Below are positions 1 through 64,000 of a stretch of DNA of 64,000 nt, piece by piece. How positions within the stretch are numbered: the stretch's first letter is position 1; the number at the start of each line of letters is the position of its first letter. The translations under genes and the position numbers were made by a program. The DNA comes from Psychrobacter sp. UBA3480 (lineage in GTDB: Bacteria; Pseudomonadota; Gammaproteobacteria; Pseudomonadales; Moraxellaceae): contig NZ_DFQV01000028.1 of NCBI RefSeq assembly GCF_002377945.1, positions 29,459 to 93,458 on the forward strand, in the 5' to 3' direction. Under the pieces are notes generated by a model. The model saw only the letters and a list, made by a program, of their open reading frames with translations. It was not told the DNA's origin and made no database searches.

Positions 1-36
1 TCTAATTTTATAGGCTTTAAGAATTTGCGTGGGCAT
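1..36 (-). CDS. tnpB: TnpB (IS200/IS605 OrfB family), N-terminal fragment cut by left edge
   Basis: Read on the minus strand, an ATG at 36 opens MPTQILKAYKIR and runs off the window. This is the usual start of TnpB/OrfB proteins (short N-terminal tail, then KAYKxRLxP), the RNA-guided nucleases carried by IS200/IS605 elements and ancestral to Cas12. Only 12 residues are visible, so the call rests on resemblance to the family start and to the second tnpB at the right edge, which opens MKINKAYKFRLEP. A TATAAT-like box lies at 75-80 on the same strand. The gene lies just beyond the truncated end of the cas1 relic, so the element may have inserted there. Confidence 0.6.
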   Translation of the reverse strand, partial: MPTQILKAYKIR

Positions 37-114
37 ACAGAAGGTGCTTATATTTCGTGGTGTATTTATTATTAATTATACCACAATCGCTAAGAGTGGT
101 GACTAATAACGCAT

Positions 115-723
115 TCATCCCACTACTTTAGAAGTAGGGGACTTCTGCGCTAAGGTGTTAAATATTTTAAGTTTGTACTTAACGATAGCAGACATAAGCA
201 CAGCATTGTAATCACTAATATGCTTTGCTTTCAATGAATAACGGGCGTTTGATAATGTGAAATACTTAACATCAAACTGCGCGAGTCTAAAGGATTTGAC
301 GACTTGTTTATCCACAATACAGCGAAAAGGCTCCACAAAATCACATATTAGCGACTTACGGCGAAACCAGAGTTGATGCAACACACCAACGTAAACATCA
401 AAACCGAAAAGCCTAACAATACATTCTACAAAATTAAATAGTAGTGTATAGCCAATGCCTAGAGTCACATTAATAGGATCAATCTTTAGCCGTGGCTTTC
501 GGCCTTTCCACGTAGCAGACTTCATGTCCACAAAGTATTGCTGAAAATACAGCTTTGCAGCATTGCCTTCCACCCCCATTAGATAGTCTAGTGCAGGGCT
601 TTTCATTTGCGGTACGTCGTGATATTGATGATCATCAATAGCATCATAAATATTGTGCAAATAAATAGAGTAGGGGCAGAACAAGAAATCATTTAGGTGA
701 CTTATCCTAATAGCATTATCCAT
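115..723 (-). pseudogene. Cas4-Cas1 deletion fusion, remnant of the type V-A adaptation module
   Basis: The 202-residue open frame joins two different Cas proteins. Residues 1-41 match the start of type V Cas4 (ISHLNDFLFCPYSIYLHNIY, then a YHxxPQ motif). From about residue 43 it is the C-terminal catalytic half of Cas1 (MGVEGN, WKGRKPRLKIDPIN, GVLHQLWFRRKS, VEPFR). Cas1 metal-ligand candidates E52, H116 and D128/E131 remain, but the Cas1 N-terminal domain and nearly all of Cas4, including its nuclease motif and three of its four cluster cysteines, are gone. The last 13 or so residues come from the adjoining hairpin sequence. The start has a good GAGG site. I infer an in-frame deletion plus an insertion at the 3' end; spacer acquisition by this product is unlikely. 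Confidence 0.85.
119..140. repeat. Hairpin at the presumed left end of the TnpB element
   Basis: CTACTT-TAG-AAGTAG forms a perfect 6-bp stem flanked by C and G runs. It lies between the tnpB start and the point where Cas1 similarity stops. Subterminal hairpins at this place are usual in IS200/IS605 ends. It also encodes the aberrant last residues of the relic. It lacks the TCTACTnnnnGTAGAT form of a Cas12a repeat. Confidence 0.45.
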
Positions 724-740
724 TGCTAAACCTCAGACAT

Positions 741-771
741 AAAAAAACACCCTAATATAATATCAGGGTGT
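741..771 (-). terminator. Rho-independent terminator after cas12a
   Basis: On the minus strand ACACCCT/AGGGTGT form a stem followed by seven T. It separates cas12a from the Cas4-Cas1 relic, so the relic is probably poorly transcribed from the cas12a promoter. Confidence 0.8.
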
Positions 772-786
772 CTTCTTACACGGCGA

Positions 787-3700
787 TCACTTTTGATAAG
801 GCTTTGTTTGCACAAACTCCAACCAGTTTTTGTTCGTGATTTTTAAATCAAGACCTTTGTAATCATCTCCAGTATGGCTTTGGATCTGACGCATAACCCA
901 TAAACCTTTTAGAGCGATATGATAAGCGCCATTAGCGTCAGCATCCTTTGGCAACACAGTTGATGTTTCAGACGAGCTATCTGCGTCCATACCATCATAA
1001 TCTCTTGTGTCAAAGAACACGCCAGCATCATTACTAACAGGCGATAGAATAAAATCCTCGACCTTAGAGCCGTTGGTTTTACTGTATCGCATCGCTAGCA
1101 AAGTTTTTAATAAAAAGATGATACTGCTATACATGGACTTATCACCTTTGGACTTAATCATGGGACGTAGATCACGACCAGCCAGCTCTCCGTGATAGTC
1201 GATATCATAAGAAGAGAACAAAGCCTTTAGCTCGGTATTTACATCAATCTGCTTTTGGCCGCCTTTATTATTGTTGGCGTTTTTATCATAAACATAACGC
1301 TTAGTACCATGAGAGCAGATAGTCCAGTCTGTACGGGTATCTTGCGCCCGAGTACCAAAATTACTGTAATCAAACTCGAACTCAAAAAAATCTTTTTCTT
1401 TGTTGTACCGAATGCTATCGAAGCGATCAATAAAGTCTTTGGCTTGCTCGACGTTCTCATATTTAGGTTTTAGCAGATCAACAAATCCTGTTACGGGATC
1501 TATTTTACTTGTATTCCATGCTGGCACATAGAACAAGAACCCTGTTTGTTTACCCAAGTCCTTAAACGCGGTAAAAGCACTTGTTAACTGCAGAGCCTTA
1601 CGCGCGCCGCCGAGTGCATCTGACTCAAACTCCTTAAAGACTAAATAGTTCAACTTGTCGATTAAAGCCTTCTCAAATGCTTGATACACCTGCTTCTCGA
1701 CCTTAAAACGCCCGCGCTTAAATCCAAAGTTCAAGTCCTCAAGAACAACCACCGCATTGTACTCATAAATAAGTTTAGCAAGCTTATGTACGACTTGGCT
1801 TAAGTAACCCTTCTTTAGATCCTTAATGTTCTCAATCACACCCCAATTTTTTCTAGCGTCATCCCGTTCTTTTTCACGGGTATCAAGCAGCGTATGATAT
1901 GGGGTTACGGTCTTATTGCTTGATACAACATCATTCAGACTCTCTTGATGAATAATGAGGCCATCCTGATTGATAACTGTGAGGTAGAGTAGGTGCCTCT
2001 CGCCGCGATCAATACCGATTAGGTGCATATCTTTGTTCTGATCATCACGAATAGTGTCCTTAACCAAGTTGTTAAACTGACCAGGACCAATACCATCGGC
2101 TTTAAAGTTCATCGTTACTGGCAAATGCAATAAGAACTTATCGGCAGTATATCGCTTGTCTTTAACAATCTCATAATCAAGTACTCGACTAGCATCAGGC
2201 GTGAGTGGGTTTTTCGAATATACACGCTCACCTTTTTTGTGCTTAATGGTATTTTCGGGATCTATCGACGCTTTTCTGTAGAATAGCTCTCCCTCGCCGT
2301 TAAGTTTGTAAACGGCGTCTTTAAGGTTTTCATCATCAAACAACGCTTTAAAGTAGATTGTATGCAAGTTAGGCTTGCCCCGTGAGTTTACAGAGAAGTC
2401 TTTGTTATAAATCTCAAACAAATACAACTGACCGTTTTCAACAAGGGTGTCGATATAATCAGCATCTACGTCCTCAAACGTAACCTTATAGCCCTGCTTA
2501 CTCACCTCGTTATAGAACTCACTGATATCTTTATATGTACTGGTGTCAGAGAATTTAAAGCCAAACTCATGCCAATCTTTGTGCTTGGCCACGCTTTGCT
2601 TAAAGAAGTCAATCAACTGATGGCAATGCTCAATATTGAAATCATCCCCTTTTTTATGAGTGCCTTTTTCATAATTCTCAAGCAACTGTTGTGAAGGGGC
2701 AAAATAATCGATGTTACCTTTAGCAAAGAACACTTTAGGGAACATCTTATTCGGCCCAGGTAGCAGCTTATAGCGCATTTTTTGATAAGGGCTATTACTG
2801 TTTTCTGATCCAGGTGTAATCTCAGGGGCCTGCTCAAACACCTTCTTATGAGACTTATCCATAAGCGCTAAGTAGTAACGACCGTCTCTTTGAAGCAAGA
2901 CACTTAAGCGAGACTTTTCTTTATTGACATCCCAACCTTCCAACAAGTTAGCATTTTCAAAGTTTAGTTTGAATTGCTCGTTGCTATACGGTTTTTGGCT
3001 AATGTAGTTACGTACTTTATTATAAAGCGGGAAGAACAGCTTTAGCTCTTCATACAAGGGTAAGAAGTCATTATAGAAACGCGCATCGATATCAAGAAGG
3101 CTGTCTTCTTCAATAACAGAACCTAGAGGCTTCACAAAATGTATTAGGTTCATGACGGCATCTAAAAAATGCTTGATATTTGCAACCTCTGCACCTTTTT
3201 GCAGCAGCTGGCGTGTACCTTCTTCGATTTCAGAATTCAGCACGCCTTTGATAGTGGTGTACTTGTTATCAATATCCCGTAGTAAGTCCACAGCAGCCTT
3301 ACCGTCCTCTTTAGGCTCATTGACAAAGTACCTTGTAAAGTAATCTTGCACAGGGTTTATGATGCCAGACTTGCGTAAGCCGTTGTCTGAGTCAGTGCTG
3401 GCAAGATAAGCCTGATAAGCCGCCTCTATTGTGGCCACACTATGATAACCCTTAGTAAAGGCGTCTTTCTTTTTGTAAAGATCACTGGTTTTTTTCTGTG
3501 ATTTGGCAGCGGCGAGTTGGTCAAGATGGTCTGGATTGATATGGTGATCATAATAATAACCAAGCGCTATAGGTAGTACCGAATAATCACCAAACAGACG
3601 ATTTGATATTGAAGAAATCGCCTTATCGTTTTTGAGGTAAATCTTTGTTAGATCGAAAGAGGGTAGGGACGCAACAAGGTGTTTTAATGAATCAAGTAGG

Positions 3701-4728
3701 GTGTGCTCACTACTGTCGTTTGGCACCATAAGCAAATGCGATAGGTAGTAGTCATTAATGGCATCATACAGCTCACGATCATCGGCAAACTTCTCAGGCA
3801 GGAATGACAAAGAGCCTCTATCACTTAGTATTTGCTTGTATAACGGTCTTATTTTAGGTGCTTTACGGTTGCCACTACTTCTTGGTGATTGTTGGTTATA
3901 TTCGTTGATAAGCTCGTTTAACCCTTGCGTTTTTTTGGCACCACTTTGAGTAGACACGCCGCCTATAAGCTGATTAAACCGGTCAATACCTTGCTGGCTT
4001 AGCAGCTCGTTATAAAATGAAATATTTAATACATCATCAAGAACAAAGCCTGCAGAGAATATCGATGATAGCTCAGTGGAAACCTGATTCTGGAGCGACT
4101 CATACAAAGCAGGGTAGTCATCTTTAATGAGTTGTAGGCTATTCATATTCTCAATGAATTTAGGCAGGTTCTCATGGATGATACGGAAGGCTAAAGCAGT
4201 ATGCTTAGCATCAGCGCTATAAATATTTTTGCGGTTTTCATGAAACCCTATGAAGTAGGTCGCAAAATTCTTAAAGTCATCTACAAAGAACAAGTCGGCA
4301 TCATTCTTCTTATTGTATTCCAATACGAATGACTCTAGGTTCTTAGTAAGCAATTCCTTCTTAAAAAGCTCACTAAACTCAGTCTTGAATTCAGCGGCTG
4401 TAAATGCGCTGGTAATCTGTTTGCGTAGATTATCTTGAATACGAACCAATTGCTTTTTTGTCTTATCGTCAGGATTTTTCTTATTATCTTCATAGGAGGC
4501 AAGAAACTCATCCAAATTGCTTATAGATAACTGGCTAAGCGCTCTGGATATGAAGTCCTTATGATACACATCGATGGTCTTTTTTATGCGCTTGTAATTA
4601 GTAGCAAGCTTCTCATCAGTTTCTACAAAGCCTTTTTTCTGAACATGCTCTAAGGTTTTACCCATAGGCCTCAATTCAAACTTCAAGGTTTTAGTGACGC
4701 TGTACTGGTTGGTAAATCTGTCTAACAT
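787..4728 (-). CDS. cas12a: Cas12a (Cpf1), RNA-guided DNA nuclease of type V-A CRISPR
   Basis: This 1313-residue protein is full length and closely resembles Moraxella Cas12a. It processes its own pre-crRNA and cuts DNA next to a T-rich PAM with one RuvC site. RuvC acidic residues are intact: D907 in GIDRGERHLLYLTVI, E997 in VVVLEDLNFGFKRGR and D1264 in DADANGAYHIALKG. The Nuc-domain arginine is probably R1214 (AMRYSKT). The RNA-processing region keeps its His and Lys residues (IKHKKGE, SKN, VKDKRY). The start follows a GAGG site six bases upstream. No cas2, intact cas1 or cas4, or CRISPR array is visible, so it needs crRNAs from elsewhere. A hairpin shared with many accessory genes here lies in its leader. 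Confidence 0.97.
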   Translation of the reverse strand: MLDRFTNQYSVTKTLKFELRPMGKTLEHVQKKGFVETDEKLATNYKRIKKTIDVYHKDFISRALSQLSISNLDEFLASYEDNKKNPDDKTKKQLVRIQDNLRKQITSAFTAAEFKTEFSELFKKELLTKNLESFVLEYNKKNDADLFFVDDFKNFATYFIGFHENRKNIYSADAKHTALAFRIIHENLPKFIENMNSLQLIKDDYPALYESLQNQVSTELSSIFSAGFVLDDVLNISFYNELLSQQGIDRFNQLIGGVSTQSGAKKTQGLNELINEYNQQSPRSSGNRKAPKIRPLYKQILSDRGSLSFLPEKFADDRELYDAINDYYLSHLLMVPNDSSEHTLLDSLKHLVASLPSFDLTKIYLKNDKAISSISNRLFGDYSVLPIALGYYYDHHINPDHLDQLAAAKSQKKTSDLYKKKDAFTKGYHSVATIEAAYQAYLASTDSDNGLRKSGIINPVQDYFTRYFVNEPKEDGKAAVDLLRDIDNKYTTIKGVLNSEIEEGTRQLLQKGAEVANIKHFLDAVMNLIHFVKPLGSVIEEDSLLDIDARFYNDFLPLYEELKLFFPLYNKVRNYISQKPYSNEQFKLNFENANLLEGWDVNKEKSRLSVLLQRDGRYYLALMDKSHKKVFEQAPEITPGSENSNSPYQKMRYKLLPGPNKMFPKVFFAKGNIDYFAPSQQLLENYEKGTHKKGDDFNIEHCHQLIDFFKQSVAKHKDWHEFGFKFSDTSTYKDISEFYNEVSKQGYKVTFEDVDADYIDTLVENGQLYLFEIYNKDFSVNSRGKPNLHTIYFKALFDDENLKDAVYKLNGEGELFYRKASIDPENTIKHKKGERVYSKNPLTPDASRVLDYEIVKDKRYTADKFLLHLPVTMNFKADGIGPGQFNNLVKDTIRDDQNKDMHLIGIDRGERHLLYLTVINQDGLIIHQESLNDVVSSNKTVTPYHTLLDTREKERDDARKNWGVIENIKDLKKGYLSQVVHKLAKLIYEYNAVVVLEDLNFGFKRGRFKVEKQVYQAFEKALIDKLNYLVFKEFESDALGGARKALQLTSAFTAFKDLGKQTGFLFYVPAWNTSKIDPVTGFVDLLKPKYENVEQAKDFIDRFDSIRYNKEKDFFEFEFDYSNFGTRAQDTRTDWTICSHGTKRYVYDKNANNNKGGQKQIDVNTELKALFSSYDIDYHGELAGRDLRPMIKSKGDKSMYSSIIFLLKTLLAMRYSKTNGSKVEDFILSPVSNDAGVFFDTRDYDGMDADSSSETSTVLPKDADANGAYHIALKGLWVMRQIQSHTGDDYKGLDLKITNKNWLEFVQTKPYQK

Positions 4729-4762
4729 AACGACCTCTTGTTGGTTGGGTGGTGTAAAAAAT

Positions 4763-4780
4763 AGTGGCTGATTGCCTACT
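4763..4780 (-). promoter_or_regulatory. Bulged leader hairpin in the cas12a 5' region
   Basis: On the minus strand AGT-A-GGC-AATCA-GCC-ACT has the same architecture as the leader hairpins of the cassette genes (paired arm, bulged A, GGC/GCC, five-base loop). No GTACGACTTATTGG promoter is visible upstream of this copy. Confidence 0.6.
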
Positions 4781-4797
4781 TATTGCGAATGAAGTAA

Positions 4798-4823
4798 ATA
4801 TCAGCTCACAAGGGAGCTGATAT
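4798..4823. repeat. 10-bp perfect inverted repeat upstream of cas12a
   Basis: ATATCAGCTC and GAGCTGATAT flank a six-base loop between the kinase-like gene and cas12a. It has no good T-run on either strand, so it may be an operator or a weak terminator of the upstream gene. Confidence 0.5.
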
Positions 4824-4873
4824 GCGTAGGGAAACGGCGGCCTGGTATTTTAGATCTGATAAATACTTACAGC

Positions 4874-5488
4874 TTAGGCATGACTTTTTATCAATTCATG
4901 CGCTTCATCTAATCGCACAAGGTTTTTAACGAACGTGGACAACTGTGATTCCAGCACTAAAGCGTCATCAGTTTTGTTCTCAATGACGTGTAATGGCTTT
5001 GATGTTGCAGGCGGGTTGTAACCTGTCACTTCATTATGAGCATCCCAATTGGCCAATTTCCAATTATCTCGCGCCTCATTTCGGGAAACCAGACGAGTTT
5101 TTGCCAAATCGGCATCAGTGCTCATCCACACGAGTACTAAAATAGCGTCAAATGGCTTAATTATCTCTTCTAGACGATCCAACCAGGCGTCATCTAAAAA
5201 CTGCTCCATAAACGGGGCGTTGCAAATCACATCTGTTGTACGCAAAGATATGTTATCGACTGCAAGCGCCTCTAGTGTTGCATATTCAAGCGGAGCCACC
5301 TTGTCTTGATAGACATCACTCTCGCGATCGGTACTAGCTTGACCTAAAATCGATAAGATTTTTGGGCTAAAAGCATGGCTCATCGTGTCCTTATCTAAAA
5401 AGACTGCACCTAGCGATTCTGCTAAATCTTCACTGAAACGGGATTTGCCACTACCGGCGGGGCCGCCAACCAATATCAACTTTCTCAT
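4874..5488 (-). CDS. P-loop kinase-like ATP-binding protein (AAA_33 type)
   Basis: About 204 residues beginning MRKLILVGGPAGSGKSRFS, a Walker A loop straight after the first beta strand, as in small nucleotide, tRNA and zeta-toxin-like kinases. A second acidic motif (FLDKDTMSHAF) and a strand ending VLVWMSTD follow. The substrate cannot be told from sequence. The ATG at 5488 is preferred over the one at 5494 because AGGA lies six bases before it. It lies about 40 bases after the winged-helix gene at 5534-6157 and upstream of cas12a on the same strand, so the three may be co-transcribed, though an inverted repeat separates it from cas12a. Confidence 0.7.
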   Translation of the reverse strand: MRKLILVGGPAGSGKSRFSEDLAESLGAVFLDKDTMSHAFSPKILSILGQASTDRESDVYQDKVAPLEYATLEALAVDNISLRTTDVICNAPFMEQFLDDAWLDRLEEIIKPFDAILVLVWMSTDADLAKTRLVSRNEARDNWKLANWDAHNEVTGYNPPATSKPLHVIENKTDDALVLESQLSTFVKNLVRLDEAHELIKSHA

Positions 5489-5533
5489 AAACATTCCTAT
5501 AATTTAAGTAAGTGCTCTAACCAAGTGTATCTA

Positions 5534-6157
5534 TTAATCGTTAACCACAACACCTAGATTTGCATCAAAAACAGTTTTGCCTCGACGGATAGAAGGGGCG
5601 AGGGGTCCTGTATCGTGTAATAAAGAATAAGCAGGCTCTCTTCTAACACCTTCATGGTATGACTTAAAGTATCCTGCCCGATACAAGCTATATAAATACG
5701 ATTGAGCATAAGTATAACTAACATCTATGTCGTAATGCTCTTTTATATACTCTAACACCGTCTCAATTTCGAACACTATATCGTTACTAGTATTTATAAC
5801 TCTAATAGCTTCCCAAACGTAGTTTCTATGCTCGGATTCTTGATATATTCCCTTTAGATCAATCTGAGGTGGCATTTTAGATGCTTTAATAACGCTAAAG
5901 ACAAATCGTTTACCACCAGTAGGACTTTTACCTAGCGGCTCTTTGGCGATATATCCAGCTTTCGCCCAAGCATCAAGCCATGACTTTACTTGTTCATAGC
6001 TGAGTTTAGTAAGCTCGACTAACTCAAGGGTTTGCACAGGTTCTGACAAACCAACAAGAGCATTCCATAGGGTTATTTTCGTGAAGTCACCACGAACAAA
6101 CACTGGATTCCCCGGCATTTTCCCTTCAAGCACAGGGTTAGGATGGGCATTTTCCAT
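5534..6157 (-). CDS. Unknown protein with probable winged-helix domains
   Basis: The 207-residue protein has two regions that look like winged helices: residues 28-85 (TLWNALVGLSEPVQTLELVELTKLSYEQVKSWLDAWAKAGYIAK) and 115-175 (VWEAIRVIN...YAQSYLYSLYRAGYFK). Both end in the hydrophobic-glycine turn typical of such folds. This suggests DNA binding, perhaps regulation of its own operon, but I do not recognise the family. It is the first gene of the minus-strand run leading into the kinase-like gene and cas12a. The upstream 180 bases are AT-rich and lack the cassette promoter. Confidence 0.55.
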   Translation of the reverse strand: MENAHPNPVLEGKMPGNPVFVRGDFTKITLWNALVGLSEPVQTLELVELTKLSYEQVKSWLDAWAKAGYIAKEPLGKSPTGGKRFVFSVIKASKMPPQIDLKGIYQESEHRNYVWEAIRVINTSNDIVFEIETVLEYIKEHYDIDVSYTYAQSYLYSLYRAGYFKSYHEGVRREPAYSLLHDTGPLAPSIRRGKTVFDANLGVVVND

Positions 6158-6340
6158 ACGAGACCTTTAGCGATAATTTGAATAAATTGTAATAATTATT
6201 TATTGTAACCATAATTTATACTAAAATACACTATATTTCCCTCTAACAATATATTCAATACGTTCGACTACCTCTTAAGCAGTATTATTGAGGTTTGATC
6301 TCTGCTTGACCCAAAATAATTTTAGCAAAAGGCATGAAAC

Positions 6341-6592
6341 ATGAATAACCTATTAGCCGGTATGGTTCTAGTAGTAGGTCTTATCTGGTCGGTGAGCTGT
6401 CTATTTTTTCAAGATACAGAATCGGAAATTAAGACTAAAACCGAGATAGTGGAAACAGGGCAGAAGAGCAGCAATGCCTTTGCTCAACATCAAGCCATAG
6501 CAGCACAAAAAGATTTGATGGAGATCCAGCAAGACCAAGCAGAAGAAGGTTTGGATCAGACGAGTGAGTCGTTAGGGGAGTCTGTTAGGTAA
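6341..6592 (+). CDS. Small single-pass membrane protein
   Basis: 83 residues: one N-terminal hydrophobic segment (residues 4-23, LLAGMVLVVGLIWSVSCLFF) followed by a charged, Gln-rich, probably helical tail (HQAIAAQKDLMEIQQDQAEEGLDQ). The cysteine at the end of the segment does not sit in a good lipobox. AAGG lies about eight bases before the ATG. It is followed by a clean terminator and stands alone. Function unknown. Confidence 0.55.
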   Translation: MNNLLAGMVLVVGLIWSVSCLFFQDTESEIKTKTEIVETGQKSSNAFAQHQAIAAQKDLMEIQQDQAEEGLDQTSESLGESVR

Positions 6593-6618
6593 TAATTACG
6601 GGTTATAATCGTACAAGG

Positions 6619-6641
6619 CCGCCGACTAAGGCGGTTTTTTT
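6619..6641 (+). terminator. Rho-independent terminator
   Basis: CCGCC/GGCGG stem followed by seven T, ending the small membrane-protein gene. Confidence 0.75.
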
Positions 6642-6749
6642 GTGGGCAAAATTAGCATGATTAGAATATACCGCAGCACCACCAGAACCTTTAATTTACT
6701 TTATATTGTTTTAATTTTCTTTAAATGCCTTTAATTATTATATAAAATC

Positions 6750-6809
6750 TTGCAATAGTACGAATTATTGGTTATAATTACAAGCAAGAGATAGGCAGTC
6801 AGCCACCTC
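6750..6809 (+). promoter_or_regulatory. Cassette promoter and leader hairpin for the gene at 6831
   Basis: TTGCAA, a 17-bp spacer containing GTACGAATTATTGG, and TATAAT at 6773-6778. A GGC/GCC hairpin with a bulged A follows at about 6788-6809 (one mismatch in the outer arm). AT-rich tracts lie upstream. Confidence 0.75.
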
Positions 6810-6830
6810 AAAATTCAATAAGGACACAAC

Positions 6831-7427
6831 ATGCAAACTGTACTAGATAAAACCGAAGCACAAACTATTGAAACGCTGTTCAAAGACATCTTTAAAGTGA
6901 CGGATGCTGAGTCAGCAACCTTTGAATTACAAAGTATCTTAGGCTGCACTAACTACCACACCAATATCTCCAATGGCGTAAAAACCATCGGCAAGTCAGT
7001 ATTCGTTGAAAATAACGTGAAAGTACGCTTATCTACGAGTCTCGCAGAAGTTGATATGTTGGTATGTTTGGTTCTAGGGACCAATGAAGAAGTTAATAAA
7101 CCAGAAGATATCTATACGCTAGACGATAGCCTTGTTTTTAGCTCGATCAAAACGGTGTCACCTGCAATCTATCATGAATACATCTATAACGAAGACCCTA
7201 AAATCCGAATTGAGCCGCCATTAGCTTTTGATATGTCGTTTAGTTTGATGTATGCAATAGATTTGGTAGAGGAATTGATAATAGATAAGGCGGATGGTTT
7301 TATTCCAATGTTAGATATCGCCACCACCCTACTTAATGAAAATCCCATACAAAACGTTGTTGATGAAAATGTCATTAGCAAATTGATTGAAGATGTTAAA
7401 GCACAAGCGTTATCATTCATCAGCTAG
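6831..7427 (+). CDS. Unknown cassette protein, acidic, 198 aa
   Basis: I do not recognise this protein. It is soluble-looking, acidic and without cysteine clusters or a Walker motif, with a hydrophobic helix near residues 135-150 (AFDMSFSLMYAIDLVEELI). It is a one-gene unit: the shared GTACGA promoter and hairpin precede it, an AAGGACAC site lies before the ATG, and a strong terminator follows within 40 bases. A role in defence, anti-defence or plasmid fitness is possible only by context. Confidence 0.6.
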   Translation: MQTVLDKTEAQTIETLFKDIFKVTDAESATFELQSILGCTNYHTNISNGVKTIGKSVFVENNVKVRLSTSLAEVDMLVCLVLGTNEEVNKPEDIYTLDDSLVFSSIKTVSPAIYHEYIYNEDPKIRIEPPLAFDMSFSLMYAIDLVEELIIDKADGFIPMLDIATTLLNENPIQNVVDENVISKLIEDVKAQALSFIS

Positions 7428-7454
7428 CTCAAAAACAGCCAATCAGAAACCAAT

Positions 7455-7487
7455 AAAAAAGCCGATTGTCATCAATCGGCTTTTTTA
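7455..7487 (+). terminator. Rho-independent terminator
   Basis: GCCGATTG/CAATCGGC stem flanked by A and T runs, ending the gene at 6831-7427. Confidence 0.85.
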
Positions 7488-7510
7488 TTAAAATAAATAG
7501 CGACCAATAA

Positions 7511-7566
7511 TTGATAGTGTACGAAATAATGGCTATAATATATTAATGATTAGGCAATAGTGCCAC
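7511..7566 (+). promoter_or_regulatory. Cassette promoter and leader hairpin for the gene at 7598
   Basis: TTGATA, 17-bp spacer with GTACGAAATAATGG, TATAAT at 7534-7539, then GATTAGGC...GCC. A TTAAAATAAATAG element lies just upstream at about 7487-7500, overlapping the previous terminator. Confidence 0.75.
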
Positions 7567-7597
7567 TCTATGACAGAATAAAAACAGAGGTTAGAAT

Positions 7598-8455
7598 ATG
7601 GAGCAGGTTATCGACATTAGCAATGTGTCCAAAACGGATCTTTTACAAATGACAGAAACAGAGGTTTTTGATTTTATTATCGATACTGCAGAGGGTGATG
7701 CAGGTGACGAGCTACTGGCTCAGCTCGACACATTAACAGAGACTCAAGCCACGCGCTTAAGATACAACACGGTTAAAAGATTTCAAGAGTGCCATAAAAA
7801 ACCTACTAAACGCCACGGTATCTACACCTTAAGAGATTACTTTTCAGATTTCGATGGCATGGTTTTTGGTCTAAACACTCCGGTAGCCAGTAGCTTATCT
7901 ATCGTTGATATGTACTTATTTAAAGGGACCAGCACAAAGGTATTTGAGTCAGAGTGGGCAAATGAAGGCAGTGCTAAAAACCACGTTGTTAAAAAATGGT
8001 CGAGCTTAATTAGAAACAAGATCGCGCAAGACGCGCTGGCCAATAAAAATCGTCGGGAAGAAGAGGCTGAAATGCTGCAATGGGTAAGCGTAGGCTCTAT
8101 TTTTGCTGTGTTGACGGTGATGGCGGATCAAACACCTGGATCGGCCCACGCACCGCGTGAGTTCTATCAGGTAGTAGAAATCAAGAGTATCTACACGGTC
8201 ATTATTAAGAAGCTAGAAACCATCGTGCCAATTGGCGATGTGGCTAAACCTGTACTTGACTCATTCGTCGGCAAGCCAATAGAAAAGCGCCTAGCAACAG
8301 GTACATTCTTTGGAGTGGGCGGTATGGATGGCTATCGATATCTACGCTTTGAAGCAGGGCACCGCGACACTCATGCATACTTGGTGAAAAAGTCTACAAC
8401 AGATGATCAGTACCGCCCAATTAAGAAGTTGATTGAGTCACAACCTACACATTAA
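7598..8455 (+). CDS. Unknown cassette protein, 285 aa
   Basis: I cannot place this 285-residue protein in a family. It is basic in the middle (residues 60-75 and 125-155 rich in Lys and Arg: RYNTVKRFQECHKKPTKRH, NHVVKKWSSLIRNKIAQ), so nucleic-acid binding is conceivable. It is a single-gene cassette with the shared promoter and hairpin, an AGAGG site before the ATG and a terminator about 60 bases after the stop. The downstream neighbour converges on it. Confidence 0.6.
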   Translation: MEQVIDISNVSKTDLLQMTETEVFDFIIDTAEGDAGDELLAQLDTLTETQATRLRYNTVKRFQECHKKPTKRHGIYTLRDYFSDFDGMVFGLNTPVASSLSIVDMYLFKGTSTKVFESEWANEGSAKNHVVKKWSSLIRNKIAQDALANKNRREEEAEMLQWVSVGSIFAVLTVMADQTPGSAHAPREFYQVVEIKSIYTVIIKKLETIVPIGDVAKPVLDSFVGKPIEKRLATGTFFGVGGMDGYRYLRFEAGHRDTHAYLVKKSTTDDQYRPIKKLIESQPTH

Positions 8456-8512
8456 CCAGTATTGCGCTCAATGTTTAGTACGAAACATCTACAACCATGA
8501 TGAATAATAATA

Positions 8513-8556
8513 CGAACTGCCTACTACATTAGAAGTAGAGACAGTTCGTTTTTTTT
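8513..8556. terminator. Terminator between convergent genes
   Basis: CGAACTG/CAGTTCG outer stem with an inner CTACT/AGTAG stem and eight T. The inner hairpin resembles the one at 119-140. Confidence 0.7.
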
Positions 8557-8558
8557 GG

Positions 8559-10211
8559 CTAAAAACTACCAATATCGTATTTTTCGCTTACAGCATCCGC
8601 CTTTCTGTTCGTATCCCTTCTATCAGCCCATTTCAACATGGTTCCCGGTCTGCGATCTTCACTTGAGTCTTCATTAGACACCTCTTCCAAATCAGGACTG
8701 GCAGACTCCATCTCGCCAGCATCTACAGACTTTTCATCCAACTTAACCTCACCTGAATTACCAACGCCTTGTAGAGCCATCTGATAGATAGATGCAAGGT
8801 TGCCTTCGTGGTAGTAAAGCCATTTAGCGACTGGTTTATATTCAGAGTTTTTGAATGCAGCATACTCATCACCACCCTTAACAAGTGGCCAGAAGATAAA
8901 CCAAACCAATGCCACCGCTAAAAAAGCTTTGTCTGCGAGAGGATGCCAACCGAACCTATCGCCCAATCGGGCAACAATTGACGTTAGTGCTAACACAAGG
9001 TTTAGTATCAAAAAGAACGCTGATAGCCCTAATGCGATGATCGGCATCATGATTGACTTGTATGCTTGAACGCCAATCTCTATTCTTTGATATTTTGTAA
9101 TCCCTTCATACTTGCCAGCAGCGACACGGGCTTTTTTCATATAGCTTGGCGTAGGATCTTTGTAGCCCGCATCATTCATGTATGACCCACCTAAAACCAA
9201 ACCAGGCAAGCCTTTCTCAATAAGTGCGCGGCCATCCTCTCTAAAGTCATCATCTCCAGGATACGCTTCTGTAATACCTGTTTTCTCAGCATACAAACGT
9301 CTTGTATCCGCATGATCAAGAAAATAAGATTGAGTGTTCGGCTTAATGCTTGTTTTAAAGCCATAGACTCTATTCATCACCTCACGCCACTCTTTGTTAG
9401 CATTGCTAGGCTTTCGAATGCTGTACTTTTGATGATGGATAACGTTTGGCAGATAATACTTATCAAAAAGCTCATCAAGCTTTTCTATTTGGTTGATGTT
9501 CCCTTTACTACGTGAATCAAAGTACTGGTCATCGTTATACGCGCACACATAATGATCCTTAATAGCCTGTTTATACAAATCCTCATCAAACCCCGTTAAC
9601 AAAGCTTTGTAGGGGAAGAAGGCTTTTTCTAAACGACTCTCAAAACCCAGCTGCTTTGCTGACTTATCTGCACACCAGCCTCTTACTGCCACTTCAAGTT
9701 TCCGGTTCTGCTGGTACTTAGTACGGTAGTCTGTACTAAACCGACTAAATGGGTATACAAGCTTACCAAAGGCACCAGGTTCGTAAGTTTCTTTGAGGCC
9801 TTCAAATCTATATACAGGTACTAAGGTGTTATGTGCGGCATTAATCAAGACGGCTTTATTAAAGTCTTGCGTATCAGCGTTTTTTAAAACGTGAACAATC
9901 AACTTGTCTTGTATAACAAAGCTCAACGGGATAGAGACCACACTGGCCCAAAAGAAGGCTAAATAAGTATCCTTGTTGCTACTCCAGTAACCATCTGCAA
10001 AACGAGTTGATATCCATACTCGCGTAGCGATTAAGGCCAAACCTAGTCCTGCAATGACTTTACCCCAAAGTTCCATACTTGAGGTGACAAGCGCATCATT
10101 TGAGTAGCTAAGCATGCCATAGACAGTCGTGTTTAGTATCAGCTCGATAGCAAAATAACTTAGTGTCAAGACAATCAATGCCGAACCAAGCTTGGTTTTA
10201 TTTGCTGCCAT
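8559..10211 (-). CDS. Large integral membrane protein of unknown function
   Basis: 550 residues with hydrophobic segments near 10-35, 45-65, 85-108, 380-415 and 425-445, and a long non-membrane central domain (about 110-375). That domain is rich in Tyr, Asp and Lys and may face outside or the cytoplasm. The C-terminal 100 residues are polar and probably disordered (acidic EEVSNEDSSEDRR). I do not recognise the family. AAGGA lies before the ATG. It is single and convergent with the cassette at 7598. Confidence 0.65.
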   Translation of the reverse strand: MAANKTKLGSALIVLTLSYFAIELILNTTVYGMLSYSNDALVTSSMELWGKVIAGLGLALIATRVWISTRFADGYWSSNKDTYLAFFWASVVSIPLSFVIQDKLIVHVLKNADTQDFNKAVLINAAHNTLVPVYRFEGLKETYEPGAFGKLVYPFSRFSTDYRTKYQQNRKLEVAVRGWCADKSAKQLGFESRLEKAFFPYKALLTGFDEDLYKQAIKDHYVCAYNDDQYFDSRSKGNINQIEKLDELFDKYYLPNVIHHQKYSIRKPSNANKEWREVMNRVYGFKTSIKPNTQSYFLDHADTRRLYAEKTGITEAYPGDDDFREDGRALIEKGLPGLVLGGSYMNDAGYKDPTPSYMKKARVAAGKYEGITKYQRIEIGVQAYKSIMMPIIALGLSAFFLILNLVLALTSIVARLGDRFGWHPLADKAFLAVALVWFIFWPLVKGGDEYAAFKNSEYKPVAKWLYYHEGNLASIYQMALQGVGNSGEVKLDEKSVDAGEMESASPDLEEVSNEDSSEDRRPGTMLKWADRRDTNRKADAVSEKYDIGSF

Positions 10212-10286
10212 TTAAAATATTCCTTTTTACTTTGTTACCCAAGCAGCGGTAGGGAGCACCGGCACCATTCAATAACCAATATAGTA

Positions 10287-10344
10287 AGATATATTAAAAT
10301 AAATAGCAATTAGAATTGACTAGGTACGAAATATTGGTTATTAT
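10287..10344 (+). promoter_or_regulatory. Orphan cassette promoter facing the 3' end of the sce7726-type gene
   Basis: A TTAAAATAAATAG element, TTGACT at 10316-10321, a 17-bp spacer with GTACGAAATATTGG, and TATTAT at 10339-10344. No gene follows on this strand; the next gene is antisense. It may be a leftover from a lost cassette or make antisense RNA to the gene at 10382-10984. Confidence 0.6.
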
Positions 10345-10381
10345 ATATTGGTGATTTGGAGAGATTAAATTGTAATAGACA

Positions 10382-10984
10382 TTATGATGCGACTGTACCT
10401 TTACGAGCTTTTAGCCTCTTAATAACAAATTCACAAACCTGATCGGTTGATAGATGTTCTTGAATCAACTCCCTTAATACACGTTTGGTCATAGAGGTTT
10501 TGACCATAATGTCATGCAGCCTGGAAAGCTCGATTAACTCTTCTTTCCAAAGCATCGTTGCAAGATCATAAGTGTTTTGGGCGGGGTTGGGGCTACTTGT
10601 TCGCACTATGGCAATAGAGCCTAAGTCATCAATCAACAATATACCGATATGTTTTGGTGTGGTACTCAAAGCGCCAACAAGGTGTTTACTATGCGTGCAT
10701 AGCCAAACTTTATTAAATACGTTGGAGTAGGCGATGGACTGAGAAGGCCATCTTTTCAAACTGTCTTTCTCAGACTTCACCTCAAAACCAATAAGTTTAT
10801 CGGAGGCTAAGACAACATCAGCACGAAAAGCCTTATTAACTTGTGACTCAGGATCTTTGTTGTAGAATCCCAGTTCATTTATTAAGGCGGTATCATCTTT
10901 GAACAGGTAGTTGGTTTCAATCCAAGCATGTAGCAACTGGTTAATGTGCTGCACGCTAAGAGGGTCTTGATTAGGCAATGCCAT
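10382..10984 (-). CDS. sce7726 family protein, PD-(D/E)XK nuclease-like
   Basis: 200 residues. Central RADVVLASDKLIGFEVKSEKDSLKRWPSQ carries the D...ExK pattern of PD-(D/E)XK nucleases, and the following segment (YSNVFNKVWLCTH) is typical of the sce7726 family. Members are widespread on mobile elements; their substrate is not firmly known. A GTACGACT motif lies at 10999-11006, just before the start on the same strand, in the position of an operator over the leader. A second, longer sce7726-type protein is encoded at 49098-49973. Confidence 0.75.
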   Translation of the reverse strand: MALPNQDPLSVQHINQLLHAWIETNYLFKDDTALINELGFYNKDPESQVNKAFRADVVLASDKLIGFEVKSEKDSLKRWPSQSIAYSNVFNKVWLCTHSKHLVGALSTTPKHIGILLIDDLGSIAIVRTSSPNPAQNTYDLATMLWKEELIELSRLHDIMVKTSMTKRVLRELIQEHLSTDQVCEFVIKRLKARKGTVAS

Positions 10985-11336
10985 AATTTTCCCTTTTTAG
11001 TCGTACTAATATAAATAACTGTTTTAACAAAATTATTTTACAGCAATCAGATTGATAAGGCTTGGTTTTTAAAGGCGCAAGCGAGATATCGCTATATCTA
11101 GAGCATATTTCCGCAGATTCGGCAATCTAGTATTTCACACTAATAACGGCTATATTGTGCTTAGTTTCAAGTAATGGCGCTATATATAGTTATTGGTTCT
11201 TTATCCAAAAGCGGCTTTTTTCCTACATTCGTTCTCTAGGTAGTTTAGCTGCTGCTATTTATTGTTCTATTTTTGGAACGATACTTGTCTGGCGCAAGCC
11301 AGCATGATAATCCTAGCGAATGACAACGAGGTCAAC
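10985..11336. other. Intergenic region upstream of nrdA
   Basis: About 350 AT-rich bases between the divergent sce7726-type gene and nrdA. It holds the GTACGACT motif at 10999-11006. No gene, NrdR-box pair or hairpin stood out. An upstream in-frame start for nrdA at 11262 exists but lacks a ribosome-binding site. Confidence 0.4.
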
Positions 11337-13613
11337 ATGACACATATTGATAATATCAAAGTAACCAAAAGAGACGGACGGCTTGAGCCAATCAATCTTG
11401 ATAAGATTCACAAGGTAATTGCTTGGGCAGCAGAGGGATTAGAAAACGTTTCTGTCTCGGAAGTAGAGCTCAAATCTCACATTCAGTTTTATGACGAAAT
11501 CAAAACACGCGATATCCATGAAACGATCATCAAGGCCGCAGCTGACCTCATTACAGAACATACGCCTGACTACCAATATCTTGCCGCACGTTTGGCTGTA
11601 TTTCATTTGCGTAAAATCGCATACGGTCGTTTCACCCCGCCTCATTTGTTAAAACAAGTACAGACTCAAACTGCCGCTAAGCGTTATGACGCTCATATCC
11701 TAGAAGATTATAGTGAAGCTGAATTTGATGAGCTTAATGACTATATCAACCATTGGCGCGATATGAATCTTGCTTATGCGGCTGTTGAGCAGATGATGGG
11801 TAAGTACTTGGTCCAAGACCGTGTGACCAAAACTGTTTATGAAAGCCCTCAATTCTTATATATGTTAGTTGGTATGTGCTTATTTGCATCTTACAAGAAA
11901 GATGAGCGCATGGACTATGTTAAACGCTTCTATGACACCGTATCTCAATTCAAAATCTCTTTACCGACGCCTATCATGGCAGGTGTGCGTACGCCATCAC
12001 GTCAGTTCAGCTCATGTGTTCTGATTGAGTGTGACGACAGCCTGGACTCTATCAACGCAACAACGAGCGGTATTGTACGTTACGTCTCTCAACGTGCAGG
12101 TATCGGCGTGAACGCTGGCCGTATTCGTGGTCTTGGTAGCCCTATTCGCGGTGGCGAAGCGCAGCATACTGGTTGTATCCCGTTCTATAAGCTATTCCAA
12201 ACAGCGGTTAAATGCTGCTCACAGGGCGGGGTTCGTGGCGGTGCCGCAACTTTATTCTATCCTTTATGGCATTTAGAAGCTGAGTCGTTATTGGTGCTTA
12301 AGAACAACCGCGGCGTCGAAGACAACCGTGTTCGTCACATGGATTATGGTATCCAGATCAACAAAACCTTATATACGCGTCTGATCAAAGGCCAAAATAT
12401 CACCTTGTTCTCTCCAAGCGACGTACCAGGTCTTTATGACGCGTTCTTTGAAGACCAAGATGAGTTCGAACGACTCTACACCATGTATGAGCAAGATGAA
12501 TCAATCATGCATCATACCGTGGCGGCGCAGGACTTGTTCAGCACGCTAATGCAAGAACGTGCCAGCACAGGTCGTATCTATATTCAAAATGTCGATCATT
12601 GCAACACACACAGCCCGTTTGATCCAACGGTGGCACCTATCCGCCAGTCAAACCTATGTATGGAAATTGCATTACCGACTAAGCCGCTTGATAACATCAA
12701 TGATGAAGAAGGCGAGATTGCGCTTTGTACGCTATCTGCAGTTAACTTGGGTATGATTAGCGATGTGAAAGACATCGAAGAGCCAGCTGAATTGATTGTA
12801 CGTGCGCTTGATGCATTGCTTGATTATCAAGACTACCCTGTAGCAGCTGCTAAGAACGCAAGTATGCGTCGTCGTACGCTAGGTGTAGGCGTTATTAACT
12901 ATGCCTACTATCTTGCTAAGAACGGGGTTAAGTACTCAGATGGTAGTGGTAACGCACTGACGCACCAGACCTTTGAAGCACTGCAGTACTATCTTTTGAA
13001 GGCCTCTAACAAACTGGCTAATGAGTTTGGTGCTTGCCCTGCATTCAATGAGACCACGTACTCTCAAGGTATCCTACCTATCGATACTTATAAGAAAGAC
13101 CTTGATAACGTGTGCAATGAGCCTTTGGCGTTTGATTGGGAAACGCTGCGCGCAGATATCGTTGCAAGCGGTCTTAGAAACTCAACATTGACAGCGCTTA
13201 TGCCATCTGAGACATCAAGCCAGATAGCAAATGCTACCAATGGTATTGAGCCGCCGCGTGGACTGGTTTCTGTTAAGTCATCAAAAGACGGTATCTTAAA
13301 GCAAGTTGTACCTGAAATTGAGCGCTTACGTGGTAACTACGAGCTATTATGGTCCATGCCTAACAACGATGGTTATCTGAACCTGGTGGCGATCATGCAG
13401 AAGTTTGTGGATCAAAGCATCTCTGCTAATACCAACTACGACCCATCGCTGTACGAAGGCGGGCGAGTACCGATGAAAACGCTCCTTAAAGACCTTCTGA
13501 AAGCTTACAAGCTTGGCGTTAAGACTTTGTACTACCATAACACTCGTGACGGTGCTAACGACGCTCAGGACGACATGGAAGACGATTGTGCAGGCGGTGC
13601 TTGCAAGATCTAA
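11337..13613 (+). CDS. nrdA: Ribonucleoside-diphosphate reductase alpha subunit, class Ia
   Basis: 758 residues, the usual NrdA length. It reduces ribonucleoside diphosphates to deoxyribonucleotides together with NrdB. An ATP-cone starts the protein (KVTKRDGRLEPINLDKI). Active-site Cys 227 (FSSCVLI), Cys 441 (SNLCMEI) and Cys 464 (ALCTLS) are present, as are the radical-transfer tyrosines 732/733 (LYYHNTRD) and the C-terminal CAGGACKI pair. Start 11337 is chosen over 11262 because AACGAGG precedes it and the protein then begins like other NrdA. No nrdB lies nearby, so it would need the host beta subunit. Its last 90 or so bases are repeated at 15.8 kb. Confidence 0.95.
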   Translation: MTHIDNIKVTKRDGRLEPINLDKIHKVIAWAAEGLENVSVSEVELKSHIQFYDEIKTRDIHETIIKAAADLITEHTPDYQYLAARLAVFHLRKIAYGRFTPPHLLKQVQTQTAAKRYDAHILEDYSEAEFDELNDYINHWRDMNLAYAAVEQMMGKYLVQDRVTKTVYESPQFLYMLVGMCLFASYKKDERMDYVKRFYDTVSQFKISLPTPIMAGVRTPSRQFSSCVLIECDDSLDSINATTSGIVRYVSQRAGIGVNAGRIRGLGSPIRGGEAQHTGCIPFYKLFQTAVKCCSQGGVRGGAATLFYPLWHLEAESLLVLKNNRGVEDNRVRHMDYGIQINKTLYTRLIKGQNITLFSPSDVPGLYDAFFEDQDEFERLYTMYEQDESIMHHTVAAQDLFSTLMQERASTGRIYIQNVDHCNTHSPFDPTVAPIRQSNLCMEIALPTKPLDNINDEEGEIALCTLSAVNLGMISDVKDIEEPAELIVRALDALLDYQDYPVAAAKNASMRRRTLGVGVINYAYYLAKNGVKYSDGSGNALTHQTFEALQYYLLKASNKLANEFGACPAFNETTYSQGILPIDTYKKDLDNVCNEPLAFDWETLRADIVASGLRNSTLTALMPSETSSQIANATNGIEPPRGLVSVKSSKDGILKQVVPEIERLRGNYELLWSMPNNDGYLNLVAIMQKFVDQSISANTNYDPSLYEGGRVPMKTLLKDLLKAYKLGVKTLYYHNTRDGANDAQDDMEDDCAGGACKI

Positions 13614-13634
13614 TAACAGTGGTAATTAATACAG

Positions 13635-13673
13635 AAAAGGGCGGGCTTTAATTATAAAGCCCGCCCTTTTCTT
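13635..13673 (+). terminator. nrdA terminator
   Basis: GGGCGGGCTTTA/TAAAGCCCGCCC, a long GC-rich stem followed by T-rich sequence. Nearly identical to the copy at 15914-15953. Confidence 0.9.
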
Positions 13674-13736
13674 GTAAAGGTGATCTAAAAAATAATTGGA
13701 AAGCGCAACCCTCTATTTTTTAAACAGACTAGTTTA

Positions 13737-13790
13737 AGCATACTTAGTATGCTATAATAAGTCGTACAAGAAGCAGGCATAATGTTTGCT
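13737..13790 (+). promoter_or_regulatory. Promoter with palindromic operator and inverted GTACGACTT site
   Basis: TATAAT lies at 13753-13758. Its spacer holds a perfect palindrome, AGCATACT-T-AGTATGCT (13737-13753). Directly downstream, 13759-13767 reads AAGTCGTAC, the reverse complement of the GTACGACTT found in the other cassette promoters. An 8-bp hairpin (AGCAGGCA/TGTTTGCT, 13772-13790) follows. This drives the gene at 13837. Confidence 0.65.
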
Positions 13791-13836
13791 GACTGCCAAG
13801 CTAAGCAGCGACCAATTAGCTTAACGGAGTAAAACC

Positions 13837-14442
13837 ATGAAATACATTGAAACTAAGCTATCTTATGATGAGTTTATCACCCTCTTAAAGTCTCATACTG
13901 ATTATTCAGAAGGGTATGATTCTGTGGGCGAGTTTGCAGACCGCTCAGAAACACTTGATGCAGGCATGGAAGATTACCCAACCTTTTATTACTTCCCCGA
14001 TCTTGCTGGCAAGAAATACGTTCTAGAGGAAAACGAAGGTAATGGCGGCTCAGTTGTATATGAAGTAATCGAATGTGATGAAGAAAGTGAATATCCTTGT
14101 CAAATTATCTTGCGTGACACAGTGGGCGCGTGGGATGGTGATGCAAATGAAAACATTGCTCTGTATGAGATCAGTGTTAAGCCTTATGAAGCTGATGAGT
14201 TTGACACGGATGTAAGGGTTTGGATTGAGTTTTATTACTCAGACTCTACAAATGGCGCTCCGCTTGATAGATACGTGAAAAACAATGACATAAATAAAGA
14301 GGATTCAAGCTTTGAGGCTTATAAAGCTCACGAATTTGATACTTACGCAGATGCTCAGGCTTGGATTGATAAGCAAGAAAATAGTGCATACTATTTAAGT
14401 AACGGTGAGGTAGATAGACCTAAGTACATAATTACAGGTTAG
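13837..14442 (+). CDS. Unknown strongly acidic protein, 201 aa
   Basis: No family recognised. The protein is very rich in Asp, Glu and Tyr (for example EECDEESEY-like and DGDANENIALYEISVKPYEADEFDTD stretches) with almost no basic patches. DNA-mimic or anti-defence proteins are often like this, but that is only a compositional hint. It has its own promoter with two operator-like motifs, a GGAG site before the ATG, and lies 52 bases before an XRE-type regulator. Both sit inside the stretch bounded by the duplicated nrdA tails. Confidence 0.6.
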   Translation: MKYIETKLSYDEFITLLKSHTDYSEGYDSVGEFADRSETLDAGMEDYPTFYYFPDLAGKKYVLEENEGNGGSVVYEVIECDEESEYPCQIILRDTVGAWDGDANENIALYEISVKPYEADEFDTDVRVWIEFYYSDSTNGAPLDRYVKNNDINKEDSSFEAYKAHEFDTYADAQAWIDKQENSAYYLSNGEVDRPKYIITG

Positions 14443-14453
14443 CAAATAACAAG

Positions 14454-14485
14454 CCCCTCAAAAACAGCGAGGGGATTTTGAGGGG
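14454..14485 (+). promoter_or_regulatory. Possible two-way hairpin covering the ribosome-binding site of the gene at 14495
   Basis: CCCCTC (14454-14459) can pair with GAGGGG at 14469-14474 or with the second GAGGGG at 14480-14485, which is the Shine-Dalgarno sequence of the next gene. The two pairings exclude each other. Confidence 0.4.
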
Positions 14486-14494
14486 ATTTATAAA

Positions 14495-15001
14495 ATGTCA
14501 AAACAAGTGAAAATAGAGATACCACCTGAGATCAGCTTCTTGGATTTGGGCTTACATAAAGATGATGATAGTGCAATCACTTACAAATTGAGCGTACTTA
14601 ATTCAATGCTTGCGTATAACAACATCAAACTTAGTCAACTTACCCAAGACGATGTAGAGTCTTTACTGGTAATGTGGTATATCAGTCATCGCAAAAACGG
14701 TGGCGACCCAGATATGACTGCTGAGCGCCTATTTAATGCTGTAGCTGATACACCTAAATTTGATGTAAAAATCCATTGGGATGCGATTATAGAGCCGCCA
14801 ACACCTGAGCAAATTAAAGATCTTAGACAGCATACTGGCATGACGCAGCCACAAGTTGCAAACTTGCTAGGCTTATCAAATAGGCAGCTTATAAGTGATT
14901 ACGAGCGGGGCAATAAGTCACCAAACCTTCAAACATGGACCTTATGGCTATTACTAACCGGGCAACACCCCACATTGACGCTGAGCGATAAGCGATCTTA
15001 A
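14495..15001 (+). CDS. XRE-family helix-turn-helix regulator, HTH at C-terminus
   Basis: 168 residues. The C-terminal third (about 105-160) is an XRE helix-turn-helix: TPEQIKDLRQHTGMTQPQVANLLGLSNRQLISDYERGNKSP, followed by LQTWTLWLLLTGQHPTLTL. This ending resembles those of the double-HTH proteins at 50966 and 54105 (SQTW..LMLALGFHP). The N-terminal part is not recognised. A strong GAGGGG site lies nine bases before the ATG. It may bind the palindrome upstream of its operon at 13737; this is inference. Confidence 0.75.
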   Translation: MSKQVKIEIPPEISFLDLGLHKDDDSAITYKLSVLNSMLAYNNIKLSQLTQDDVESLLVMWYISHRKNGGDPDMTAERLFNAVADTPKFDVKIHWDAIIEPPTPEQIKDLRQHTGMTQPQVANLLGLSNRQLISDYERGNKSPNLQTWTLWLLLTGQHPTLTLSDKRS

Positions 15002-15073
15002 GCACTTATAAGAAAAATATAATCAAAAATAGTATGTTTCGGTTGTCACTCAGTCAACTAGAGGATTATTAAG

Positions 15074-15760
15074 ATGACGAATAAAATTAAACCCGAATGG
15101 TCGGTTGATATAGAAGAAGAAAAAGAAAAAGCAAATATAGCTAAGAAGGAGAGGCTTGCTAACCAGTTAAAACAAAAGGAATGGGAGCTAGAGAGGCTTT
15201 CGAAAACTGCAAAAGGATGGGGGCTTTTAGAACTTGAAGGAACAGAGAGACAGGTTATGTGGGCCAATCAAATTCGAGATGATTTTCTGAATAGGCAAGA
15301 AGATGAAATTGACGAGGTTTGTTTTGAATGCCTAATGTCCGATCCAACAGCGCAAACTGCACAGTTTTGGATAGAGTATGGAAAAAAAGACGATGATAAA
15401 ATATTTGATTTTCTTTTAGGCCATTTTACTGAGGATGAGCTGGCTAGAGAGTCGGCCATGAATAAGCTCAAACCCCTCGAAGGATACTCTGAAAATCAGA
15501 TTTCATTTGGAGAATCTATTAGAAGAAAGTTTCTATATTCTACAGACGATGTTGATGAAAATCTAATATCAAAAGTTAATGAAAATCCAGAAGCCAACCA
15601 TGCTAATTTTTGGATATTACTTCGAAAACGTGCCAGCAAGAATATTCTGCCATTTGCAATAGGTGAAAAATCCATTCAGATCATCGCTGATGAAAAAGAA
15701 GAAAAACGGCTCAAAAAGAAAAAAAGTGGTGCCAGAGACAGGCTTGGCAGGTTAATGTGA
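15074..15760 (+). CDS. Unknown protein with a tandem internal repeat
   Basis: 228 residues. After a charged, probably coiled-coil start (EEEKEKANIAKKERLANQLKQKEWELERL) there are two copies of one unit: LELEGTERQVMWANQIRDDFL...AQFWIEYGKK (about 50-105) and PLEGYSENQISFGESIRRKFL...ANFWILLRKR (about 130-190). The L-EG-x-Q-x-x-x-A-x-x-IR pattern occurs in other accessory proteins of unknown function. The C-terminus is basic (KRLKKKKSGARDRLGRLM), so nucleic-acid contact is possible. GAGGATT lies before the ATG. Confidence 0.55.
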   Translation: MTNKIKPEWSVDIEEEKEKANIAKKERLANQLKQKEWELERLSKTAKGWGLLELEGTERQVMWANQIRDDFLNRQEDEIDEVCFECLMSDPTAQTAQFWIEYGKKDDDKIFDFLLGHFTEDELARESAMNKLKPLEGYSENQISFGESIRRKFLYSTDDVDENLISKVNENPEANHANFWILLRKRASKNILPFAIGEKSIQIIADEKEEKRLKKKKSGARDRLGRLM

Positions 15761-15804
15761 TTAACGCTACGCGCACTATAAAGGATTTGATGACGTAGTT
15801 TGGT

Positions 15805-15893
15805 GTATGTACTGCCATAACACTCGCGACGGTGCTAACGACGCTCAGGACGACATGGAAGACGATTGCGCAGGCGGTGCTTGCAAGATCTAA
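15805..15893 (+). pseudogene. Duplicate of the nrdA 3' end
   Basis: From about 15812 the sequence matches the last 27 or so codons of nrdA with a few changes (cgt/cgc, tgt/tgc and one tac to tgc that turns the second radical-transfer Tyr into Cys). It ends in the same CAGGACKI codons and stop, and continues into a copy of the nrdA terminator. No upstream nrdA sequence remains. This is a recombination scar or attachment-like duplication, not a gene. Confidence 0.9.
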
Positions 15894-15913
15894 TAACAAC
15901 AGTAATTGATACA

Positions 15914-15953
15914 GAAAAGGGCGGGCTTTATTTATAAAGCCCGCCCTTTTTTT
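15914..15953. terminator. Copy of the nrdA terminator between convergent genes
   Basis: Same GGGCGGGCTTTA/TAAAGCCCGCCC stem as at 13635, with eight T. It now separates the gene ending at 15760 from the minus-strand gene ending at 15976. Confidence 0.85.
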
Positions 15954-15975
15954 CATAATGGTAATCTAAATGCAA

Positions 15976-17484
15976 TTAAATCTTATCAGCTGCTACGGCA
16001 AAAAGGGATTTTTGATCAAACATATAAAAAGCCTCTCGAATGGCTGGCTTTACTTCATGAAAATTTGAATCACTTTGTAGCGACAATACAGATTCTATCA
16101 ACTCATTAACAAGAAGATGGTCATACTCACTAATGTAGATAGACTCCATGGCACCGCCGACACTTACTACTAATATTTTTTTATCATCGCTGGTTTCAAA
16201 TAAACAGTATTCTGTTATTTGGGTAGGATCGTCATTTTGTTTTGCTAGTGAGACAGACGCAAGCAAGTTGCCAGCATAAACATCAAGATAAGCCTCTTCC
16301 TCTGTTCTCAAAGGGAACAGTCTTTTTATGCTGTATATACGATCAGCAATTAAGGTTACACGCATGTCCGTATTATAGGGTTTAGGCTTACCTACAGGAA
16401 GCTCTTTAAAAAACAACATACCAATAAAGTCTGATAAATATGTCTTTACGCTATAGCTATCATAGTGTTTGCCGCTATTGTCAGATATGAATGCTAGCGC
16501 CAATCCAAGCTGATCAAATGAAAACAAATTCGCATCATACATATATGCTTTTTCACGCTGATCATCTTCACAAGTTATTATCTTTACCAGAGTGCCATTC
16601 GTGAGCTCTGATGTTTTTTGGATAGATATTTTTGGCTGCAAATCAGAAAAATCCCCAAAGAACGCTTGCCAGAAAATAGAGCTTTCCATAAAACCAAAGT
16701 AACCATTGCGATAAGCATTCAGGTCTTTAGCTTGCCAACCCGCGAAAAAGACCTTGAGATCAGAACAGGCTTTCAAGTAAGCGGGGTGTTTTGTATTGCC
16801 GCCAGAGCCCACAGTATTCTCTGCTGCTTCACGGATCTGTAAGGAGTCAAATACCTTAGAAAAACTAACTGGTGGTAGATACGCGCCAACAAGCACTCTC
16901 AATCGGCCAAATAAATTTGTCTCAGCATAATCGCTTACTTCAAAAAGGCTAGAATCATTGCTTGCGTAATTTTTTATAGCAAAATTACGTGGTAGGCCAG
17001 GTTTTTTTGTTCTATTAACCACAGATATATCTGCTATAAACACTTTCGGCTCTAATGCCGCATCAATATCTCCTAATGCTTTATCTCTTAGAATTAGACC
17101 TGCGACAAACTCTTTAAAGTCGTTAAATAAAGAAGCATCGCAATATTCCTTCATATCAAGATAAAGCGTAACGCGATTTTGATCTTTATATTGGTCAGAG
17201 CAAGATTTTCCTGCAATGCCAAAATCATCGTTTGACACACTATTAATAGTAATGTGTTTGCTAAATACTGGCTCCCATACAATATTGCCATCTAGAAGTA
17301 TGGAGGTCGTTACCACTATCACCCCCGAATCTTTAAATATCTCCCATCTGGCATCGCTAATTCCTTTTGATTTTAAAAATCCATCAAACACCTTTTGAAA
17401 TTCACCCTCTTTAAATCCAATCTCGGGTTTACCATCAATGATTGTTGCAATCACTAATTGGTCGTGTTTGTTATACATATTCAT
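15976..17484 (-). CDS. Unknown protein, 502 aa, possibly related to the one at 60674
   Basis: No family recognised and no obvious membrane segment or nucleotide-binding motif. The stretch PGLPRNFAIKNYASNDSSLFEV resembles PGALSISNFATNDPALVTV in the 398-residue protein at 60674-61870, which is also followed by a glycine-rich turn, so the two may be distant relatives. AAGGA lies nine bases before the ATG. It stands alone on this strand. Confidence 0.55.
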   Translation of the reverse strand: MNMYNKHDQLVIATIIDGKPEIGFKEGEFQKVFDGFLKSKGISDARWEIFKDSGVIVVTTSILLDGNIVWEPVFSKHITINSVSNDDFGIAGKSCSDQYKDQNRVTLYLDMKEYCDASLFNDFKEFVAGLILRDKALGDIDAALEPKVFIADISVVNRTKKPGLPRNFAIKNYASNDSSLFEVSDYAETNLFGRLRVLVGAYLPPVSFSKVFDSLQIREAAENTVGSGGNTKHPAYLKACSDLKVFFAGWQAKDLNAYRNGYFGFMESSIFWQAFFGDFSDLQPKISIQKTSELTNGTLVKIITCEDDQREKAYMYDANLFSFDQLGLALAFISDNSGKHYDSYSVKTYLSDFIGMLFFKELPVGKPKPYNTDMRVTLIADRIYSIKRLFPLRTEEEAYLDVYAGNLLASVSLAKQNDDPTQITEYCLFETSDDKKILVVSVGGAMESIYISEYDHLLVNELIESVLSLQSDSNFHEVKPAIREAFYMFDQKSLFAVAADKI

Positions 17485-17625
17485 AGCATTGTCCTTTTTG
17501 TGGGTTGTTTGCTCGCATCATAGGAGCTAATTTCTTACATCCACTTTCAACTAGAAAGAGGTTGTTGAGGTGGTTTTACTGCGCTTATTAATATTTTTAG
17601 CATTGGGTTTGAAATAATAGGTAGC

Positions 17626-18918
17626 TCAAAAGGTATTAAAATTAGTACCAGAGATCGAGTAATTAGTGCGCTGCGCATCACCCAAAGTGGCGTAACTTGT
17701 CTTCTGGACTACTGCTTTATGGCGGTACGGCTCAAACAACTCATCTAATGTAGAATGAAAACCACAATCCTCTTCTCTAAACACATAGTCAAAACACATT
17801 CTAGATATCGCAGATTGCGGCTCAGATGCGTTACGGAATGCTTTAGTGCCACGCCAAGCACCACTATTAATCTTGTCAAAAATACGTTCTATGCCGCTCA
17901 CGATAGAGTTCGAGGCGTGTGCATGGGTAATATTTGGCTTTTGCCTATACGCCGCAGCGTTCTCAACAGCTTTATAGATAATGTAGTGCATATCAGAGAC
18001 CGGCAGATCTTCTAAGCAGGCGAGTAGCATGCCATTGGTTTTAGCACCAAAAGTGGGTGATAAGCTATTCAAATCTGCCCGGTTGGATAGCTGACTTAAG
18101 CACTCTGTCAGCTGGATATTTTTGCACAGCAATTCAAACTCAGGGTTTGTTACCAGGGCATGAATGTCTTTTTGAGACTTGGCATAAATCATTATTTCAG
18201 TGAGCTCAGATTGAGTGTAAGCAAACTCAAAGGTTGACTGGTAATAGTCAACATCCAGTTTTCCATCTTCAAGGATGGTAACTGTATCGAAACTCTCTTC
18301 TGGAACCAATAACAGAGCGTGTAGCTCAAATAGGCGAGAGAGAATCATTTTATCCAATACCATCAATGGAGACAGGGGTAGTGAGAAATTGTGCCGTAAA
18401 GAAATGGTCCTTTCTAAGTCCTCTTCACCCAAAATCTCTATCACCGCCGCAATCATCAACTTATGGACGCCAGATAGCTCTGATACAGGCGTGATACAGG
18501 CTAACTGGTCCTCTCTATAACCATTGATATAATCAGAAAACGCCTGCACTTGCGCTTGTCTTATGCGTACTGCCTCATCTTGCTGTTGTTGACGGATTAG
18601 CTGCTGTTTTTGCCATTCAGCCTCGCGGCAGTCTTTACACTCCCAGTTTTCATAAGCTTTAAAACTAATAAAGTCAGTGCGAGTGCGACAAACATCAGGC
18701 TCACCGCAACTTACACATTGGCAATCCACCATAACAAGGCGGCTATTCTCTTTGATAATGATAGGCACATCATAAGGAGTGAGACCAAATTCCTGAGCAA
18801 TGGTTTTGGTGTTATGTACGAACTTGGGTTTTTTACTGCTTTCTCGGAGCCAATATTGATTGCAAATGCGTTTATTGGTTTCTGTAATACCTGGTCGATA
18901 GTGGATCTCTGTTCTCAT
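17626..18918 (-). CDS. Unknown protein with a probable zinc-binding domain
   Basis: 430 residues. An N-terminal cysteine cluster at about 66-98 (CQCVSCGEPDVC, then WECKDC) probably binds zinc. It is followed by a Gln-rich helix (WQKQQLIRQQQQDEAVRIRQAQVQAF). The rest is helical and unrecognised. GAGGCAACC precedes the ATG. Zinc-ribbon starts of this kind often contact nucleic acid, but nothing else here supports a specific function. Confidence 0.6.
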   Translation of the reverse strand: MRTEIHYRPGITETNKRICNQYWLRESSKKPKFVHNTKTIAQEFGLTPYDVPIIIKENSRLVMVDCQCVSCGEPDVCRTRTDFISFKAYENWECKDCREAEWQKQQLIRQQQQDEAVRIRQAQVQAFSDYINGYREDQLACITPVSELSGVHKLMIAAVIEILGEEDLERTISLRHNFSLPLSPLMVLDKMILSRLFELHALLLVPEESFDTVTILEDGKLDVDYYQSTFEFAYTQSELTEIMIYAKSQKDIHALVTNPEFELLCKNIQLTECLSQLSNRADLNSLSPTFGAKTNGMLLACLEDLPVSDMHYIIYKAVENAAAYRQKPNITHAHASNSIVSGIERIFDKINSGAWRGTKAFRNASEPQSAISRMCFDYVFREEDCGFHSTLDELFEPYRHKAVVQKTSYATLGDAQRTNYSISGTNFNTF

Positions 18919-19157
18919 GGTTGCCTCTGAAAATTTCTCTACATTTAATATGGGTTCTTATCAATTACTGTGTAATTCTACACATAATTCATAACATTAC
19001 TGTCTATTATAAAGGATTTTATCGTAATAATTATGGTAATATATATTATATTAAATAGCGATTAACTACTATAAAATAATTAGTGTTTTATTCGTGTTAG
19101 CCGATAAGTATGACGGTTATGCACTAGAACGCAAACCAATTATAAAAGGGAGTAAAG

Positions 19158-19406
19158 ATGTTGAAAAATATTGTTGTGAATTCACTAAAACTCATAAGCG
19201 GCCTACTGCTTTTTATTGCAGTGCTGTTTTTCGCGGCATTTGTTTCAGGTGGCGTGATGGATTACTGCCTTGATAAAGGCATGGGTGCGGGCTATGCTTA
19301 TCTCTTTGCTATGAGCGCATTAGTTTTTGTGGTTGGCTTATTAGGTGGAGTAGGATGCATTGTGTATGCGGAGCTACATAATCGGAAGTATGATATTAAA
19401 AACTAA
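19158..19406 (+). CDS. Small two-helix membrane protein
   Basis: 82 residues with two hydrophobic segments (about 10-32 and 44-68, the second Gly- and Val-rich) and a short polar tail. GGGAG precedes the ATG. The upstream region holds an AT-rich tract with TATATTAAATAGCG, similar to the element ahead of the cassette promoters. Function unknown. Confidence 0.55.
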   Translation: MLKNIVVNSLKLISGLLLFIAVLFFAAFVSGGVMDYCLDKGMGAGYAYLFAMSALVFVVGLLGGVGCIVYAELHNRKYDIKN

Positions 19407-19814
19407 CTTTGCTAGCAGTAGGTGTGAAAAGCACTGCGTTAACCGCACTACCTACCAAGAACCATATTTGATACAATAAAAACCATCCTTCTTAAGAGGG
19501 GTGTCGCCGCTCATAAAGCGCTGGCATGACAGTAAAACTCCCTTTTTTGGGATAGCTGAATCGAATGGGTAGGGCTGTCAGAGCGTCATCCAATCCCATC
19601 TTGGGATGCCGTCGAGTATAAATACTTACTCATGTTACAATTGATTTTACTTTCCTTCTTATAGGATGAATGAGTGTCGCAGGCATTGCAGACGACATTA
19701 TCGATATTCCCAGCTTCTTTTCATTAAGAGCAAAAAGGGATAAAAAAAACCACTTAGCTTTCGCTTAGTGGTTTTTTTGTGGGCAGTGATTGAACCAAAG
19801 TGGCAAGCATGCAC
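19407..19814. other. Gene-free region with short inverted repeats
   Basis: About 400 bases. ATCCCA-TCT-TGGGAT (near 19600) and TCCC-T6-GGGA (near 19545) and a GTC...GAC arm form small hairpins, suggesting a structured RNA, but no clear promoter or matching terminator allows a firm call. A bidirectional terminator lies at its right end. Confidence 0.3.
19742..19778. terminator. Bidirectional terminator
   Basis: AACCACTTAGC/GCTTAGTGGTT stem with A-run on one side and T-run on the other. Confidence 0.85.
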
Positions 19815-20372
19815 TCAAGAGCCTCTAACGTTTTTTAGGTGAATTCGTTTAGTACGCCAGGTGTTTGGCATCCTTCTGGTTTCAATGTGCTTATAAGCAA
19901 TGATAATATCAGCAGGTGACATAACCCTATCTTTATAACTCTTAATAAGGCGTATCGTGCCGTACACACTAGTAGCCATACAACTTGGTATAGCGCTATT
20001 TTTAAATGTCGCACGACCAACGAAACTTAGTACATTAATCATTGGATAGTCTTTTGACTTCAATAGATACCTCAATGCACCTAAATGTCCATTATTTTGC
20101 TTCAATGGATTGTAAAAATCGTAACTGGTGTGGCCAAACGATTGTGTCCAATAGGCCGAATTATCATTGATAGTAATGTTGCCACTGTAGTTTTTTACTT
20201 CAATGACAAAAATACCATAGGGCGACACGACAACGTGATCGATCTGGCTTGTGGCACCGTTATCAAATTTCACGGTTACGTTGGACAACACCTTGTACTG
20301 GCTGCCTAAAAGAAAAAACATAGCAAGCCTTAACTTCATCTCGCCTATAAAACCCTTCAAAGCACTCATCAT
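19815..20372 (-). CDS. NERD-domain protein, nuclease-related
   Basis: 185 residues. GFIGEMKLR at the start, then ATSQIDHVVVSPYGIFVIEVKNYSGNI with the D...ExK core of NERD (nuclease-related) domains, and a conserved Gln-containing NPLKQNNGHL. NERD proteins are common on plasmids and are thought to act on DNA or RNA. It has two adjacent ATGs; either could be used. It lies about 55 bases after the P-loop gene on the same strand, so they may be co-transcribed. Confidence 0.8.
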   Translation of the reverse strand: MMSALKGFIGEMKLRLAMFFLLGSQYKVLSNVTVKFDNGATSQIDHVVVSPYGIFVIEVKNYSGNITINDNSAYWTQSFGHTSYDFYNPLKQNNGHLGALRYLLKSKDYPMINVLSFVGRATFKNSAIPSCMATSVYGTIRLIKSYKDRVMSPADIIIAYKHIETRRMPNTWRTKRIHLKNVRGS

Positions 20373-20428
20373 TTCTTACTCAATATTTGATTTGTTTTCA
20401 CCACCTACTACAACAATAGGCGGGATTG

Positions 20429-20905
20429 TTATGCAGCAAACTCTTCAATGCCGCCTTGACACTCAGTCAAGTTTGCAAAGTTAGACTTGTCATGCTTATC
20501 AAAAGCACCAGCCTCTTGAATGGCCACAATAACCGTGTAGCCTTTGCTGATTAGCTGATCAACTGCTTCAAATTCAGACTCATCACCTCTCACTTCATCC
20601 CATACCACAATATTCAAGCTATCTTTAACTTGAGGTAGGGCAGATGCAGACTCAACGGCAGATGCGATACCCGCTTGATAGTCAGCACCGGCTAAATTAA
20701 GGCTTGTAATAGTTTGAATGTTTTGAGCTTCGACATTAACTTGCTTTATGACAGCCTTAACCGCTTCGGTCTTACCAACACCAGGCTGGCCTGAGAACAC
20801 CACAAGCTTTGGTGTGTCAGACAGGATGATGTTGGTAATTTCATCGATGAAGCCTGCAGGGAATGCAATTGCATCATTAGACTTTGATATAAGAAAATTT
20901 CGCAT
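20429..20905 (-). CDS. Small P-loop ATPase-like protein
   Basis: 158 residues. VVFSGQPGVGKTEAVK is a Walker A motif (about 35-50) and NIVVWDEVRGDES is Walker B-like (about 98-110). The layout suits a compact AAA-type domain without the usual C-terminal lid. The partner is unknown; the adjacent NERD protein is a candidate because ATPase-nuclease pairs are common. AAAGAG precedes the ATG. Confidence 0.65.
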   Translation of the reverse strand: MRNFLISKSNDAIAFPAGFIDEITNIILSDTPKLVVFSGQPGVGKTEAVKAVIKQVNVEAQNIQTITSLNLAGADYQAGIASAVESASALPQVKDSLNIVVWDEVRGDESEFEAVDQLISKGYTVIVAIQEAGAFDKHDKSNFANLTECQGGIEEFAA

Positions 20906-21153
20906 AATCGATCTCTTTAGTTAGTGGTTAACAATACGAATCAAGCAGATATACATGATATCTCATGTTACGCTAAATAGCATATTATATTTTCTATTAA
21001 CAATGCTATTTTTGCAACTAAAAAATACAAAATCGAAGTAATAACAACTACTTTAAATAAACGTTAATGAAATAACATTAAATGTTAATATAAATAAATT
21101 TAGACATCCTCATGGAATGTATTTTTAAATATTTAGTGAGAACAGGGGTTTTT

Positions 21154-21777
21154 ATGACGCATGTGGTAGGGGTTTTGGCTGAAAGTATGATTAGTTCTAG
21201 CAAGGTCGAGGATATAAGCCTGATTCTGTCAGACTCAAACATCATGCTGGATTTTATCAATGAGATATGCAATGTGGCAGAATCCATCGCGATAGATGAG
21301 CATGGCGTGTTAAAGAACATGGTTTGGTCATGGCTTAAAGTAAATGGCGATCCCGGTATGGTTTACACGCCAGAATATGATGCAGGTCAAACCATTGTAG
21401 TAAAAACTCCATTTAAGACGATATTGACAGACGATGAATATAAAAACCCTATCGTCACACCCAAAACCTTTGGCTTGATATGCACCATGATCGCCACAGT
21501 AAGTATTCTGGCGCAGCTAAAGGAAAAGCGCGAAAGAGATTCAGGCTCTGATAAAAAAATGCTTGGACTGATCAAACGTCGCTTAGAAGCTAATATTGAT
21601 TTTTTTGTTGAATTTTACGCAAACCTAGATGCAAGCCTTAACAAAACACGGGACTTGATCAACAGTAAAGAACCTAGTGAAAATATACATAGAACACCAG
21701 TGGTCGCTGACTTTAATTCAATCTCTGCACTGGTTGATTCTTACTCCACCTTAAGAGTATTGGAAACCCGCGCTTAA
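21154..21777 (+). CDS. Unknown protein, 207 aa
   Basis: Not recognised. Helical, with a hydrophobic stretch near residues 105-125 (TFGLICTMIATVSILAQL) that could be a membrane segment or a buried helix. Start 21154 is preferred over 21112 because AGGGG lies five bases before it. A terminator follows within 20 bases. The region upstream is very AT-rich. Confidence 0.55.
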   Translation: MTHVVGVLAESMISSSKVEDISLILSDSNIMLDFINEICNVAESIAIDEHGVLKNMVWSWLKVNGDPGMVYTPEYDAGQTIVVKTPFKTILTDDEYKNPIVTPKTFGLICTMIATVSILAQLKEKRERDSGSDKKMLGLIKRRLEANIDFFVEFYANLDASLNKTRDLINSKEPSENIHRTPVVADFNSISALVDSYSTLRVLETRA

Positions 21778-21795
21778 TAAATTACATATAAAATC

Positions 21796-21825
21796 AAGCC
21801 GCTATCTTATGTATAGCGGTTTTTT
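21796..21825 (+). terminator. Rho-independent terminator
   Basis: CCGCTAT/ATAGCGG stem followed by six T. Confidence 0.8.
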
Positions 21826-21922
21826 AATGATTTATCTTTTAAATTAAATAGTGAATATAAATTGCATTGTTACTATTATTTATATAAAATGTTATTTTAA
21901 CTATCAAATTAAAGGACTTGAA

Positions 21923-22789
21923 ATGGCGTCTAAATCACTGGCATTCGAAGTAGACAATAACGGTGTTGTTGTTGTGTCTGACAGCAAGTTATTTGAGCTG
22001 TTAATCATCGCTCGTGCCGCTGCGACATTTTCGCAAAAGATGGCTGATGTCAATACAAAAGGCGTTGATGGAATCAGCGGGTTTGTGGGTTACTACAAGC
22101 ACACTATCAACAGCACAGCAGGTTTTACGGGCGATAACGACGTTAGTATTATTAGTGGCGATATTCAGACATCGCTTGCTAGAGTTGAAACTAATATTGA
22201 AAAGGCTTATTCAAACATCCAAAAGAGCACAAGCAAGTTACGAGTGAGCAACTACCAAAAAGAGACATGGGATTTCTTTGCAGAGTTGGTCGATCTGACG
22301 GTTGATTCAGTGCGGGTTATCTCAGATCGCCACAAGTTAATTAAAGGTTTTGATGGTATGTATGACCATAACACTCGGATCAAGTTTAACCAGGGAGACC
22401 ATGAGTGGGTTTATAACGTCAGAACTAAAGGCGAGGAAGAATCTGTTATCAAGGGTTTTGCTGATGGAGTTGAAATCAAAGACATCAATGGGCCGAATGC
22501 CTTGGTATTTTTCCTGCTATACAAGGTTTCTTGGGTGATAGGAATGGACTGTGGTTATGACTTTATGGTTCAACAGCTATCCCGAAATCAAGAGCTTGTT
22601 AGAATCGCCAACAAAGTATCAAACATCATCGGTGGTGACGCGGCGCGCTATATCTCTATTGCTTTTAATTTAAAGCATTTGCAAGCAGAGACAAACATCA
22701 GTGAAAGTGATGCGTTGTCGCAAGTGATTACTGACCAAGTACGATGCGATCATGATGAATTAAAACGACTTAAATCAGCATTTGCGTAG
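21923..22789 (+). CDS. Unknown protein, 288 aa
   Basis: No family recognised. Start 21923 (MASKSLAF) is chosen because AAAGGACTTG precedes it; the longer frame from 21851 begins in AT-rich leader. The upstream region has TTAAATTAAATAGTG, the AT-rich element shared with the cassettes, but no GTACGAC spacer. It lies just before the NADAR gene, so the two are probably transcribed together. Confidence 0.6.
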   Translation: MASKSLAFEVDNNGVVVVSDSKLFELLIIARAAATFSQKMADVNTKGVDGISGFVGYYKHTINSTAGFTGDNDVSIISGDIQTSLARVETNIEKAYSNIQKSTSKLRVSNYQKETWDFFAELVDLTVDSVRVISDRHKLIKGFDGMYDHNTRIKFNQGDHEWVYNVRTKGEEESVIKGFADGVEIKDINGPNALVFFLLYKVSWVIGMDCGYDFMVQQLSRNQELVRIANKVSNIIGGDAARYISIAFNLKHLQAETNISESDALSQVITDQVRCDHDELKRLKSAFA

Positions 22790-22807
22790 CATGGAGAGGT
22801 GGCGGCA

Positions 22808-23239
22808 ATGATAAAACGATTTGCAGACGAGTATAGATGGGCGAGTAATTTTGCAGCATGTGATGTTGTACTTGATGATGTCGTATATCCTAGCGTCGAA
22901 CACGCTTATGTCGCCGCCAAGACCATTAACACACAACAAAGACTAGATTTGCTGGACATGACAGCGGGTGAAGCCAAAAGAGTAGGGCGTGCTTTCGATA
23001 TCAGAGAAGATTGGCTGGACATCAAAATAGCTGTTATGACCGATCTGCTCAATCAGAAGTTCTCACAGCAACCATTCAAAGAGCTGTTATTAGCAACGGG
23101 TGATGAAATCATCATAGAAGGTAACTGGTGGGGCGATTTGTTTTGGGGAATGAATTTGGAATGCACCGAGGGTGAGAATAATTTAGGAAAGCTGCTAATG
23201 AGTATCCGTAGCAGACTTCAAAATTCCACTGGCATATAA
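22808..23239 (+). CDS. NADAR family protein (YbiA-like N-glycosidase)
   Basis: About 143 residues. FADEYRWASNFAACDVVLDDVVYPSVEHAYVAAK, GEAKRVGR, WLDIKIAVMTDLLNQKF and NWWGDLFWGMN are the diagnostic blocks of NADAR/DUF1768. Known members hydrolyse riboflavin intermediates or remove ADP-ribose from guanine, acting as antitoxins to DarT-like transferases. Start 22808 fits the GGAGAGG site eight bases upstream better than the GTG at 22799, which overlaps that site. No DarT-like partner is recognised next to it. An anti-defence or NAD-linked role is possible. Confidence 0.9.
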   Translation: MIKRFADEYRWASNFAACDVVLDDVVYPSVEHAYVAAKTINTQQRLDLLDMTAGEAKRVGRAFDIREDWLDIKIAVMTDLLNQKFSQQPFKELLLATGDEIIIEGNWWGDLFWGMNLECTEGENNLGKLLMSIRSRLQNSTGI

Positions 23240-23288
23240 TACATAGATGGGCTAGACACAGCTTAACTAAAAACACTTAAGGATTTTT

Positions 23289-23903
23289 ATGCACTACAGC
23301 AAAGAGCATTCACCGTCAGCATTAAGTATTGAGAAAATCAATGCTGTGGGTAGAGTTCTAAGTATTCAACAAGAGACGGATATCCCTATTTTAAGCAAAG
23401 ATAAGTTCTTTGTAGCTTTTGGCGACCATTACCCAATGGGTAAGCGCGATATGAAAATGAATATGAATGATCTGCGGGTAAAAATAAAAGATACTGTCGA
23501 ACGGTTTTGTCAGATGAACCATTTGCCCTTATTTGCAGCATCATGGTGGCCAGTTTACTCAAAGCTTGGTGCCGATAGCAGCCTTTTTACCACCTCGCTC
23601 GTTGGCCTTGATGAGAAAACCGCTAAAGAATGCAAGCTTATTGGGTTTGTTATTGTAGAGTCGCTGACACTAAACCTCTACTACGATATAGAGAGCTATA
23701 ATTACGATGAGATTGAAAAAGCGGAGCGCGAACTACTAGAGTCTGAGCTGTATCTAATGGCACGCTGGAAAGATGGGGATCTCTATACTGTATGCCTGGA
23801 TGATGGCAAAGGTGAACGGCTGGAAGAGTATGTTATGCGCTGGAAAGGCGACAGTATAGACGCGGTTATTGAGGACTTGCTATCTGAAATAGCGGAGGCA
23901 TGA
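23289..23903 (+). CDS. Unknown acidic protein, 204 aa
   Basis: No family recognised. The C-terminal half is Glu-rich and probably helical (YNYDEIEKAERELLESELYLMARW). AAGGA precedes the ATG and a strong terminator follows within 25 bases. It may be the third gene of a run with 21923 and the NADAR gene (50-base gap). Confidence 0.55.
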   Translation: MHYSKEHSPSALSIEKINAVGRVLSIQQETDIPILSKDKFFVAFGDHYPMGKRDMKMNMNDLRVKIKDTVERFCQMNHLPLFAASWWPVYSKLGADSSLFTTSLVGLDEKTAKECKLIGFVIVESLTLNLYYDIESYNYDEIEKAERELLESELYLMARWKDGDLYTVCLDDGKGERLEEYVMRWKGDSIDAVIEDLLSEIAEA

Positions 23904-23924
23904 TAATTAGAGCCAAAGGCCATC

Positions 23925-23960
23925 AAAAAACCTTATATATTCACAATATATAAGGTTTTT
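23925..23960 (+). terminator. Rho-independent terminator
   Basis: AAAACCTTATATATT/AATATATAAGGTTTT stem, followed by T. Confidence 0.85.
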
Positions 23961-24006
23961 CACTATAGATTGATGAAAATAAGATACTTATTAGCAGTCA
24001 AATCCT

Positions 24007-24066
24007 TTGACATTGTACGACTTATTGTTTATGATGATTCGTGTGTAGTTAGGCATTTAGCCAACT
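24007..24066 (+). promoter_or_regulatory. Cassette promoter and leader hairpin before a decayed gene
   Basis: TTGACA, 17-bp spacer with GTACGACTTATTG, TATGAT at 24030-24035, then AGTT-A-GGC-ATTTA-GCC-AACT (24047-24066). The hairpin loop is the same as in the 27.5-kb copy, but the arms differ in a compensated way. Confidence 0.75.
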
Positions 24067-24093
24067 TTTAGTCACTAAATAAAGGATTTCATT

Positions 24094-24174
24094 ATGAATA
24101 ACGCAAGGCTTAAAGCCCGTCTAACGAACTTAAACCGACAACCACCTAGCCTTATTTTGACGCTAAAACATTGA
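24094..24174 (+). pseudogene. Remnant of a paralogue of the gene at 27600
   Basis: A 26-codon frame (MNNARLKARLTNLNRQPPSL...) whose start and leader match those of the 27600 gene (MNIAELAAHQKNLAQQIPGF). The similarity includes the sequence before the ATG. It stops early and nothing of the rest is found, so it looks like a cassette that lost its body. Confidence 0.55.
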
Positions 24175-24325
24175 ATACCAAACAAAAATAATTATTACTG
24201 CCAACAACGCGTGGCAAGACCCAAGATAGAAAAATAGTTTATTCTTATTTTGCAAACTATGAAACAATGACGTAATATTGCACTTCTTAAGTTACTTTTT
24301 GTAAACAAACTTAAGTTAAGCGCAT

Positions 24326-24359
24326 AAAAAAACACTCTTCGGGCAAGAAGAGTGTTTTT
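24326..24359 (+). terminator. Rho-independent terminator upstream of repA
   Basis: AAAACACTCTTC/GAAGAGTGTTTT stem and T-run; it isolates the replication gene from upstream transcription. Confidence 0.85.
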
Positions 24360-24461
24360 GGGTATAACTCAAAATTAGCACCAACCTATTCAAATTAATG
24401 TCCAATTCTGCATGTGCATTGTAGCATATCTAGCAGACTTGGCAAGGAAGCGATTTTAGCC

Positions 24462-25565
24462 ATGAATGAACAAATTTTAGCCATGAATGAACAAAAAAAC
24501 ATAAATGTCACACAGATGCTTGAGATGCATAGCGAATTAACTGATGCACAGAAAACAGCTATGAAGCAGGTTCTAAGTGATGAAGAGTATGCCGCAAGCA
24601 TAGGCGATGACAACATTGCATCTTATAGCTTTTTTGGCTTCGATGATGAAGCGAGAATTGGCTTAGAAGAAATCCAAGAGCACAATAGCGATCAAAGAAA
24701 GTTTATTTTAACTAGACGACAAAAGAAGTTAATAGAAGCTGCATCTGTTATCCAAGATGTCAGTGCTAACGACGCCAAAACTATCGTTTACTATCCCCCT
24801 TATTTATCAAAGACGACCCTACCTTTTAGAAAAACAGATGAAATGACCTTTAAGCGTACAAATGGCAGCATTGAGATGTCAATTGTCGCTCACCCTGACT
24901 ATGGGCTGCCTTATGGTATTGTAGCAAGACGATTGCTGGTTTACTTAGTGAGCTACGCTATAAAAAATAAGGCCAATGCTATACCGGTTGTATCTATCAG
25001 GGATTTACTCAGAGAACTAGGAATGGATACGGGTGGACATAACAGCTCTTTAGTATATGACATGCTAAAACGACTTGCCGGATCGACTTTATTTATAACT
25101 GGTAACGACAAAGAAGGCGAAGAGATCAACATTAATAGATGCGGCATTATCGAGACTGTGAGTATTAATAAATCCCGAAAACTTAACTCTGGCAACCATG
25201 TAACGCTTGATCCTAAATTTTATGAATTATGCTGCATTTCAGCAAGCCCAATCGATAATAGAGTAATAGAGCAATTAACAGCACCGCTTGAGTTCGATCT
25301 TTATGTTTTCTTACTAGTGAGATTAATATCGGTTAAGAAGTTAACTCGAATCAAATGGGAAGACTTTATTGGCCAGTTCGGAAGCAGCAATAAGACTGCT
25401 AAATCTGCCAAGCAAGAAATCAAAGCTGCTATAGAGCACGTTAAAATCGTCCAGCCCAAAATGAAAGTTAGTTATGATAATGATATTGTCATATTAAAAC
25501 CCTCTGTTTCAGCAATTAAAACACGAAAAGGAAGATATGCCACTAGAGTCAAAGTAGAGAGCTAA
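24462..25565 (+). CDS. repA: Plasmid replication initiator, RepA_C type
   Basis: 367 residues. The segment HPDYGLPYGIVARRLLVYLVSYAI, then IRDLLRELGMDTGGHNSSLVYDMLKRLAGSTLFI, is the conserved core of plasmid RepA_C initiators. A C-terminal winged-helix region (FDLYVFLLVRLISVKKLTRIKWEDF) should bind the iterons that begin 100 bases downstream. Start is uncertain: ATGs at 24462 and 24483 lie in a tandem 21-bp duplication (TTTTAGCCATGAATGAACAAA), and AAGGAAG lies 13 bases before the first. The protein sets copy number and incompatibility. Confidence 0.88.
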   Translation: MNEQILAMNEQKNINVTQMLEMHSELTDAQKTAMKQVLSDEEYAASIGDDNIASYSFFGFDDEARIGLEEIQEHNSDQRKFILTRRQKKLIEAASVIQDVSANDAKTIVYYPPYLSKTTLPFRKTDEMTFKRTNGSIEMSIVAHPDYGLPYGIVARRLLVYLVSYAIKNKANAIPVVSIRDLLRELGMDTGGHNSSLVYDMLKRLAGSTLFITGNDKEGEEININRCGIIETVSINKSRKLNSGNHVTLDPKFYELCCISASPIDNRVIEQLTAPLEFDLYVFLLVRLISVKKLTRIKWEDFIGQFGSSNKTAKSAKQEIKAAIEHVKIVQPKMKVSYDNDIVILKPSVSAIKTRKGRYATRVKVES

Positions 25566-25579
25566 TCGTGATTTATATA

Positions 25580-25609
25580 AAAAAGCCGCTAAAATTAGCG
25601 GCTTTTTTT
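25580..25609 (+). terminator. repA terminator
   Basis: AAGCCGCT/AGCGGCTT stem with seven T. Confidence 0.85.
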
Positions 25610-25622
25610 GTGGGTATTTGTC

Positions 25623-25950
25623 TGTGGATAAGCCTATTAATAAGGCAAGTTATCCACGGTAAAATTCCTACCGAACTGCGGTAAATTTCCTACCAAGCTG
25701 CGGTAAATTTCCTACCAAGCTGCGGTAAACTTCCTACCAAGCTGCGGTAAATTTCCTACCAAGCTGCGGTAAATTTCCTACCGAACTGCGGTAAATTTCC
25801 TACCACATTCCTTTGTATCGCTTTCGGCTTATGGGATGTAGCGGTCGCCCTATAGTATCTTTCCTGTAGTTCCCCTGTAGTTCCCTGTAGTTCCCCTTTA
25901 GCTAACCTATATAAATTTTCCTGTAGTTTATTTTTTATTTCTGTGGATAA
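25623..25950. other. Plasmid replication origin: iterons and DnaA boxes
   Basis: Six full 22-bp direct repeats (consensus TTCCTACCAAGCTGCGGTAA plus AT) and a partial seventh run from 25665 to 25805; the first and sixth have CGAA in place of CAAG. DnaA boxes TGTGGATAA occur at 25623-25631 and 25942-25950, and TTATCCACG at 25650-25658. Four CCTGTAGTT repeats lie at 25863-25928, followed by AT-rich DNA suited to strand opening. The layout next to repA is that of an iteron-controlled theta origin. Confidence 0.92.
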
Positions 25951-26048
25951 ATAAGATGTTTGAAAAACCTCTTTAAAGCATGCTAATCGAATCAAATTAA
26001 ACCATCCTAGCTCGGGTATATTATATTTACAGGTTAAGCTAACGCAGA

Positions 26049-26108
26049 TTGACTCTGTACGACTTATTATACAAAATAAAATGATTAGGTTAGACACTTA
26101 GTCAATCT
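26049..26108 (+). promoter_or_regulatory. Cassette promoter-like sequence and hairpin before the gene at 26186
   Basis: TTGACT, then GTACGACTTATTATA; the -10 is poor (CAAAAT). The hairpin AGGTT-A-GAC-ACTTA-GTC-AATCT (26087-26108) has GAC/GTC instead of GGC/GCC, a compensated change. Confidence 0.65.
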
Positions 26109-26185
26109 GTAGTTAATAAATAATTTGCTTTATTTGATATAGTTTAGTAAATTGATTTATGAATTTACTAAACTAGGTGTTAATG

Positions 26186-27154
26186 ATGAATGAGAGCGCT
26201 GAATTGGTTGTTCTGGCCTTAAAATTATTGAAATGCAATCAAAAAACCTTAGCTGAGAAACTTAGTGTGTCAGCGACTCAGATTACAAAATGGAAGGCTG
26301 GCGATTATATATCTATTGATATGAGAGAGAAAATTGAGAACATGCTTGATCTAAAGGGTATGCCTACTAATATGGTACTTATGTCAGGATCGGTTGAGAA
26401 TGCAATTCAATGGACATCTTTGATTGATACCATAGCAAGCATAGTTGGTGGTATGTCAGAAACGGGTTATGAGACAAAACCTTTGGTTTATCAGGAAGAA
26501 CTTGGTGAGTTAGGTTGGAGTACATTTTTGACTTTAGATGAGATGGGTGTCGTTTTACCTGATACCTTTCCTAATGAACTCAAAGAGGCTAATCAAGCCT
26601 ATAACGATGATAGTGATGAATATGATAATGAAGAAGCTTTTGACGTTATTATCAACAACCCTTACTCTGCACTAATTTATAAAATATACAAAAACCTAAA
26701 TGATGTTTATGGGTTTTATGCCGCTTACGTCCATAAAATAATGTTTAATGACGAGCTCGATCTATTTTGTACTGATGCTGACAATATTGAACCTAGTTTA
26801 ATGGACTTAGCTGCCAGTAAGCTTAATGAAGAAGATACACAGTTGGCGACCAACTTTCTAAGCTTTAGACTTAAGACAAAAACCAATTTTGAAGAATGGT
26901 TGAATATTGTTAAGCTGGCCGCTATTGAGCGCAATGTTCCATTAGGTGCTGAGCTATTAGATATGATTCATCAGTCGTCAGACGCATTGTGTCATAATGC
27001 TGAGAGACAGGCATTAGGTCTCAATAAAGAACGTTTGCATCCTGATATCTACATGAATGAGTTATTAGTAGGTATGCGTACCATGCATGCTGTATTACCC
27101 CATATTCTTAAAAAGCTGGATATTCAGGTTGATGTTCTTGGTAGCCAGCTTTAG
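26186..27154 (+). CDS. XRE-type helix-turn-helix protein next to the origin
   Basis: 322 residues. The start is an HTH (ALKLLKCNQKTLAEKLSVSATQITKWKAGDYI, about 8-40); the remainder is helical and acidic, with no known effector domain. ATG at 26186 is chosen because AGGTG lies six bases ahead; a GTG at 26177 overlaps that site. Its position after the iterons suggests a role in copy control or partition, but it could equally be a regulator of the cassette promoters. Confidence 0.65.
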   Translation: MNESAELVVLALKLLKCNQKTLAEKLSVSATQITKWKAGDYISIDMREKIENMLDLKGMPTNMVLMSGSVENAIQWTSLIDTIASIVGGMSETGYETKPLVYQEELGELGWSTFLTLDEMGVVLPDTFPNELKEANQAYNDDSDEYDNEEAFDVIINNPYSALIYKIYKNLNDVYGFYAAYVHKIMFNDELDLFCTDADNIEPSLMDLAASKLNEEDTQLATNFLSFRLKTKTNFEEWLNIVKLAAIERNVPLGAELLDMIHQSSDALCHNAERQALGLNKERLHPDIYMNELLVGMRTMHAVLPHILKKLDIQVDVLGSQL

Positions 27155-27513
27155 TGCAAACCACTTAAGTAGCTTCTTTTTGTTAGGGTTAAAAACCACC
27201 AGCCTATGTAAGTTGGTGGTTTTTCGTTTTCATAGTCGTTTACCCTATGCTAGAACACTCTTAGATACTCTCCTTGCTCTCAAAGACGCCTTATGCCGCC
27301 AAAGTACCTCTATGACATCAATGAAGGTTCTGTGCGCTCAGTGACACGCTCTACGATGCCAATAGCGATAAGCTGACAATAAAAAAGGCCACTCTTACCA
27401 CATCCTTTCAAGTGTAGGTATTACCCAAGAAACCCATGCTAAGCACTAACGGGCATCAGAATTTTTTCTGAATATATATCAATAAGAAGATACTTATCGA
27501 TGGTCCTTACAAC
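27155..27513. other. Gene-free region with one terminator
   Basis: Apart from the terminator at 27191-27224 I see no convincing gene or structure in this stretch. Confidence 0.4.
27191..27224 (+). terminator. Rho-independent terminator
   Basis: AAAAACCACCA/TGGTGGTTTTT stem. Confidence 0.85.
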
Positions 27514-27573
27514 TTGACTATGTACGACTTATTGTATAGTATATAGATATTAGGTTAGGCATTTAGCCAACCT
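27514..27573 (+). promoter_or_regulatory. Cassette promoter and leader hairpin for the gene at 27600
   Basis: TTGACT, 17-bp spacer with GTACGACTTATTG, TAGTAT at 27537-27542, then AGGTT-A-GGC-ATTTA-GCC-AACCT (27552-27573), a fully paired copy of the hairpin. Confidence 0.8.
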
Positions 27574-27599
27574 GCAGTTATTAAATCAAGGATCTCTTT

Positions 27600-28421
27600 A
27601 TGAATATCGCAGAGCTTGCAGCCCATCAAAAAAACCTAGCACAACAAATACCCGGCTTTATTGAGAAGCGGGACAGAATGATCCAGACCGCAGTAAACAG
27701 AGCCAATAATTATCTTAATATCCTCAATAGCGGCGGTACTGATGTTGCAGAACGATTTATCGCTCAACAGCGTAAAATCGTCAAAGCTCAGCCAATACCT
27801 ATGGCTAAGAAAATAGAAGGGATTGACTACTTGCCAGCAGTACGCCATGCCTTTAAGGGCGTTAGCATGCCTGAATCACAAGTCGTTAATAGCATTGAGA
27901 AAGAAAAACAAAGAAACATGGGGTACATTCTAGCGGGACTGCTACCTATCGCTGTAGATGAATCAGTCGTTATGACAATCATCAATGCCTCTCCAGTACC
28001 TAACGGCCTTACCGACGTTGCCACGATCAAAAAATACCTGTCAGATAGGCTAATGAGTTTTTTATCATTTGCTCATTACCAGACAGCACTAAATAAGCTT
28101 AGCGCCGCACTTACAACAGGCAAAGAAATTACCTTTTCAAATTATTCGATACGTGATACCAATGAGATTGCATACCTTGTTGGGTATCTGTATGTATTCG
28201 ACTTCCTTTACGCTACAAAAAACAATCTTACTTATCCAGAAGTAGTGGCTCAGGCTGGCGGCTTTATCAGCAACGTCATGACAATACATACTGGAAAAAA
28301 TTTGGAAAAAATGACAGGGATTGATCTAGGATTGCCCTTAAAAGAGGCGCTTAGACTTACTTTGAAAGCAACTACTGTATCGGCAATAACCCAACCTACC
28401 CAAAATATTCGAGCAAGTTAA
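27600..28421 (+). CDS. Unknown cassette protein, 273 aa
   Basis: Not recognised. Mostly helical; a hydrophobic stretch near 195-208 (EIAYLVGYLYVFDFLYA) and a C-terminal helix may pack against membranes or other helices. It has the shared promoter and hairpin, AAGGATC before the ATG, and is followed after eight bases by the next gene, so the two form an operon. A truncated paralogue start with its leader lies at 24.0-24.2 kb. Confidence 0.6.
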   Translation: MNIAELAAHQKNLAQQIPGFIEKRDRMIQTAVNRANNYLNILNSGGTDVAERFIAQQRKIVKAQPIPMAKKIEGIDYLPAVRHAFKGVSMPESQVVNSIEKEKQRNMGYILAGLLPIAVDESVVMTIINASPVPNGLTDVATIKKYLSDRLMSFLSFAHYQTALNKLSAALTTGKEITFSNYSIRDTNEIAYLVGYLYVFDFLYATKNNLTYPEVVAQAGGFISNVMTIHTGKNLEKMTGIDLGLPLKEALRLTLKATTVSAITQPTQNIRAS

Positions 28422-28429
28422 GGACTACA

Positions 28430-28960
28430 ATGCAAATAACCGAACTAAAACACTTAACCACATGCATTGATTTAAATAACGGCAATCAATGCATAGACGG
28501 AAAGCATCATCTTTTCGTGTTCTCTTTAAAAACTGGCAATGCAGGGTTTGAGGTGTTTTATAAGAACGAAGACATGCCCTATAAAGTCAAACAGGTATCT
28601 GGTGTTAGCAGACGGGTGACAGATGAAGAGTTCTCTCGGCTTAACGCCCTATGCAGAATCAGACTAAACCAAGAAGTAAATAACAACCTTGTTTTGATAC
28701 CTGAGTATGTGCATATAGCGAAAATTATTGCCATTGAACTACAAGCCACAGGATTTGAAGATTTCCTTGAAGTCGCGGCAAAGCTACACGCTAGCACCAA
28801 CGAGAACGACGCTCACTTCCAACTATCAGAGATGCTTTTGTGGGAGATGGAGCTAGTAGAGATGGACGACGACGAGACTGATGTACTCATTGATAGTATT
28901 ATTCATAAGCTGCGCGGTTCAGACCAACCATCTGAATGGAATAAGTATCTTAGGCAGTAG
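28430..28960 (+). CDS. Unknown protein, paralogue of the one at 53023
   Basis: 176 residues, second gene of a two-gene unit. YKVKQVSGVSRRVTDEEFSRLNA matches AAVKQVSGKDRKLTQVELKSAEN in the 167-residue protein at 53023, and both start with a beta-rich segment after a Cys/Asp-containing turn, so they are paralogues. The C-terminal third is acidic. Function unknown. AAGG precedes the ATG. Confidence 0.6.
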   Translation: MQITELKHLTTCIDLNNGNQCIDGKHHLFVFSLKTGNAGFEVFYKNEDMPYKVKQVSGVSRRVTDEEFSRLNALCRIRLNQEVNNNLVLIPEYVHIAKIIAIELQATGFEDFLEVAAKLHASTNENDAHFQLSEMLLWEMELVEMDDDETDVLIDSIIHKLRGSDQPSEWNKYLRQ

Positions 28961-29052
28961 ATCTAGCGGCAGTTATCCTTGTATATGAAGTAAGCTTTTT
29001 TCATCGAAACAACTTTGGTTGTAAATCAAAATACCACTTAAGGAAATCAGTA

Positions 29053-29985
29053 ATGCAAAAGAACAAAAGCATCAAAATGGCAGTAAGCTTGGCACCTGCA
29101 GGATGGGCGCAAACATTTATTAAAAAAGTACCAACCATTCAAAAAGATCTTGTAGATGCAGCTGATCACTTTCAAAAGAATGTCAGTAAAAAACGTTGGA
29201 GCGAATGGTCGTTAATGCCAATGATAGGCTGGTACTCTATCGCTGCTGGTTTGTTTGATTTCAAAGATAATGAAGGACAAATGACGGCAGAGGAATACAA
29301 AGACCTTTGCATGTTTGTTGCTGCGATGGCTTGGTCTTACGAGCAAAGAACCTATGTTATCAATAACAAGGTTGAGGATAGCAATAGCAGCAACCTATCA
29401 GTATTAAAGATGCCGTCACGCGCACTACTGAACCTGACTCAAGGTCATAAGTATGGTTTCTACATCTCACTTGATAACGAAATTGTAGAAGAAGGGGAGT
29501 TTAGTAATCGACCTTCACCAAAAGGCCCAATACAAAAAGAAGGGATCTTGAAGGTTGATGGCATGATGGTCGTGATGATAGATGAGATGTCACCACCTAC
29601 GTTTGAGACTAAAGCTGAGTTTATGCTGGTACTGATCAGTGGAGACGCTATCAACACTATTTTCATAAAAGTTGGCGATTGGACGATTGAGGAAGCGATC
29701 ATTCAACACCTTAATTTAGATTTGGAAATGACAGAAACTCAAGCTAAAGAGCATATTGTTTCATACGCATCTGTCTTAAACGTGCTGATGTTTTTCTGCA
29801 CCAATCAAACGGAATTCCTTGTACCTAAAGATGTTGCTAGTAGAGAAAAGAGTATCGATCCTGGTGTAATCAATCCAGACGTGCGCTTCTTAAAGTTTGA
29901 TACTGTTTTAGGTGATGGTAATAGAGACTGGCTGGCGGTTGAGACTGATGGTTGGGTTGATGTTGAATTAGCGGCAATAAACTAA
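29053..29985 (+). CDS. Unknown protein, 310 aa, first of a run leading to the TerB triad
   Basis: No family recognised. An N-terminal helical domain (residues 1-110, with RWSEWSLMPMIGWYSIAAGLF) is followed by a beta-rich region (130-210) and a helical C-terminus. AAGGAAATC precedes the ATG. Its stop lies 19 bases before the next gene, and the run continues through the pentapeptide protein to the TerB-ATPase-helicase genes, so a shared function is possible. Confidence 0.55.
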   Translation: MQKNKSIKMAVSLAPAGWAQTFIKKVPTIQKDLVDAADHFQKNVSKKRWSEWSLMPMIGWYSIAAGLFDFKDNEGQMTAEEYKDLCMFVAAMAWSYEQRTYVINNKVEDSNSSNLSVLKMPSRALLNLTQGHKYGFYISLDNEIVEEGEFSNRPSPKGPIQKEGILKVDGMMVVMIDEMSPPTFETKAEFMLVLISGDAINTIFIKVGDWTIEEAIIQHLNLDLEMTETQAKEHIVSYASVLNVLMFFCTNQTEFLVPKDVASREKSIDPGVINPDVRFLKFDTVLGDGNRDWLAVETDGWVDVELAAIN

Positions 29986-30004
29986 TAGCGAAACAGGTGA
30001 CAGC

Positions 30005-30430
30005 ATGGCTTCAAAATACGGACAGATAGCGAGTGAAAACTTAATTGATATCATCACTCGAAAGAAAATACTTGAGGCGCGAGGGCTAAGCTTTGGGGCA
30101 GCCACTGATGCAGGCCTTAACCCGAGTGTTTATGAGTATCGGAACTTATCAGTAGGGGAGGTTGAAGCCCGGCTTGATTTCAAGATCTGGAATAAAGGTT
30201 CGGCGCTATCACTTCATTTCACAGACCTTAGAAGTAATAGAACCTTCAAAGTCGGAGTTTTTAAAAATAAAGACGCCGATATTTATTCGGACAGAGCAGG
30301 TAATATCGACTTCTCAGCTGCAGGCATCAATGGTTCAGTATATAAAATTGAAATAGTGACCAGTGGTGCAAGCAATTTTGCTATAAAAACTGCTAAACTA
30401 TCATTTAGTAACGAATACTTACTAAAATAA
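30005..30430 (+). CDS. Unknown beta-rich protein, 141 aa
   Basis: Starts MASKYGQIASENLIDIITRKKILEARG, then alternating beta-strand-like segments (EARLDFKIWNKGSALSLHFTDL, YKIEIVTSG). Not recognised. AGGTGACAGC precedes the ATG. Tight spacing to both neighbours suggests co-transcription with 29053 and 30454. Confidence 0.55.
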   Translation: MASKYGQIASENLIDIITRKKILEARGLSFGAATDAGLNPSVYEYRNLSVGEVEARLDFKIWNKGSALSLHFTDLRSNRTFKVGVFKNKDADIYSDRAGNIDFSAAGINGSVYKIEIVTSGASNFAIKTAKLSFSNEYLLK

Positions 30431-30453
30431 TTCTAGCAAACAGGCCATTAACC

Positions 30454-31344
30454 ATGAAACTAACTACTAGCAAGCTAACTAGTGCTTTACTGAAACTGGC
30501 GGGCAAACAGTACCGCCCTGATGCAAGCATCGACTATTCAAAGCGTGATTTAACAGATGAAAATTTCTTAGACAACAACGTCAAAGGATTAAGTTTTTAC
30601 CAGTCAGACCTAACGGGTGTGGATTTTACACATGCCACCGCCACGCAATGCTTGTTTGATGAGGCAATTATGGTTGGTGCTGTATTAGACAATGCTGACT
30701 GCACAGGCTCTAGTTTTGAGAAGATTAAAGCTAAGAACCTAACACTCAAAAATACAAACTTAACGGACACGGCTTTTTATCAAGTAAGGTTGATGTGTAT
30801 TGATTTTGGAGCGGCGGTCATGCATAAGACTGCGTTTAGAGCAAGCGACTTGTCTCATAGTGATTTGTCAAAAATCGACATAGCTAAATGTGATTTCTCT
30901 ATAACGCGATTGAACGGATGCAACCTAACAGGCTTAGACCTAAGTGACTGTAGTTTCAACGTAGTCAAATTTATCGCTGCCAACATGGATGACGTTACCC
31001 TTAGCGGCGCATATTTCAATACAGTTAATTTTGATAATGCCTTACTTACCAATACCGACTGCCAAAATACTACCTTTGATCATTGCAGCCTAGAACACAC
31101 TATTGCAAGCAACAGTAATTTTGAAGGCTCGAAGTTCATAAAAAGCAACCTTGAATGGGTAGATTTTACGAACAGCAACCTACGTGGCGTTGATTTTAGC
31201 GGCTCAAGCGTCGATGGCGCAGATTTTGAAGGTGCTGACCTTACTGGCGCAAACTTCACTGGTGTTTTTGCTGAAAGTCTAAAATTGAGCGACGAACAAA
31301 AAAGCGTCGTTATCGGGCTACATCCATGTTGGCAAGCGGGTTAA
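30454..31344 (+). CDS. Pentapeptide-repeat protein, 296 aa
   Basis: From about residue 40 on, the sequence runs in A(D/N)LXX-type pentapeptides (LTGVDFTHATATQCLFDEAIMV, ...DLTGANFTGV), which fold as a right-handed beta helix. Such proteins can mimic DNA (Qnr-like) or act as scaffolds. The first 35 residues are not repeats. It lies between the 141-residue protein and the TerB gene, and a second, longer pentapeptide protein is encoded at 46776. Confidence 0.85.
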   Translation: MKLTTSKLTSALLKLAGKQYRPDASIDYSKRDLTDENFLDNNVKGLSFYQSDLTGVDFTHATATQCLFDEAIMVGAVLDNADCTGSSFEKIKAKNLTLKNTNLTDTAFYQVRLMCIDFGAAVMHKTAFRASDLSHSDLSKIDIAKCDFSITRLNGCNLTGLDLSDCSFNVVKFIAANMDDVTLSGAYFNTVNFDNALLTNTDCQNTTFDHCSLEHTIASNSNFEGSKFIKSNLEWVDFTNSNLRGVDFSGSSVDGADFEGADLTGANFTGVFAESLKLSDEQKSVVIGLHPCWQAG

Positions 31345-31543
31345 TACCTCTACTCAAACCTTTCAAGCTAGCAAAATAACGTTAGGAATGCCGGCACCAT
31401 GCCGACGTTTTCAAAAAAAAGTACAGAATAAATAGAACTCACGATAAGCGTTCAAATGATTGTCTTATGGCTATTTATTATCTAGGCGGCTTTTCATTAA
31501 TAGTGGAGGGTACGCCATAACTGACTTATACGATGAAATCACT

Positions 31544-33943
31544 ATGAGTAATAACAAAAACGACGACCGGTATGACGAGTTTACTCAATTCGACACGCTT
31601 CAACAGTATGGCGAAAGAAGACTTAGAAACGAGATTAAGATTGCCAGACCAAAACCTATCAGCGAAAAACCCTTAAATACGAAGCCACCTGCTAAAAAGT
31701 CGTCAAGCATCCTATCTGGCTTCAAAGAGTTCTTTATGAATGCGGCCACATCCACCAATGTTGTTGACGATCATGTTAGCAGCGAGGGCGTATGGGTAGG
31801 CTGGCAAGAAAAAGCCACCGTACATGACCGCAGCATTGATGGCGGGTTCTTCTACTTAGCAGAAAGCCATAGTGGAGCGTTTGGACAAGATAACCCATCA
31901 GAGGTCGTCTTAGACAAAGATGCAGCCATTAGCCAAAGCCTACCGTACGCCCTAGATTGTTATAAAGACGATAGCCTCAGTTACTGGCCCAGTTATTCAA
32001 AACTGTCTGTTCGTTGCCGTGGGGTTTACTTAGACTGGCTTGCATCGTCCCGAAATAATACTCAAATACCTCTAGGCTATGTTTTTATCTATTTTAGCGG
32101 GCTTGAATATCGCGTCATCAATGAGCATAAGTCGATCAACGATGATGAGTTCATCACTATCTACAAAGAAGTGGTACGCCTGTATAACACCTATGGCAGT
32201 AATTACTCATTCGCCAATTTCAGCGCTAATTTTGCAAGCTACATGAGAGCGTTGCGCCCAGAGCTTATCAAGAGCTATGACAGCAACAGAATCCAAGAGA
32301 CCAGCGGCATCATTAACAAGGCTGAGTCTGGTGTAGAGCTGCAGATATCTAAGAAAATCAGGGATGATGAGCCAATCACTCCAAGCCTTGCTTTGGCATG
32401 GGTTAAAAGAAGCACTCAATTTAGTACCACAACAGTCCATAAAAGAATGGAAAGTGAGTTTGAGTTTTTATTCACAGACTCTTTTAATAAAGAGTTTCCA
32501 AATGGGTTGATACTGAAAAATAATGGCAGCTCACTCAGCCGAGTTTACGATCCTAGTAACTACGCCATCACAAAAACATCATTTCCCTTTAGCGCGCTAC
32601 CAAACCCTCAGACCTACACCATACCTTTTAGAAAGCTAATAGGGATAGCTGAGAGATCTAGTGCGGCATTGGCTGCTGCAAGTCGCTACTTAGGGAAAAA
32701 CGACAACAACCATAAGAGTTTGGATTTCATTGCCTTATTGCCGCAGCCGCTTATTGCACACAAGGCTGCAAACAACGACACAATGATGGATGGCCTGAAA
32801 GATTGGGCTTATCGTGTGGTTGCTCGTGATGGCGGCCTGACGACGACCACAGAGCTATGGGCTAAGATAAAGAGCCCTCTCATCAATAATAGCGAAACCG
32901 CAGCAGCTGACGATAAGAGTTTTCAAAAAGACAGCCGCGCGATGTCAGTGTTATTAGAAGCGCTTGGCTACGGTGTTGCGCCTGATAAGCGCTACCATGA
33001 TGAGGATATGAACCGGTTTGAGTCTATCGTATTATTCAAAAGCTGGCATGAGGACGATATTTTTGTTGGTCCCTCATATTATGATGCCAAATCAATCATT
33101 GCTTTAGCTTGTGTGATCGCTAAAACCAATGACGATACACCTAATGAGACCGACAACCTCACACAAATTGATGTTTTTGGTACGGCCGCGGCTATCATGG
33201 CATGTATCGATAAACACCTAGATATTACTGAATATGAGATGTCGTCACTAAGTGCTTATGCCTTGTGGCGTTTAACCAACAACAATAGCAAAGTTCAGCT
33301 CAAGCCTAAGAAAGACCACTTTAGAAGTGTCACCAGCCTGGAGGCGGCCAATTTGATTATTGAGGCGGCTTTCTCTGATACCAACTTTAATAAGCATCGA
33401 ATCAACAAGGCTCAAAAGGTTTTTGTGTACTTAGGTGGCAGTAAAGGCGGCTTACCAAGCATCATCCATCGTCTGCAGACATCAGGCAGTATCGCAGGGG
33501 AAGAGCCGTCTGGCGGCGCGGCATTAGATTTCGATAAGCTCAAGCAGTACGAAAACGAGACTAAAAATTCAGCTCAAATGCTCAACACCGTTTTTTCAGA
33601 CGACTCTGAGACTTCGATCGAGCCTGTAGTCAATTCCGATAAGGCAGCAACAATGACGCCTATCGAGACTCCAAAGCAAACCGATACCGCTGTTTTGAAT
33701 GAAGCACAAGATGATGGTTTGGACAGCGCTCACAGACAGCTATATCAAACCTTAATACAAAAAGAGGTTTGGAGTCGTGATGAGGTTGCTGAGATGTGCA
33801 AAGCCTTAAATCTGATGCTAAGCGGCGCAATAGAGACTATCAACGACTGGTCTTTTGACCGTATCGATGAGGCGGTCATTGAAGAAGATAGTGAAATCAC
33901 TGTTGATATTGAGTCAGTCGAAGAACTCAACAAACTAAACTAA
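31544..33943 (+). CDS. TerB_N/TerB_C domain protein
   Basis: About 799 residues. A TerB_N domain (YWPSYSKLSVRCRGVYLDWLASSR...IPLGYVFIYFSGLEYRVI) follows a polar start. The C-terminus is TerB_C (LDSAHRQLYQTLIQKEVWSRDEVAEMCKALNLMLSGAIETINDWSFDRIDEAVIEED). These domains belong to tellurite-resistance-related stress and DNA-processing systems and occur beside ATPases and helicases, as here. Start unsure: the ATG at 31544 lacks a clear ribosome-binding site, while GGAGGG lies six bases before an in-frame ATA at 31517. It is 23 bases upstream of the ATPase gene. Confidence 0.88.
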   Translation: MSNNKNDDRYDEFTQFDTLQQYGERRLRNEIKIARPKPISEKPLNTKPPAKKSSSILSGFKEFFMNAATSTNVVDDHVSSEGVWVGWQEKATVHDRSIDGGFFYLAESHSGAFGQDNPSEVVLDKDAAISQSLPYALDCYKDDSLSYWPSYSKLSVRCRGVYLDWLASSRNNTQIPLGYVFIYFSGLEYRVINEHKSINDDEFITIYKEVVRLYNTYGSNYSFANFSANFASYMRALRPELIKSYDSNRIQETSGIINKAESGVELQISKKIRDDEPITPSLALAWVKRSTQFSTTTVHKRMESEFEFLFTDSFNKEFPNGLILKNNGSSLSRVYDPSNYAITKTSFPFSALPNPQTYTIPFRKLIGIAERSSAALAAASRYLGKNDNNHKSLDFIALLPQPLIAHKAANNDTMMDGLKDWAYRVVARDGGLTTTTELWAKIKSPLINNSETAAADDKSFQKDSRAMSVLLEALGYGVAPDKRYHDEDMNRFESIVLFKSWHEDDIFVGPSYYDAKSIIALACVIAKTNDDTPNETDNLTQIDVFGTAAAIMACIDKHLDITEYEMSSLSAYALWRLTNNNSKVQLKPKKDHFRSVTSLEAANLIIEAAFSDTNFNKHRINKAQKVFVYLGGSKGGLPSIIHRLQTSGSIAGEEPSGGAALDFDKLKQYENETKNSAQMLNTVFSDDSETSIEPVVNSDKAATMTPIETPKQTDTAVLNEAQDDGLDSAHRQLYQTLIQKEVWSRDEVAEMCKALNLMLSGAIETINDWSFDRIDEAVIEEDSEITVDIESVEELNKLN

Positions 33944-33966
33944 ATTAAACCAGATAGGAATAGACC

Positions 33967-35283
33967 ATGGCTACCGGCAGAATTAAAACCAAAGATAGAA
34001 ACGCGATCATTCAATCACTAAAATCAGGGGTAACACCCAGAACGGGCATTCAACATATCCAGGTTGGACGTTTCAATGAGCTTCAAGCGTTAATTAAAGA
34101 CATTGATGATATCGCAGATGGCGGTGCCGCATTCAGACTGGTCATTGGTGATTACGGTTCAGGTAAAACATTCTTCTTGAGTGTTGTACGATCCATCGCG
34201 CTTGAGAAAAAGCTTGTGACCATCAATGCTGACTTATCACCTGATAGACGTATTCACGCCAGCGGCGGGCAAGCCAAGGCATTGTATTCAGAGTTGATGC
34301 GCAATATGTCTACTCGAAACAAACCCGATGGTAATGCTTTATCTAGCGTGGTTGAGGGTTTTATCAGTATTAGCAGACAAGAGGCTGATGAATTAGGCGT
34401 ACCTACTACTGACGTAATCCGTGGCAAGCTATCAAAGCTGACCGAGCTTGTCGGTGGCTACGACTTTGCCAAGGTTATCGAAAACTATTGGACAGGGTAT
34501 GAAAACGGCGACGATACCTTGAAGTCAAACGCTATACGCTGGCTTCGCGGCGAGTATGAGACCAAGACAGATGCCAGACGTGACTTGGGCGTTAGAAGCA
34601 TTATTGACGACGCCGCGTTCTACGACTCACTAAAGCTATTAAGCTTGTTTGTTCAACAGACTGGCTATAAGGGGTTATTGGTTAACCTCGATGAGCTGGT
34701 GAACCTATACAAATTAAATAGCTCAGCTGCACGCAAATCTAACTACGAGCAGGTATTGCGCATCCTAAATGACTGCAGACAAGGTAGTGCTGAAAATATT
34801 GGCTTCTTGTTAGGCGGTACACCTGAATTCTTGCTTGATACCCGTAAAGGGCTATACAGCTATGATGCACTGCAGACCCGCCTAGCTGGTAACAGTTTTG
34901 CTGAAAAAGCAGGGGTTATTGATTATTCAGCACCGGCGTTACATCTTGCAAACCTAACACCAGAAGAGCTATACATCCTACTTAAGAACCTAAGACATGT
35001 TTACGCGGGCGGGGATGAAGAGAAGTACCTGGTGCCAGACGAATCGCTACAGTCATTCCTGCAGCATTGCAGTAAGACTATTGGTGAGAGTTACTTTAGA
35101 ACACCGCGAAATACCATTAAAGCCTTCTTGGACATGCTGACGGTCATCGATCAACAACCCGACATCTCTTGGGATGATTTGATAGAAAGCACCACCATTG
35201 CCGCTGAGATTGCATCTGATGCCGACATAGAGGTATCAGAAAGCGATAGCCGTAATGATGAGTTCACAAACTTCACCCTATAA
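33967..35283 (+). CDS. BrxD-like P-loop ATPase (DUF2791)
   Basis: 438 residues with Walker A GDYGSGKTFF (K67) and Walker B GLLVNLDELVNL. The start (DRNAIIQSLKSGVTPRTGIQHIQVGR) and the RTPRNTIKAFLDML block fit the BrxD/DUF2791 ATP-binding family of BREX type 2 and related defence loci. GATAGGAA precedes the ATG. It sits between the TerB protein and the helicase, 23 and 73 bases away, so the three form one operon. Confidence 0.85.
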   Translation: MATGRIKTKDRNAIIQSLKSGVTPRTGIQHIQVGRFNELQALIKDIDDIADGGAAFRLVIGDYGSGKTFFLSVVRSIALEKKLVTINADLSPDRRIHASGGQAKALYSELMRNMSTRNKPDGNALSSVVEGFISISRQEADELGVPTTDVIRGKLSKLTELVGGYDFAKVIENYWTGYENGDDTLKSNAIRWLRGEYETKTDARRDLGVRSIIDDAAFYDSLKLLSLFVQQTGYKGLLVNLDELVNLYKLNSSAARKSNYEQVLRILNDCRQGSAENIGFLLGGTPEFLLDTRKGLYSYDALQTRLAGNSFAEKAGVIDYSAPALHLANLTPEELYILLKNLRHVYAGGDEEKYLVPDESLQSFLQHCSKTIGESYFRTPRNTIKAFLDMLTVIDQQPDISWDDLIESTTIAAEIASDADIEVSESDSRNDEFTNFTL

Positions 35284-35304
35284 AGCCGACTGTTTGACGA
35301 CTGA

Positions 35305-35331
35305 CCACTACTATCAAGGTAGTGGTTTTTC
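35305..35331 (+). terminator. Possible attenuating terminator inside the triad
   Basis: CCACTAC/GTAGTGG stem with five T between the ATPase and helicase genes; may reduce helicase expression. Confidence 0.55.
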
Positions 35332-35356
35332 GGAACATTACTAAGAAGGTTTGGTT

Positions 35357-37606
35357 ATGCAGCATAATGCAAATGAGCAATACCACAGGCTCGATGGCCG
35401 TATACGCAAATGGATGTTTAAACAGGGCTGGAGTGGGCTCAGAGACGTTCAAGTGGATGCCATACCGCCCATACTGAGTGGTAACATGGATGTTGTGATC
35501 AGCGCCTCAACAGCTGCTGGCAAGACAGAGGCTTTCTTCCTACCCGCCATTAGTGCCGTTCTTGATTCTAGAGAAGCCAACAAGAATGGTGATAGCGATG
35601 GTATCGATATCATCTATATCAGCCCCCTAAAAGCATTAATCAATGATCAGTATCGTAGGCTTGAGAGCTTATCTGAGTTAACAGACATACAGATCACTTC
35701 TTGGCATGGCGATAGCTCTGCTAGTGCTAAGCAAAAGCTACGAAAGAAACCTACTGGCATAGTGCTAATCACGCCTGAGTCATTAGAGGCAATGCTAATC
35801 AATCACCCCAGTTGGGCTCGTAAAGCCTTTAAAAACCTCAAGTATGTGGTCATCGATGAGTTTCATGCATTCTTAGGTACTGAGCGTGGGCATCAACTCA
35901 TCTCTTTACTTACTCGCCTAGACTATGTATCCCAGCGCGAGAAGAACCCAGCGGCGCGTGTCGCTTTGAGTGCAACACTTGGGAACATAGACAGCACACC
36001 TAAACTACTACGCCCGTCAGAAACCCTAGCTAGCATCATTATTAAAGAGCCTGATAGGCCGCCTAGCGCAAGAATACTTCTAAAAGGCATCATCAATCCA
36101 TCTAGCGAGAACAAGGACGGTGTGAAGGCATACAATCGTCCTAGTAGCGAAAGACAGATAGCCGACGATCTCTATGAGTTTTGTCGTGGTAGAAATAATC
36201 TGGTTTTTGCAAACAGCCGAGGCCTAACAGAGAGTTTGTCTGCCACGCTATCAGATGAATGCGGCTCCAACATCGTGCCTAACGAGTTCTTCCCGCATCA
36301 TGGATCGTTATCAAAAGACCATAGAGAGAACTTAGAGCAAAGGCTGCAGAAATCACAGCACCCAACAACAGCTATTTGTACCATGACATTAGAACTTGGT
36401 ATTGATATCGGTAAAGTAGATGCCGTAGTCCAGGTAACTAGCCCTCATACCGTATCAAGCCTAAGACAGCGATTAGGACGCTCGGGGCGGCGTGATGGCT
36501 ACCCTCTGTTGAGGATGCTCATTGTTGAACAAGAGCTTGATGAGAAGTCCAGTTTTTCTATAGAGCTTCGATTTGAACTGGTGCAGTCATTAGCCATGCT
36601 ACGGTTGCTACTGATTGATAACTGGTTTGAGCCACCTGATGTATCACTGATGCACTTCTCAACGCTTTTACATCAGATGCTGGCGGTGATCGCTCAGTAT
36701 GGCGGTATCCAAGCGGGGCAGCTCTTTGAGCTTTTGTGTGTGAAAGGTGTATTTAATAACATCACATCAGCAGAGTTTATGACCCTGCTACGCGAGATGG
36801 GTAAAGGTGAGCTTGTCACACAGTTGAGCGATGGTCAGCTGGCACTTGGCGTCGTGGGAGAGAGAATAGTCGAACACTATACTTTCTATGCTGTGTTTAA
36901 ATCGCCCGAGGAATATCGTGTGGTTTGTGGTCCAAAGACGATTGGCTCGATACCAGTCGATAACATACTTATGGCAGGTGAGTTTATTATCTTTGGCGGT
37001 AAGCGCTGGCAGGTGATAAGTACTGACATGCAAAATAAGGTTGTGGAAGTTCGATCGGTTAAAGGCGGTGGCCGGCCACCAATATTTGAAGGCAGTCCAG
37101 GCGGCGTTCACAGTCGTATCGCGCAAGAGATGTATCGCATCTACACAAAAGGCGATTACCGGGTAGAGAGAGGCGATAAGAAGTTAGATTTCATTGACCA
37201 GACAGCGCGTGAGTTGTTTTTAGAAGGCGTAAGTGCATTCAATAAATTTGATGTTGCGCATCAGACGATTGTGGAAAGAGATGGCAGCACCTATATTTTC
37301 GTATGGGCCGACAGAAAGATACTCAATACACTCTCTGCTATTTTAACGGGTGCTAGGTTCGGTTGTATGATTGACTACCAGTACATACAGGTGCTTAAAA
37401 CCGACGAGGCTGAGATAAAAGCATTTCTAAAAGAGCTTCAAAAATCAGAGCTTCCAGCTGCTTACGACTTAGCAGAAATCATTGGTGGACTACAGATTGA
37501 AAAGTTTGACGAACACATACCAGAAGAACTTCTTAAGATGGGCGTTTCTGCCAAAATGTTTGATGTTGACGGGTTAAAAGAATGGCTAGATAGTCAATCT
37601 TTTTAA
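35357..37606 (+). CDS. Lhr-like DEAD/DEAH-box helicase (BrxHI/BrxHII-like)
   Basis: 749 residues. Motif I ASTAAGKTEAFFLP, DEFHAF (motif II), SAT (motif III), LELGIDIGKVDAVVQ and QRLGRSGRR (motif VI) mark an active superfamily 2 helicase close to Lhr-type proteins found in BREX and related systems. The C-terminal 350 residues form an accessory region. ATG at 35357 follows AAGG; a TTG at 35351 is less likely. With TerB and the BrxD-like ATPase it probably acts on DNA in stress or phage defence; this is inference. Confidence 0.88.
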   Translation: MQHNANEQYHRLDGRIRKWMFKQGWSGLRDVQVDAIPPILSGNMDVVISASTAAGKTEAFFLPAISAVLDSREANKNGDSDGIDIIYISPLKALINDQYRRLESLSELTDIQITSWHGDSSASAKQKLRKKPTGIVLITPESLEAMLINHPSWARKAFKNLKYVVIDEFHAFLGTERGHQLISLLTRLDYVSQREKNPAARVALSATLGNIDSTPKLLRPSETLASIIIKEPDRPPSARILLKGIINPSSENKDGVKAYNRPSSERQIADDLYEFCRGRNNLVFANSRGLTESLSATLSDECGSNIVPNEFFPHHGSLSKDHRENLEQRLQKSQHPTTAICTMTLELGIDIGKVDAVVQVTSPHTVSSLRQRLGRSGRRDGYPLLRMLIVEQELDEKSSFSIELRFELVQSLAMLRLLLIDNWFEPPDVSLMHFSTLLHQMLAVIAQYGGIQAGQLFELLCVKGVFNNITSAEFMTLLREMGKGELVTQLSDGQLALGVVGERIVEHYTFYAVFKSPEEYRVVCGPKTIGSIPVDNILMAGEFIIFGGKRWQVISTDMQNKVVEVRSVKGGGRPPIFEGSPGGVHSRIAQEMYRIYTKGDYRVERGDKKLDFIDQTARELFLEGVSAFNKFDVAHQTIVERDGSTYIFVWADRKILNTLSAILTGARFGCMIDYQYIQVLKTDEAEIKAFLKELQKSELPAAYDLAEIIGGLQIEKFDEHIPEELLKMGVSAKMFDVDGLKEWLDSQSF

Positions 37607-37636
37607 ATATTTACATATACTTAGCTGATGCAGACT

Positions 37637-37665
37637 GAAAACCGACGTTATGTCGGTTTTCATTT
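37637..37665 (+). terminator. Terminator after the helicase gene
   Basis: GAAAACCGAC/GTCGGTTTTC stem. Confidence 0.75.
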
Positions 37666-37689
37666 AATAACTACACGCAAACAGTTTCT

Positions 37690-37716
37690 TTGTTACTAAA
37701 ATTTATATATAATTAG
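37690..37716 (+). promoter_or_regulatory. Second-class promoter, shared with 52960-52986
   Basis: A 27-base AT-rich sequence starting TTGTTACTAAAATTTATATA is identical to the one before the gene at 53023. It contains TATAAT and replaces the GTACGAC promoter. ATAGGCGATTACG follows, an imperfect echo of the leader hairpin. Confidence 0.55.
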
Positions 37717-37767
37717 AAGATTGTTATAGGCGATTACGAATAATTTATTTCACACTAGGACTTATGT

Positions 37768-38295
37768 ATGGACGGCCCGAAAAGACAATTACTAGCAAAA
37801 TCTCTACTAACTGCATTACTCCCCATTATTAGCAAGGCGCGCTTAAGTGAAGAAGATGGCTGCATGGCGTATGCCGTCTCCAAGAACGAAGTAAAAGGCT
37901 ACGATGTTAGTGTTGGACTATCCCTGTATAGCGACTTTGAACCAGTCAAACCATTCAAATACAACATATTCGATATAGGCTTCAATATTATTTTTAAGCA
38001 ATGCATGTTCAATAACGAAGCACAGGCTTATGAATGGGCGTCGGAAGACTATGAGATCAATCACTCACCACACAATAGAAGTGTTGTTTGGGGCTGGCAT
38101 GAGCCTGGTACTTACCGTCCTGAGCTGGCCGTGAAAGGCGTGAAAGATATCGGCCTTGGTGATGATAAGGCGATTGCTAAGCTTATATTTAATACGCTGG
38201 CTGAGAAACTAGATAAAGCCACTACGCTGACGTTTGCTAAGAAGGTTTTTGCATTGTCAGAATCAACCGCTATTCGACCTAATATGGTTAAGTAG
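37768..38295 (+). CDS. Cassette family A protein (five paralogues in this window)
   Basis: 175 residues, family unknown. The block FEPVKPFKYNIFDIGFNIIFKQCMFN aligns with FEPVPDFKYNFADISFEVQFEQCTYN in the protein at 56493, and more distantly with those at 43556, 58012 and 63066. All have an N-terminal helix, a beta strand ending in a conserved Cys and a polar C-terminus. It is the first gene of the thyA operon; its promoter is the second class. Confidence 0.65.
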   Translation: MDGPKRQLLAKSLLTALLPIISKARLSEEDGCMAYAVSKNEVKGYDVSVGLSLYSDFEPVKPFKYNIFDIGFNIIFKQCMFNNEAQAYEWASEDYEINHSPHNRSVVWGWHEPGTYRPELAVKGVKDIGLGDDKAIAKLIFNTLAEKLDKATTLTFAKKVFALSESTAIRPNMVK

Positions 38296-38348
38296 CTCGA
38301 TGTATTTTTTTAAAGAAAGGCCAGTTACGTTAGAAGCAAGGGTTTTCC

Positions 38349-38867
38349 ATGAATATTAATAGCAATAAATGCTTAAGCCTGCCGTTGCCACTCAGAAAGA
38401 ACCTTTTATCTTACGACGAAACCATACATTACTGGAAGCTTCTCGACGGAAGATCAAATGACAAGAAAATTCTTTTAAGATCACTAATACATAGAAACAT
38501 CATTAACATCTTGCCTGGTTATAAACCCAACAGACTCGACTGCGTGCGAATTAACGATAAGAGCTATACCGCTTATTTTAAACCTCAAATCAAAGGAGAG
38601 TTCTTATGCATAGACAACCAAGGACGAGAGTACTGGATGAGTGGGGATATGATCGGCCTGATAGCGACGATAAAATCATTCAAAGCTTATGCTGATAAAA
38701 ATGAAGATGCGATCTTAATGAATATGACGCAATCTATATTAAAAGATCTGTCTAATGAATTTAAAAGACTGGCAGGCCAGAGTGGCTTTCCATCAGTAAG
38801 CTCTCATAACATGGCAGTGGATATAAAGAATATACACACAGCCTTAAAACACTGGTTAAGCGCTTAA
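38349..38867 (+). CDS. Unknown protein, 172 aa, in the thyA operon
   Basis: Not recognised. Basic N-terminal half ([35 protein letters not shown]), then a mixed region with [17 protein letters not shown]. Spacing to neighbours is 53 and 32 bases, which suggests co-transcription with thyA. No strong ribosome-binding site is visible before the ATG. Confidence 0.55.
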
Positions 38868-38899
38868 CCAGCCACTTACATCAAAAGCAAGGAATATCA

Positions 38900-39772
38900 A
38901 TGAAACGGGATTATAGCGATATCACAGGAGAGCAGGGCTATCTAAACTTGCTGGACTATATACTAAAACACGGTGAGCAAAAAGGCGATCGCACCGGCAC
39001 CGGCACCCTCACTGTACTTGGCGCACAGCTACGGTTTAATTTAGATGAAGGCTTCCCCCTTCTAACCACTAAGAAAGTCCATTTCAAATCCGTGGTTCAT
39101 GAGCTGTTGTGGTTCTTGAGTGGCGATACCAACGTGAAGTACCTGCAGGAAAACGGGGTGCGTATTTGGAACGAATGGGCGACTGCTGAACAGACCGCAA
39201 AATTCAATCGCCCAGAAGGAGAATTGGGTCCTATTTACGGACATCAGTGGAGAAATTATGGGGCGACCAAAAAGGCAGATGGCAGCTATAATAATGATGG
39301 TGTTGACCAAATTAAGCGGGTTATTCATGAAATAAAAACCAATCCTGACTCAAGACGATTAATCGTTAGCGGTTGGAATCCGGCGGAAGCAGACCAGGTT
39401 GCCCTGCCGCCATGTCACACCTTTTTTCAGTTCTTTGTAGTGAATGGTAAGCTCTCATGTCAGCTAATAATGCGATCCAATGATAATTTTTTGGGCGCTC
39501 CATTCAACATTTGTTCATACTTTTTACTTCTAATGATGGTAAGTCAGGTATGTAATCTTGAGGTTGGGGAGTTTATTTGGAATGCTGGCGACTGCCATCT
39601 TTATAACAACCATATTGAGCAAGCGAAAGAACAATTAAGTCGAAGTTTGTTCAAACCACCGCAAGTTATTTTAAACAAGAATATCGATAACATCTTTGAT
39701 TTCGGGTTTGACGACATACAACTCATTGATTACCAATCACATCCAGCCATCAAAGCGCCAATCGCTGTTTAG
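38900..39772 (+). CDS. thyA: Thymidylate synthase
   Basis: 290 residues. It methylates dUMP to dTMP using methylene-tetrahydrofolate. The [18 protein letters not shown] start, [14 protein letters not shown], catalytic Cys in [29 protein letters not shown] and DCHLYNNH are all intact, so the enzyme should be active. AAGGAATATCA precedes the ATG. Together with nrdA it points to plasmid control of deoxynucleotide supply, as seen in large phages and some megaplasmids. Confidence 0.96.
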
Positions 39773-39780
39773 ATTAGAGG

Positions 39781-40716
39781 ATGTATATGCTTAGCGTTCA
39801 AAAGAAGACAACAATAAGCAGGCTTGTGATCGCCATAGGCTTGAGTGTGGCCGTTATGGGCGCGTCTGCAGAGGACTTTGCTTCTACAGCCGCTAAAGCC
39901 GACCAAGGCGATGTTTTAGCCCAATTCCAAGTTGGTCAAATGTATGATTTTGGCGACGGGGTTAAACAGGATTTTGAAAAGGCGGTAGAGTGGTATAAGA
40001 AAGCTGCCGAAGGTGGAAGCGCAGAGGCTCAATTCAGTTTAGGGATTGCCTACGCAGGCGGCGATGGCGTACCACAGGATAGCGAGGCTGCTATTAATTG
40101 GCACTTAAAAGCGGCAAACCAAGGGTTAGCCGACGCGCAGCTGACATTGGCTCAAGCGTACTTTGATGGTGATGGCGTTCAAGAAGATAAAGCTGAATCG
40201 ACCAAATGGTATTTATTGGCCGCCGAGCAAAATCTTAAATCTGCACAGTACGGCTTAGGTAGAGCTTATGAGCATGGATATGGGGTAGAACAAAGCTATA
40301 ACGACGCAATAACCTGGTATACGCTGGCTGCTGAGCAAGATGAGGATCGCGCTTGGCGGGCGCTGGCAAGTATATATTATGAAGGTCGCGGTGCCGAGCA
40401 GGACTATACTAAAGCCGCTAAATGGTACAAGCTGCTTGCTGAATATGGTGATGCCCCAAGCCAAACCCGTTTAGGCCTCATGCACTACTATAAAGAAGGC
40501 GTGCCTCAAAACCATAGTGAGTCTGTTAAATGGTTTGCTAAATCTGCAGAACAAAATGATGCAGTAGGCCAGTTCGCGCTAGCAGCAATGTACGAGCAGG
40601 GTGACGGGATTGAACAAAGTCTAAGTAAGGCAACAGAGTGGTACAAAAAATCCTGCGATCAAGACTATGCAATTTCGTGTAAGGGGTATAATAAGTTAAC
40701 GTCTGCAGAGCGTTGA
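39781..40716 (+). CDS. Secreted Sel1-like repeat protein
   Basis: 311 residues. An N-terminal signal peptide (VIAIGLSVAVMGASA, probable cleavage before EDF near residue 30) is followed by about seven Sel1 repeats of 36 residues (A..G...AQ..LG.MY..G.GV.QD..KA..WY..AA). Sel1 repeats form helical solenoids for protein binding. It starts eight bases after thyA, so it is probably co-expressed, though the link is unclear. Probable location is the periplasm. Confidence 0.88.
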   Translation: MYMLSVQKKTTISRLVIAIGLSVAVMGASAEDFASTAAKADQGDVLAQFQVGQMYDFGDGVKQDFEKAVEWYKKAAEGGSAEAQFSLGIAYAGGDGVPQDSEAAINWHLKAANQGLADAQLTLAQAYFDGDGVQEDKAESTKWYLLAAEQNLKSAQYGLGRAYEHGYGVEQSYNDAITWYTLAAEQDEDRAWRALASIYYEGRGAEQDYTKAAKWYKLLAEYGDAPSQTRLGLMHYYKEGVPQNHSESVKWFAKSAEQNDAVGQFALAAMYEQGDGIEQSLSKATEWYKKSCDQDYAISCKGYNKLTSAER

Positions 40717-40761
40717 TAGTAATTCACCTACTAGGTGTCGAAAACGCATCAAATGGGCCTA

Positions 40762-40793
40762 AAAAGCCGTTCTAGCTACTAGGACGGCTTTTT
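40762..40793 (+). terminator. Terminator of the recurrent cassette type
   Basis: AAGCCGT-tctagctactagg-ACGGCTT with T-run. Near-identical terminators occur at 42261, 48087, 57041 and 62808. Confidence 0.85.
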
Positions 40794-40849
40794 AGTGCTT
40801 AAAGCTTGTGAGCGGCAAATCCCGCAATACTAAGGCTATTACGAGTAGC

Positions 40850-41060
40850 TTGACGTGGACGCTGCAATGACTTAGTGTTTGTATGCGTTAAGATATCAAA
40901 ATACGCAAGGTTAAGCCGTTGATTCGTAGTCACGAGAAAGCTACGATAGGTCGGATTGGGAGACCCCAATTGCCTTGCACCCTATCTAGGTGGCGTTCTG
41001 ATAATGCAGCTCTGCCTACCTCAAATCCAAGCCCTACTCCAACGAGTAGGGCTTTTTTTG
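40850..41060 (+). ncRNA. Candidate structured small RNA
   Basis: No gene lies in 40717-41375. TTGACG (40850-40855), 17 bases, TAGTGT could be a promoter. Downstream are CGTAG/CTACG (40925-40945), a nested pair GATAGG...ATTGGG-agac-CCCAAT...CCTATC (40945-40986), AGGT-GGC/GCC-T-ACCT (40988-41021), and a strong terminator. I do not recognise the RNA. The ordered hairpins ending in a terminator make a transcript of roughly 170 bases likely. Confidence 0.45.
41029..41060 (+). terminator. Strong rho-independent terminator
   Basis: AAGCCCTACT/AGTAGGGCTT with seven T; ends the candidate small RNA. Confidence 0.9.
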
Positions 41061-41375
41061 CATGCAATTTAGAGATGGAGTGCTAGATGCTGCAGCTCAT
41101 ACTGAATAAGTCCGATCTCTACATGCTAAGCAGCTTACAAATCAATACAGGACCTTTTGATAAGGCGGGCAATAAAGTCTCTGTTTGAGCTGAAAATAGT
41201 TACAAAATATTTCGTCAGAAGTTTTGGAGGTTATTCATAGTAATGCGAGGTAATGCGAGGTTGTTCGCATCGTACCGCGACAAAAACCATGCCAAGTCTA
41301 TCGTTGAATAAAAGGCATAAGTAACACGCGGGCTTAGGTGGTATATTTAGAAACAAATAAACCAAAGAGGTGGTT

Positions 41376-41750
41376 ATGTTCGTATTTGAAAACAACGGCT
41401 TTACTGAGCGTCAAGACTTAAATGCAATCTATGAAGAGATATTCGATGGCGAAGACGATCTAGATAATGCCCTTGGTGCTGTCGGATTTCAAAAAGAGTC
41501 TCGATACTACCATAAGCGCGATACCGGAGGCTTAATGGGAATTGAAGTCAGTCGCCAAATATCGAAAGACATTAGCGTCATTAGCAAAGAGTTTGAATTT
41601 TTTGTGGATTGGTTTTGTATGGGAGATTGGATAGGCGTACTAATCAGAAACAAATTAGACCTGCAAGACTTCTTGGCGAAATACTTGCCTGTTGTCAATT
41701 TGACAGGTGAACTAACGTACACAGGAGAGTGTTGTAATGACGAAAGCTAA
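41376..41750 (+). CDS. Unknown protein, 124 aa
   Basis: Not recognised. Acidic N-terminal half (YEEIFDGEDDLDNALG), then FEFFVDWFCMGDWIGVLIRNKLDLQDFL. ATG at 41376 follows AGAGG; a GTG at 41370 overlaps that site. It overlaps the next gene by 14 bases, so the two are translationally coupled and probably work together. An overlapping pair of small genes could be a toxin-antitoxin unit, but nothing specific supports it. Confidence 0.55.
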   Translation: MFVFENNGFTERQDLNAIYEEIFDGEDDLDNALGAVGFQKESRYYHKRDTGGLMGIEVSRQISKDISVISKEFEFFVDWFCMGDWIGVLIRNKLDLQDFLAKYLPVVNLTGELTYTGECCNDES

Positions 41751-42246
41751 AACTTTGTATAAAGTAAGGGTTCCAGTAACACATGGCAGAAGTAATTGTC
41801 ATAGCAATAGTGAATGGCACGTATCAGTCATAAAATATGGTAGAAAATACGACATTAGCTGCAGTGAGTATGGCTTCTGCAATATTGATGATCGGGTAGT
41901 GCGGGCTATACTTTCACCACACAAGGAATTAATGAGCAAAGCATTTCATGGTTGGTATAAGCAGGGATGGATCACTAGGAATGCAACATGGTCTGGCGTC
42001 GGTAATATGAACTCGTATATTGCAGGGATTAAGACAGAAGGAACTGCTTTAGAAATAGCGAAGTGGTTTGAGGGTTTAGCGAAAAGAACATTGGCATCGA
42101 TACCCAAAGAGGATTTAGATAGAGACTTATTGTTAACTGCAGATGTCAAGATTTTGGCTATTGAAAAAGCTCGGGGATTTTCAAGTTCAATACAGGATGA
42201 GGTTATGCAAAAATTTAACAATATTGGCATCCAAGACGCTATCTAA
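41737..42246 (+). CDS. Unknown protein, 169 aa, overlaps upstream gene
   Basis: Not recognised. Basic, with Cys/His residues in the first half (HGRSNCHSNSEWHV, DISCSEYGFCN) that might bind metal. AGGAG lies ahead of the ATG inside the upstream gene. It is followed by the recurrent cassette terminator. Confidence 0.55.
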   Translation: MTKAKTLYKVRVPVTHGRSNCHSNSEWHVSVIKYGRKYDISCSEYGFCNIDDRVVRAILSPHKELMSKAFHGWYKQGWITRNATWSGVGNMNSYIAGIKTEGTALEIAKWFEGLAKRTLASIPKEDLDRDLLLTADVKILAIEKARGFSSSIQDEVMQKFNNIGIQDAI

Positions 42247-42260
42247 GCGTAGCAAGCAAG

Positions 42261-42293
42261 AAAAGCCGTTCTAGCTATTAGGACGGCTTTTTT
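42261..42293 (+). terminator. Terminator of the recurrent cassette type
   Basis: Same sequence type as at 40762, with one base changed in the loop. Confidence 0.85.
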
Positions 42294-42790
42294 GTGTTTG
42301 CAGCCTACCTTCGGGATATGAGGCTACGACAAGGCTATACTAAGGGAACAAGTAATGCGAATTACTAGAACTAGCAACGGGTTTGGGTGGAGGTGGTCGC
42401 TACTGCGTAATTCTTGGTGCAACAAAGACCTTTCAAAATCAAAATAATGCAATAAGGTCTAATAATAATCGTTATATTGCACATAGAATCGCTTTTGGGC
42501 AAAATTACTTAATAATAATCGCTTAATTCAATTATGATGGGCAATCGGCATAACTGATAGCGTAAAAACAATGATTAATTGCCTTTTTATTAAAATAAAT
42601 AGTAAATAGTTATTGTAATAGTACGAATTATTGGGTATAATAAGTTATTGATTAAGAGGTTTCATTTATAAAAACCTAAGTCGATAAAATAATTTATATG
42701 AAGCAGGTCTTAACTGCAAAGAATGTCTAATTATTTTTACTTCAAAGTAAGCGAATCATTAAAATTAAATTAATCTTTAGAGGAATACCC
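42294..42790. other. Long gene-free region upstream of the EexN-type gene
   Basis: Holds two copies of a TAATAATAATCG sequence (about 42459 and 42512) and the cassette promoter at 42613-42641 with a TTAAAATAAATAG element upstream. The leader to the gene at 42791 is about 140 bases; its hairpin is degenerate (GATTAAGAGGTTTC). A 10-codon frame at 42699 is too short to call. Confidence 0.45.
42613..42641 (+). promoter_or_regulatory. Cassette promoter for the EexN-type lipoprotein
   Basis: TTGTAA, 17-bp spacer with GTACGAATTATTGGG, TATAAT at 42636-42641. Confidence 0.75.
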
Positions 42791-43039
42791 ATGAAACTAT
42801 TAAATACTGCTGTTGCTGTTGGCTTATCATTAACAATGCTTGCATTAACTGGCTGCGGCGAAGAAGAGTTGCGTAATAGCAGCTACTACAGCAAAAACCC
42901 AGACGAGCTAAAGTCAACGCTACAAAAATGTAGAGCTGAGTCTGATAAAGGTAATGTTCTAGAAGGCAACATGAAGAAAAACTGCTCAACTGCAAATACT
43001 GTTGCAAGAAATAGAATGATGGCTGCTATCAGAAATTAA
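42791..43039 (+). CDS. EexN-family lipoprotein (entry exclusion)
   Basis: 82 residues. Signal peptide with lipobox LTGC (Cys about 22), then YYSKNPDELKSTLQKCRAESDKGNVLEGNMKKNCSTANTV. The pattern NP-x-EL...KC...NC-x-x-A is typical of EexN-like lipoproteins that block entry of related conjugative plasmids. AGAGGAATACCC precedes the ATG. It is the only conjugation-linked gene I see. Probably anchored in the inner or outer membrane. Confidence 0.75.
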   Translation: MKLLNTAVAVGLSLTMLALTGCGEEELRNSSYYSKNPDELKSTLQKCRAESDKGNVLEGNMKKNCSTANTVARNRMMAAIRN

Positions 43040-43066
43040 GTAGATACAACCTAAGTGAGTACAAGA

Positions 43067-43095
43067 AAACGCCTAACTAAATGTTAGGCGTTTTT
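43067..43095. terminator. Terminator between convergent genes
   Basis: AAACGCCTAAC/GTTAGGCGTTT stem with T-run. Confidence 0.85.
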
Positions 43096-43110
43096 ATGTT
43101 CATAAACCTT

Positions 43111-43437
43111 CTAGTATGAATTTTCATCATCAAGCATAACAGGCTCTAAACAGAGTGGGCAAACATACACTAGCACACCTTCCGTTTTGAACCTGGCAGT
43201 GGCAGGATTATATTGTAGAGTATCAACGAGCAATGCAGGTTTCGCACCAATATGACTGTTTTCACAGCTGTATATTTCAGATTCTTTGTAGTTCTCTCCA
43301 GTAATAGAGAAGTCAGCATAGTTATATCTGTCTTTATCAACTAATGGCATATCGCTAAGCGGGATATCATCAAACGGCATGGGAACAACCTCAAAATAAA
43401 GTTTATTCATTGTAAGTTTCATCAGATCATAGCGCAA
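43111..43437 (-). CDS. Small protein with CxxC motif
   Basis: Up to 108 residues; a start at the later ATG (MNKLYFEVVP) is equally likely. It contains ENSHIGAKPAL and, near the C-terminus, VYVCPLCLEPVML, a CPLC zinc-knuckle-like motif, with another Cys at IYSCEN. Not recognised. Divergent from the cassette at 43556. Confidence 0.5.
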   Translation of the reverse strand: MRYDLMKLTMNKLYFEVVPMPFDDIPLSDMPLVDKDRYNYADFSITGENYKESEIYSCENSHIGAKPALLVDTLQYNPATARFKTEGVLVYVCPLCLEPVMLDDENSY

Positions 43438-43469
43438 CCATTTATTTTAAATTAAATAGTAAAAAACAA

Positions 43470-43526
43470 TAGACTATGTACGATTTATTGGTTATAATTA
43501 ATTATTGATTAGGTAACAATCCAATC
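43470..43526 (+). promoter_or_regulatory. Cassette promoter and leader hairpin for the gene at 43556
   Basis: TTAAATTAAATAG element, TAGACT, spacer with GTACGATTTATTGG, TATAAT at 43493-43498, then GATT-A-GG...CC-AATC (43507-43526). Confidence 0.75.
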
Positions 43527-43555
43527 ATTAAGTTAAACAAATAAAAGGTGCTGAT

Positions 43556-44095
43556 GTGAATAACGAACAAATTCAAAATATTGCTATTAATGCCGAAAAA
43601 GCATTAACATCCGCAATAAAAAGACAAAGCGTTGTAGATCAAACGTTGTTAATTAGTTTGAGTGATTCACGAGATGTGATCTCGCTTTTAAATGAAGAAG
43701 ATGAAGATGATTTTGATATGGCACTTGATGTTCTTATTAAGCGCAAATTTGAATCGGTTGACGGCTTTAATGCGGCTTATGTTCAAATAAAATTCATGGT
43801 TCATTTCTTTAACTGCGAGTATGATGTGAGTTCGCAAAACTATTTAAAAGGCGATGGAACATGGAAGTTATTTCACAATTACTACCGTGATAATATCCAA
43901 TGGAGTAACGAAGAAGGCATTGTGATCTCTGAGCAGGATTTAGCAATAACCCGTGAAGAAAGCCAGGCTATTCACGATAGACTGATAACTGGTATTTTTG
44001 GTAGTCAAAATGCAAATATTGAGTCGTTTCACTGCGGATTGATAGAAGCTGCCAACACTATGTTTTTAAAATCGACAGACGTATACGGTAAATAG
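43556..44095 (+). CDS. Cassette family A protein, 179 aa
   Basis: GTG start at 43556 with AAGG ahead. FESVDGFNAAYVQIKFMVHFFNCEYDV shows the family A block (F-x-x-V...strand...C-x-Y/F) seen at 37768, 56493, 58012 and 63066. Acidic insert EEDEDDFDMALD. Unknown function. It is followed after 60 bases by a membrane protein with its own strong ribosome-binding site, so the two may be co-transcribed. Confidence 0.6.
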   Translation: MNNEQIQNIAINAEKALTSAIKRQSVVDQTLLISLSDSRDVISLLNEEDEDDFDMALDVLIKRKFESVDGFNAAYVQIKFMVHFFNCEYDVSSQNYLKGDGTWKLFHNYYRDNIQWSNEEGIVISEQDLAITREESQAIHDRLITGIFGSQNANIESFHCGLIEAANTMFLKSTDVYGK

Positions 44096-44154
44096 TCAAA
44101 ATATACCGTTAGATGTAATATTTTTAGCAAAAAGCAGAGTTAAAGGAGAAAGTT

Positions 44155-44592
44155 ATGAAGAATCTGTATGAGTTGGTTCCGGTTGGTCCAGTAGACACCA
44201 TGGATGATAACGCCCGTATTATATTTTTTATTGTAGGCACCGCAGCAGCAATTTACCTCTTAAGAAACTATATTCCGTTACTGGAACACTGGCGAGAACT
44301 TCCAGCACCGAATTCGTATGTGGCAGCGTTTTATCATTATACTTTGGGATACCCAACCGCTGCAGGCAATGCAATATGGGATTGGGCTTCAACACTCCAT
44401 TTGACACCCTATTTCATGATAAACGCAATTATAACTCTTACGTGCATGATACTGTACTTAGGTTTTCTCTTGGCTATTGCCATCCCTGCATTGAGTGTTT
44501 TACGTGGGTTCGGCATAAGTGGAAAACTATTGATAAAACTTTTTGTTGCTCCAGTGATATTTCTTATAATATGGGATTTTTTGACCACTTAG
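44155..44592 (+). CDS. Small three-helix membrane protein, paralogue of the one at 55682
   Basis: 145 residues, hydrophobic segments near 22-45, 85-112 and 120-142. APNSYVAAFYHYTLGYPTAAGNAIWDWASTLHLTPY aligns with FPYNIIAAFYHYFFNLPIQSVGLVWRWLKLLELTPY of the minus-strand protein at 55682. It has a strong AAAGGAGAAAG site, and no Cas12a-type repeat is present in its leader, unlike the paralogue. Function unknown; an inner-membrane location is likely. Confidence 0.65.
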   Translation: MKNLYELVPVGPVDTMDDNARIIFFIVGTAAAIYLLRNYIPLLEHWRELPAPNSYVAAFYHYTLGYPTAAGNAIWDWASTLHLTPYFMINAIITLTCMILYLGFLLAIAIPALSVLRGFGISGKLLIKLFVAPVIFLIIWDFLTT

Positions 44593-44612
44593 GTTTTTCA
44601 CATCACATTTAA

Positions 44613-44646
44613 CACCTTAGAGCAGAATTCCTCTGCTTCTAAGGTA
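44613..44646. repeat. Strong hairpin without T-run
   Basis: CCTTAGA-GCAGA-attcc-TCTGC-T-TCTAAGG, a 12-bp stem with a single bulge. It may terminate weakly or have another role. Confidence 0.5.
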
Positions 44647-44673
44647 GTGGGTAGTTCATTGTTATGCGTTATT

Positions 44674-44694
44674 GATTAGGCACCACCGCCAGTC
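44674..44694 (+). promoter_or_regulatory. Leader hairpin with degenerate promoter before 44735
   Basis: GATT-A-GGC-ACCACC-GCC-AGTC fits the cassette hairpin, but no GTACGAC or clear TATAAT lies upstream. Confidence 0.5.
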
Positions 44695-44734
44695 ATCTAA
44701 TATTCAAGAAACAGAATTCAAAAGGCGATTGATC

Positions 44735-45154
44735 ATGCATTTACAGTCAAATGGAGAGAAACCACTAACACCAAAGGCACTCGCCAAGGTTAATTGCTTA
44801 TTGCTAAACGCATCATTAGCATTAACTAACGCACTGAAAGCAACACAAGATATTTATACGGATAATGCAGATAAATGGACTAGCCACAGTAGTATCCGTA
44901 ATGAAAATCCAATTGTTGAGGTATCGGTAAGATACTACGGGGAATGGGTAGAAGAATCAGAAAGCAACGAAGAGTCGGCTGATGGTCGAACGATTAACGA
45001 TTGCGACCACCTAGTATTGAAGCATGCCGACGCCGTATCTATTATCGCGCTGATCAACGAAGCGCTAAAGCCTTATAAAAAAGTACAAGTAAGCTGCAGC
45101 ATTAGTGAAAAATGCTATTTGCGTTTCTCTTTAAGCGTCAAAAAACCAGTTTAA
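44735..45154 (+). CDS. Unknown cassette protein, 139 aa
   Basis: Not recognised. A helical start (LTPKALAKVNCLLLNASLALTNALKAT) and a beta-rich second half (VEVSVRYYGEWVEESES..., VQVSCSISEKCYLRFSLSV). ATG at 44735 is chosen; a longer frame from a TTG at 44672 would run through the leader hairpin. It lies 81 bases upstream of the TerF-like gene. Confidence 0.5.
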   Translation: MHLQSNGEKPLTPKALAKVNCLLLNASLALTNALKATQDIYTDNADKWTSHSSIRNENPIVEVSVRYYGEWVEESESNEESADGRTINDCDHLVLKHADAVSIIALINEALKPYKKVQVSCSISEKCYLRFSLSVKKPV

Positions 45155-45235
45155 AAGCAACTAAAAACCATCAACGGCTATCAATGAGTGTTTCAAAAAA
45201 CACTTTAAACCAAACCAAACTGAGGATAACAATAC

Positions 45236-46513
45236 ATGCAAACATTAACTGTCGGACAAAGATTGCCGCTCAGCAATCTCTCAATCAATGAAGCAAACCT
45301 TATTTCTTTGAAATTTACGCGAGAAGCCTCTATTGACATGGATATTAGCTGCTTTGCGCTAGATAGCTCGGGCAAGCTTATCAGTGATGATTACATGGTA
45401 TTTTACAATCAGGTATTGTCGCCTTGTGGGGCTATTAAATTGGCGGCTTATGATGCAGATACGTCGGCAGGGAAACGTCTACAGGCGAGTTTTGATGTAA
45501 ATCTTAGCAACCTACCATCTAATGTGGAAACCCTATACTTTGTACTGTCGGCAGAAACACCCTTAAATCAAGTACAGAGTATGGATGTTGGTATTTGGCA
45601 GAACGATCAGAAAGCGAATGCTGGCTTTGCATCCTCTGATTTCGGACAAACTCAAGCAAGTATGTTGATGATGCTTTATCTAAAAGGTGGTGTGTGGCGA
45701 GTGACCAGCGTGGCCCAGGGTTTTAATGGCGGTCTGGCAGCGATCGTCAAGCACTTTGGCGGCGATGTCGAAGACGGCGGCAGCGATGCTGTTGTTGCAC
45801 CAAAGAAGATATCCATTGAAAAGGTCATGCTAGAAAAAGCGCCCAAACTTGTAAACCTTGCTAAGAAGGCAACTATCTCACTTGAAAAAAAGCAGCTGCA
45901 GAATCTAACGGCAAAGGTTGCGCTAGTATTGGATGCATCAGGTTCAATGAATCATCAATATAAAAAAGGCGACGTGCAGGAAGTGGTTAATCGACTGTTG
46001 CCACTGGCAGTTGGGTTTGATGATGATCAATCATTGGATTGTTGGGCATTTGGTGAAAGGTGCCAGCACTTAGGCGAAATCGATCTTAATAATTATGAAG
46101 ACTTTATCGATAAAGCAGAAGGTGGCTGGCGTAAATGGAAGTTGGGATCGCGAGTAAATAATGAAGCCGCCGCTATTGCGGCTGTAAATGAATTTTATAA
46201 AGACGATGGGAAAGATGTGCCGGTATATGTCTTATTCATTAGTGATGGCGGCGTTCATGACTCGCGCGGGATCAAGGCAAGAATTACAGAGGCAGCAAAG
46301 CTACCAGTATTTTGGCAGTTTGTAGGATTAGGCGGTCGTGATTACGGTGTTCTAAAAAAGCTTGACGACATGAGTGGTCGGGTGGTCGATAACTGCGATT
46401 TCTTTGAAGTGGATAAGCTTAGTGATATGAGTGAAGAGCAACTCTACGATAGCATGTTAGAAGAGTTTCCTAGCTGGCTAAAAGAAGCGAAGGCTAAGCA
46501 TATATTGAACTAA
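45236..46513 (+). CDS. TerF-like protein: TerD domain plus vWA domain
   Basis: 425 residues. The first 190 are a TerD-type calcium-binding domain (SIDMDISCFALDSSGKLISDDYMVFYNQ, AYDADTSAGKRLQASFDVNL, MLMMLYLKGGVWRVTSVAQGFNGGL). The C-terminal half is a von Willebrand A domain with MIDAS residues D233-S235-S237 (LDASGSMNHQYKKG) and FISDGG. This is the TerF layout from tellurite/stress operons. It has a separate unit here, ending in a terminator, 8 kb from the TerB triad with which it may cooperate. Confidence 0.9.
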   Translation: MQTLTVGQRLPLSNLSINEANLISLKFTREASIDMDISCFALDSSGKLISDDYMVFYNQVLSPCGAIKLAAYDADTSAGKRLQASFDVNLSNLPSNVETLYFVLSAETPLNQVQSMDVGIWQNDQKANAGFASSDFGQTQASMLMMLYLKGGVWRVTSVAQGFNGGLAAIVKHFGGDVEDGGSDAVVAPKKISIEKVMLEKAPKLVNLAKKATISLEKKQLQNLTAKVALVLDASGSMNHQYKKGDVQEVVNRLLPLAVGFDDDQSLDCWAFGERCQHLGEIDLNNYEDFIDKAEGGWRKWKLGSRVNNEAAAIAAVNEFYKDDGKDVPVYVLFISDGGVHDSRGIKARITEAAKLPVFWQFVGLGGRDYGVLKKLDDMSGRVVDNCDFFEVDKLSDMSEEQLYDSMLEEFPSWLKEAKAKHILN

Positions 46514-46536
46514 TTTTTACATATTACAGAAACCGT

Positions 46537-46567
46537 AAGCCACCTAGTCATCTAGGTGGCTTTTTTT
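46537..46567 (+). terminator. Rho-independent terminator
   Basis: AAGCCACCTAG/CTAGGTGGCTT with seven T. Confidence 0.9.
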
Positions 46568-46647
46568 GTAGTCTTAGTTCTATGGTCGGAGTATAACCAA
46601 TATGCAGACAGGCAAAAGCATCGGAAACGGGTTTTTATAATTAGTTA

Positions 46648-46753
46648 TCTTCTTTAATAAGCTTTAATTATCTTTAATTATCTTTAATAGTGCTTGATAA
46701 TGTACGACTTATTGGTTATAATAACACTTAAGAAGTAGGCATAAGGTCACTTC
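46648..46753 (+). promoter_or_regulatory. Cassette promoter and leader hairpin for the pentapeptide gene
   Basis: Upstream TCTTTAATTA-type AT repeats (46648-46690), TTGATA, 17-bp spacer with GTACGACTTATTGG, TATAAT at 46717-46722, then GAAGT-A-GGC-ATAAG-GTC-ACTTC (46732-46753). The arm GAAGT/ACTTC is compensated relative to other copies. Confidence 0.8.
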
Positions 46754-46775
46754 AAAACCAATTAAAGGCAATATT

Positions 46776-48062
46776 ATGAATACATACAACCAAATTACCA
46801 AAGCACAATTACTATCGATGTTATCTGCAGGTGAGTCGCTTATTGATGTGGATATCAAAGGTGCGCAGTTACACGGAATTCAACTAGAAAACACTTCGTT
46901 TAGCGGTCTGGATCTTGAAGGTGTGGTATTGCATGGAGCAGTACTGACAAACATTGATTTCACTGACTCGTGTTTAAAAAAAGCTGTATTGATTGATGCT
47001 AAGTTGATTGACTGCAAGCTGGAAAAAGCAGACTTATCTGATGCTGACCTTACTAATTGCCAGATGAAAAATACAAAGGCGGCTTTGGCTAATTTCACTA
47101 GAGCTAAACTTTCAAAAGCCAATCTTTCTAAAAGCGACTTACGTGAAGCAATTTTTAAAGAAGCAAACTTAGAGCAGGCCGACTTAACTTGCACACTTAT
47201 TGAAAAAGCAGTTTTTGAAAAAGCTGAAATGAAACGAGCCAACTTGAGCGATGCCGAAGGGGTAGAGTGTGATTTTTCATTAGCCAATATGTATAGGACT
47301 AAAGCGACGAACCTAAAAGCCGAAAGCAGTAGTTTTAAAGATGCTGTATTAACAAAAGCAGATCTTACCAACAGTTTTCTACGTTCAGGAGATTTTGATG
47401 GCTGCATGGCTGTAGATGCATTGTTCAAAGAAAGTGATATGAATTCATGCACGCTTACCAATGGTAATTTTGAGGGTACTGATTTCTTTAATTGCGAATT
47501 AAGTTATGCCAATTTCCTACGATCGAATATCGAGCGTGCGGATTTCTCAGAAGCACTTATGAATAATGCAGAGATGGAATATGTGTCAGGTGAAGCCGCA
47601 AATTTCACAAATGCAAATATTAGTGAGTCCAATCTACAGGGCTCTGATCTAAGTTATGGGGACTTCACTCAAGCAACATTAACATCGATCAACGGTGCTA
47701 ATGCAAACTTTGAATACAGTCAGGTTGAAGATGCGGATTTTTCTAAAGCAGATTTTGATACAACCCACTTGTCAGGACTAGTAGGGAAAAATGTTAATTT
47801 TACAGAAATTAATGCGCAAGAGACTGATTTTTCCTCAAGCAATATCCCAGGCGCGGATTTTAGCGAAAGCGATATTAAAGAATCAGATATGAGTGGTATC
47901 AATATGAAAGGTGGTTTTATTAGTAACACTGAATTTATTACAGTTAATTTAAGCAACGCTATACTTGAAAACGTTAGTCATGATCATGTTTTATTCTCTG
48001 ATATGAATTTTGATAGCGTGGTAGCAGACAGTGACCTAAAAGCGAAGATTGACAGTCTGTAA
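46776..48062 (+). CDS. Pentapeptide-repeat protein, 428 aa
   Basis: Almost the whole length after residue 30 is A(D/N)(L/F)XX repeats (for example ADLSDADLTNCQMKN, ANFTRAKLSKANLSKSDLREAIF), a long beta-helix solenoid of about 75 repeats. No membrane segment or enzyme domain is attached. Possible roles are DNA mimicry or scaffold. It is a single-gene cassette with the shared promoter and terminator. Confidence 0.9.
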   Translation: MNTYNQITKAQLLSMLSAGESLIDVDIKGAQLHGIQLENTSFSGLDLEGVVLHGAVLTNIDFTDSCLKKAVLIDAKLIDCKLEKADLSDADLTNCQMKNTKAALANFTRAKLSKANLSKSDLREAIFKEANLEQADLTCTLIEKAVFEKAEMKRANLSDAEGVECDFSLANMYRTKATNLKAESSSFKDAVLTKADLTNSFLRSGDFDGCMAVDALFKESDMNSCTLTNGNFEGTDFFNCELSYANFLRSNIERADFSEALMNNAEMEYVSGEAANFTNANISESNLQGSDLSYGDFTQATLTSINGANANFEYSQVEDADFSKADFDTTHLSGLVGKNVNFTEINAQETDFSSSNIPGADFSESDIKESDMSGINMKGGFISNTEFITVNLSNAILENVSHDHVLFSDMNFDSVVADSDLKAKIDSL

Positions 48063-48086
48063 TCTGTCGCTTTATAGCAACAGCAG

Positions 48087-48115
48087 AGCCGTTCTAGCTT
48101 ATAGAACGGCTTTTT
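48087..48115 (+). terminator. Terminator of the recurrent cassette type
   Basis: AGCCGTTCTA-gctta-TAGAACGGCT with five T, a fully paired version of the recurrent terminator. Confidence 0.85.
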
Positions 48116-48245
48116 GATGCTGGCACCGCATGAAGCTGATTTCGGCTTTCGTGGTTGGTGTATGGCGCATTTGAGTCATAGACAGACAAGGCCAGTCGCC
48201 AATTTTCAAAGAATAAAAAATTAATAAGTACTTGTTAGAATGTTA

Positions 48246-48327
48246 TTTTAAAATAAATAGTGAAAAAACATAGACAATGTACGATATATTGGCTATAATT
48301 AATTTCTGGTCAGGCGTTATGCCGACC
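48246..48327 (+). promoter_or_regulatory. Cassette promoter and leader hairpin for the H-NS gene
   Basis: TTAAAATAAATAG element, TAGACA, spacer with GTACGATATATTGG, TATAAT at 48294-48299, then a perfect GGTC-A-GGC-GTTAT-GCC-GACC (48308-48327). Confidence 0.8.
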
Positions 48328-48689
48328 TAATTTGTTCATAAATAAGTAAATAAATACGACAAAACCAAACATTTACCTCTGTTTTTGAGCATAAGATATT
48401 CGTTTTAGACGAAGTAGTCAGTATTAATCTGGCACTCATCGTTTAGATGTTATGCAGCTTAATAATCAGAATGTTATTATGTGCAGCTTTTCACACTAAC
48501 TAAGATCAGTAAGTCAGTGAATCACAGTTATTTCGCCACATAAAATATTGATTTAAAAAGCATGTGTTTAATCTGGTGAGTAACTTATAAGCACTTTCTA
48601 CTCAGTTTTTGTAGAAAATGTTTTGCTCGAAATGGCTTGAGGTTATAAAAACTCAAAGCTTCAATCAACTAAATAAGATGGATGTGATT
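48328..48689 (+). other. Long 5' leader of the H-NS gene
   Basis: About 360 bases without a convincing gene between promoter hairpin and start. It contains TTTCTAC-tcagttttt-GTAGAAA (about 48595-48618), a 7-bp stem that recalls a Cas12a repeat but has a nine-base loop. A long leader suggests post-transcriptional control. Confidence 0.45.
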
Positions 48690-48998
48690 ATGTTAGATAT
48701 CGAAAACTTAAACGTTAATGAACTACAAGAGCTTATTCAACAGGCTGAGACATTAACTATCCGCAAGCAAGAAAATCAGATGATGGAAGCCTATAAGCAG
48801 TTCGAAAACATTGCTAAAGAGTGCAATAGTACGATTAGTGAAATTTTAGGGGCTGGTCGTAAGCTTGCTTCGAAAAGAAGTATTCGTTATGCGAATCCAG
48901 AAAATAACGAAGAGACCTGGACTGGTCGCGGTCGTAAGCCTCTATGGTTGATTGCTGCACTTGAAGACGGGCGTAAGTTGTCGGAATTTGAAGTATAA
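48690..48998 (+). CDS. H-NS family nucleoid protein
   Basis: 102 residues. The N-terminal half is a coiled-coil oligomerisation region (LNVNELQELIQQAETLTIRKQENQMMEAYKQF) and the C-terminus the H-NS DNA-binding motif (RYANPENNEETWTGRGRKPLWLIAALEDGRKLSEF). It binds AT-rich DNA and silences transcription; plasmid copies reduce the cost of carriage. ATG 48690 follows GGATG and gives the usual family start. It could bind the AT-rich elements ahead of every cassette promoter, including its own. Confidence 0.9.
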   Translation: MLDIENLNVNELQELIQQAETLTIRKQENQMMEAYKQFENIAKECNSTISEILGAGRKLASKRSIRYANPENNEETWTGRGRKPLWLIAALEDGRKLSEFEV

Positions 48999-49024
48999 GT
49001 ACCGCTAAGCTCAGCTCAGTACTA

Positions 49025-49055
49025 AAGCCTGCATCGAAAGACGCAGGCTTTTTTA
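49025..49055 (+). terminator. Rho-independent terminator
   Basis: AAGCCTGC/GCAGGCTT with T-run. Confidence 0.85.
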
Positions 49056-49097
49056 TAGCAGCAATAGTGGTTATGATTCGAATAATACATAAGCCGT

Positions 49098-49973
49098 ATG
49101 GAGCAACCTCTGATGTCAGCCTATAAAGATCTAAGTGGGTTATTTGTTAGAAGCAAGGTTATGAAATATCAGAATGGCGACTTAAGCGCTATTGATAAAG
49201 TTCTGCACAAACATTCACTCACCTCTGTATACCAAGGGTTGTCATATTCAGAGGCGTTAAAGAAAATATACCAGTCGCTTGTCATTAATTATCAAAATGA
49301 ATATGTAATAAAGAACGAATTCTTGAATAGATACCTTGCACCAAATTTAGCAGGTACAGATTCTATTGTTCTTAATGAGCTAAAAATGGGGCCTGCTACC
49401 GTGGACTTATGCTTTATTTCAGAAAGTTCATGTGCTTATGAGATCAAAACGGCCTTAGATAGCGATGCGCGCTTAGCTGCGCAGCTAAATACTTATAATC
49501 GGGTATTCAATAAGGTTTCAGTTATATTCCCTTTAGAGCATTATTTGAAATATAAGAAGTATGGCGATAGAGCCAATCTGATCGCTTATAGTGACGAGGG
49601 GAGGGTGTTTGAGACCATAGGAACCATAAAGCCCAATAGTGCTATAGACGTAGACTCTCTAATGGTCTTTTTACACACGAAAGAATACATGAGCATTGTC
49701 AGTACTTACTACGAGAGAGAGATAATTGTAAATGATTTTGAGCGATTTAATGTGTGTAAAGAGATGATCAGGCAAATTCCTTTTGACGAGCTTAACATCC
49801 TAGTACTTGATGCTATCAAGAGCAGACGGCTCCAGGTGAAAAGCAGGCGGATTAATAACTTCTTTTTTAGCAAAGAACACAATGAATTGAATCAAATATC
49901 GTTAGCACTCAATTTAAATCAGGGTGCAGGGTTGGATTTGGTACACGTACTTAGCAATAGTTTTGTGGATTAG
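49098..49973 (+). CDS. sce7726 family protein, PD-(D/E)XK nuclease-like, 291 aa
   Basis: The core INEF/LNEL...ATVDLCFISESSCAYEIKTALDSDARLAAQLNTYNRVFNKVSVI has the D...ExK pattern and the Q-x-x-x-Y-x-x-x-F block of the sce7726 family. It is longer than the 200-residue relative at 10382, with extra helical C-terminal sequence (VKSRRINNFFFSKEHNEL). A start at 49113 (MSAYKDL) is also possible. No clear promoter lies between it and the H-NS terminator. Substrate and partner unknown. Confidence 0.75.
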   Translation: MEQPLMSAYKDLSGLFVRSKVMKYQNGDLSAIDKVLHKHSLTSVYQGLSYSEALKKIYQSLVINYQNEYVIKNEFLNRYLAPNLAGTDSIVLNELKMGPATVDLCFISESSCAYEIKTALDSDARLAAQLNTYNRVFNKVSVIFPLEHYLKYKKYGDRANLIAYSDEGRVFETIGTIKPNSAIDVDSLMVFLHTKEYMSIVSTYYEREIIVNDFERFNVCKEMIRQIPFDELNILVLDAIKSRRLQVKSRRINNFFFSKEHNELNQISLALNLNQGAGLDLVHVLSNSFVD

Positions 49974-49997
49974 TTTTTAAAATAAACATTGAAAAGG

Positions 49998-50057
49998 TTG
50001 ACCGAGTACGATATCTTGGTTATTATATACATTAAAGCTAGGCTCTTTGCCAACTTT
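49998..50057 (+). promoter_or_regulatory. Orphan cassette promoter and hairpin
   Basis: TTGACC, 17-bp spacer with GTACGATATCTTGG, TATTAT at 50021-50026, then a hairpin around GGC-TCTTT-GCC. Only an eight-codon frame follows before the next promoter, so the gene it served is probably lost. Confidence 0.6.
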
Positions 50058-50106
50058 GATAAAAATATTCGAAAAAGTGTATGAAAACGTCATTTTTTAT
50101 AGATAT

Positions 50107-50158
50107 TTAAAATAAATAGTAAATAACTATAGACACAGTACGACTTATTGGGTATAAT
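50107..50158 (+). promoter_or_regulatory. Cassette promoter for the nuclease gene at 50205
   Basis: TTAAAATAAATAG element, TAGACA, 17-bp spacer with GTACGACTTATTGGG, TATAAT at 50153-50158. No leader hairpin of the usual kind. Confidence 0.8.
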
Positions 50159-50204
50159 AATACAAAGAACAGTTAACTCCTTCCAGTATGATTAGGAAAA
50201 TGAA

Positions 50205-50903
50205 ATGAAGCACCTAACGTTGATTGCAGCGATAAGCTTAGTGGCATTATCTGGGTGCGATTCGGCAGAAGAAATTCAGACTCCGGTGCCAGAGAGCACT
50301 GTTACTGAACAATCAATGCCTGATAATGCAGTAGAGCTTGTAGCCCCAGACAGCCAGGACCCTGCGGATTTAATAGCTAGCGCTATAAAACTCGGTAACT
50401 TTAAAACCCTAACAGTAACACCGGATGGTGATGTCATAGGAAAGCCAATCAATCCAAGTTTAGCAGATGGATGGAAGCGGGTTAGTGTTAGCGGGGCCAG
50501 AGTTATTGACGGCGATACTGTTGAAGTGAAATATGCTGATGGTCGTGAAAGTGATAGAGTCCGATTGATTGGAATCGATGCGCCGGAGTCAAAACAGAAA
50601 TTTGGCGATGTGAGTAAGTCCACGCTCGAAGAATGCATTGGCGATAAACCGGTTACGATTACCTATAAAGAGATCGATAAATACGGCAGGCTATTAGGAA
50701 AGGTTTTTGCAGGTAGTACCGACTGTAACTACAGACAAATGGTCGCAGGATCTGCTTGGCACTACAAACAATATGCTAATGGCCAACCGAATGATGATGC
50801 AGATATCTATGCTGATGCAGAGAAAGTTGCTCAGCTGCTAAATCAGGGACTATGGAGCGACATAAATGCTCAAGAGCCATGGAGTTTTCGAAAAGAAAAC
50901 TAA
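50205..50903 (+). CDS. SNase-like thermonuclease lipoprotein
   Basis: 232 residues. Lipoprotein signal with LSGC (Cys about 18), an acidic/Pro linker, then the staphylococcal-nuclease fold from about 95: VIDGDTVEVKY, DRVRLIGIDAPES (catalytic Arg and Glu) and DKYGRLLGKVF (second Arg). It should cut DNA or RNA outside the cytoplasm, either in the periplasm or at the outer membrane. It is the first gene of a run with a double-HTH regulator and a WG-repeat lipoprotein. Confidence 0.88.
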   Translation: MKHLTLIAAISLVALSGCDSAEEIQTPVPESTVTEQSMPDNAVELVAPDSQDPADLIASAIKLGNFKTLTVTPDGDVIGKPINPSLADGWKRVSVSGARVIDGDTVEVKYADGRESDRVRLIGIDAPESKQKFGDVSKSTLEECIGDKPVTITYKEIDKYGRLLGKVFAGSTDCNYRQMVAGSAWHYKQYANGQPNDDADIYADAEKVAQLLNQGLWSDINAQEPWSFRKEN

Positions 50904-50918
50904 ACGATTAGGCACAGC

Positions 50919-50945
50919 CAATTTAATTTAATTTAATTTAATTTT
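50919..50945. repeat. TTTAA tandem repeat
   Basis: About four to five copies of TTTAA between the nuclease and the double-HTH gene. Slippage here could alter spacing between the two genes. Confidence 0.7.
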
Positions 50946-50965
50946 TAACTATAGAGGTAATTATT

Positions 50966-51754
50966 ATGAAAAACACTACTGATAAAAAAATCCAGATTTC
51001 TGATAGCGATATCAAAGCTATGCATGGGAACCTAATTCTAAATCCGCCAGCAGACAACAAAGAGGCTGGCAAGACGATCATGAAGTACCTTGAGAAGACC
51101 GATCTGACAGCGATCGAGTTAGGCGAGATCATGGGTTTTGGTAAACGTAGCCGCGTCTCAATGCTTGAGTTTGAGCATGGCCGTGTGAAGATTAAACCTA
51201 TCACATATACACTTTTTGCTATTGCGCTAGGTTTCCACCCAGCTTTACCTGAAAAGTTCGACTTGAAAAACAAGCTTGTCTTTACGGTCAACGAAACAGA
51301 AGATGTTGATTATGCTCTCTGGTTGCGCGAAGCATTAGACGAACGTGGTCTTGAGCCAGGTAACATGTTTGATCACTTGTCTGCAGCAGGTCAAAAATCT
51401 CGCAGCGTTCCTGCAGATGTTATTGAGAAGATCTTATCTGGTGAGTACGAGCCTCTTGCTAGAGAGTGGGGCTTCATTCAGCTAGCGCTTGATAAATTTG
51501 TGAGCGGATTTGATTATCCTAAATCTATTCGTGAGTACCGTGAGTCGATTGGTGACTCTCAACCAAACTTTGCACTAAAGGTTGGTCTTGGTGGCCAAAC
51601 AATTGGTAACTACGAGACAAATGTGATGCTTCCTGCAGATCACGTCTGGGCAGTAATCATGCTAGCTTTAGACATGCATCCAAGCTTCTCTATGTTGACT
51701 GGTAATAAAGATGATGCTCCACTTAACGAAGTAGCCGCGGCGGATGTTGCATAA
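50966..51754 (+). CDS. Double helix-turn-helix protein, 262 aa
   Basis: Two XRE-like modules surround a central domain: residues 27-75 (TIMKYLEKTDLTAIELGEIMGFGKRSRVSMLEFEHGRVKI) and 195-240 (IREYRESIGDSQPNFALKVGLGGQTIGNYETNVMLP). It shares the layout LDKFVSGFDYPKSI...LALDMHPSF with the protein at 54105 (LDEYASGFNYSKEL...LALGFHPQI), so they are paralogues. Probably a DNA-binding regulator; GTACGACTT or the AT-rich elements are candidate sites, not shown. AGAGGTAATT precedes the ATG. Confidence 0.7.
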   Translation: MKNTTDKKIQISDSDIKAMHGNLILNPPADNKEAGKTIMKYLEKTDLTAIELGEIMGFGKRSRVSMLEFEHGRVKIKPITYTLFAIALGFHPALPEKFDLKNKLVFTVNETEDVDYALWLREALDERGLEPGNMFDHLSAAGQKSRSVPADVIEKILSGEYEPLAREWGFIQLALDKFVSGFDYPKSIREYRESIGDSQPNFALKVGLGGQTIGNYETNVMLPADHVWAVIMLALDMHPSFSMLTGNKDDAPLNEVAAADVA

Positions 51755-51823
51755 AAGATAATTTACCATGAAGCTTAGTTTGGCAGGTATACGCCAAAAC
51801 AACTTCGAAAAGGAATATATTTA

Positions 51824-52825
51824 ATGGCACCACTTAGAAGTACTTTGACATTCTTAGCTTGCATTAGCCTGTCACTCGTAGGATGCGACTCTAACGCCGA
51901 AGGACAAGATAACCCTCAAAAGAGAACGAATGATAGCTCTGCTGTCACTCAAGACACAGAAGAGAGTCAGTCTACTCAAGAATTAGGTCTGCAGCCTTTT
52001 GCTGATAACAGCAGCCACCTATGCGGGTATAAGGACACACAAGGTAAGACTGTTGTGGAAGCTATTTATGACACATGTGGCCCTATGAGCGACGGTATGG
52101 CTTATGTAGGAGTGTTCCTGGACGACATGGGAGAGCAGTATAAAATTGGCTATATAGACCATTTGGGGAAAGTTGCAATTCCTTTAGAAAACAAAGTCGA
52201 TAATGACTGGAAGTTCGATGTCAGAGACTTTAATGAAGGATTAGCGGCGCAAAGTAAAGACGACAAATGGGGTTATATAGACAAAGAAGGCCATGTTGTT
52301 ATTGATTATATCTATGATACTGCGGGTGATTTCAATGGCGGGGCAGCTGTTGCCTCTTCAAACGACCAGAAATTTGGTCTGATAGATAAAACCGGTAAAG
52401 CAGTGGTTGCATTCAACTATGCAGATATTAGTGAGTTCAATAACGGGTTTGCAGTAGCGAAAGACCCCAAGACAAATAAGTACGGGGTTATAGATAACAA
52501 GGGCAAAGTTCACGGCGAATTTATGTGGGATGATGCTGGACTTTTCTCGGAAGGATTAGCTGCTGTCGCTATTGGTCAGGGCGAAAGTGTTAAATGGGGC
52601 TTTGTTGACGAAACAGGTTCGACGGTAATTAAACCTACATACGATATGGTATTTGTTGATATGGGAGGGGATTCGATAGATAGTATTGGAGGCCTATTCC
52701 ATGACGGTATGATTGACGTGTATGAAGAAACCCCTAACTCGTTTACCGTGATCACGATAGACAAAACAGGGAAAGAGTTAAACAAGAAGGTTTATGACAA
52801 CATGATGAGTGCTTTCACAGACTGA
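51824..52825 (+). CDS. WG-repeat lipoprotein
   Basis: 333 residues. Lipoprotein signal ending LVGC (Cys about 21), a polar linker, then about six WG-type repeats (KIGYIDHLGKVAIPL, KWGYIDKEGHVVIDYIYD, KFGLIDKTGKAVVAFNYA, KYGVIDNKGKVHGEF, KWGFVDETGSTVIKPTYD). These form beta-rich folds of unknown role at the cell surface or periplasm. AAGGAATATATTTA precedes the ATG. A terminator follows. Confidence 0.85.
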   Translation: MAPLRSTLTFLACISLSLVGCDSNAEGQDNPQKRTNDSSAVTQDTEESQSTQELGLQPFADNSSHLCGYKDTQGKTVVEAIYDTCGPMSDGMAYVGVFLDDMGEQYKIGYIDHLGKVAIPLENKVDNDWKFDVRDFNEGLAAQSKDDKWGYIDKEGHVVIDYIYDTAGDFNGGAAVASSNDQKFGLIDKTGKAVVAFNYADISEFNNGFAVAKDPKTNKYGVIDNKGKVHGEFMWDDAGLFSEGLAAVAIGQGESVKWGFVDETGSTVIKPTYDMVFVDMGGDSIDSIGGLFHDGMIDVYEETPNSFTVITIDKTGKELNKKVYDNMMSAFTD

Positions 52826-52847
52826 TTTTTTAATTATTATCATTAAT

Positions 52848-52876
52848 AAAACGGAGCTTCGGTTCCGTTTTATTTT
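52848..52876 (+). terminator. Rho-independent terminator
   Basis: AAAACGGA/TCCGTTTT stem with T-run. Confidence 0.8.
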
Positions 52877-52929
52877 GCCTAAAATACGCGCAGCCATCAT
52901 CAGAATATATCAACAAAAAGATGCCATTC

Positions 52930-52986
52930 TTTTTAAAATAAATAGCAAATAAACTTTACTTGTTACTAAAATTTATATATAATTAG
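52930..52986 (+). promoter_or_regulatory. Second-class promoter, twin of 37690-37716
   Basis: TTTTAAAATAAATAGC element followed by the 27-base sequence beginning TTGTTACTAAAATTTATATA that is identical to the one at 37690. It serves the gene at 53023. Confidence 0.6.
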
Positions 52987-53022
52987 TATTAATGATTAAC
53001 TAAATATTTTAAGGAGAAGATC

Positions 53023-53526
53023 ATGAATGTATCATTGCTTAAGCATGTCAAACAAAGAACTGATAATGATTTCAGATGTATTGATGATCATGCTCACACC
53101 TGCATTCTAAAACTAACCGCAGCTGACGCTATCTTTGTTTTAAAGTTTGTTAACATTTCAAAGCCAGCTGCAGTAAAGCAAGTATCTGGAAAAGATCGTA
53201 AGCTAACTCAGGTCGAACTAAAAAGTGCTGAAAATTTCTTAAGTGAGTTTTTGTATGGCGCTATCGGTGAGACTTTACTAGAAGATGAAACCAATGTGCT
53301 TGTAGCAAAAAAAATTACGCGGGCACTGGGCCATGATTCATTTTTTAAGCATTTAATTTTATCTAAAAAACTGATGGTTAGTGGCGAACGCAACTTCATG
53401 CTGGCAGAAGTTGCACACGCGACTGGCTTGGATGTTGCAGACTCTAACGGTTTGGTAGTATCTATTGTGAATCAAGTCACAGAAATCCTAAGAAGCCCTC
53501 TAACAGAAAAAAGAGTAGGTGTGTAA
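53023..53526 (+). CDS. Unknown protein, paralogue of the one at 28430
   Basis: 167 residues. VKQVSGKDRKLTQVELKSAENF matches VKQVSGVSRRVTDEEFSRLNA at 28430, with a similar beta-rich N-terminal part. AAGGAGAAGATC is a strong ribosome-binding site. Its stop overlaps the next start (TAATG), so the two are translationally coupled. Function unknown. Confidence 0.6.
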   Translation: MNVSLLKHVKQRTDNDFRCIDDHAHTCILKLTAADAIFVLKFVNISKPAAVKQVSGKDRKLTQVELKSAENFLSEFLYGAIGETLLEDETNVLVAKKITRALGHDSFFKHLILSKKLMVSGERNFMLAEVAHATGLDVADSNGLVVSIVNQVTEILRSPLTEKRVGV

Positions 53527-53972
53527 TGAATACTTTTAGCCCGGTTAACTTATGCAGAGTAGATAAGCTTGATGAGCAGCTAGCGGCAGCAGCCCAAGAT
53601 ATTATTGGGCAAATTAATTGCACGCTATATACGCACGTTAAGACTTTATTTACAAAGCATCGCTATCACTCGCTGCAAAATATTGAAATCAATAGAATTA
53701 AAAAGCTGTTAAACCTAAAGCTTTACATTGATTTTAAAAAAGATGCTAAAGCGTTATATATTGATCGTTACTACATTGAAACTTTATTGAGTTTCATAAA
53801 AATCAATCAAATCAATTATTCAGCGGGATACTCATTCTTCACTGAGATGTCTAATAGTGTCTATTCGCATCTATTTACCCACGAAGAGAGAGAATGGATT
53901 TCTGATCAGAAAAAATGCTTTGAAGCAGGTGTTGCCGCTAGTGCAAAACAAGAGTTTGCACTAGAAGGGTAA
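53526..53972 (+). CDS. Unknown protein, 148 aa, coupled to upstream gene
   Basis: Not recognised. Helical, basic in the middle (NRIKKLLNLKLYIDFKKDAKALYIDRYYIETLLSF). The start codon overlaps the preceding stop, typical of partners made together. A weak ACCC...GGGT hairpin with seven T at about 54028-54067 may end the unit. Confidence 0.55.
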   Translation: MNTFSPVNLCRVDKLDEQLAAAAQDIIGQINCTLYTHVKTLFTKHRYHSLQNIEINRIKKLLNLKLYIDFKKDAKALYIDRYYIETLLSFIKINQINYSAGYSFFTEMSNSVYSHLFTHEEREWISDQKKCFEAGVAASAKQEFALEG

Positions 53973-54104
53973 TATAAGCGTTAATTGCTTGTTACGTTTA
54001 ATTATATTAATATACCTACTTATTCGACCCGTACCAAAAGCGGCAAGATAAAGTGGGTATTTTTTTGTTTAGAGTTCCAAGGCATTCGTTTATATGGTGA
54101 ATTA

Positions 54105-54797
54105 ATGAAAAGTAGCGCAATCAATATATTTCTACTAGAGACACCGGCCGATGCTGGAGAGCGCTTGCTGAGCTGGCGTTTGAATGCAAAAATAACTCAA
54201 GACGACCTAAGCAAGAAACTAGGTTTGACAAGGCGTTACTCTATTTCTGATTACGAAAGAGGGGAGATACCTATAACAAATGTTATGTACTCATTAGCAG
54301 CCATTATTCTTGGCAAGCATCAGAACACCCCAGGGAACATTCGCATTGATAACAAGACGATCGTTTACGATACGCGTCAGATGCAAACTGACGTAGCTTA
54401 TTTCATCAGCAAAAATCTTAGCAATAAAGGTTGGAGTCTAGAGCGGCTATCGGAACAGAGCGGCATAACAGTAAAAAGGTTAAATGAATATTTAAAGGAT
54501 AAAACAGAACCAAGCCAGAAGGACTGGGCGGGCATACAAATTGCGCTCGATGAATACGCAAGCGGTTTTAATTACTCAAAAGAGCTGATCGCCGCTAGAA
54601 ATAAAGCAAATGTATCCCAGAAAGAGGCGGCCAGGATATCTGGCGTCACATCTCAATCTATTTCTAATTTCGAAAACAACAGAACTATACCGAAATCACA
54701 AACTTGGTCAGCATTGATGTTAGCACTGGGCTTTCATCCTCAAATCACACTAAACAATAAAGAGATTTCAGAAGATAATATTTTTGGCAAAGTCTAA
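54105..54797 (+). CDS. Double helix-turn-helix protein, 230 aa
   Basis: Two XRE modules: about 20-60 (RLLSWRLNAKITQDDLSKKLGLTRRYSISDYERGEIPITN) and 165-210 (LIAARNKANVSQKEAARISGVTSQSISNFENNRTIPKSQTWSALMLALGFHP), with a third HTH-like stretch between (NKGWSLERLSEQSGITVKRLNEYLKDKTEPS). It is a paralogue of 50966. Start 54105 (GGTGA ahead) is preferred over 53985, which lies in non-homologous sequence. A candidate regulator of the cassette promoters. Confidence 0.72.
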   Translation: MKSSAINIFLLETPADAGERLLSWRLNAKITQDDLSKKLGLTRRYSISDYERGEIPITNVMYSLAAIILGKHQNTPGNIRIDNKTIVYDTRQMQTDVAYFISKNLSNKGWSLERLSEQSGITVKRLNEYLKDKTEPSQKDWAGIQIALDEYASGFNYSKELIAARNKANVSQKEAARISGVTSQSISNFENNRTIPKSQTWSALMLALGFHPQITLNNKEISEDNIFGKV

Positions 54798-54854
54798 CGG
54801 CATTGCCATCTAATCACTTAGGTATAACCACTTGATTAACTCTAAAGGGATAAA

Positions 54855-55610
54855 ATGAAAATATCAGAACCAACTAACTGCGAACTAATAAAGTTCTCCA
54901 AAGAAAGAAAAACCGCACTGATTGCAGAAATGAAAAAGCTTATATCGCTAAGTGCGGCATGCGAATACTATCTTGCGTCTCTATGCGAACGAACCGACAT
55001 CACTGTTTCGTTTGATAAATTCAATCCTAAAGAGTTATCAAGATGGTCTCGCGAATGGGCCAGTCAGGAGCGCTTTAAAAAGCAGGGCGCATTGCAGCAA
55101 ATACTCTATTCAGGACTTGGTATGATATTTAAAGCCAATGACCCAGTAATCGCAAACCTCTCTTACTGTTATATTGATGTCGCCCAAAAACTCATGTTTT
55201 ATTCAGGGGATTTTGAGAGTAGTAGAGATTACTTGCAGGCTTTCACTGATTGCTGCAGGGACGAAATAGAAGGCTCTATTAATATAGAGCGGCATGACCA
55301 GTTTAAAACAAAAGAGTTCGTGCCAGCAATAGAAGAGCATGAGATAACGCTTAGTGTTGATGAGTGTTTTTTTGTTGTGAAGCTAAAAAAATCATCAGAT
55401 AAAAAGGGTGCGTTGATTTACTCGATACAGCCTCAACAGCTTGATGAAAGCAACGAGCGATCAGTACTATACAGATTAACAATGTCATACTTGAAGGATA
55501 TAGTCGGATTATTTGCTTGCGCGCTATGGGTTGATACAACTGGAGAGCAGGTATCGGGCTTTATGGAAGTTTCAATGATTGAATTCACCAAAAGTAGGGT
55601 AGTTGGCTAA
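54855..55610 (+). CDS. Unknown protein, 251 aa
   Basis: Not recognised. Several cysteines (CEYYLASLCERTD, TDCCRDE) and a beta-rich region from about 160. AAAGGGATAAA precedes the ATG. It follows the double-HTH gene by about 60 bases and ends in a terminator shared with the convergent membrane-protein gene. Confidence 0.5.
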   Translation: MKISEPTNCELIKFSKERKTALIAEMKKLISLSAACEYYLASLCERTDITVSFDKFNPKELSRWSREWASQERFKKQGALQQILYSGLGMIFKANDPVIANLSYCYIDVAQKLMFYSGDFESSRDYLQAFTDCCRDEIEGSINIERHDQFKTKEFVPAIEEHEITLSVDECFFVVKLKKSSDKKGALIYSIQPQQLDESNERSVLYRLTMSYLKDIVGLFACALWVDTTGEQVSGFMEVSMIEFTKSRVVG

Positions 55611-55625
55611 TACCTTATTTTTCTC

Positions 55626-55673
55626 AAAAAAAGAGGACTCAAACCTAAAGACAGGTGGAGTCCTCTTTTTTTT
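55626..55673. terminator. Terminator between convergent genes
   Basis: AGAGGACT/AGTCCTCT stem with eight T on the plus strand and A-run on the other side. Confidence 0.85.
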
Positions 55674-55681
55674 GCAGGTTT

Positions 55682-56197
55682 TTAGAATACCCAGCTTAGT
55701 ATCAATACAGCTACGAACCAAAGAAAAGCAATGATCGCAGGACCTATGGTGATGGCAGCAAAGCCTGCACTATCTTCAAACTTCTCACTAATAGTTTTAG
55801 CAATGTAAGCATAGATAGATAGAACAAAAAGAGAGTAGAAAGCGATGCCGATCAACGAAAATATCAAATTTAAGTTAGGGTACGGGGTTAGTTCTAAAAG
55901 CTTTAACCAGCGCCAAACCAAGCCAACACTCTGAATGGGTAAGTTGAAAAAGTAGTGATAAAAGGCGGCGATGATATTATAAGGAAAATCAAAGGCGGCA
56001 TAATTCTTGATAGCGCCACTAAGCCAGTAAATAGCGAAACACAAGCCAGCTATAGGCACCGCAACAGCAAGGCGGATAGCGTTCATGTCATGTATTGTTG
56101 CGTAAGAAACCAAGCTTCCGTCCGAGTAGCGGCCAGTACCAAGTACCTTGCTAGCATTAATAAGGTTGTTGCTATTGGAGTTCATATCATTATTCAT
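55682..56197 (-). CDS. Three-helix membrane protein with a Cas12a-type repeat in its leader
   Basis: 171 residues with hydrophobic segments near 40-60, 105-130 and 145-170 and a polar N-terminus. IIAAFYHYFFNLP...LELTPY marks it as a paralogue of the protein at 44155. Start 56197 is chosen because GAGGTG precedes it; the ATG at 56209 overlaps the repeat. Directly upstream, 56208-56227 on this strand reads as a complete Cas12a crRNA handle, so the Shine-Dalgarno and first codons occupy the guide position. A TATAAT box lies at 56293-56298. Function unknown; a membrane-acting toxin kept silent by Cas12a is one testable idea. Confidence 0.65.
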   Translation of the reverse strand: MNNDMNSNSNNLINASKVLGTGRYSDGSLVSYATIHDMNAIRLAVAVPIAGLCFAIYWLSGAIKNYAAFDFPYNIIAAFYHYFFNLPIQSVGLVWRWLKLLELTPYPNLNLIFSLIGIAFYSLFVLSIYAYIAKTISEKFEDSAGFAAITIGPAIIAFLWFVAVLILSWVF

Positions 56198-56207
56198 ACA
56201 GCACCTC

Positions 56208-56243
56208 ATCTACACTTAGTAGAAATTGATTAAGTCGCATCAA
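56208..56243 (-). CRISPR. Solitary Cas12a-type CRISPR repeat
   Basis: The last 20 bases, AATTTCTACTAAGTGTAGAT (56227 to 56208), equal the crRNA handle of Lachnospiraceae Cas12a as I remember it and fit the TCTACTnnnnGTAGAT rule of all type V-A repeats. The preceding 16 bases (TTGATGCGACTTAATC) bring it to the usual 36-base repeat length and loosely resemble the 5' half of Moraxella repeats. There is no second copy, so this is not an array. Confidence 0.7.
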
Positions 56244-56386
56244 GGATTTACAAACCTTATTAAAACGAAGCTATTTATTAAAATATACATTGATTATAAC
56301 ATATTTTCTATTATTATTTATAGCAATGTTTTCTTTTTTTTAGAGTTCAATCCCTCTTGTACCAAAGGAATCAGAATATTTTTATA

Positions 56387-56465
56387 TTAAATTAAATAGT
56401 ATTAAAGGTTGATTTTGTACGATTTATTGGTTATAATAAGTTATTGGTTAGGCAGTTAGCCAACC
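56387..56465 (+). promoter_or_regulatory. Cassette promoter and leader hairpin for the gene at 56493
   Basis: TTAAATTAAATAG element, TTGATT, spacer with GTACGATTTATTGG, TATAAT at 56432-56437, then GGTT-A-GGC-AGTTA-GCC-AACC (56446-56465), fully paired. Confidence 0.85.
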
Positions 56466-56492
56466 ATAAAACTATCAATTGGAGCAAATTTT

Positions 56493-57020
56493 ATGAATTC
56501 AGAAAAAAGAACAGCGTTGATCGCAGCAATAACAGCAGCGGCATCAAGCAAGATGAATCCAATCAGTATTGTAGCGGAGGATAATTACGCAAACTTCAAA
56601 CCAATGTTGAACGACGATGGCACCTACAGTATCTTTGCTGCCGTAGAAATCAAAACGGCTTTCGAGCCTGTACCTGATTTCAAATACAACTTTGCAGATA
56701 TCAGCTTTGAGGTTCAGTTTGAGCAATGCACGTACAATGCAGACAGTAAGCAGTACGAACAAGCCATTGACGAAACAAGTTACCACATCAGCTATGGCGA
56801 TTTAGAAAACAACATTATGTTTGGCTACGCTGATAGCGCAGATTTAGAGAGCTGCGTTTGGGCAGATGAGGGTATTGATGAGATAAGCGATGCAGAGGAC
56901 AATAGTATGTCTGTAGAAATCCTGCACTCATTGTTCCATACAACAGATAATGAGGTTGAGATTATCACAGCGATATTTGATAAAGTCAGCAAAACGACAG
57001 ATGCGCCGGATGCTGCGTAA
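56493..57020 (+). CDS. Cassette family A protein, 175 aa
   Basis: FEPVPDFKYNFADISFEVQFEQCTYN is the clearest version of the family A block shared with 37768, 43556, 58012 and 63066. Strongly acidic C-terminal half (DSADLESCVWADEGIDEISDAEDN). GGAGC precedes the ATG. One-gene cassette with shared promoter, hairpin and terminator. Function unknown. Confidence 0.65.
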   Translation: MNSEKRTALIAAITAAASSKMNPISIVAEDNYANFKPMLNDDGTYSIFAAVEIKTAFEPVPDFKYNFADISFEVQFEQCTYNADSKQYEQAIDETSYHISYGDLENNIMFGYADSADLESCVWADEGIDEISDAEDNSMSVEILHSLFHTTDNEVEIITAIFDKVSKTTDAPDAA

Positions 57021-57040
57021 GCGCCTTTAACGCATCCTCA

Positions 57041-57071
57041 AAGCCGTTCTAGCTACTAGGACGGCTTTTTT
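57041..57071 (+). terminator. Terminator of the recurrent cassette type
   Basis: Same sequence as at 40762. The bases that follow (GCCTGCAGCAGATGAGAGAATC) recur in altered form after the terminator at 62808. Confidence 0.85.
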
Positions 57072-57218
57072 GTGCGTGAAGCCCGCCTGCAGCAGATGAG
57101 AGAATCCTAGTGCTATGGTCATAGGGTAGCTATGGCATTAACAGACAAAAGCGCCGGTAACAGGTCTGTTTAATCACTTATCGCCAGTGGGTTTCAAATA
57201 AAAAATTGCATATAAAGC

Positions 57219-57276
57219 TTGTTTTTGTACGACTTATTGGGTATAATAAGTTATCGATTAGGCAATAGCGCCAATC
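57219..57276 (+). promoter_or_regulatory. Cassette promoter and leader hairpin for the gene at 57298
   Basis: TTGTTT, 17-bp spacer with GTACGACTTATTGGG, TATAAT at 57242-57247, then GATT-A-GGC-aatagc-GCC-AATC (57256-57276). Confidence 0.8.
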
Positions 57277-57297
57277 ATAAATATTAAGGTCAAAATT

Positions 57298-57948
57298 ATG
57301 TTAAAACCGATCATCGAACCAAATGCCAAGATTGAAAAACGACTGGCCGCCCATGGTCTTATTCTTTCCATGGACTACGACTCAAATACTGTGCCTGGCA
57401 CCAAAAATATGATTGCCCAGGTAAACTCTTCTAATCTAGCTATATGTAAAACACAAGCTGTGTCAGAAGCGACATTAGATAGTACGGTAAACACTATGAT
57501 CGATGAAATAGTAGGGCAGATTGACACAAGCCACGCCAACAGCATTCAAGTGAACATAGAGTTCGCTTATAATTTTAAAAATACTGATAACTATATTTCA
57601 GATTTAAACGAAATCATCAACGAGCGCTACGGCTTCAAAATGGCAGTTGGCACCGTTGAACAAGACGATTTTTTCGATAAGTTGACCGTAAGTCTTGATA
57701 GTATTCCGCCTTTCATCAACATGGCGAATGCCTCACCAATTAAATTAACCGCTGCTATGATGCAAAATATCGGTGAAGTTATAGAAATTGGATATCATCA
57801 GCCACCAAAATCACAAGAAGAGGTTTTGGCGCTGCTTAGAACAGAGTCTACCTATGACAGATGGTCGCCTATGCTGAAAGAAGCATTGTTTATGACATTG
57901 CTTGAGAATATTGGTGGTGTAAACCTCATATACACTGCGAATAAATAA
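57298..57948 (+). CDS. Unknown cassette protein, 216 aa
   Basis: Not recognised. Starts MLKPIIEPNAKIEKRLAAHGLIL and contains a beta-rich middle (NSIQVNIEFAYNF) and a helical C-terminus. Shared promoter and hairpin; the ribosome-binding site (AAGG) is close to the ATG. It forms a two-gene unit with 58012, separated by 63 bases that include another copy of the hairpin. Confidence 0.6.
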   Translation: MLKPIIEPNAKIEKRLAAHGLILSMDYDSNTVPGTKNMIAQVNSSNLAICKTQAVSEATLDSTVNTMIDEIVGQIDTSHANSIQVNIEFAYNFKNTDNYISDLNEIINERYGFKMAVGTVEQDDFFDKLTVSLDSIPPFINMANASPIKLTAAMMQNIGEVIEIGYHQPPKSQEEVLALLRTESTYDRWSPMLKEALFMTLLENIGGVNLIYTANK

Positions 57949-57971
57949 GATTTTAGGACTGAAAAATAAGA

Positions 57972-57988
57972 GATAGGCATCTGCCATC
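57972..57988 (+). promoter_or_regulatory. Intercistronic copy of the leader hairpin
   Basis: GAT-A-GGC-ATCT-GCC-ATC between two genes, without promoter elements. It shows that the hairpin is kept apart from the promoter and so probably acts as RNA. Confidence 0.65.
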
Positions 57989-58011
57989 CCCAATCAAATA
58001 AGGCAAATATT

Positions 58012-58527
58012 ATGAATATGCAGACAAAACAGTTAGCAATCTCCGCAATTTCTGCAGCGATCACACAAAAACTCTCTGACCAAGCATTTATGCCATCAGT
58101 AACAAGCATAGAGCCTTACGAGCAAGATGAAGGTTTGTTTTCAATCACAGGCATTGTAGGTATCGAAGTGAAGATAGATGCTGTTCCGGGCTTAGATGCC
58201 ACCCATGTCGATGTAGCCTTTGAGTGCTTATTCAAAGACTGTAAAATTGATAAAAAGACGCTCGAATATACAGGCGGCTCAGACAATTACCAATTTGTTA
58301 TTGGTGAGTTAGATCACAATCTGACACTGGCAACTACTACAGGCACTCCTGATGTGCATGACTGGCGCTATCAAGAGCTTTCAAACCCAAACGGTAAAGA
58401 CAGAAGTGATATAACTAAAGCGGCGCTATCCGAAGCGCTTGCCCGCCTAGAGGATTCTAGAAAAAAAGAGCTTTTAGTCGGCATTTTTGAGATTCTAAAA
58501 AAAGAAAGTCCAGTCCATATTGCCTAA
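58012..58527 (+). CDS. Cassette family A protein, 171 aa
   Basis: IDAVPGLDATHVDVAFECLFKDCKID corresponds to the family A block (V-P...strand...F-x-x-C). N-terminal helix LAISAISAAITQKL resembles ALIAAITAAASSK in the 56493 protein. Preceded by the intercistronic hairpin and AAGG. Probably co-transcribed with 57298. Function unknown. Confidence 0.6.
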   Translation: MNMQTKQLAISAISAAITQKLSDQAFMPSVTSIEPYEQDEGLFSITGIVGIEVKIDAVPGLDATHVDVAFECLFKDCKIDKKTLEYTGGSDNYQFVIGELDHNLTLATTTGTPDVHDWRYQELSNPNGKDRSDITKAALSEALARLEDSRKKELLVGIFEILKKESPVHIA

Positions 58528-58614
58528 TACATAACAACACCTGATCTCTACGCAATAAAACGCGTGGTTTTCAGGTATCATTCGATAAATAAAGTAATTC
58601 AGTGAGGCTGTATC

Positions 58615-59175
58615 ATGAGTCACATCAATCACCCAAGCTTTCTTGGTAAAGAGAAAGTATCCGAGAAGCCTATATTAATTGGCCATTTATTCAAAGATGT
58701 TAAGTTTAGACATAATGGCTGGGTACAAGGCAATACCTTGTATAAAGGTTTTTTTGAACATGGCAAGGTTAAGATTTGGATCAATAGGCATATCTCTCTG
58801 AGTCGTGATGAAATTTCAATGGGGTTAAGACATCCTCGTGAGTTCGCATCATTTAGCGCCAATGAAATCTTAAAAATCGTCTATAAAGATGTAAACATTA
58901 GAGATTTCACTATTGAGCAACTTGAGCATCTGGTTAAAAAAAACGACAATTTGGCGAAATTAAGCGATGCTGAAAAAATGGTATTAAGATCAGATTGTAT
59001 AATGTACGAAAAGATCCTAACTAAACGGTACGACGATATAAAAAATCAAGGTGCCCAGGGTGCAGTGCCTGATGCCTTTGCTATACATAACCTGAGACAA
59101 GATATGGCACTCTTTAGCATGGAGGCAGATATGACAATCCGTGGGATTGCTGCAGGCATTTATGATTATGATTAA
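58615..59175 (+). CDS. Unknown protein, 186 aa
   Basis: Not recognised. Basic first half (FKDVKFRHNGWVQGNTLYKGFFEHGKVKIWINRHISLSRDE) and a helical second half. GTGAGG precedes the ATG. Ends in a terminator whose T-run leads into the next cassette promoter. Confidence 0.55.
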   Translation: MSHINHPSFLGKEKVSEKPILIGHLFKDVKFRHNGWVQGNTLYKGFFEHGKVKIWINRHISLSRDEISMGLRHPREFASFSANEILKIVYKDVNIRDFTIEQLEHLVKKNDNLAKLSDAEKMVLRSDCIMYEKILTKRYDDIKNQGAQGAVPDAFAIHNLRQDMALFSMEADMTIRGIAAGIYDYD

Positions 59176-59199
59176 CCGCTTTAATAAGCGGTTTTTTTA
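59174..59199 (+). terminator. Rho-independent terminator
   Basis: AACCGCTT-taat-AAGCGGTT with seven T. Confidence 0.9.
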
Positions 59200-59209
59200 G
59201 CGTTAATGC

Positions 59210-59267
59210 GTGCAATAGTACGACTTATTTGGTATAATAGTTACAAGAGATAGGCGGTAAGTCGTCT
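59210..59267 (+). promoter_or_regulatory. Cassette promoter and leader hairpin for the gene at 59298
   Basis: Weak -35 (GTGCAA), spacer with GTACGACTTATTTGG, TATAAT at 59233-59238, then AGAT-A-GGC-GGTAA-GTC-GTCT with G-T pairs. Confidence 0.7.
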
Positions 59268-59297
59268 TGATTTTAACTAACCCTTTGGAAGAAAATC

Positions 59298-59843
59298 ATG
59301 ATTGCATCATTTGAAAAAACTGAAATTAACAGTGTTATGCCAAGCGAGCTACTTGGCACGCCAGCAGAGCTAGCTAGTAGCGTAATCAACATGCTAGGGG
59401 TGAGTTTAGAGAGCTTGAAGGATATCAAGCAGTATATAAGCAATAAAGGAGCTTCATTCCTTGAAGAAAGTGGTGATGTTGAATGGGAATGTATGATTGT
59501 AGGAACGGGCCAAGACTTGTTTTATGTGCGACCTATGCTGAGCGAGAGTTATTACGACTGCTACAAGGATGATGAGTGCGTAGGAGCGGGAATGGATTCA
59601 TATCAGCTTGGGTTAGTTGCGAGTACTATCGGCCTTCACGAATATGGAGTCAAAACAAAAAACGAAAAGCTTGTGGATAAGGCCTTATTACTTGCTGGAC
59701 ATGTAGAGTGTACGACAGGAGATCTAATTAGCGGTTACGCTAAAGCCAATCCTGACTGGATTGAAGATTCCCACGAAGAGCCTGAGCATATCGTACTAGC
59801 TGCAAGCTTTCTTTGCGACTTTCAAGCGTGGTTCTACAGATAA
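59298..59843 (+). CDS. Unknown acidic cassette protein, 181 aa
   Basis: GMDSYQLGLVASTIGLHEYGVKTKNEKLVDKALLLAGHVE...NPDWIED recalls the C-terminal layout of ArdB/KlcA-type antirestriction proteins (a Gly-Leu-Val helix, then LxxxxxxLRxx...HP), but the match is too weak to assign. Strongly acidic. Shared promoter and hairpin; GGAAG precedes the ATG. Confidence 0.55.
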   Translation: MIASFEKTEINSVMPSELLGTPAELASSVINMLGVSLESLKDIKQYISNKGASFLEESGDVEWECMIVGTGQDLFYVRPMLSESYYDCYKDDECVGAGMDSYQLGLVASTIGLHEYGVKTKNEKLVDKALLLAGHVECTTGDLISGYAKANPDWIEDSHEEPEHIVLAASFLCDFQAWFYR

Positions 59844-59904
59844 CAGAATACAATAACCAATCGCCAAATTTGCACACCCAAAACTCAGCATAAGAGATCT
59901 AGCT

Positions 59905-60567
59905 ATGAGAAATACTGACAACGTAGAAACAAGTACTACCAACACTACAAGAGAAAACCACCACAAACCTGCCAGCGATAACGCCAAGACATTGGCGGAG
60001 AGACTAGAGCAGTCCTTGGATGAGAACAACCTAAAGCAAGTAGATGTGTCAAAGGCGCTAAAAGTTAGTAAGGCAGCCGTCAGTAAATGGCTCTCCGGTG
60101 CATCAGAGCCATCGCGACAATACTCAGACATGTTGGCTGAGCTGTTGAATATAAACGTAGACTGGTTGTGTTATGGCGAAGGAGCCAAGGAAAAATTACT
60201 GCGCGACGATATATTCGTACATCCGACAGAAAACTGTTCGATTGATGATCATTATGTTGTTGTTGATGATAGCGACGACCTATCGTTTCTTGGGCGATTA
60301 CTCGCTAAGATCGATACGCGCAAAAAAGACACAGTTATCACGTATGCTTTTTATGAGACAGCGGGTGGTAGTTTTATTGGCAGCATAGAAGAGATGAGTG
60401 CTTCAAATAACGATGTAATTAGTTCAGATGGGGCGGTGTTTAATACTGAAAATCCGTCGGAGGACATCGGTAACATGATTTATAGTTTTTTTGGTAAAAG
60501 TCCCATGGCCAAAATTTTGTATAAAAAAATCCCTATTGAGGTCAAGTACTTTATAACCATTGACTAA
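59905..60567 (+). CDS. XRE-family repressor-like protein, 220 aa
   Basis: After a polar start, residues 30-85 form an XRE helix-turn-helix (LAERLEQSLDENNLKQVDVSKALKVSKAAVSKWLSGASEPS...LAELLNINVDWLCYGEG), the layout of phage CI-like repressors. The C-terminal half has no visible peptidase site (no Ser-Lys pair), so it is unlikely to be SOS-cleavable. It is a candidate for the GTACGACTT regulator. It follows the 59298 gene by about 60 bases. Confidence 0.72.
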   Translation: MRNTDNVETSTTNTTRENHHKPASDNAKTLAERLEQSLDENNLKQVDVSKALKVSKAAVSKWLSGASEPSRQYSDMLAELLNINVDWLCYGEGAKEKLLRDDIFVHPTENCSIDDHYVVVDDSDDLSFLGRLLAKIDTRKKDTVITYAFYETAGGSFIGSIEEMSASNNDVISSDGAVFNTENPSEDIGNMIYSFFGKSPMAKILYKKIPIEVKYFITID

Positions 60568-60587
60568 GCGCGCAGACCACCAGTATA

Positions 60588-60672
60588 TTTTTAAAATAAA
60601 TAGCGATAAGCCTTGTTATAGTACGACTTATTGGGTATAATTAATTATAATCAATATACAAACAAGGTTTGT
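60588..60672 (+). promoter_or_regulatory. Cassette promoter with hairpin around the ribosome-binding site
   Basis: TTTTAAAATAAATAGC element, TTGTTA, 17-bp spacer with GTACGACTTATTGGG, TATAAT at 60636-60641. Instead of the usual hairpin, ACAAAC-AAG-GTTTGT (60658-60672) folds over the AAGG just before the ATG. Confidence 0.75.
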
Positions 60673-60673
60673 T

Positions 60674-61870
60674 ATGAACACTTCTAAAAACAAAATTATC
60701 TTGGCCACTCGCGATCGCGGTGACTCTAATCCAGTAATTGTCTCAACAAGTATAACGAGCACTAACGAGATATATGAAACGTTATCCAAATGGCTAATGG
60801 CCAACTTCAATATCAGTGCCTGTTATCGGGAAACATCTAATATTGACGATGGCTTCACCATGTACTCTTACTTTGTGAAAACCCTCTGCGGAAAGAAAGA
60901 TGCTTGCGTGTATAAACGTCAAGCACCAGGTGTCTCTATATCTAATAACAGTGAGACTTGTGACATTCAAGACATACCTGATGGTGAACTGGTCTATCTA
61001 ATATATGGGTTAACACTACATGGCTATTTGAGCGATTCAGCCAACGAAGGTGGCGTCACGCAATATGTAAGAAATGACGGACCAATGATCATTCTTGCTT
61101 GGCTAGAACCAAGCTTAAGGAACCCAGGAGCCCTGTCAATAAGTAACTTTGCTACAAATGATCCGGCGTTGGTTACAGTGGGGCGTAGTGAGACGTTAGG
61201 GAGCGGCGTGTTTACCGGCGGCGGCAAAGAGATAATCTTCAATGGCCGATATCCGTTTGACGTAAGCTTAATGCCAATCACGGATAAAAACCTCATTGAT
61301 AGCAGCTTGCTGCTCTCTTACGAATTCATGCATGCTTTTAATGCGTGCAGCATGAAACAGTTTCAGTTCTCATGCGAAAGAAGCGGGCAAATCAAAGAGG
61401 CTAGTCATGTAGGACGCAATGGCGACTTGCAATCCTTTAGTGCAAGCTCACTACTACAAGACTCAAAAGCATCTAGTATTTTCTACTGGAGAGCGCTTAG
61501 TAACCACCTGTTCAACAACAATGCGAAGGTAACATTGCTGGCCAATAAAAAACGTGGGGAGAACTTATCTTCACACCTAATAGCGTCTATTGGTGACAAT
61601 AACCAAGCACGTCAAACTTTGTCAATCTCGCTACATAAACATCAAGATCCTGTTACGGATGACTACTTCACTTTGTGTTGGTCTAAAGAATCTAATGACA
61701 GACGATTCTTATCGCAAAGCTACCATATCCATACCAGTGGCGACATTGCTGAAATTATTAACGAAATGGCGGAGGCTTTAAAAGACCATAATAATTTATA
61801 CAAAAACGAAGCCGCTCTCACTAGCTTGATAAGCGGCGCTTTCAACGAATGTAATACGTTAGCAGCATAA
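60674..61870 (+). CDS. Unknown cassette protein, 398 aa
   Basis: Not recognised. The stretch RNPGALSISNFATNDPALVTVGRSETLGSGVF is similar to one in the 502-residue protein at 15976, suggesting distant relationship. No membrane segment or Walker motif. Shared promoter. It is followed after about 20 bases by the OB-fold-like gene, so the two form an operon. Confidence 0.6.
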   Translation: MNTSKNKIILATRDRGDSNPVIVSTSITSTNEIYETLSKWLMANFNISACYRETSNIDDGFTMYSYFVKTLCGKKDACVYKRQAPGVSISNNSETCDIQDIPDGELVYLIYGLTLHGYLSDSANEGGVTQYVRNDGPMIILAWLEPSLRNPGALSISNFATNDPALVTVGRSETLGSGVFTGGGKEIIFNGRYPFDVSLMPITDKNLIDSSLLLSYEFMHAFNACSMKQFQFSCERSGQIKEASHVGRNGDLQSFSASSLLQDSKASSIFYWRALSNHLFNNNAKVTLLANKKRGENLSSHLIASIGDNNQARQTLSISLHKHQDPVTDDYFTLCWSKESNDRRFLSQSYHIHTSGDIAEIINEMAEALKDHNNLYKNEAALTSLISGAFNECNTLAA

Positions 61871-61891
61871 TTCAATTCAAGGATGTCAAAA

Positions 61892-62476
61892 ATGAAAAGA
61901 AACTACTTCAAAATAACGGGTTTGTATCAATCTCATTCCGAGATAAAGCAAGATTTCGTAGAGTGGTTGGCCATTACTCTTAGTACCAACGACGGGGATA
62001 TGACCGTACATGTTCCAGGGTTAGATACCGGCTATGAGCAGCTGCCCAAAATTGAAGACATAAACAGTTGGAGTAAAGGACAAGCGGTGACAGTAAGCGG
62101 TCATATATTTTTGCTTAGCGAAGAGCATATTCAGCTTGTTGTGACCGACATTACTGATGCAGAAAACGATAAAGAGTCACACATAGCAGAGTATGGTGTC
62201 TATGCAAAGCTAATCCATAAGAAATTGAATCTTAATGAAGATGAGCCGTGGATAGAGGTGCAGACCTTATTCTGTCAACATGAATGGAACGCGCCGCCAC
62301 ATAAGCTAGTAAATGATGAAGAAGGCAATATGATTGTGTTTGGTTCCAAGTTGAAGCCTGAATGCTTTGAGAGCGGAATCAACATAATGGATGATGTTCT
62401 AATGAAGGGCCATTTGGTACGGCGTGCCAGCGACAATAAATTGTGCTTGGACGAACACAGCGGGCAACGTGCCTAA
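61892..62476 (+). CDS. Unknown protein, possible OB-fold
   Basis: 194 residues. VTVSGHIFLLSEEHIQLVVTDITDAE, after SKGQA, looks like the beta-barrel core of an OB-fold nucleic-acid-binding domain; the rest is not recognised. ATG at 61892 is chosen because AAGG abuts the earlier ATG at 61883. A cysteine near the middle (TLFCQHEW) lies in a WxxP-like turn. Confidence 0.5.
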   Translation: MKRNYFKITGLYQSHSEIKQDFVEWLAITLSTNDGDMTVHVPGLDTGYEQLPKIEDINSWSKGQAVTVSGHIFLLSEEHIQLVVTDITDAENDKESHIAEYGVYAKLIHKKLNLNEDEPWIEVQTLFCQHEWNAPPHKLVNDEEGNMIVFGSKLKPECFESGINIMDDVLMKGHLVRRASDNKLCLDEHSGQRA

Positions 62477-62565
62477 ATTTACTACTCTTGCTAAATATCA
62501 TTAAATACAAACGATTAATGTAATATTATTATTAATATTTATTTCAGTTTGTTGTACTTTTTATA

Positions 62566-62623
62566 TTGTTATGTTAACTGGCAGTTGGTATAATATAGCT
62601 CTGGATTAGGCGGTTGCCAATCC
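62566..62623 (+). promoter_or_regulatory. Variant cassette promoter and leader hairpin for the gene at 62645
   Basis: TTGTTA, 17-bp spacer, TATAAT at 62589-62594, then GGATT-A-GGC-GGTT-GCC-AATCC (62603-62623), fully paired. The spacer lacks GTACGAC and instead carries the palindrome AACTG-G-CAGTT. Confidence 0.75.
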
Positions 62624-62644
62624 TTTACATAAAGAGGAAATACC

Positions 62645-62782
62645 ATGATTACTACTACCAAAAATTTTAGCGAGAAAGTAAAAGTGTCAGCCTTAAATAC
62701 GTTTTTTTCTATTTGGCTTTTTACCATCACAGTTGCAACTGTCATAGCTGTGCTTTGGGGCGTCTTACCTGAATTTTTATAA
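62645..62782 (+). CDS. Small single-helix membrane protein, 45 aa
   Basis: MITTTKNFSEKVKV, then one hydrophobic helix (ALNTFFSIWLFTITVATVIAVLWGVLP). AGAGGAAATACC precedes the ATG. It has its own promoter, a perfect leader hairpin and a terminator, so it is a genuine tiny gene. Small one-helix proteins of this kind may be toxins or membrane-protein partners; the function is unknown. Confidence 0.6.
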   Translation: MITTTKNFSEKVKVSALNTFFSIWLFTITVATVIAVLWGVLPEFL

Positions 62783-62807
62783 GCCAAATATTGCGTATTT
62801 CGATGAT

Positions 62808-62839
62808 AAAGCCGCCCTAGCTACTAAGGCGGCTTTTTT
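62808..62839 (+). terminator. Terminator of the recurrent cassette type
   Basis: AAGCCGCC/GGCGGCTT with T-run and the CTAGCTACTA loop. It differs from the other copies by compensated stem changes. Confidence 0.85.
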
Positions 62840-62988
62840 GTGTTTAAAGCCCACCTGCAGCGGATGAGGGAATCCTAGCACTATCCTCATAGGCTGGTGG
62901 AGATATAGAAGTGCTGGATCTGTTATGTGTGAACAGCCAAAGGTGTCTACTAACCGACACCTCTAATTGGGGAATTTAAATTCAACCT

Positions 62989-63046
62989 TTGACAATGTAC
63001 GACTTATTGGGTATAATAGTTATAAGAGATAGGCAATTAGCCATCT
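62989..63046 (+). promoter_or_regulatory. Cassette promoter and leader hairpin for the gene at 63066
   Basis: Consensus TTGACA, 17-bp spacer with GTACGACTTATTGGG, consensus TATAAT at 63012-63017, then AGAT-A-GGC-AATTA-GCC-ATCT (63027-63046). This is the closest copy to a perfect sigma70 promoter. Confidence 0.9.
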
Positions 63047-63065
63047 AAAATCAAAGGAAGTTATT

Positions 63066-63566
63066 ATGAGAAATGTTAGAGTACAAGATGTCGTCGCTGC
63101 CGTTGGTTATGCTATTGAATCAAGTGTTAAAAGTACTGGTACAGATGCGTTTGACATAAAGCTAATAAAGGCCGAAAGCAGTAAATTATTAGTAGGCTTA
63201 GGGTTTTTAGTAGATATAGAAGCTGTTGATGATTTTGAGCCAACACAAGCTCTTGGACAGCTAACCATCGAGATATACGAATGCCAGTACGACGAAGAAA
63301 ACAAAGTTTTCATTAAGGACGGATTTTACAAAGCCAGCTGCGATACCTCAGAGAATCTAATTTACTGGGGTGATGGTAGTCTTAATAAGTCAGAGGCTGA
63401 TATTAACCAACTAAAGGCGCTAGACGACAAAGACGCGGTTGAGCTTTACTACAGTCAGGAGCTTGTTGCGGAGATTGGTCGGTACATCAATTTTGGCGAC
63501 AAGTTCATGGATGACGTTATTCATATCGCTATCAAAACCGCGAAAGAGGACGCCATCCGACATTAG
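63066..63566 (+). CDS. Cassette family A protein, 166 aa
   Basis: VDDFEPTQALGQLTIEIYECQYDEENKVF corresponds to the family A block. N-terminal helix VAAVGYAIESSVKS. Acidic second half. AAGGAAGTT precedes the ATG. The last cassette before the right-hand tnpB. Function unknown. Confidence 0.6.
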   Translation: MRNVRVQDVVAAVGYAIESSVKSTGTDAFDIKLIKAESSKLLVGLGFLVDIEAVDDFEPTQALGQLTIEIYECQYDEENKVFIKDGFYKASCDTSENLIYWGDGSLNKSEADINQLKALDDKDAVELYYSQELVAEIGRYINFGDKFMDDVIHIAIKTAKEDAIRH

Positions 63567-63676
63567 GGTGGCGGTGAATTTCGCATCATTTTTAATGTTT
63601 AAATCACATAACATGCGCCTGAATTTGGTATAATAATTAATTATTATAACGCCTTGTAACTTATGAAGAGTGTTGC

Positions 63677-64000
63677 ATGAAAATCAACAAAGCGTATAAA
63701 TTTAGGCTTGAGCCTAATGCAGAGCAGGAGGTTACTCTAAATAATCTTGTCGGCTCTGCACGTTTTGTTTGGAATCAAATGCTGGCGATCTCATTTGAGA
63801 TGTTTGCTAAAGATGAGTTTATCAATGCCACCACCCTCGTTAATAAAATCATGGATCTAAAGAGTAATCCTGATTTTGAGTTCTTAAAAACAAGCTCTAA
63901 TGCCGTAACCTTACAACAGAAAGTGCGTGATCTTGCTTCGGCTTGGTCACGATTCTTTGACCCCAAAGTACACGCCAGACTCAAAGAAAATAAAAAGAAA
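63677..64000 (+). CDS. tnpB: TnpB (IS200/IS605 OrfB family), N-terminal 108 residues
   Basis: MKINKAYKFRLEPNAEQEVTLNNLVGSARFVWNQMLAISFEMF is the canonical TnpB start. The following region (LKTSSNAVTLQQKVRDLASAWSRFFDPK) matches the family's S-x-x-LQ...L..A..RFF block. TnpB is an RNA-guided DNA nuclease; its RuvC domain lies beyond the window. No tnpA is visible upstream. A TATAAT box lies at about 63630. Confidence 0.9.
   Translation, partial: MKINKAYKFRLEPNAEQEVTLNNLVGSARFVWNQMLAISFEMFAKDEFINATTLVNKIMDLKSNPDFEFLKTSSNAVTLQQKVRDLASAWSRFFDPKVHARLKENKKK

What the first reader, a model, noticed from the sequence alone, without database searches (positions are those of the whole stretch)
56197..56243. 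Solitary Cas12a crRNA handle placed over the ribosome-binding site of a membrane protein
The minus strand carries an exact 20-base Cas12a handle, with the SD and first codons of a 171-residue three-helix protein as the 'guide'. Sixteen fixed positions make chance unlikely (expected about 3 in 100,000 for a window this size). Cas12a cleaves pre-crRNA just 5' of the handle and stays bound, so it could cut this mRNA and block translation. The same window has an intact cas12a with wrecked adaptation genes. Inference: Cas12a silences a membrane protein, possibly a toxin, and is thereby kept (CreTA-like), or the element is an RNA anti-CRISPR that occupies Cas12a.
Basis: partly seen in the sequence, partly recalled or inferred. 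Interest (0 to 1): 0.92.

Follow-up and report, generated by a model that had tools for sequence, protein, structure and literature searches.

The report
CRISPR repeat at a gene's start
A plasmid gene for a small membrane protein begins with a single stray CRISPR repeat placed exactly where ribosomes must bind, so the Cas12a made from the same contig probably cuts and blocks that message; similar arrangements in unrelated phages and in one conjugation operon suggest an overlooked way to use or trap Cas12a.

Summary
The minus-strand handle is exact. The match extends to 30 of 36 bases (29 of the last 30) of the genome's own 45-copy Cas12a repeat, whose array lies just outside the window on the same plasmid-like contig. 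It is the genome's only exact handle-core match outside that array, and ends 0 nt before the Shine-Dalgarno of a 171-aa membrane-type protein of unknown function.

Against CreTA/CreR: the 'guide' has no PAM-adjacent 10-nt seed match in the genome. The same scan finds 9-13 nt targets for 6 of 6 solitary repeats beside cas12a in relatives (five strong, one weak). No toxin evidence was found.

The architecture recurs, with 4-nt-loop handles: handle-SD-ATG hits 14 viral contigs, one stem-permuted control 0. Genes include tail-fibre, major-head, Erf and (weakly) tape-measure proteins. One T4SS operon carries a repeat at the virB10 SD; an M. bovis plasmid lacks the 62-bp segment holding it. The focal 5-nt loop type has no such parallel.

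Best explanation: Cas12a cleaves and occupies the leader, silencing the gene in cis. Rival: the mRNA is an RNA decoy (leader-embedded Racr). Close homologues' leaders and expression could not be tested.

The parts
56208..56243 (-). solitary degenerate CRISPR repeat (36 nt; 30/36 identical to the array repeat, 29/30 over the last 30)
56208..56227 (-). exact 20-nt Cas12a handle (stem TCTAC/GTAGA, loop TAAGT); predicted Cas12a cut just 5' of 56227
   Evidence: alone with its guide it folds as the handle hairpin; cut position inferred from known Cas12a processing
56184..56207 (-). 24-nt 'guide' position: contains SD, start codon and first codons; no PAM-adjacent 10-nt seed match in the genome
56204..56207 (-). 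Shine-Dalgarno GAGG, 0 nt after the handle, 6 nt before ATG
55682..56197 (-). 171-aa membrane-type protein P0001, no Pfam/PHROG/NCBIfam match
56293..56301 (-). extended -10 promoter-like TGTTATAAT; would give a leader of about 90 nt
   Evidence: read; the consensus scan lists only a weaker nearby site on this strand, and no more sites than in shuffles
55626..55672 (-). terminator-like inverted repeat with T run after the gene (loop longer than the scan allows)
   Evidence: read; not listed
787..4728 (-). cas12a, 1313 aa
115..723 (-). Cas1 fragment, 202 aa
44155..44592 (+). distant paralogue of P0001; no handle upstream

Best explanation
The leader of this plasmid gene carries a working Cas12a pre-crRNA element. 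Cas12a from the same contig binds the handle in the mRNA, cleaves just 5' of it, and stays bound with the SD and start codon lying in its guide channel, so translation of the membrane protein is blocked in cis. The gene is released when free Cas12a is scarce: Cas12a lost, inhibited, or saturated by crRNA. Shown: exact host handle, the only one off-array, handle abutting SD, intact-looking Cas12a, no trans seed target, similar geometry in unrelated mobile elements. Inferred: transcription, binding, cleavage, repression, and that repression rather than trapping of Cas12a is what was selected.
For: Host repeat identity and uniqueness. Zero spacing to SD. Cas12a domains and motifs. No seed target, unlike 6 of 6 cas12a-adjacent solitary repeats in relatives: five with 10-13 nt, one with 9 nt that 13 of 200 shuffled guides equal. 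The handle is perfect while the 5' part has all 6 changes (6 of 6 in the first 16 positions, 0.4% if uniform). Recurrence with 4-nt loops: 14 viral contigs against 0 for one permuted-stem control; handle 0-3 nt from the SD in 13 of 14 although 0-7 was allowed. A 62-bp presence/absence ending exactly at the virB10 SD. An Erf leader with the handle and a 76%-identical relative without it, SD kept. Engineered precedent in yeast, up to 81-fold (PMC9943656, section 17).
Against: No expression or binding data. Leaders of the close homologues P0002-P0004 could not be seen; paralogues lack the handle. Five of the 6 changes lie in the first six bases, so a truncated copy with one change explains the pattern without selection. 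The leader's fold is no better than shuffles and the promoter call is weak. The focal 5-nt loop type gave no natural handle-SD-ATG parallel: one genome hit inside an array, one accidental-looking viral hit. 46 of 118 surveyed viral handles lie inside ORFs and look accidental, so single viral cases can be chance. Protein function unknown, so no benefit of repression is visible. One mRNA must compete with a 45-repeat array.
Confidence: 0.45

Rival explanations
1. Leader-embedded RNA anti-CRISPR: the mRNA is a decoy. Cas12a is drawn onto an abundant message carrying a useless guide. The cassette came from, or still serves, a mobile element facing Cas12a hosts.
For: Similar geometry in phage contigs before tail-fibre, major-head, head-scaffolding, Erf and (weak match) tape-measure genes and in a T4SS operon of a Cas12a-bearing relative. 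V-A Racrs inhibit M. bovoculi Cas12a (PMC10651486, passages). Intergenic viral handles are common: 72 of 118.
Against: This contig carries cas12a and its array, so a decoy would hurt its own system. A decoy need not abut an SD; short intergenic gaps could force that in phages, less so in this leader.
Confidence: 0.27
2. Relic: a fragment of the array landed in the leader and is tolerated; Cas12a may bind it without consequence.
For: The array lies about 57 kb away on the same contig; 29 of 30 bases match, including non-handle bases; no 5-nt-loop parallel elsewhere.
Against: Recurrence of handles at the SD in unrelated mobile elements.
Confidence: 0.2
3. CreR/CreA-type guide RNA that directs Cas12a to a promoter in trans (CreTA-like addiction or cas autoregulation).
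For: CreR is reported for type V-A (review PMC12737573, passages).
Against: Best PAM-adjacent seed 5-7 nt, no better than shuffled guides; no exact 10-nt seed anywhere in the genome. Positive controls: 10-13 nt in five, 9 nt in a sixth cas12a-adjacent repeat.
Confidence: 0.04
4. The processed RNA is a guide against the same gene on competing plasmids that lack the handle (inter-plasmid exclusion).
For: The guide spans a start region whose protein sequence MNND is kept in P0002 and P0003.
Against: Competitor DNA not available. In the one phage pair seen, the handle-less relative has no PAM at that point and diverges in the seed.
Confidence: 0.04

Closest known systems
RNA anti-CRISPRs (Racr, solitary repeat units), including RacrVA1-3 (PMC10651486, passages)
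   Same: solitary repeat mimic on a mobile element, same Cas type
   Different: this one is the leader of a protein gene, abutting its SD, and shares a contig with cas12a; the terms ribosome, start codon, untranslated and capsid do not occur in that paper's main text
CreR of type V-A (review PMC12737573, passages; the original paper was not found in the library searches)
   Same: off-array crRNA-like element tied to Cas12a
   Different: no seed target at the cas promoter or elsewhere, whereas CreR-like repeats beside cas12a in relatives have one
CreTA / CrePA (same review, passages)
   Same: idea of a gene silenced by a Cas-bound crRNA-like RNA
   Different: no separate antitoxin guide, no toxin evidence, not in the cas locus
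Engineered Cas12a-responsive mRNAs (PMC9943656, abstract and section 17) and CARTRIDGE switches (PMC10115826, passages)
   Same: Cas12a repeat in a 5' UTR; cleavage or binding represses the mRNA
   Different: synthetic, in yeast or mammalian cells; here natural and bacterial, with the SD in the guide

Membership tests
Type V-A CRISPR repeat | handle and flank match the repeat of a co-resident Cas12a array | tested here: met
   30/36, handle 20/20
Type V-A CRISPR repeat | part of an array | tested here: not met
   no other repeat within the window at <=13 mismatches
CreR/CreA guide | PAM-adjacent partial complementarity to a cas or toxin promoter | tested here: not met
   controls
CreTA | toxic gene or RNA | not testable with these tools
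   only negative family and fold searches
Racr (solitary repeat unit) | single repeat mimic on a mobile element, not next to cas genes | tested here: inconclusive
   single, on a plasmid-like contig (RepA), 51 kb from cas12a, but the same contig holds cas12a
Racr (solitary repeat unit) | inhibits Cas12a interference | not testable with these tools
   needs an experiment
Racr (solitary repeat unit) | neighbouring acr/aca genes (often) | tested here: inconclusive
   10 proteins at and around it scanned with NCBIfam: one has HTH-repressor-like hits below cut-off, no Acr named

The most novel reading that the evidence does not exclude
Cas12a is a natural post-transcriptional regulator. Plasmids and phages place its repeat at the SD of chosen genes, so that free Cas12a cleaves and caps the mRNA: a translational off-switch that doubles as a Cas12a trap (leader-embedded Racr).
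Probability: 0.4. Interest if true: 0.88.

Novelty: new variant of a known kind. Interest (0 to 1): 0.74.

Why it matters
Known uses of stray CRISPR repeats are trans guides (CreR, CreTA) and small-RNA decoys (Racr). A repeat fused to the ribosome-binding site of a protein gene would make Cas12a's RNA-processing activity a gene-control device and tie mobile-element gene expression to the host's CRISPR state. It is directly testable with one reporter. In nine paper searches (open-licence PMC only) I found only engineered versions.

Tried and rejected
CreR/CreA mode: rejected by seed scans with positive controls. Chance origin of the focal repeat: rejected. Rfam: one miRNA-family match far below its gathering score, at the terminator-like repeat. 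Toxin or known family for P0001: none in Pfam, PHROGs, NCBIfam; AF2 with 14 sequences gave pLDDT 62 and Foldseek no match at E<=0.001, so no function is claimed. Close homologues in phages and viral contigs: none; in PLSDB only 30%-identical ones in M. osloensis. Near relatives of window 53000-60000 in PLSDB: none. Focal handle plus C in viral contigs: none. 5-nt-loop handle+SD+ATG: one genome hit, inside an array (L071), and one viral hit that looks accidental (L072). Self-targeting spacers on the contig: only matches of 16 bases or less. L120 and L116 leaders in named phages: no match. Cas12a in PLSDB: one distant hit; in phages none. Only one permuted control was run.

Full report
OBSERVATION. 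The handle is exact at 56208-56227(-). The genus is taken to be Psychrobacter: a relative of the contig's second P0001-like protein is named Psychrobacter celer; this is inference. The array is at C5:25209-28052, just outside the window, with 45 repeats. The solitary copy matches 30 of 36 bases; all six differences fall in the first 16 positions, five of them in the first six. TCTACTNNNNGTAGA occurs 44 times in the genome, 43 of them in the array. In 100 genus genomes TTTCTACTNNNNGTAGAT occurs in 2: this one, and one with a different loop and no repeat flank.

ANATOMY. Reading 5' to 3' on the minus strand: an extended -10-like TGTTATAAT (56301-56293), about 45 nt of leader, the 36-nt repeat, GAGG directly after it, six bases, ATG, 171 codons, then a terminator-like inverted repeat. 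The handle with its guide folds as the expected hairpin. The whole leader is not unusually stable, and neither promoter nor terminator is supported by the scans. Any Cas12a bound to this handle would have the SD at guide positions 1-4 and the start codon at 11-13.

CAS12A. 1313 aa, five Cas12a domains; the best PDB match is a chain named ReChb, followed by Cas12a/Cpf1 chains. Motifs IKHKK, SKNP and VKDKR in the pre-crRNA-processing region and GIDRGE, EDLNFGFK and DADANGAY in RuvC are present (their roles are recalled). Cas1 is a fragment, and an IS605 OrfB gene lies between the array and it.

PROTEIN. P0001 has three 68-72% relatives among 5.8 billion proteins; a profile finds 14 proteins, itself included. 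In the family (taken to be Moraxellaceae) 3 of 348 genomes, this one included, have any match. Two paralogues lie on C5; neither has a handle before it. In M. osloensis plasmids the relative sits downstream of relaxase genes beside an HTH gene, so a plasmid-biology role is likely, but nothing says toxin.

TRANS GUIDE TEST. Cas12a (REC1) is in 10 of 348 genomes: this one and nine of genus g14, taken to be Moraxella. Of these nine, six have a solitary repeat beside cas12a and three have none in the stretch fetched. Five were scanned first: the guide's first 10-13 nt recur after a TTA PAM 78 nt upstream (200 shuffled guides reached the observed length 0, 0, 2, 0 and 0 times). The sixth (G321, 4-nt loop) has a 9-nt TTA-adjacent seed 244 nt away on the other strand, which 13 of 200 shuffles equal. 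This is the CreR arrangement, strong in five and weak in one. For the focal guide the best seed is 5 nt near itself (96 of 100 shuffles as good), 6 nt near cas12a (37 of 100 in 3 kb, 59 of 100 in 6 kb) and 7 nt on the contig (30 shuffles). No YYN-plus-10-nt exact seed exists in the genome. So it does not work like CreR or CreA in trans.

RECURRENCE. A pattern scan for handle, SD and ATG gave, for 5-nt loops like the focal one, one genome hit (inside an array) and one viral hit that looks accidental. For 4-nt loops it gave 14 viral contigs; a control with the stem permuted gave 0, one control only. Thirteen of the 14 loci hold a single handle; L114 has two. Eleven of the 14 have an ORF of 69-400 aa at the pattern's ATG; L111 has one 5 nt further on; L108 and L110 do not. 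By my reading of the sequences the twelve form nine groups. Eight of the twelve proteins were scanned with PHROGs (not L111, L112, L115, L119): tail (L107), tape measure (L113, weak), head scaffolding (L116), Erf-like annealing protein (L117), major head protein (L120); L109, L114 and L118 have no match. Handle-to-SD distance is 0-3 nt in 13 of 14, although 0-7 was allowed. Most show no recognisable repeat 5' of the handle by eye, as expected if only the Cas12a-bound part matters. Of 118 handles outside two arrays (L112-L120 left out, 16 near-duplicates kept) 72 are intergenic, 22 in sense ORFs, 24 antisense; an SD and start within 40 nt lies downstream in 7, against 2 on the opposite strand (6 against 1 of the 80). 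So leader handles are a minority of viral handles, and many in-ORF ones are probably chance. For the Erf gene a search returned 9 loci: two are the L117 and L119 contigs themselves, with the handle; the other seven, 76% to 40% identical, lack it in the 70 bases upstream, and the 76% one keeps the GGAGGT SD.

A CONJUGATION-OPERON PARALLEL. In 348 family genomes handle+SD (no ATG demanded) occurs in 7. Outside arrays there are three places: the focal one, one accidental-looking (G047), and G306:C55, in a Cas12a-bearing g14 genome. There a 36-nt repeat-like element with a 4-nt loop ends one base before the SD of virB10 (TrbI) in a virB8-virB9-virB10 operon; the start is TTG, as annotated in the M. 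bovis relative, or an ATG formed at the handle's end. Fourteen M. bovis plasmid records match this stretch at 88.5%, each over 739 bases to my 801; the one I aligned (1 of 14) lacks a 62-bp segment that ends at the repeat's last base, with the SD intact. Gain or loss cannot be told.

MECHANISM. Cas12a's crRNA maturation would cut 5' of the handle and leave the protein on it; that is established for Cas12a (recalled) and exploited in yeast, where a repeat in a 5' UTR lowered reporter output up to 81-fold (PMC9943656, abstract and section 17). For a contig that encodes its own Cas12a, cis silencing of P0001 is the simplest useful outcome. For phages and conjugation operons a decoy is at least as likely (RacrVA1-3 inhibit a V-A system; PMC10651486, passages). 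The physics is shared; I put binding and cleavage in vivo at about 0.8, selected cis repression at 0.45, decoy at 0.27.

KNOWN AND NEW. The solitary repeat is a known kind of thing; its fusion to an SD in natural genes I did not find described in nine searches of an open-licence library (listed under why it matters), nor in the passages seen of PMC10651486, PMC12737573 and PMC11656645. Novelty: new variant of a known kind.

Noticed in passing
L107, L109, L111-L120 (IMG/VR contigs): Solitary 4-nt-loop Cas12a handles abut the SD of phage structural and recombination genes.
   Followed up: partly
L250 / L253 (G306:C55) against L257 (M. bovis plasmid): A Cas12a repeat-like element sits at the virB10 SD of a T4SS operon; an M. 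bovis plasmid lacks the 62-bp segment holding it.
   Followed up: partly
L097, L098, L101 (beside cas12a): The CreR-like repeat is followed 17-18 nt later by the ATG of a 346-347-aa lipoprotein-like gene in 3 of 5 genomes (ApbE by Pfam in the one scanned), so it may also act on that mRNA.
   Followed up: partly
C5:28340-29494 (window 1-36 holds its end): IS605 OrfB/TnpB-like gene between the CRISPR array and the Cas1 fragment.
   Followed up: partly
L102 (G315:C58:30968-30984): A full solitary repeat far from cas12a in a g14 genome; best PAM-adjacent seeds near it and near cas12a are only 5-6 nt.
   Followed up: partly
C5:27667 and 27923: The two array spacers following these repeats are identical but for one base.
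   Followed up: no
window 4874-5494 (-): P-loop kinase / zeta-toxin-like gene directly upstream of cas12a.
   Followed up: no
L156, L177, L114: Viral loci with two handles about 40-50 bp apart: possible mini-arrays.
   Followed up: no
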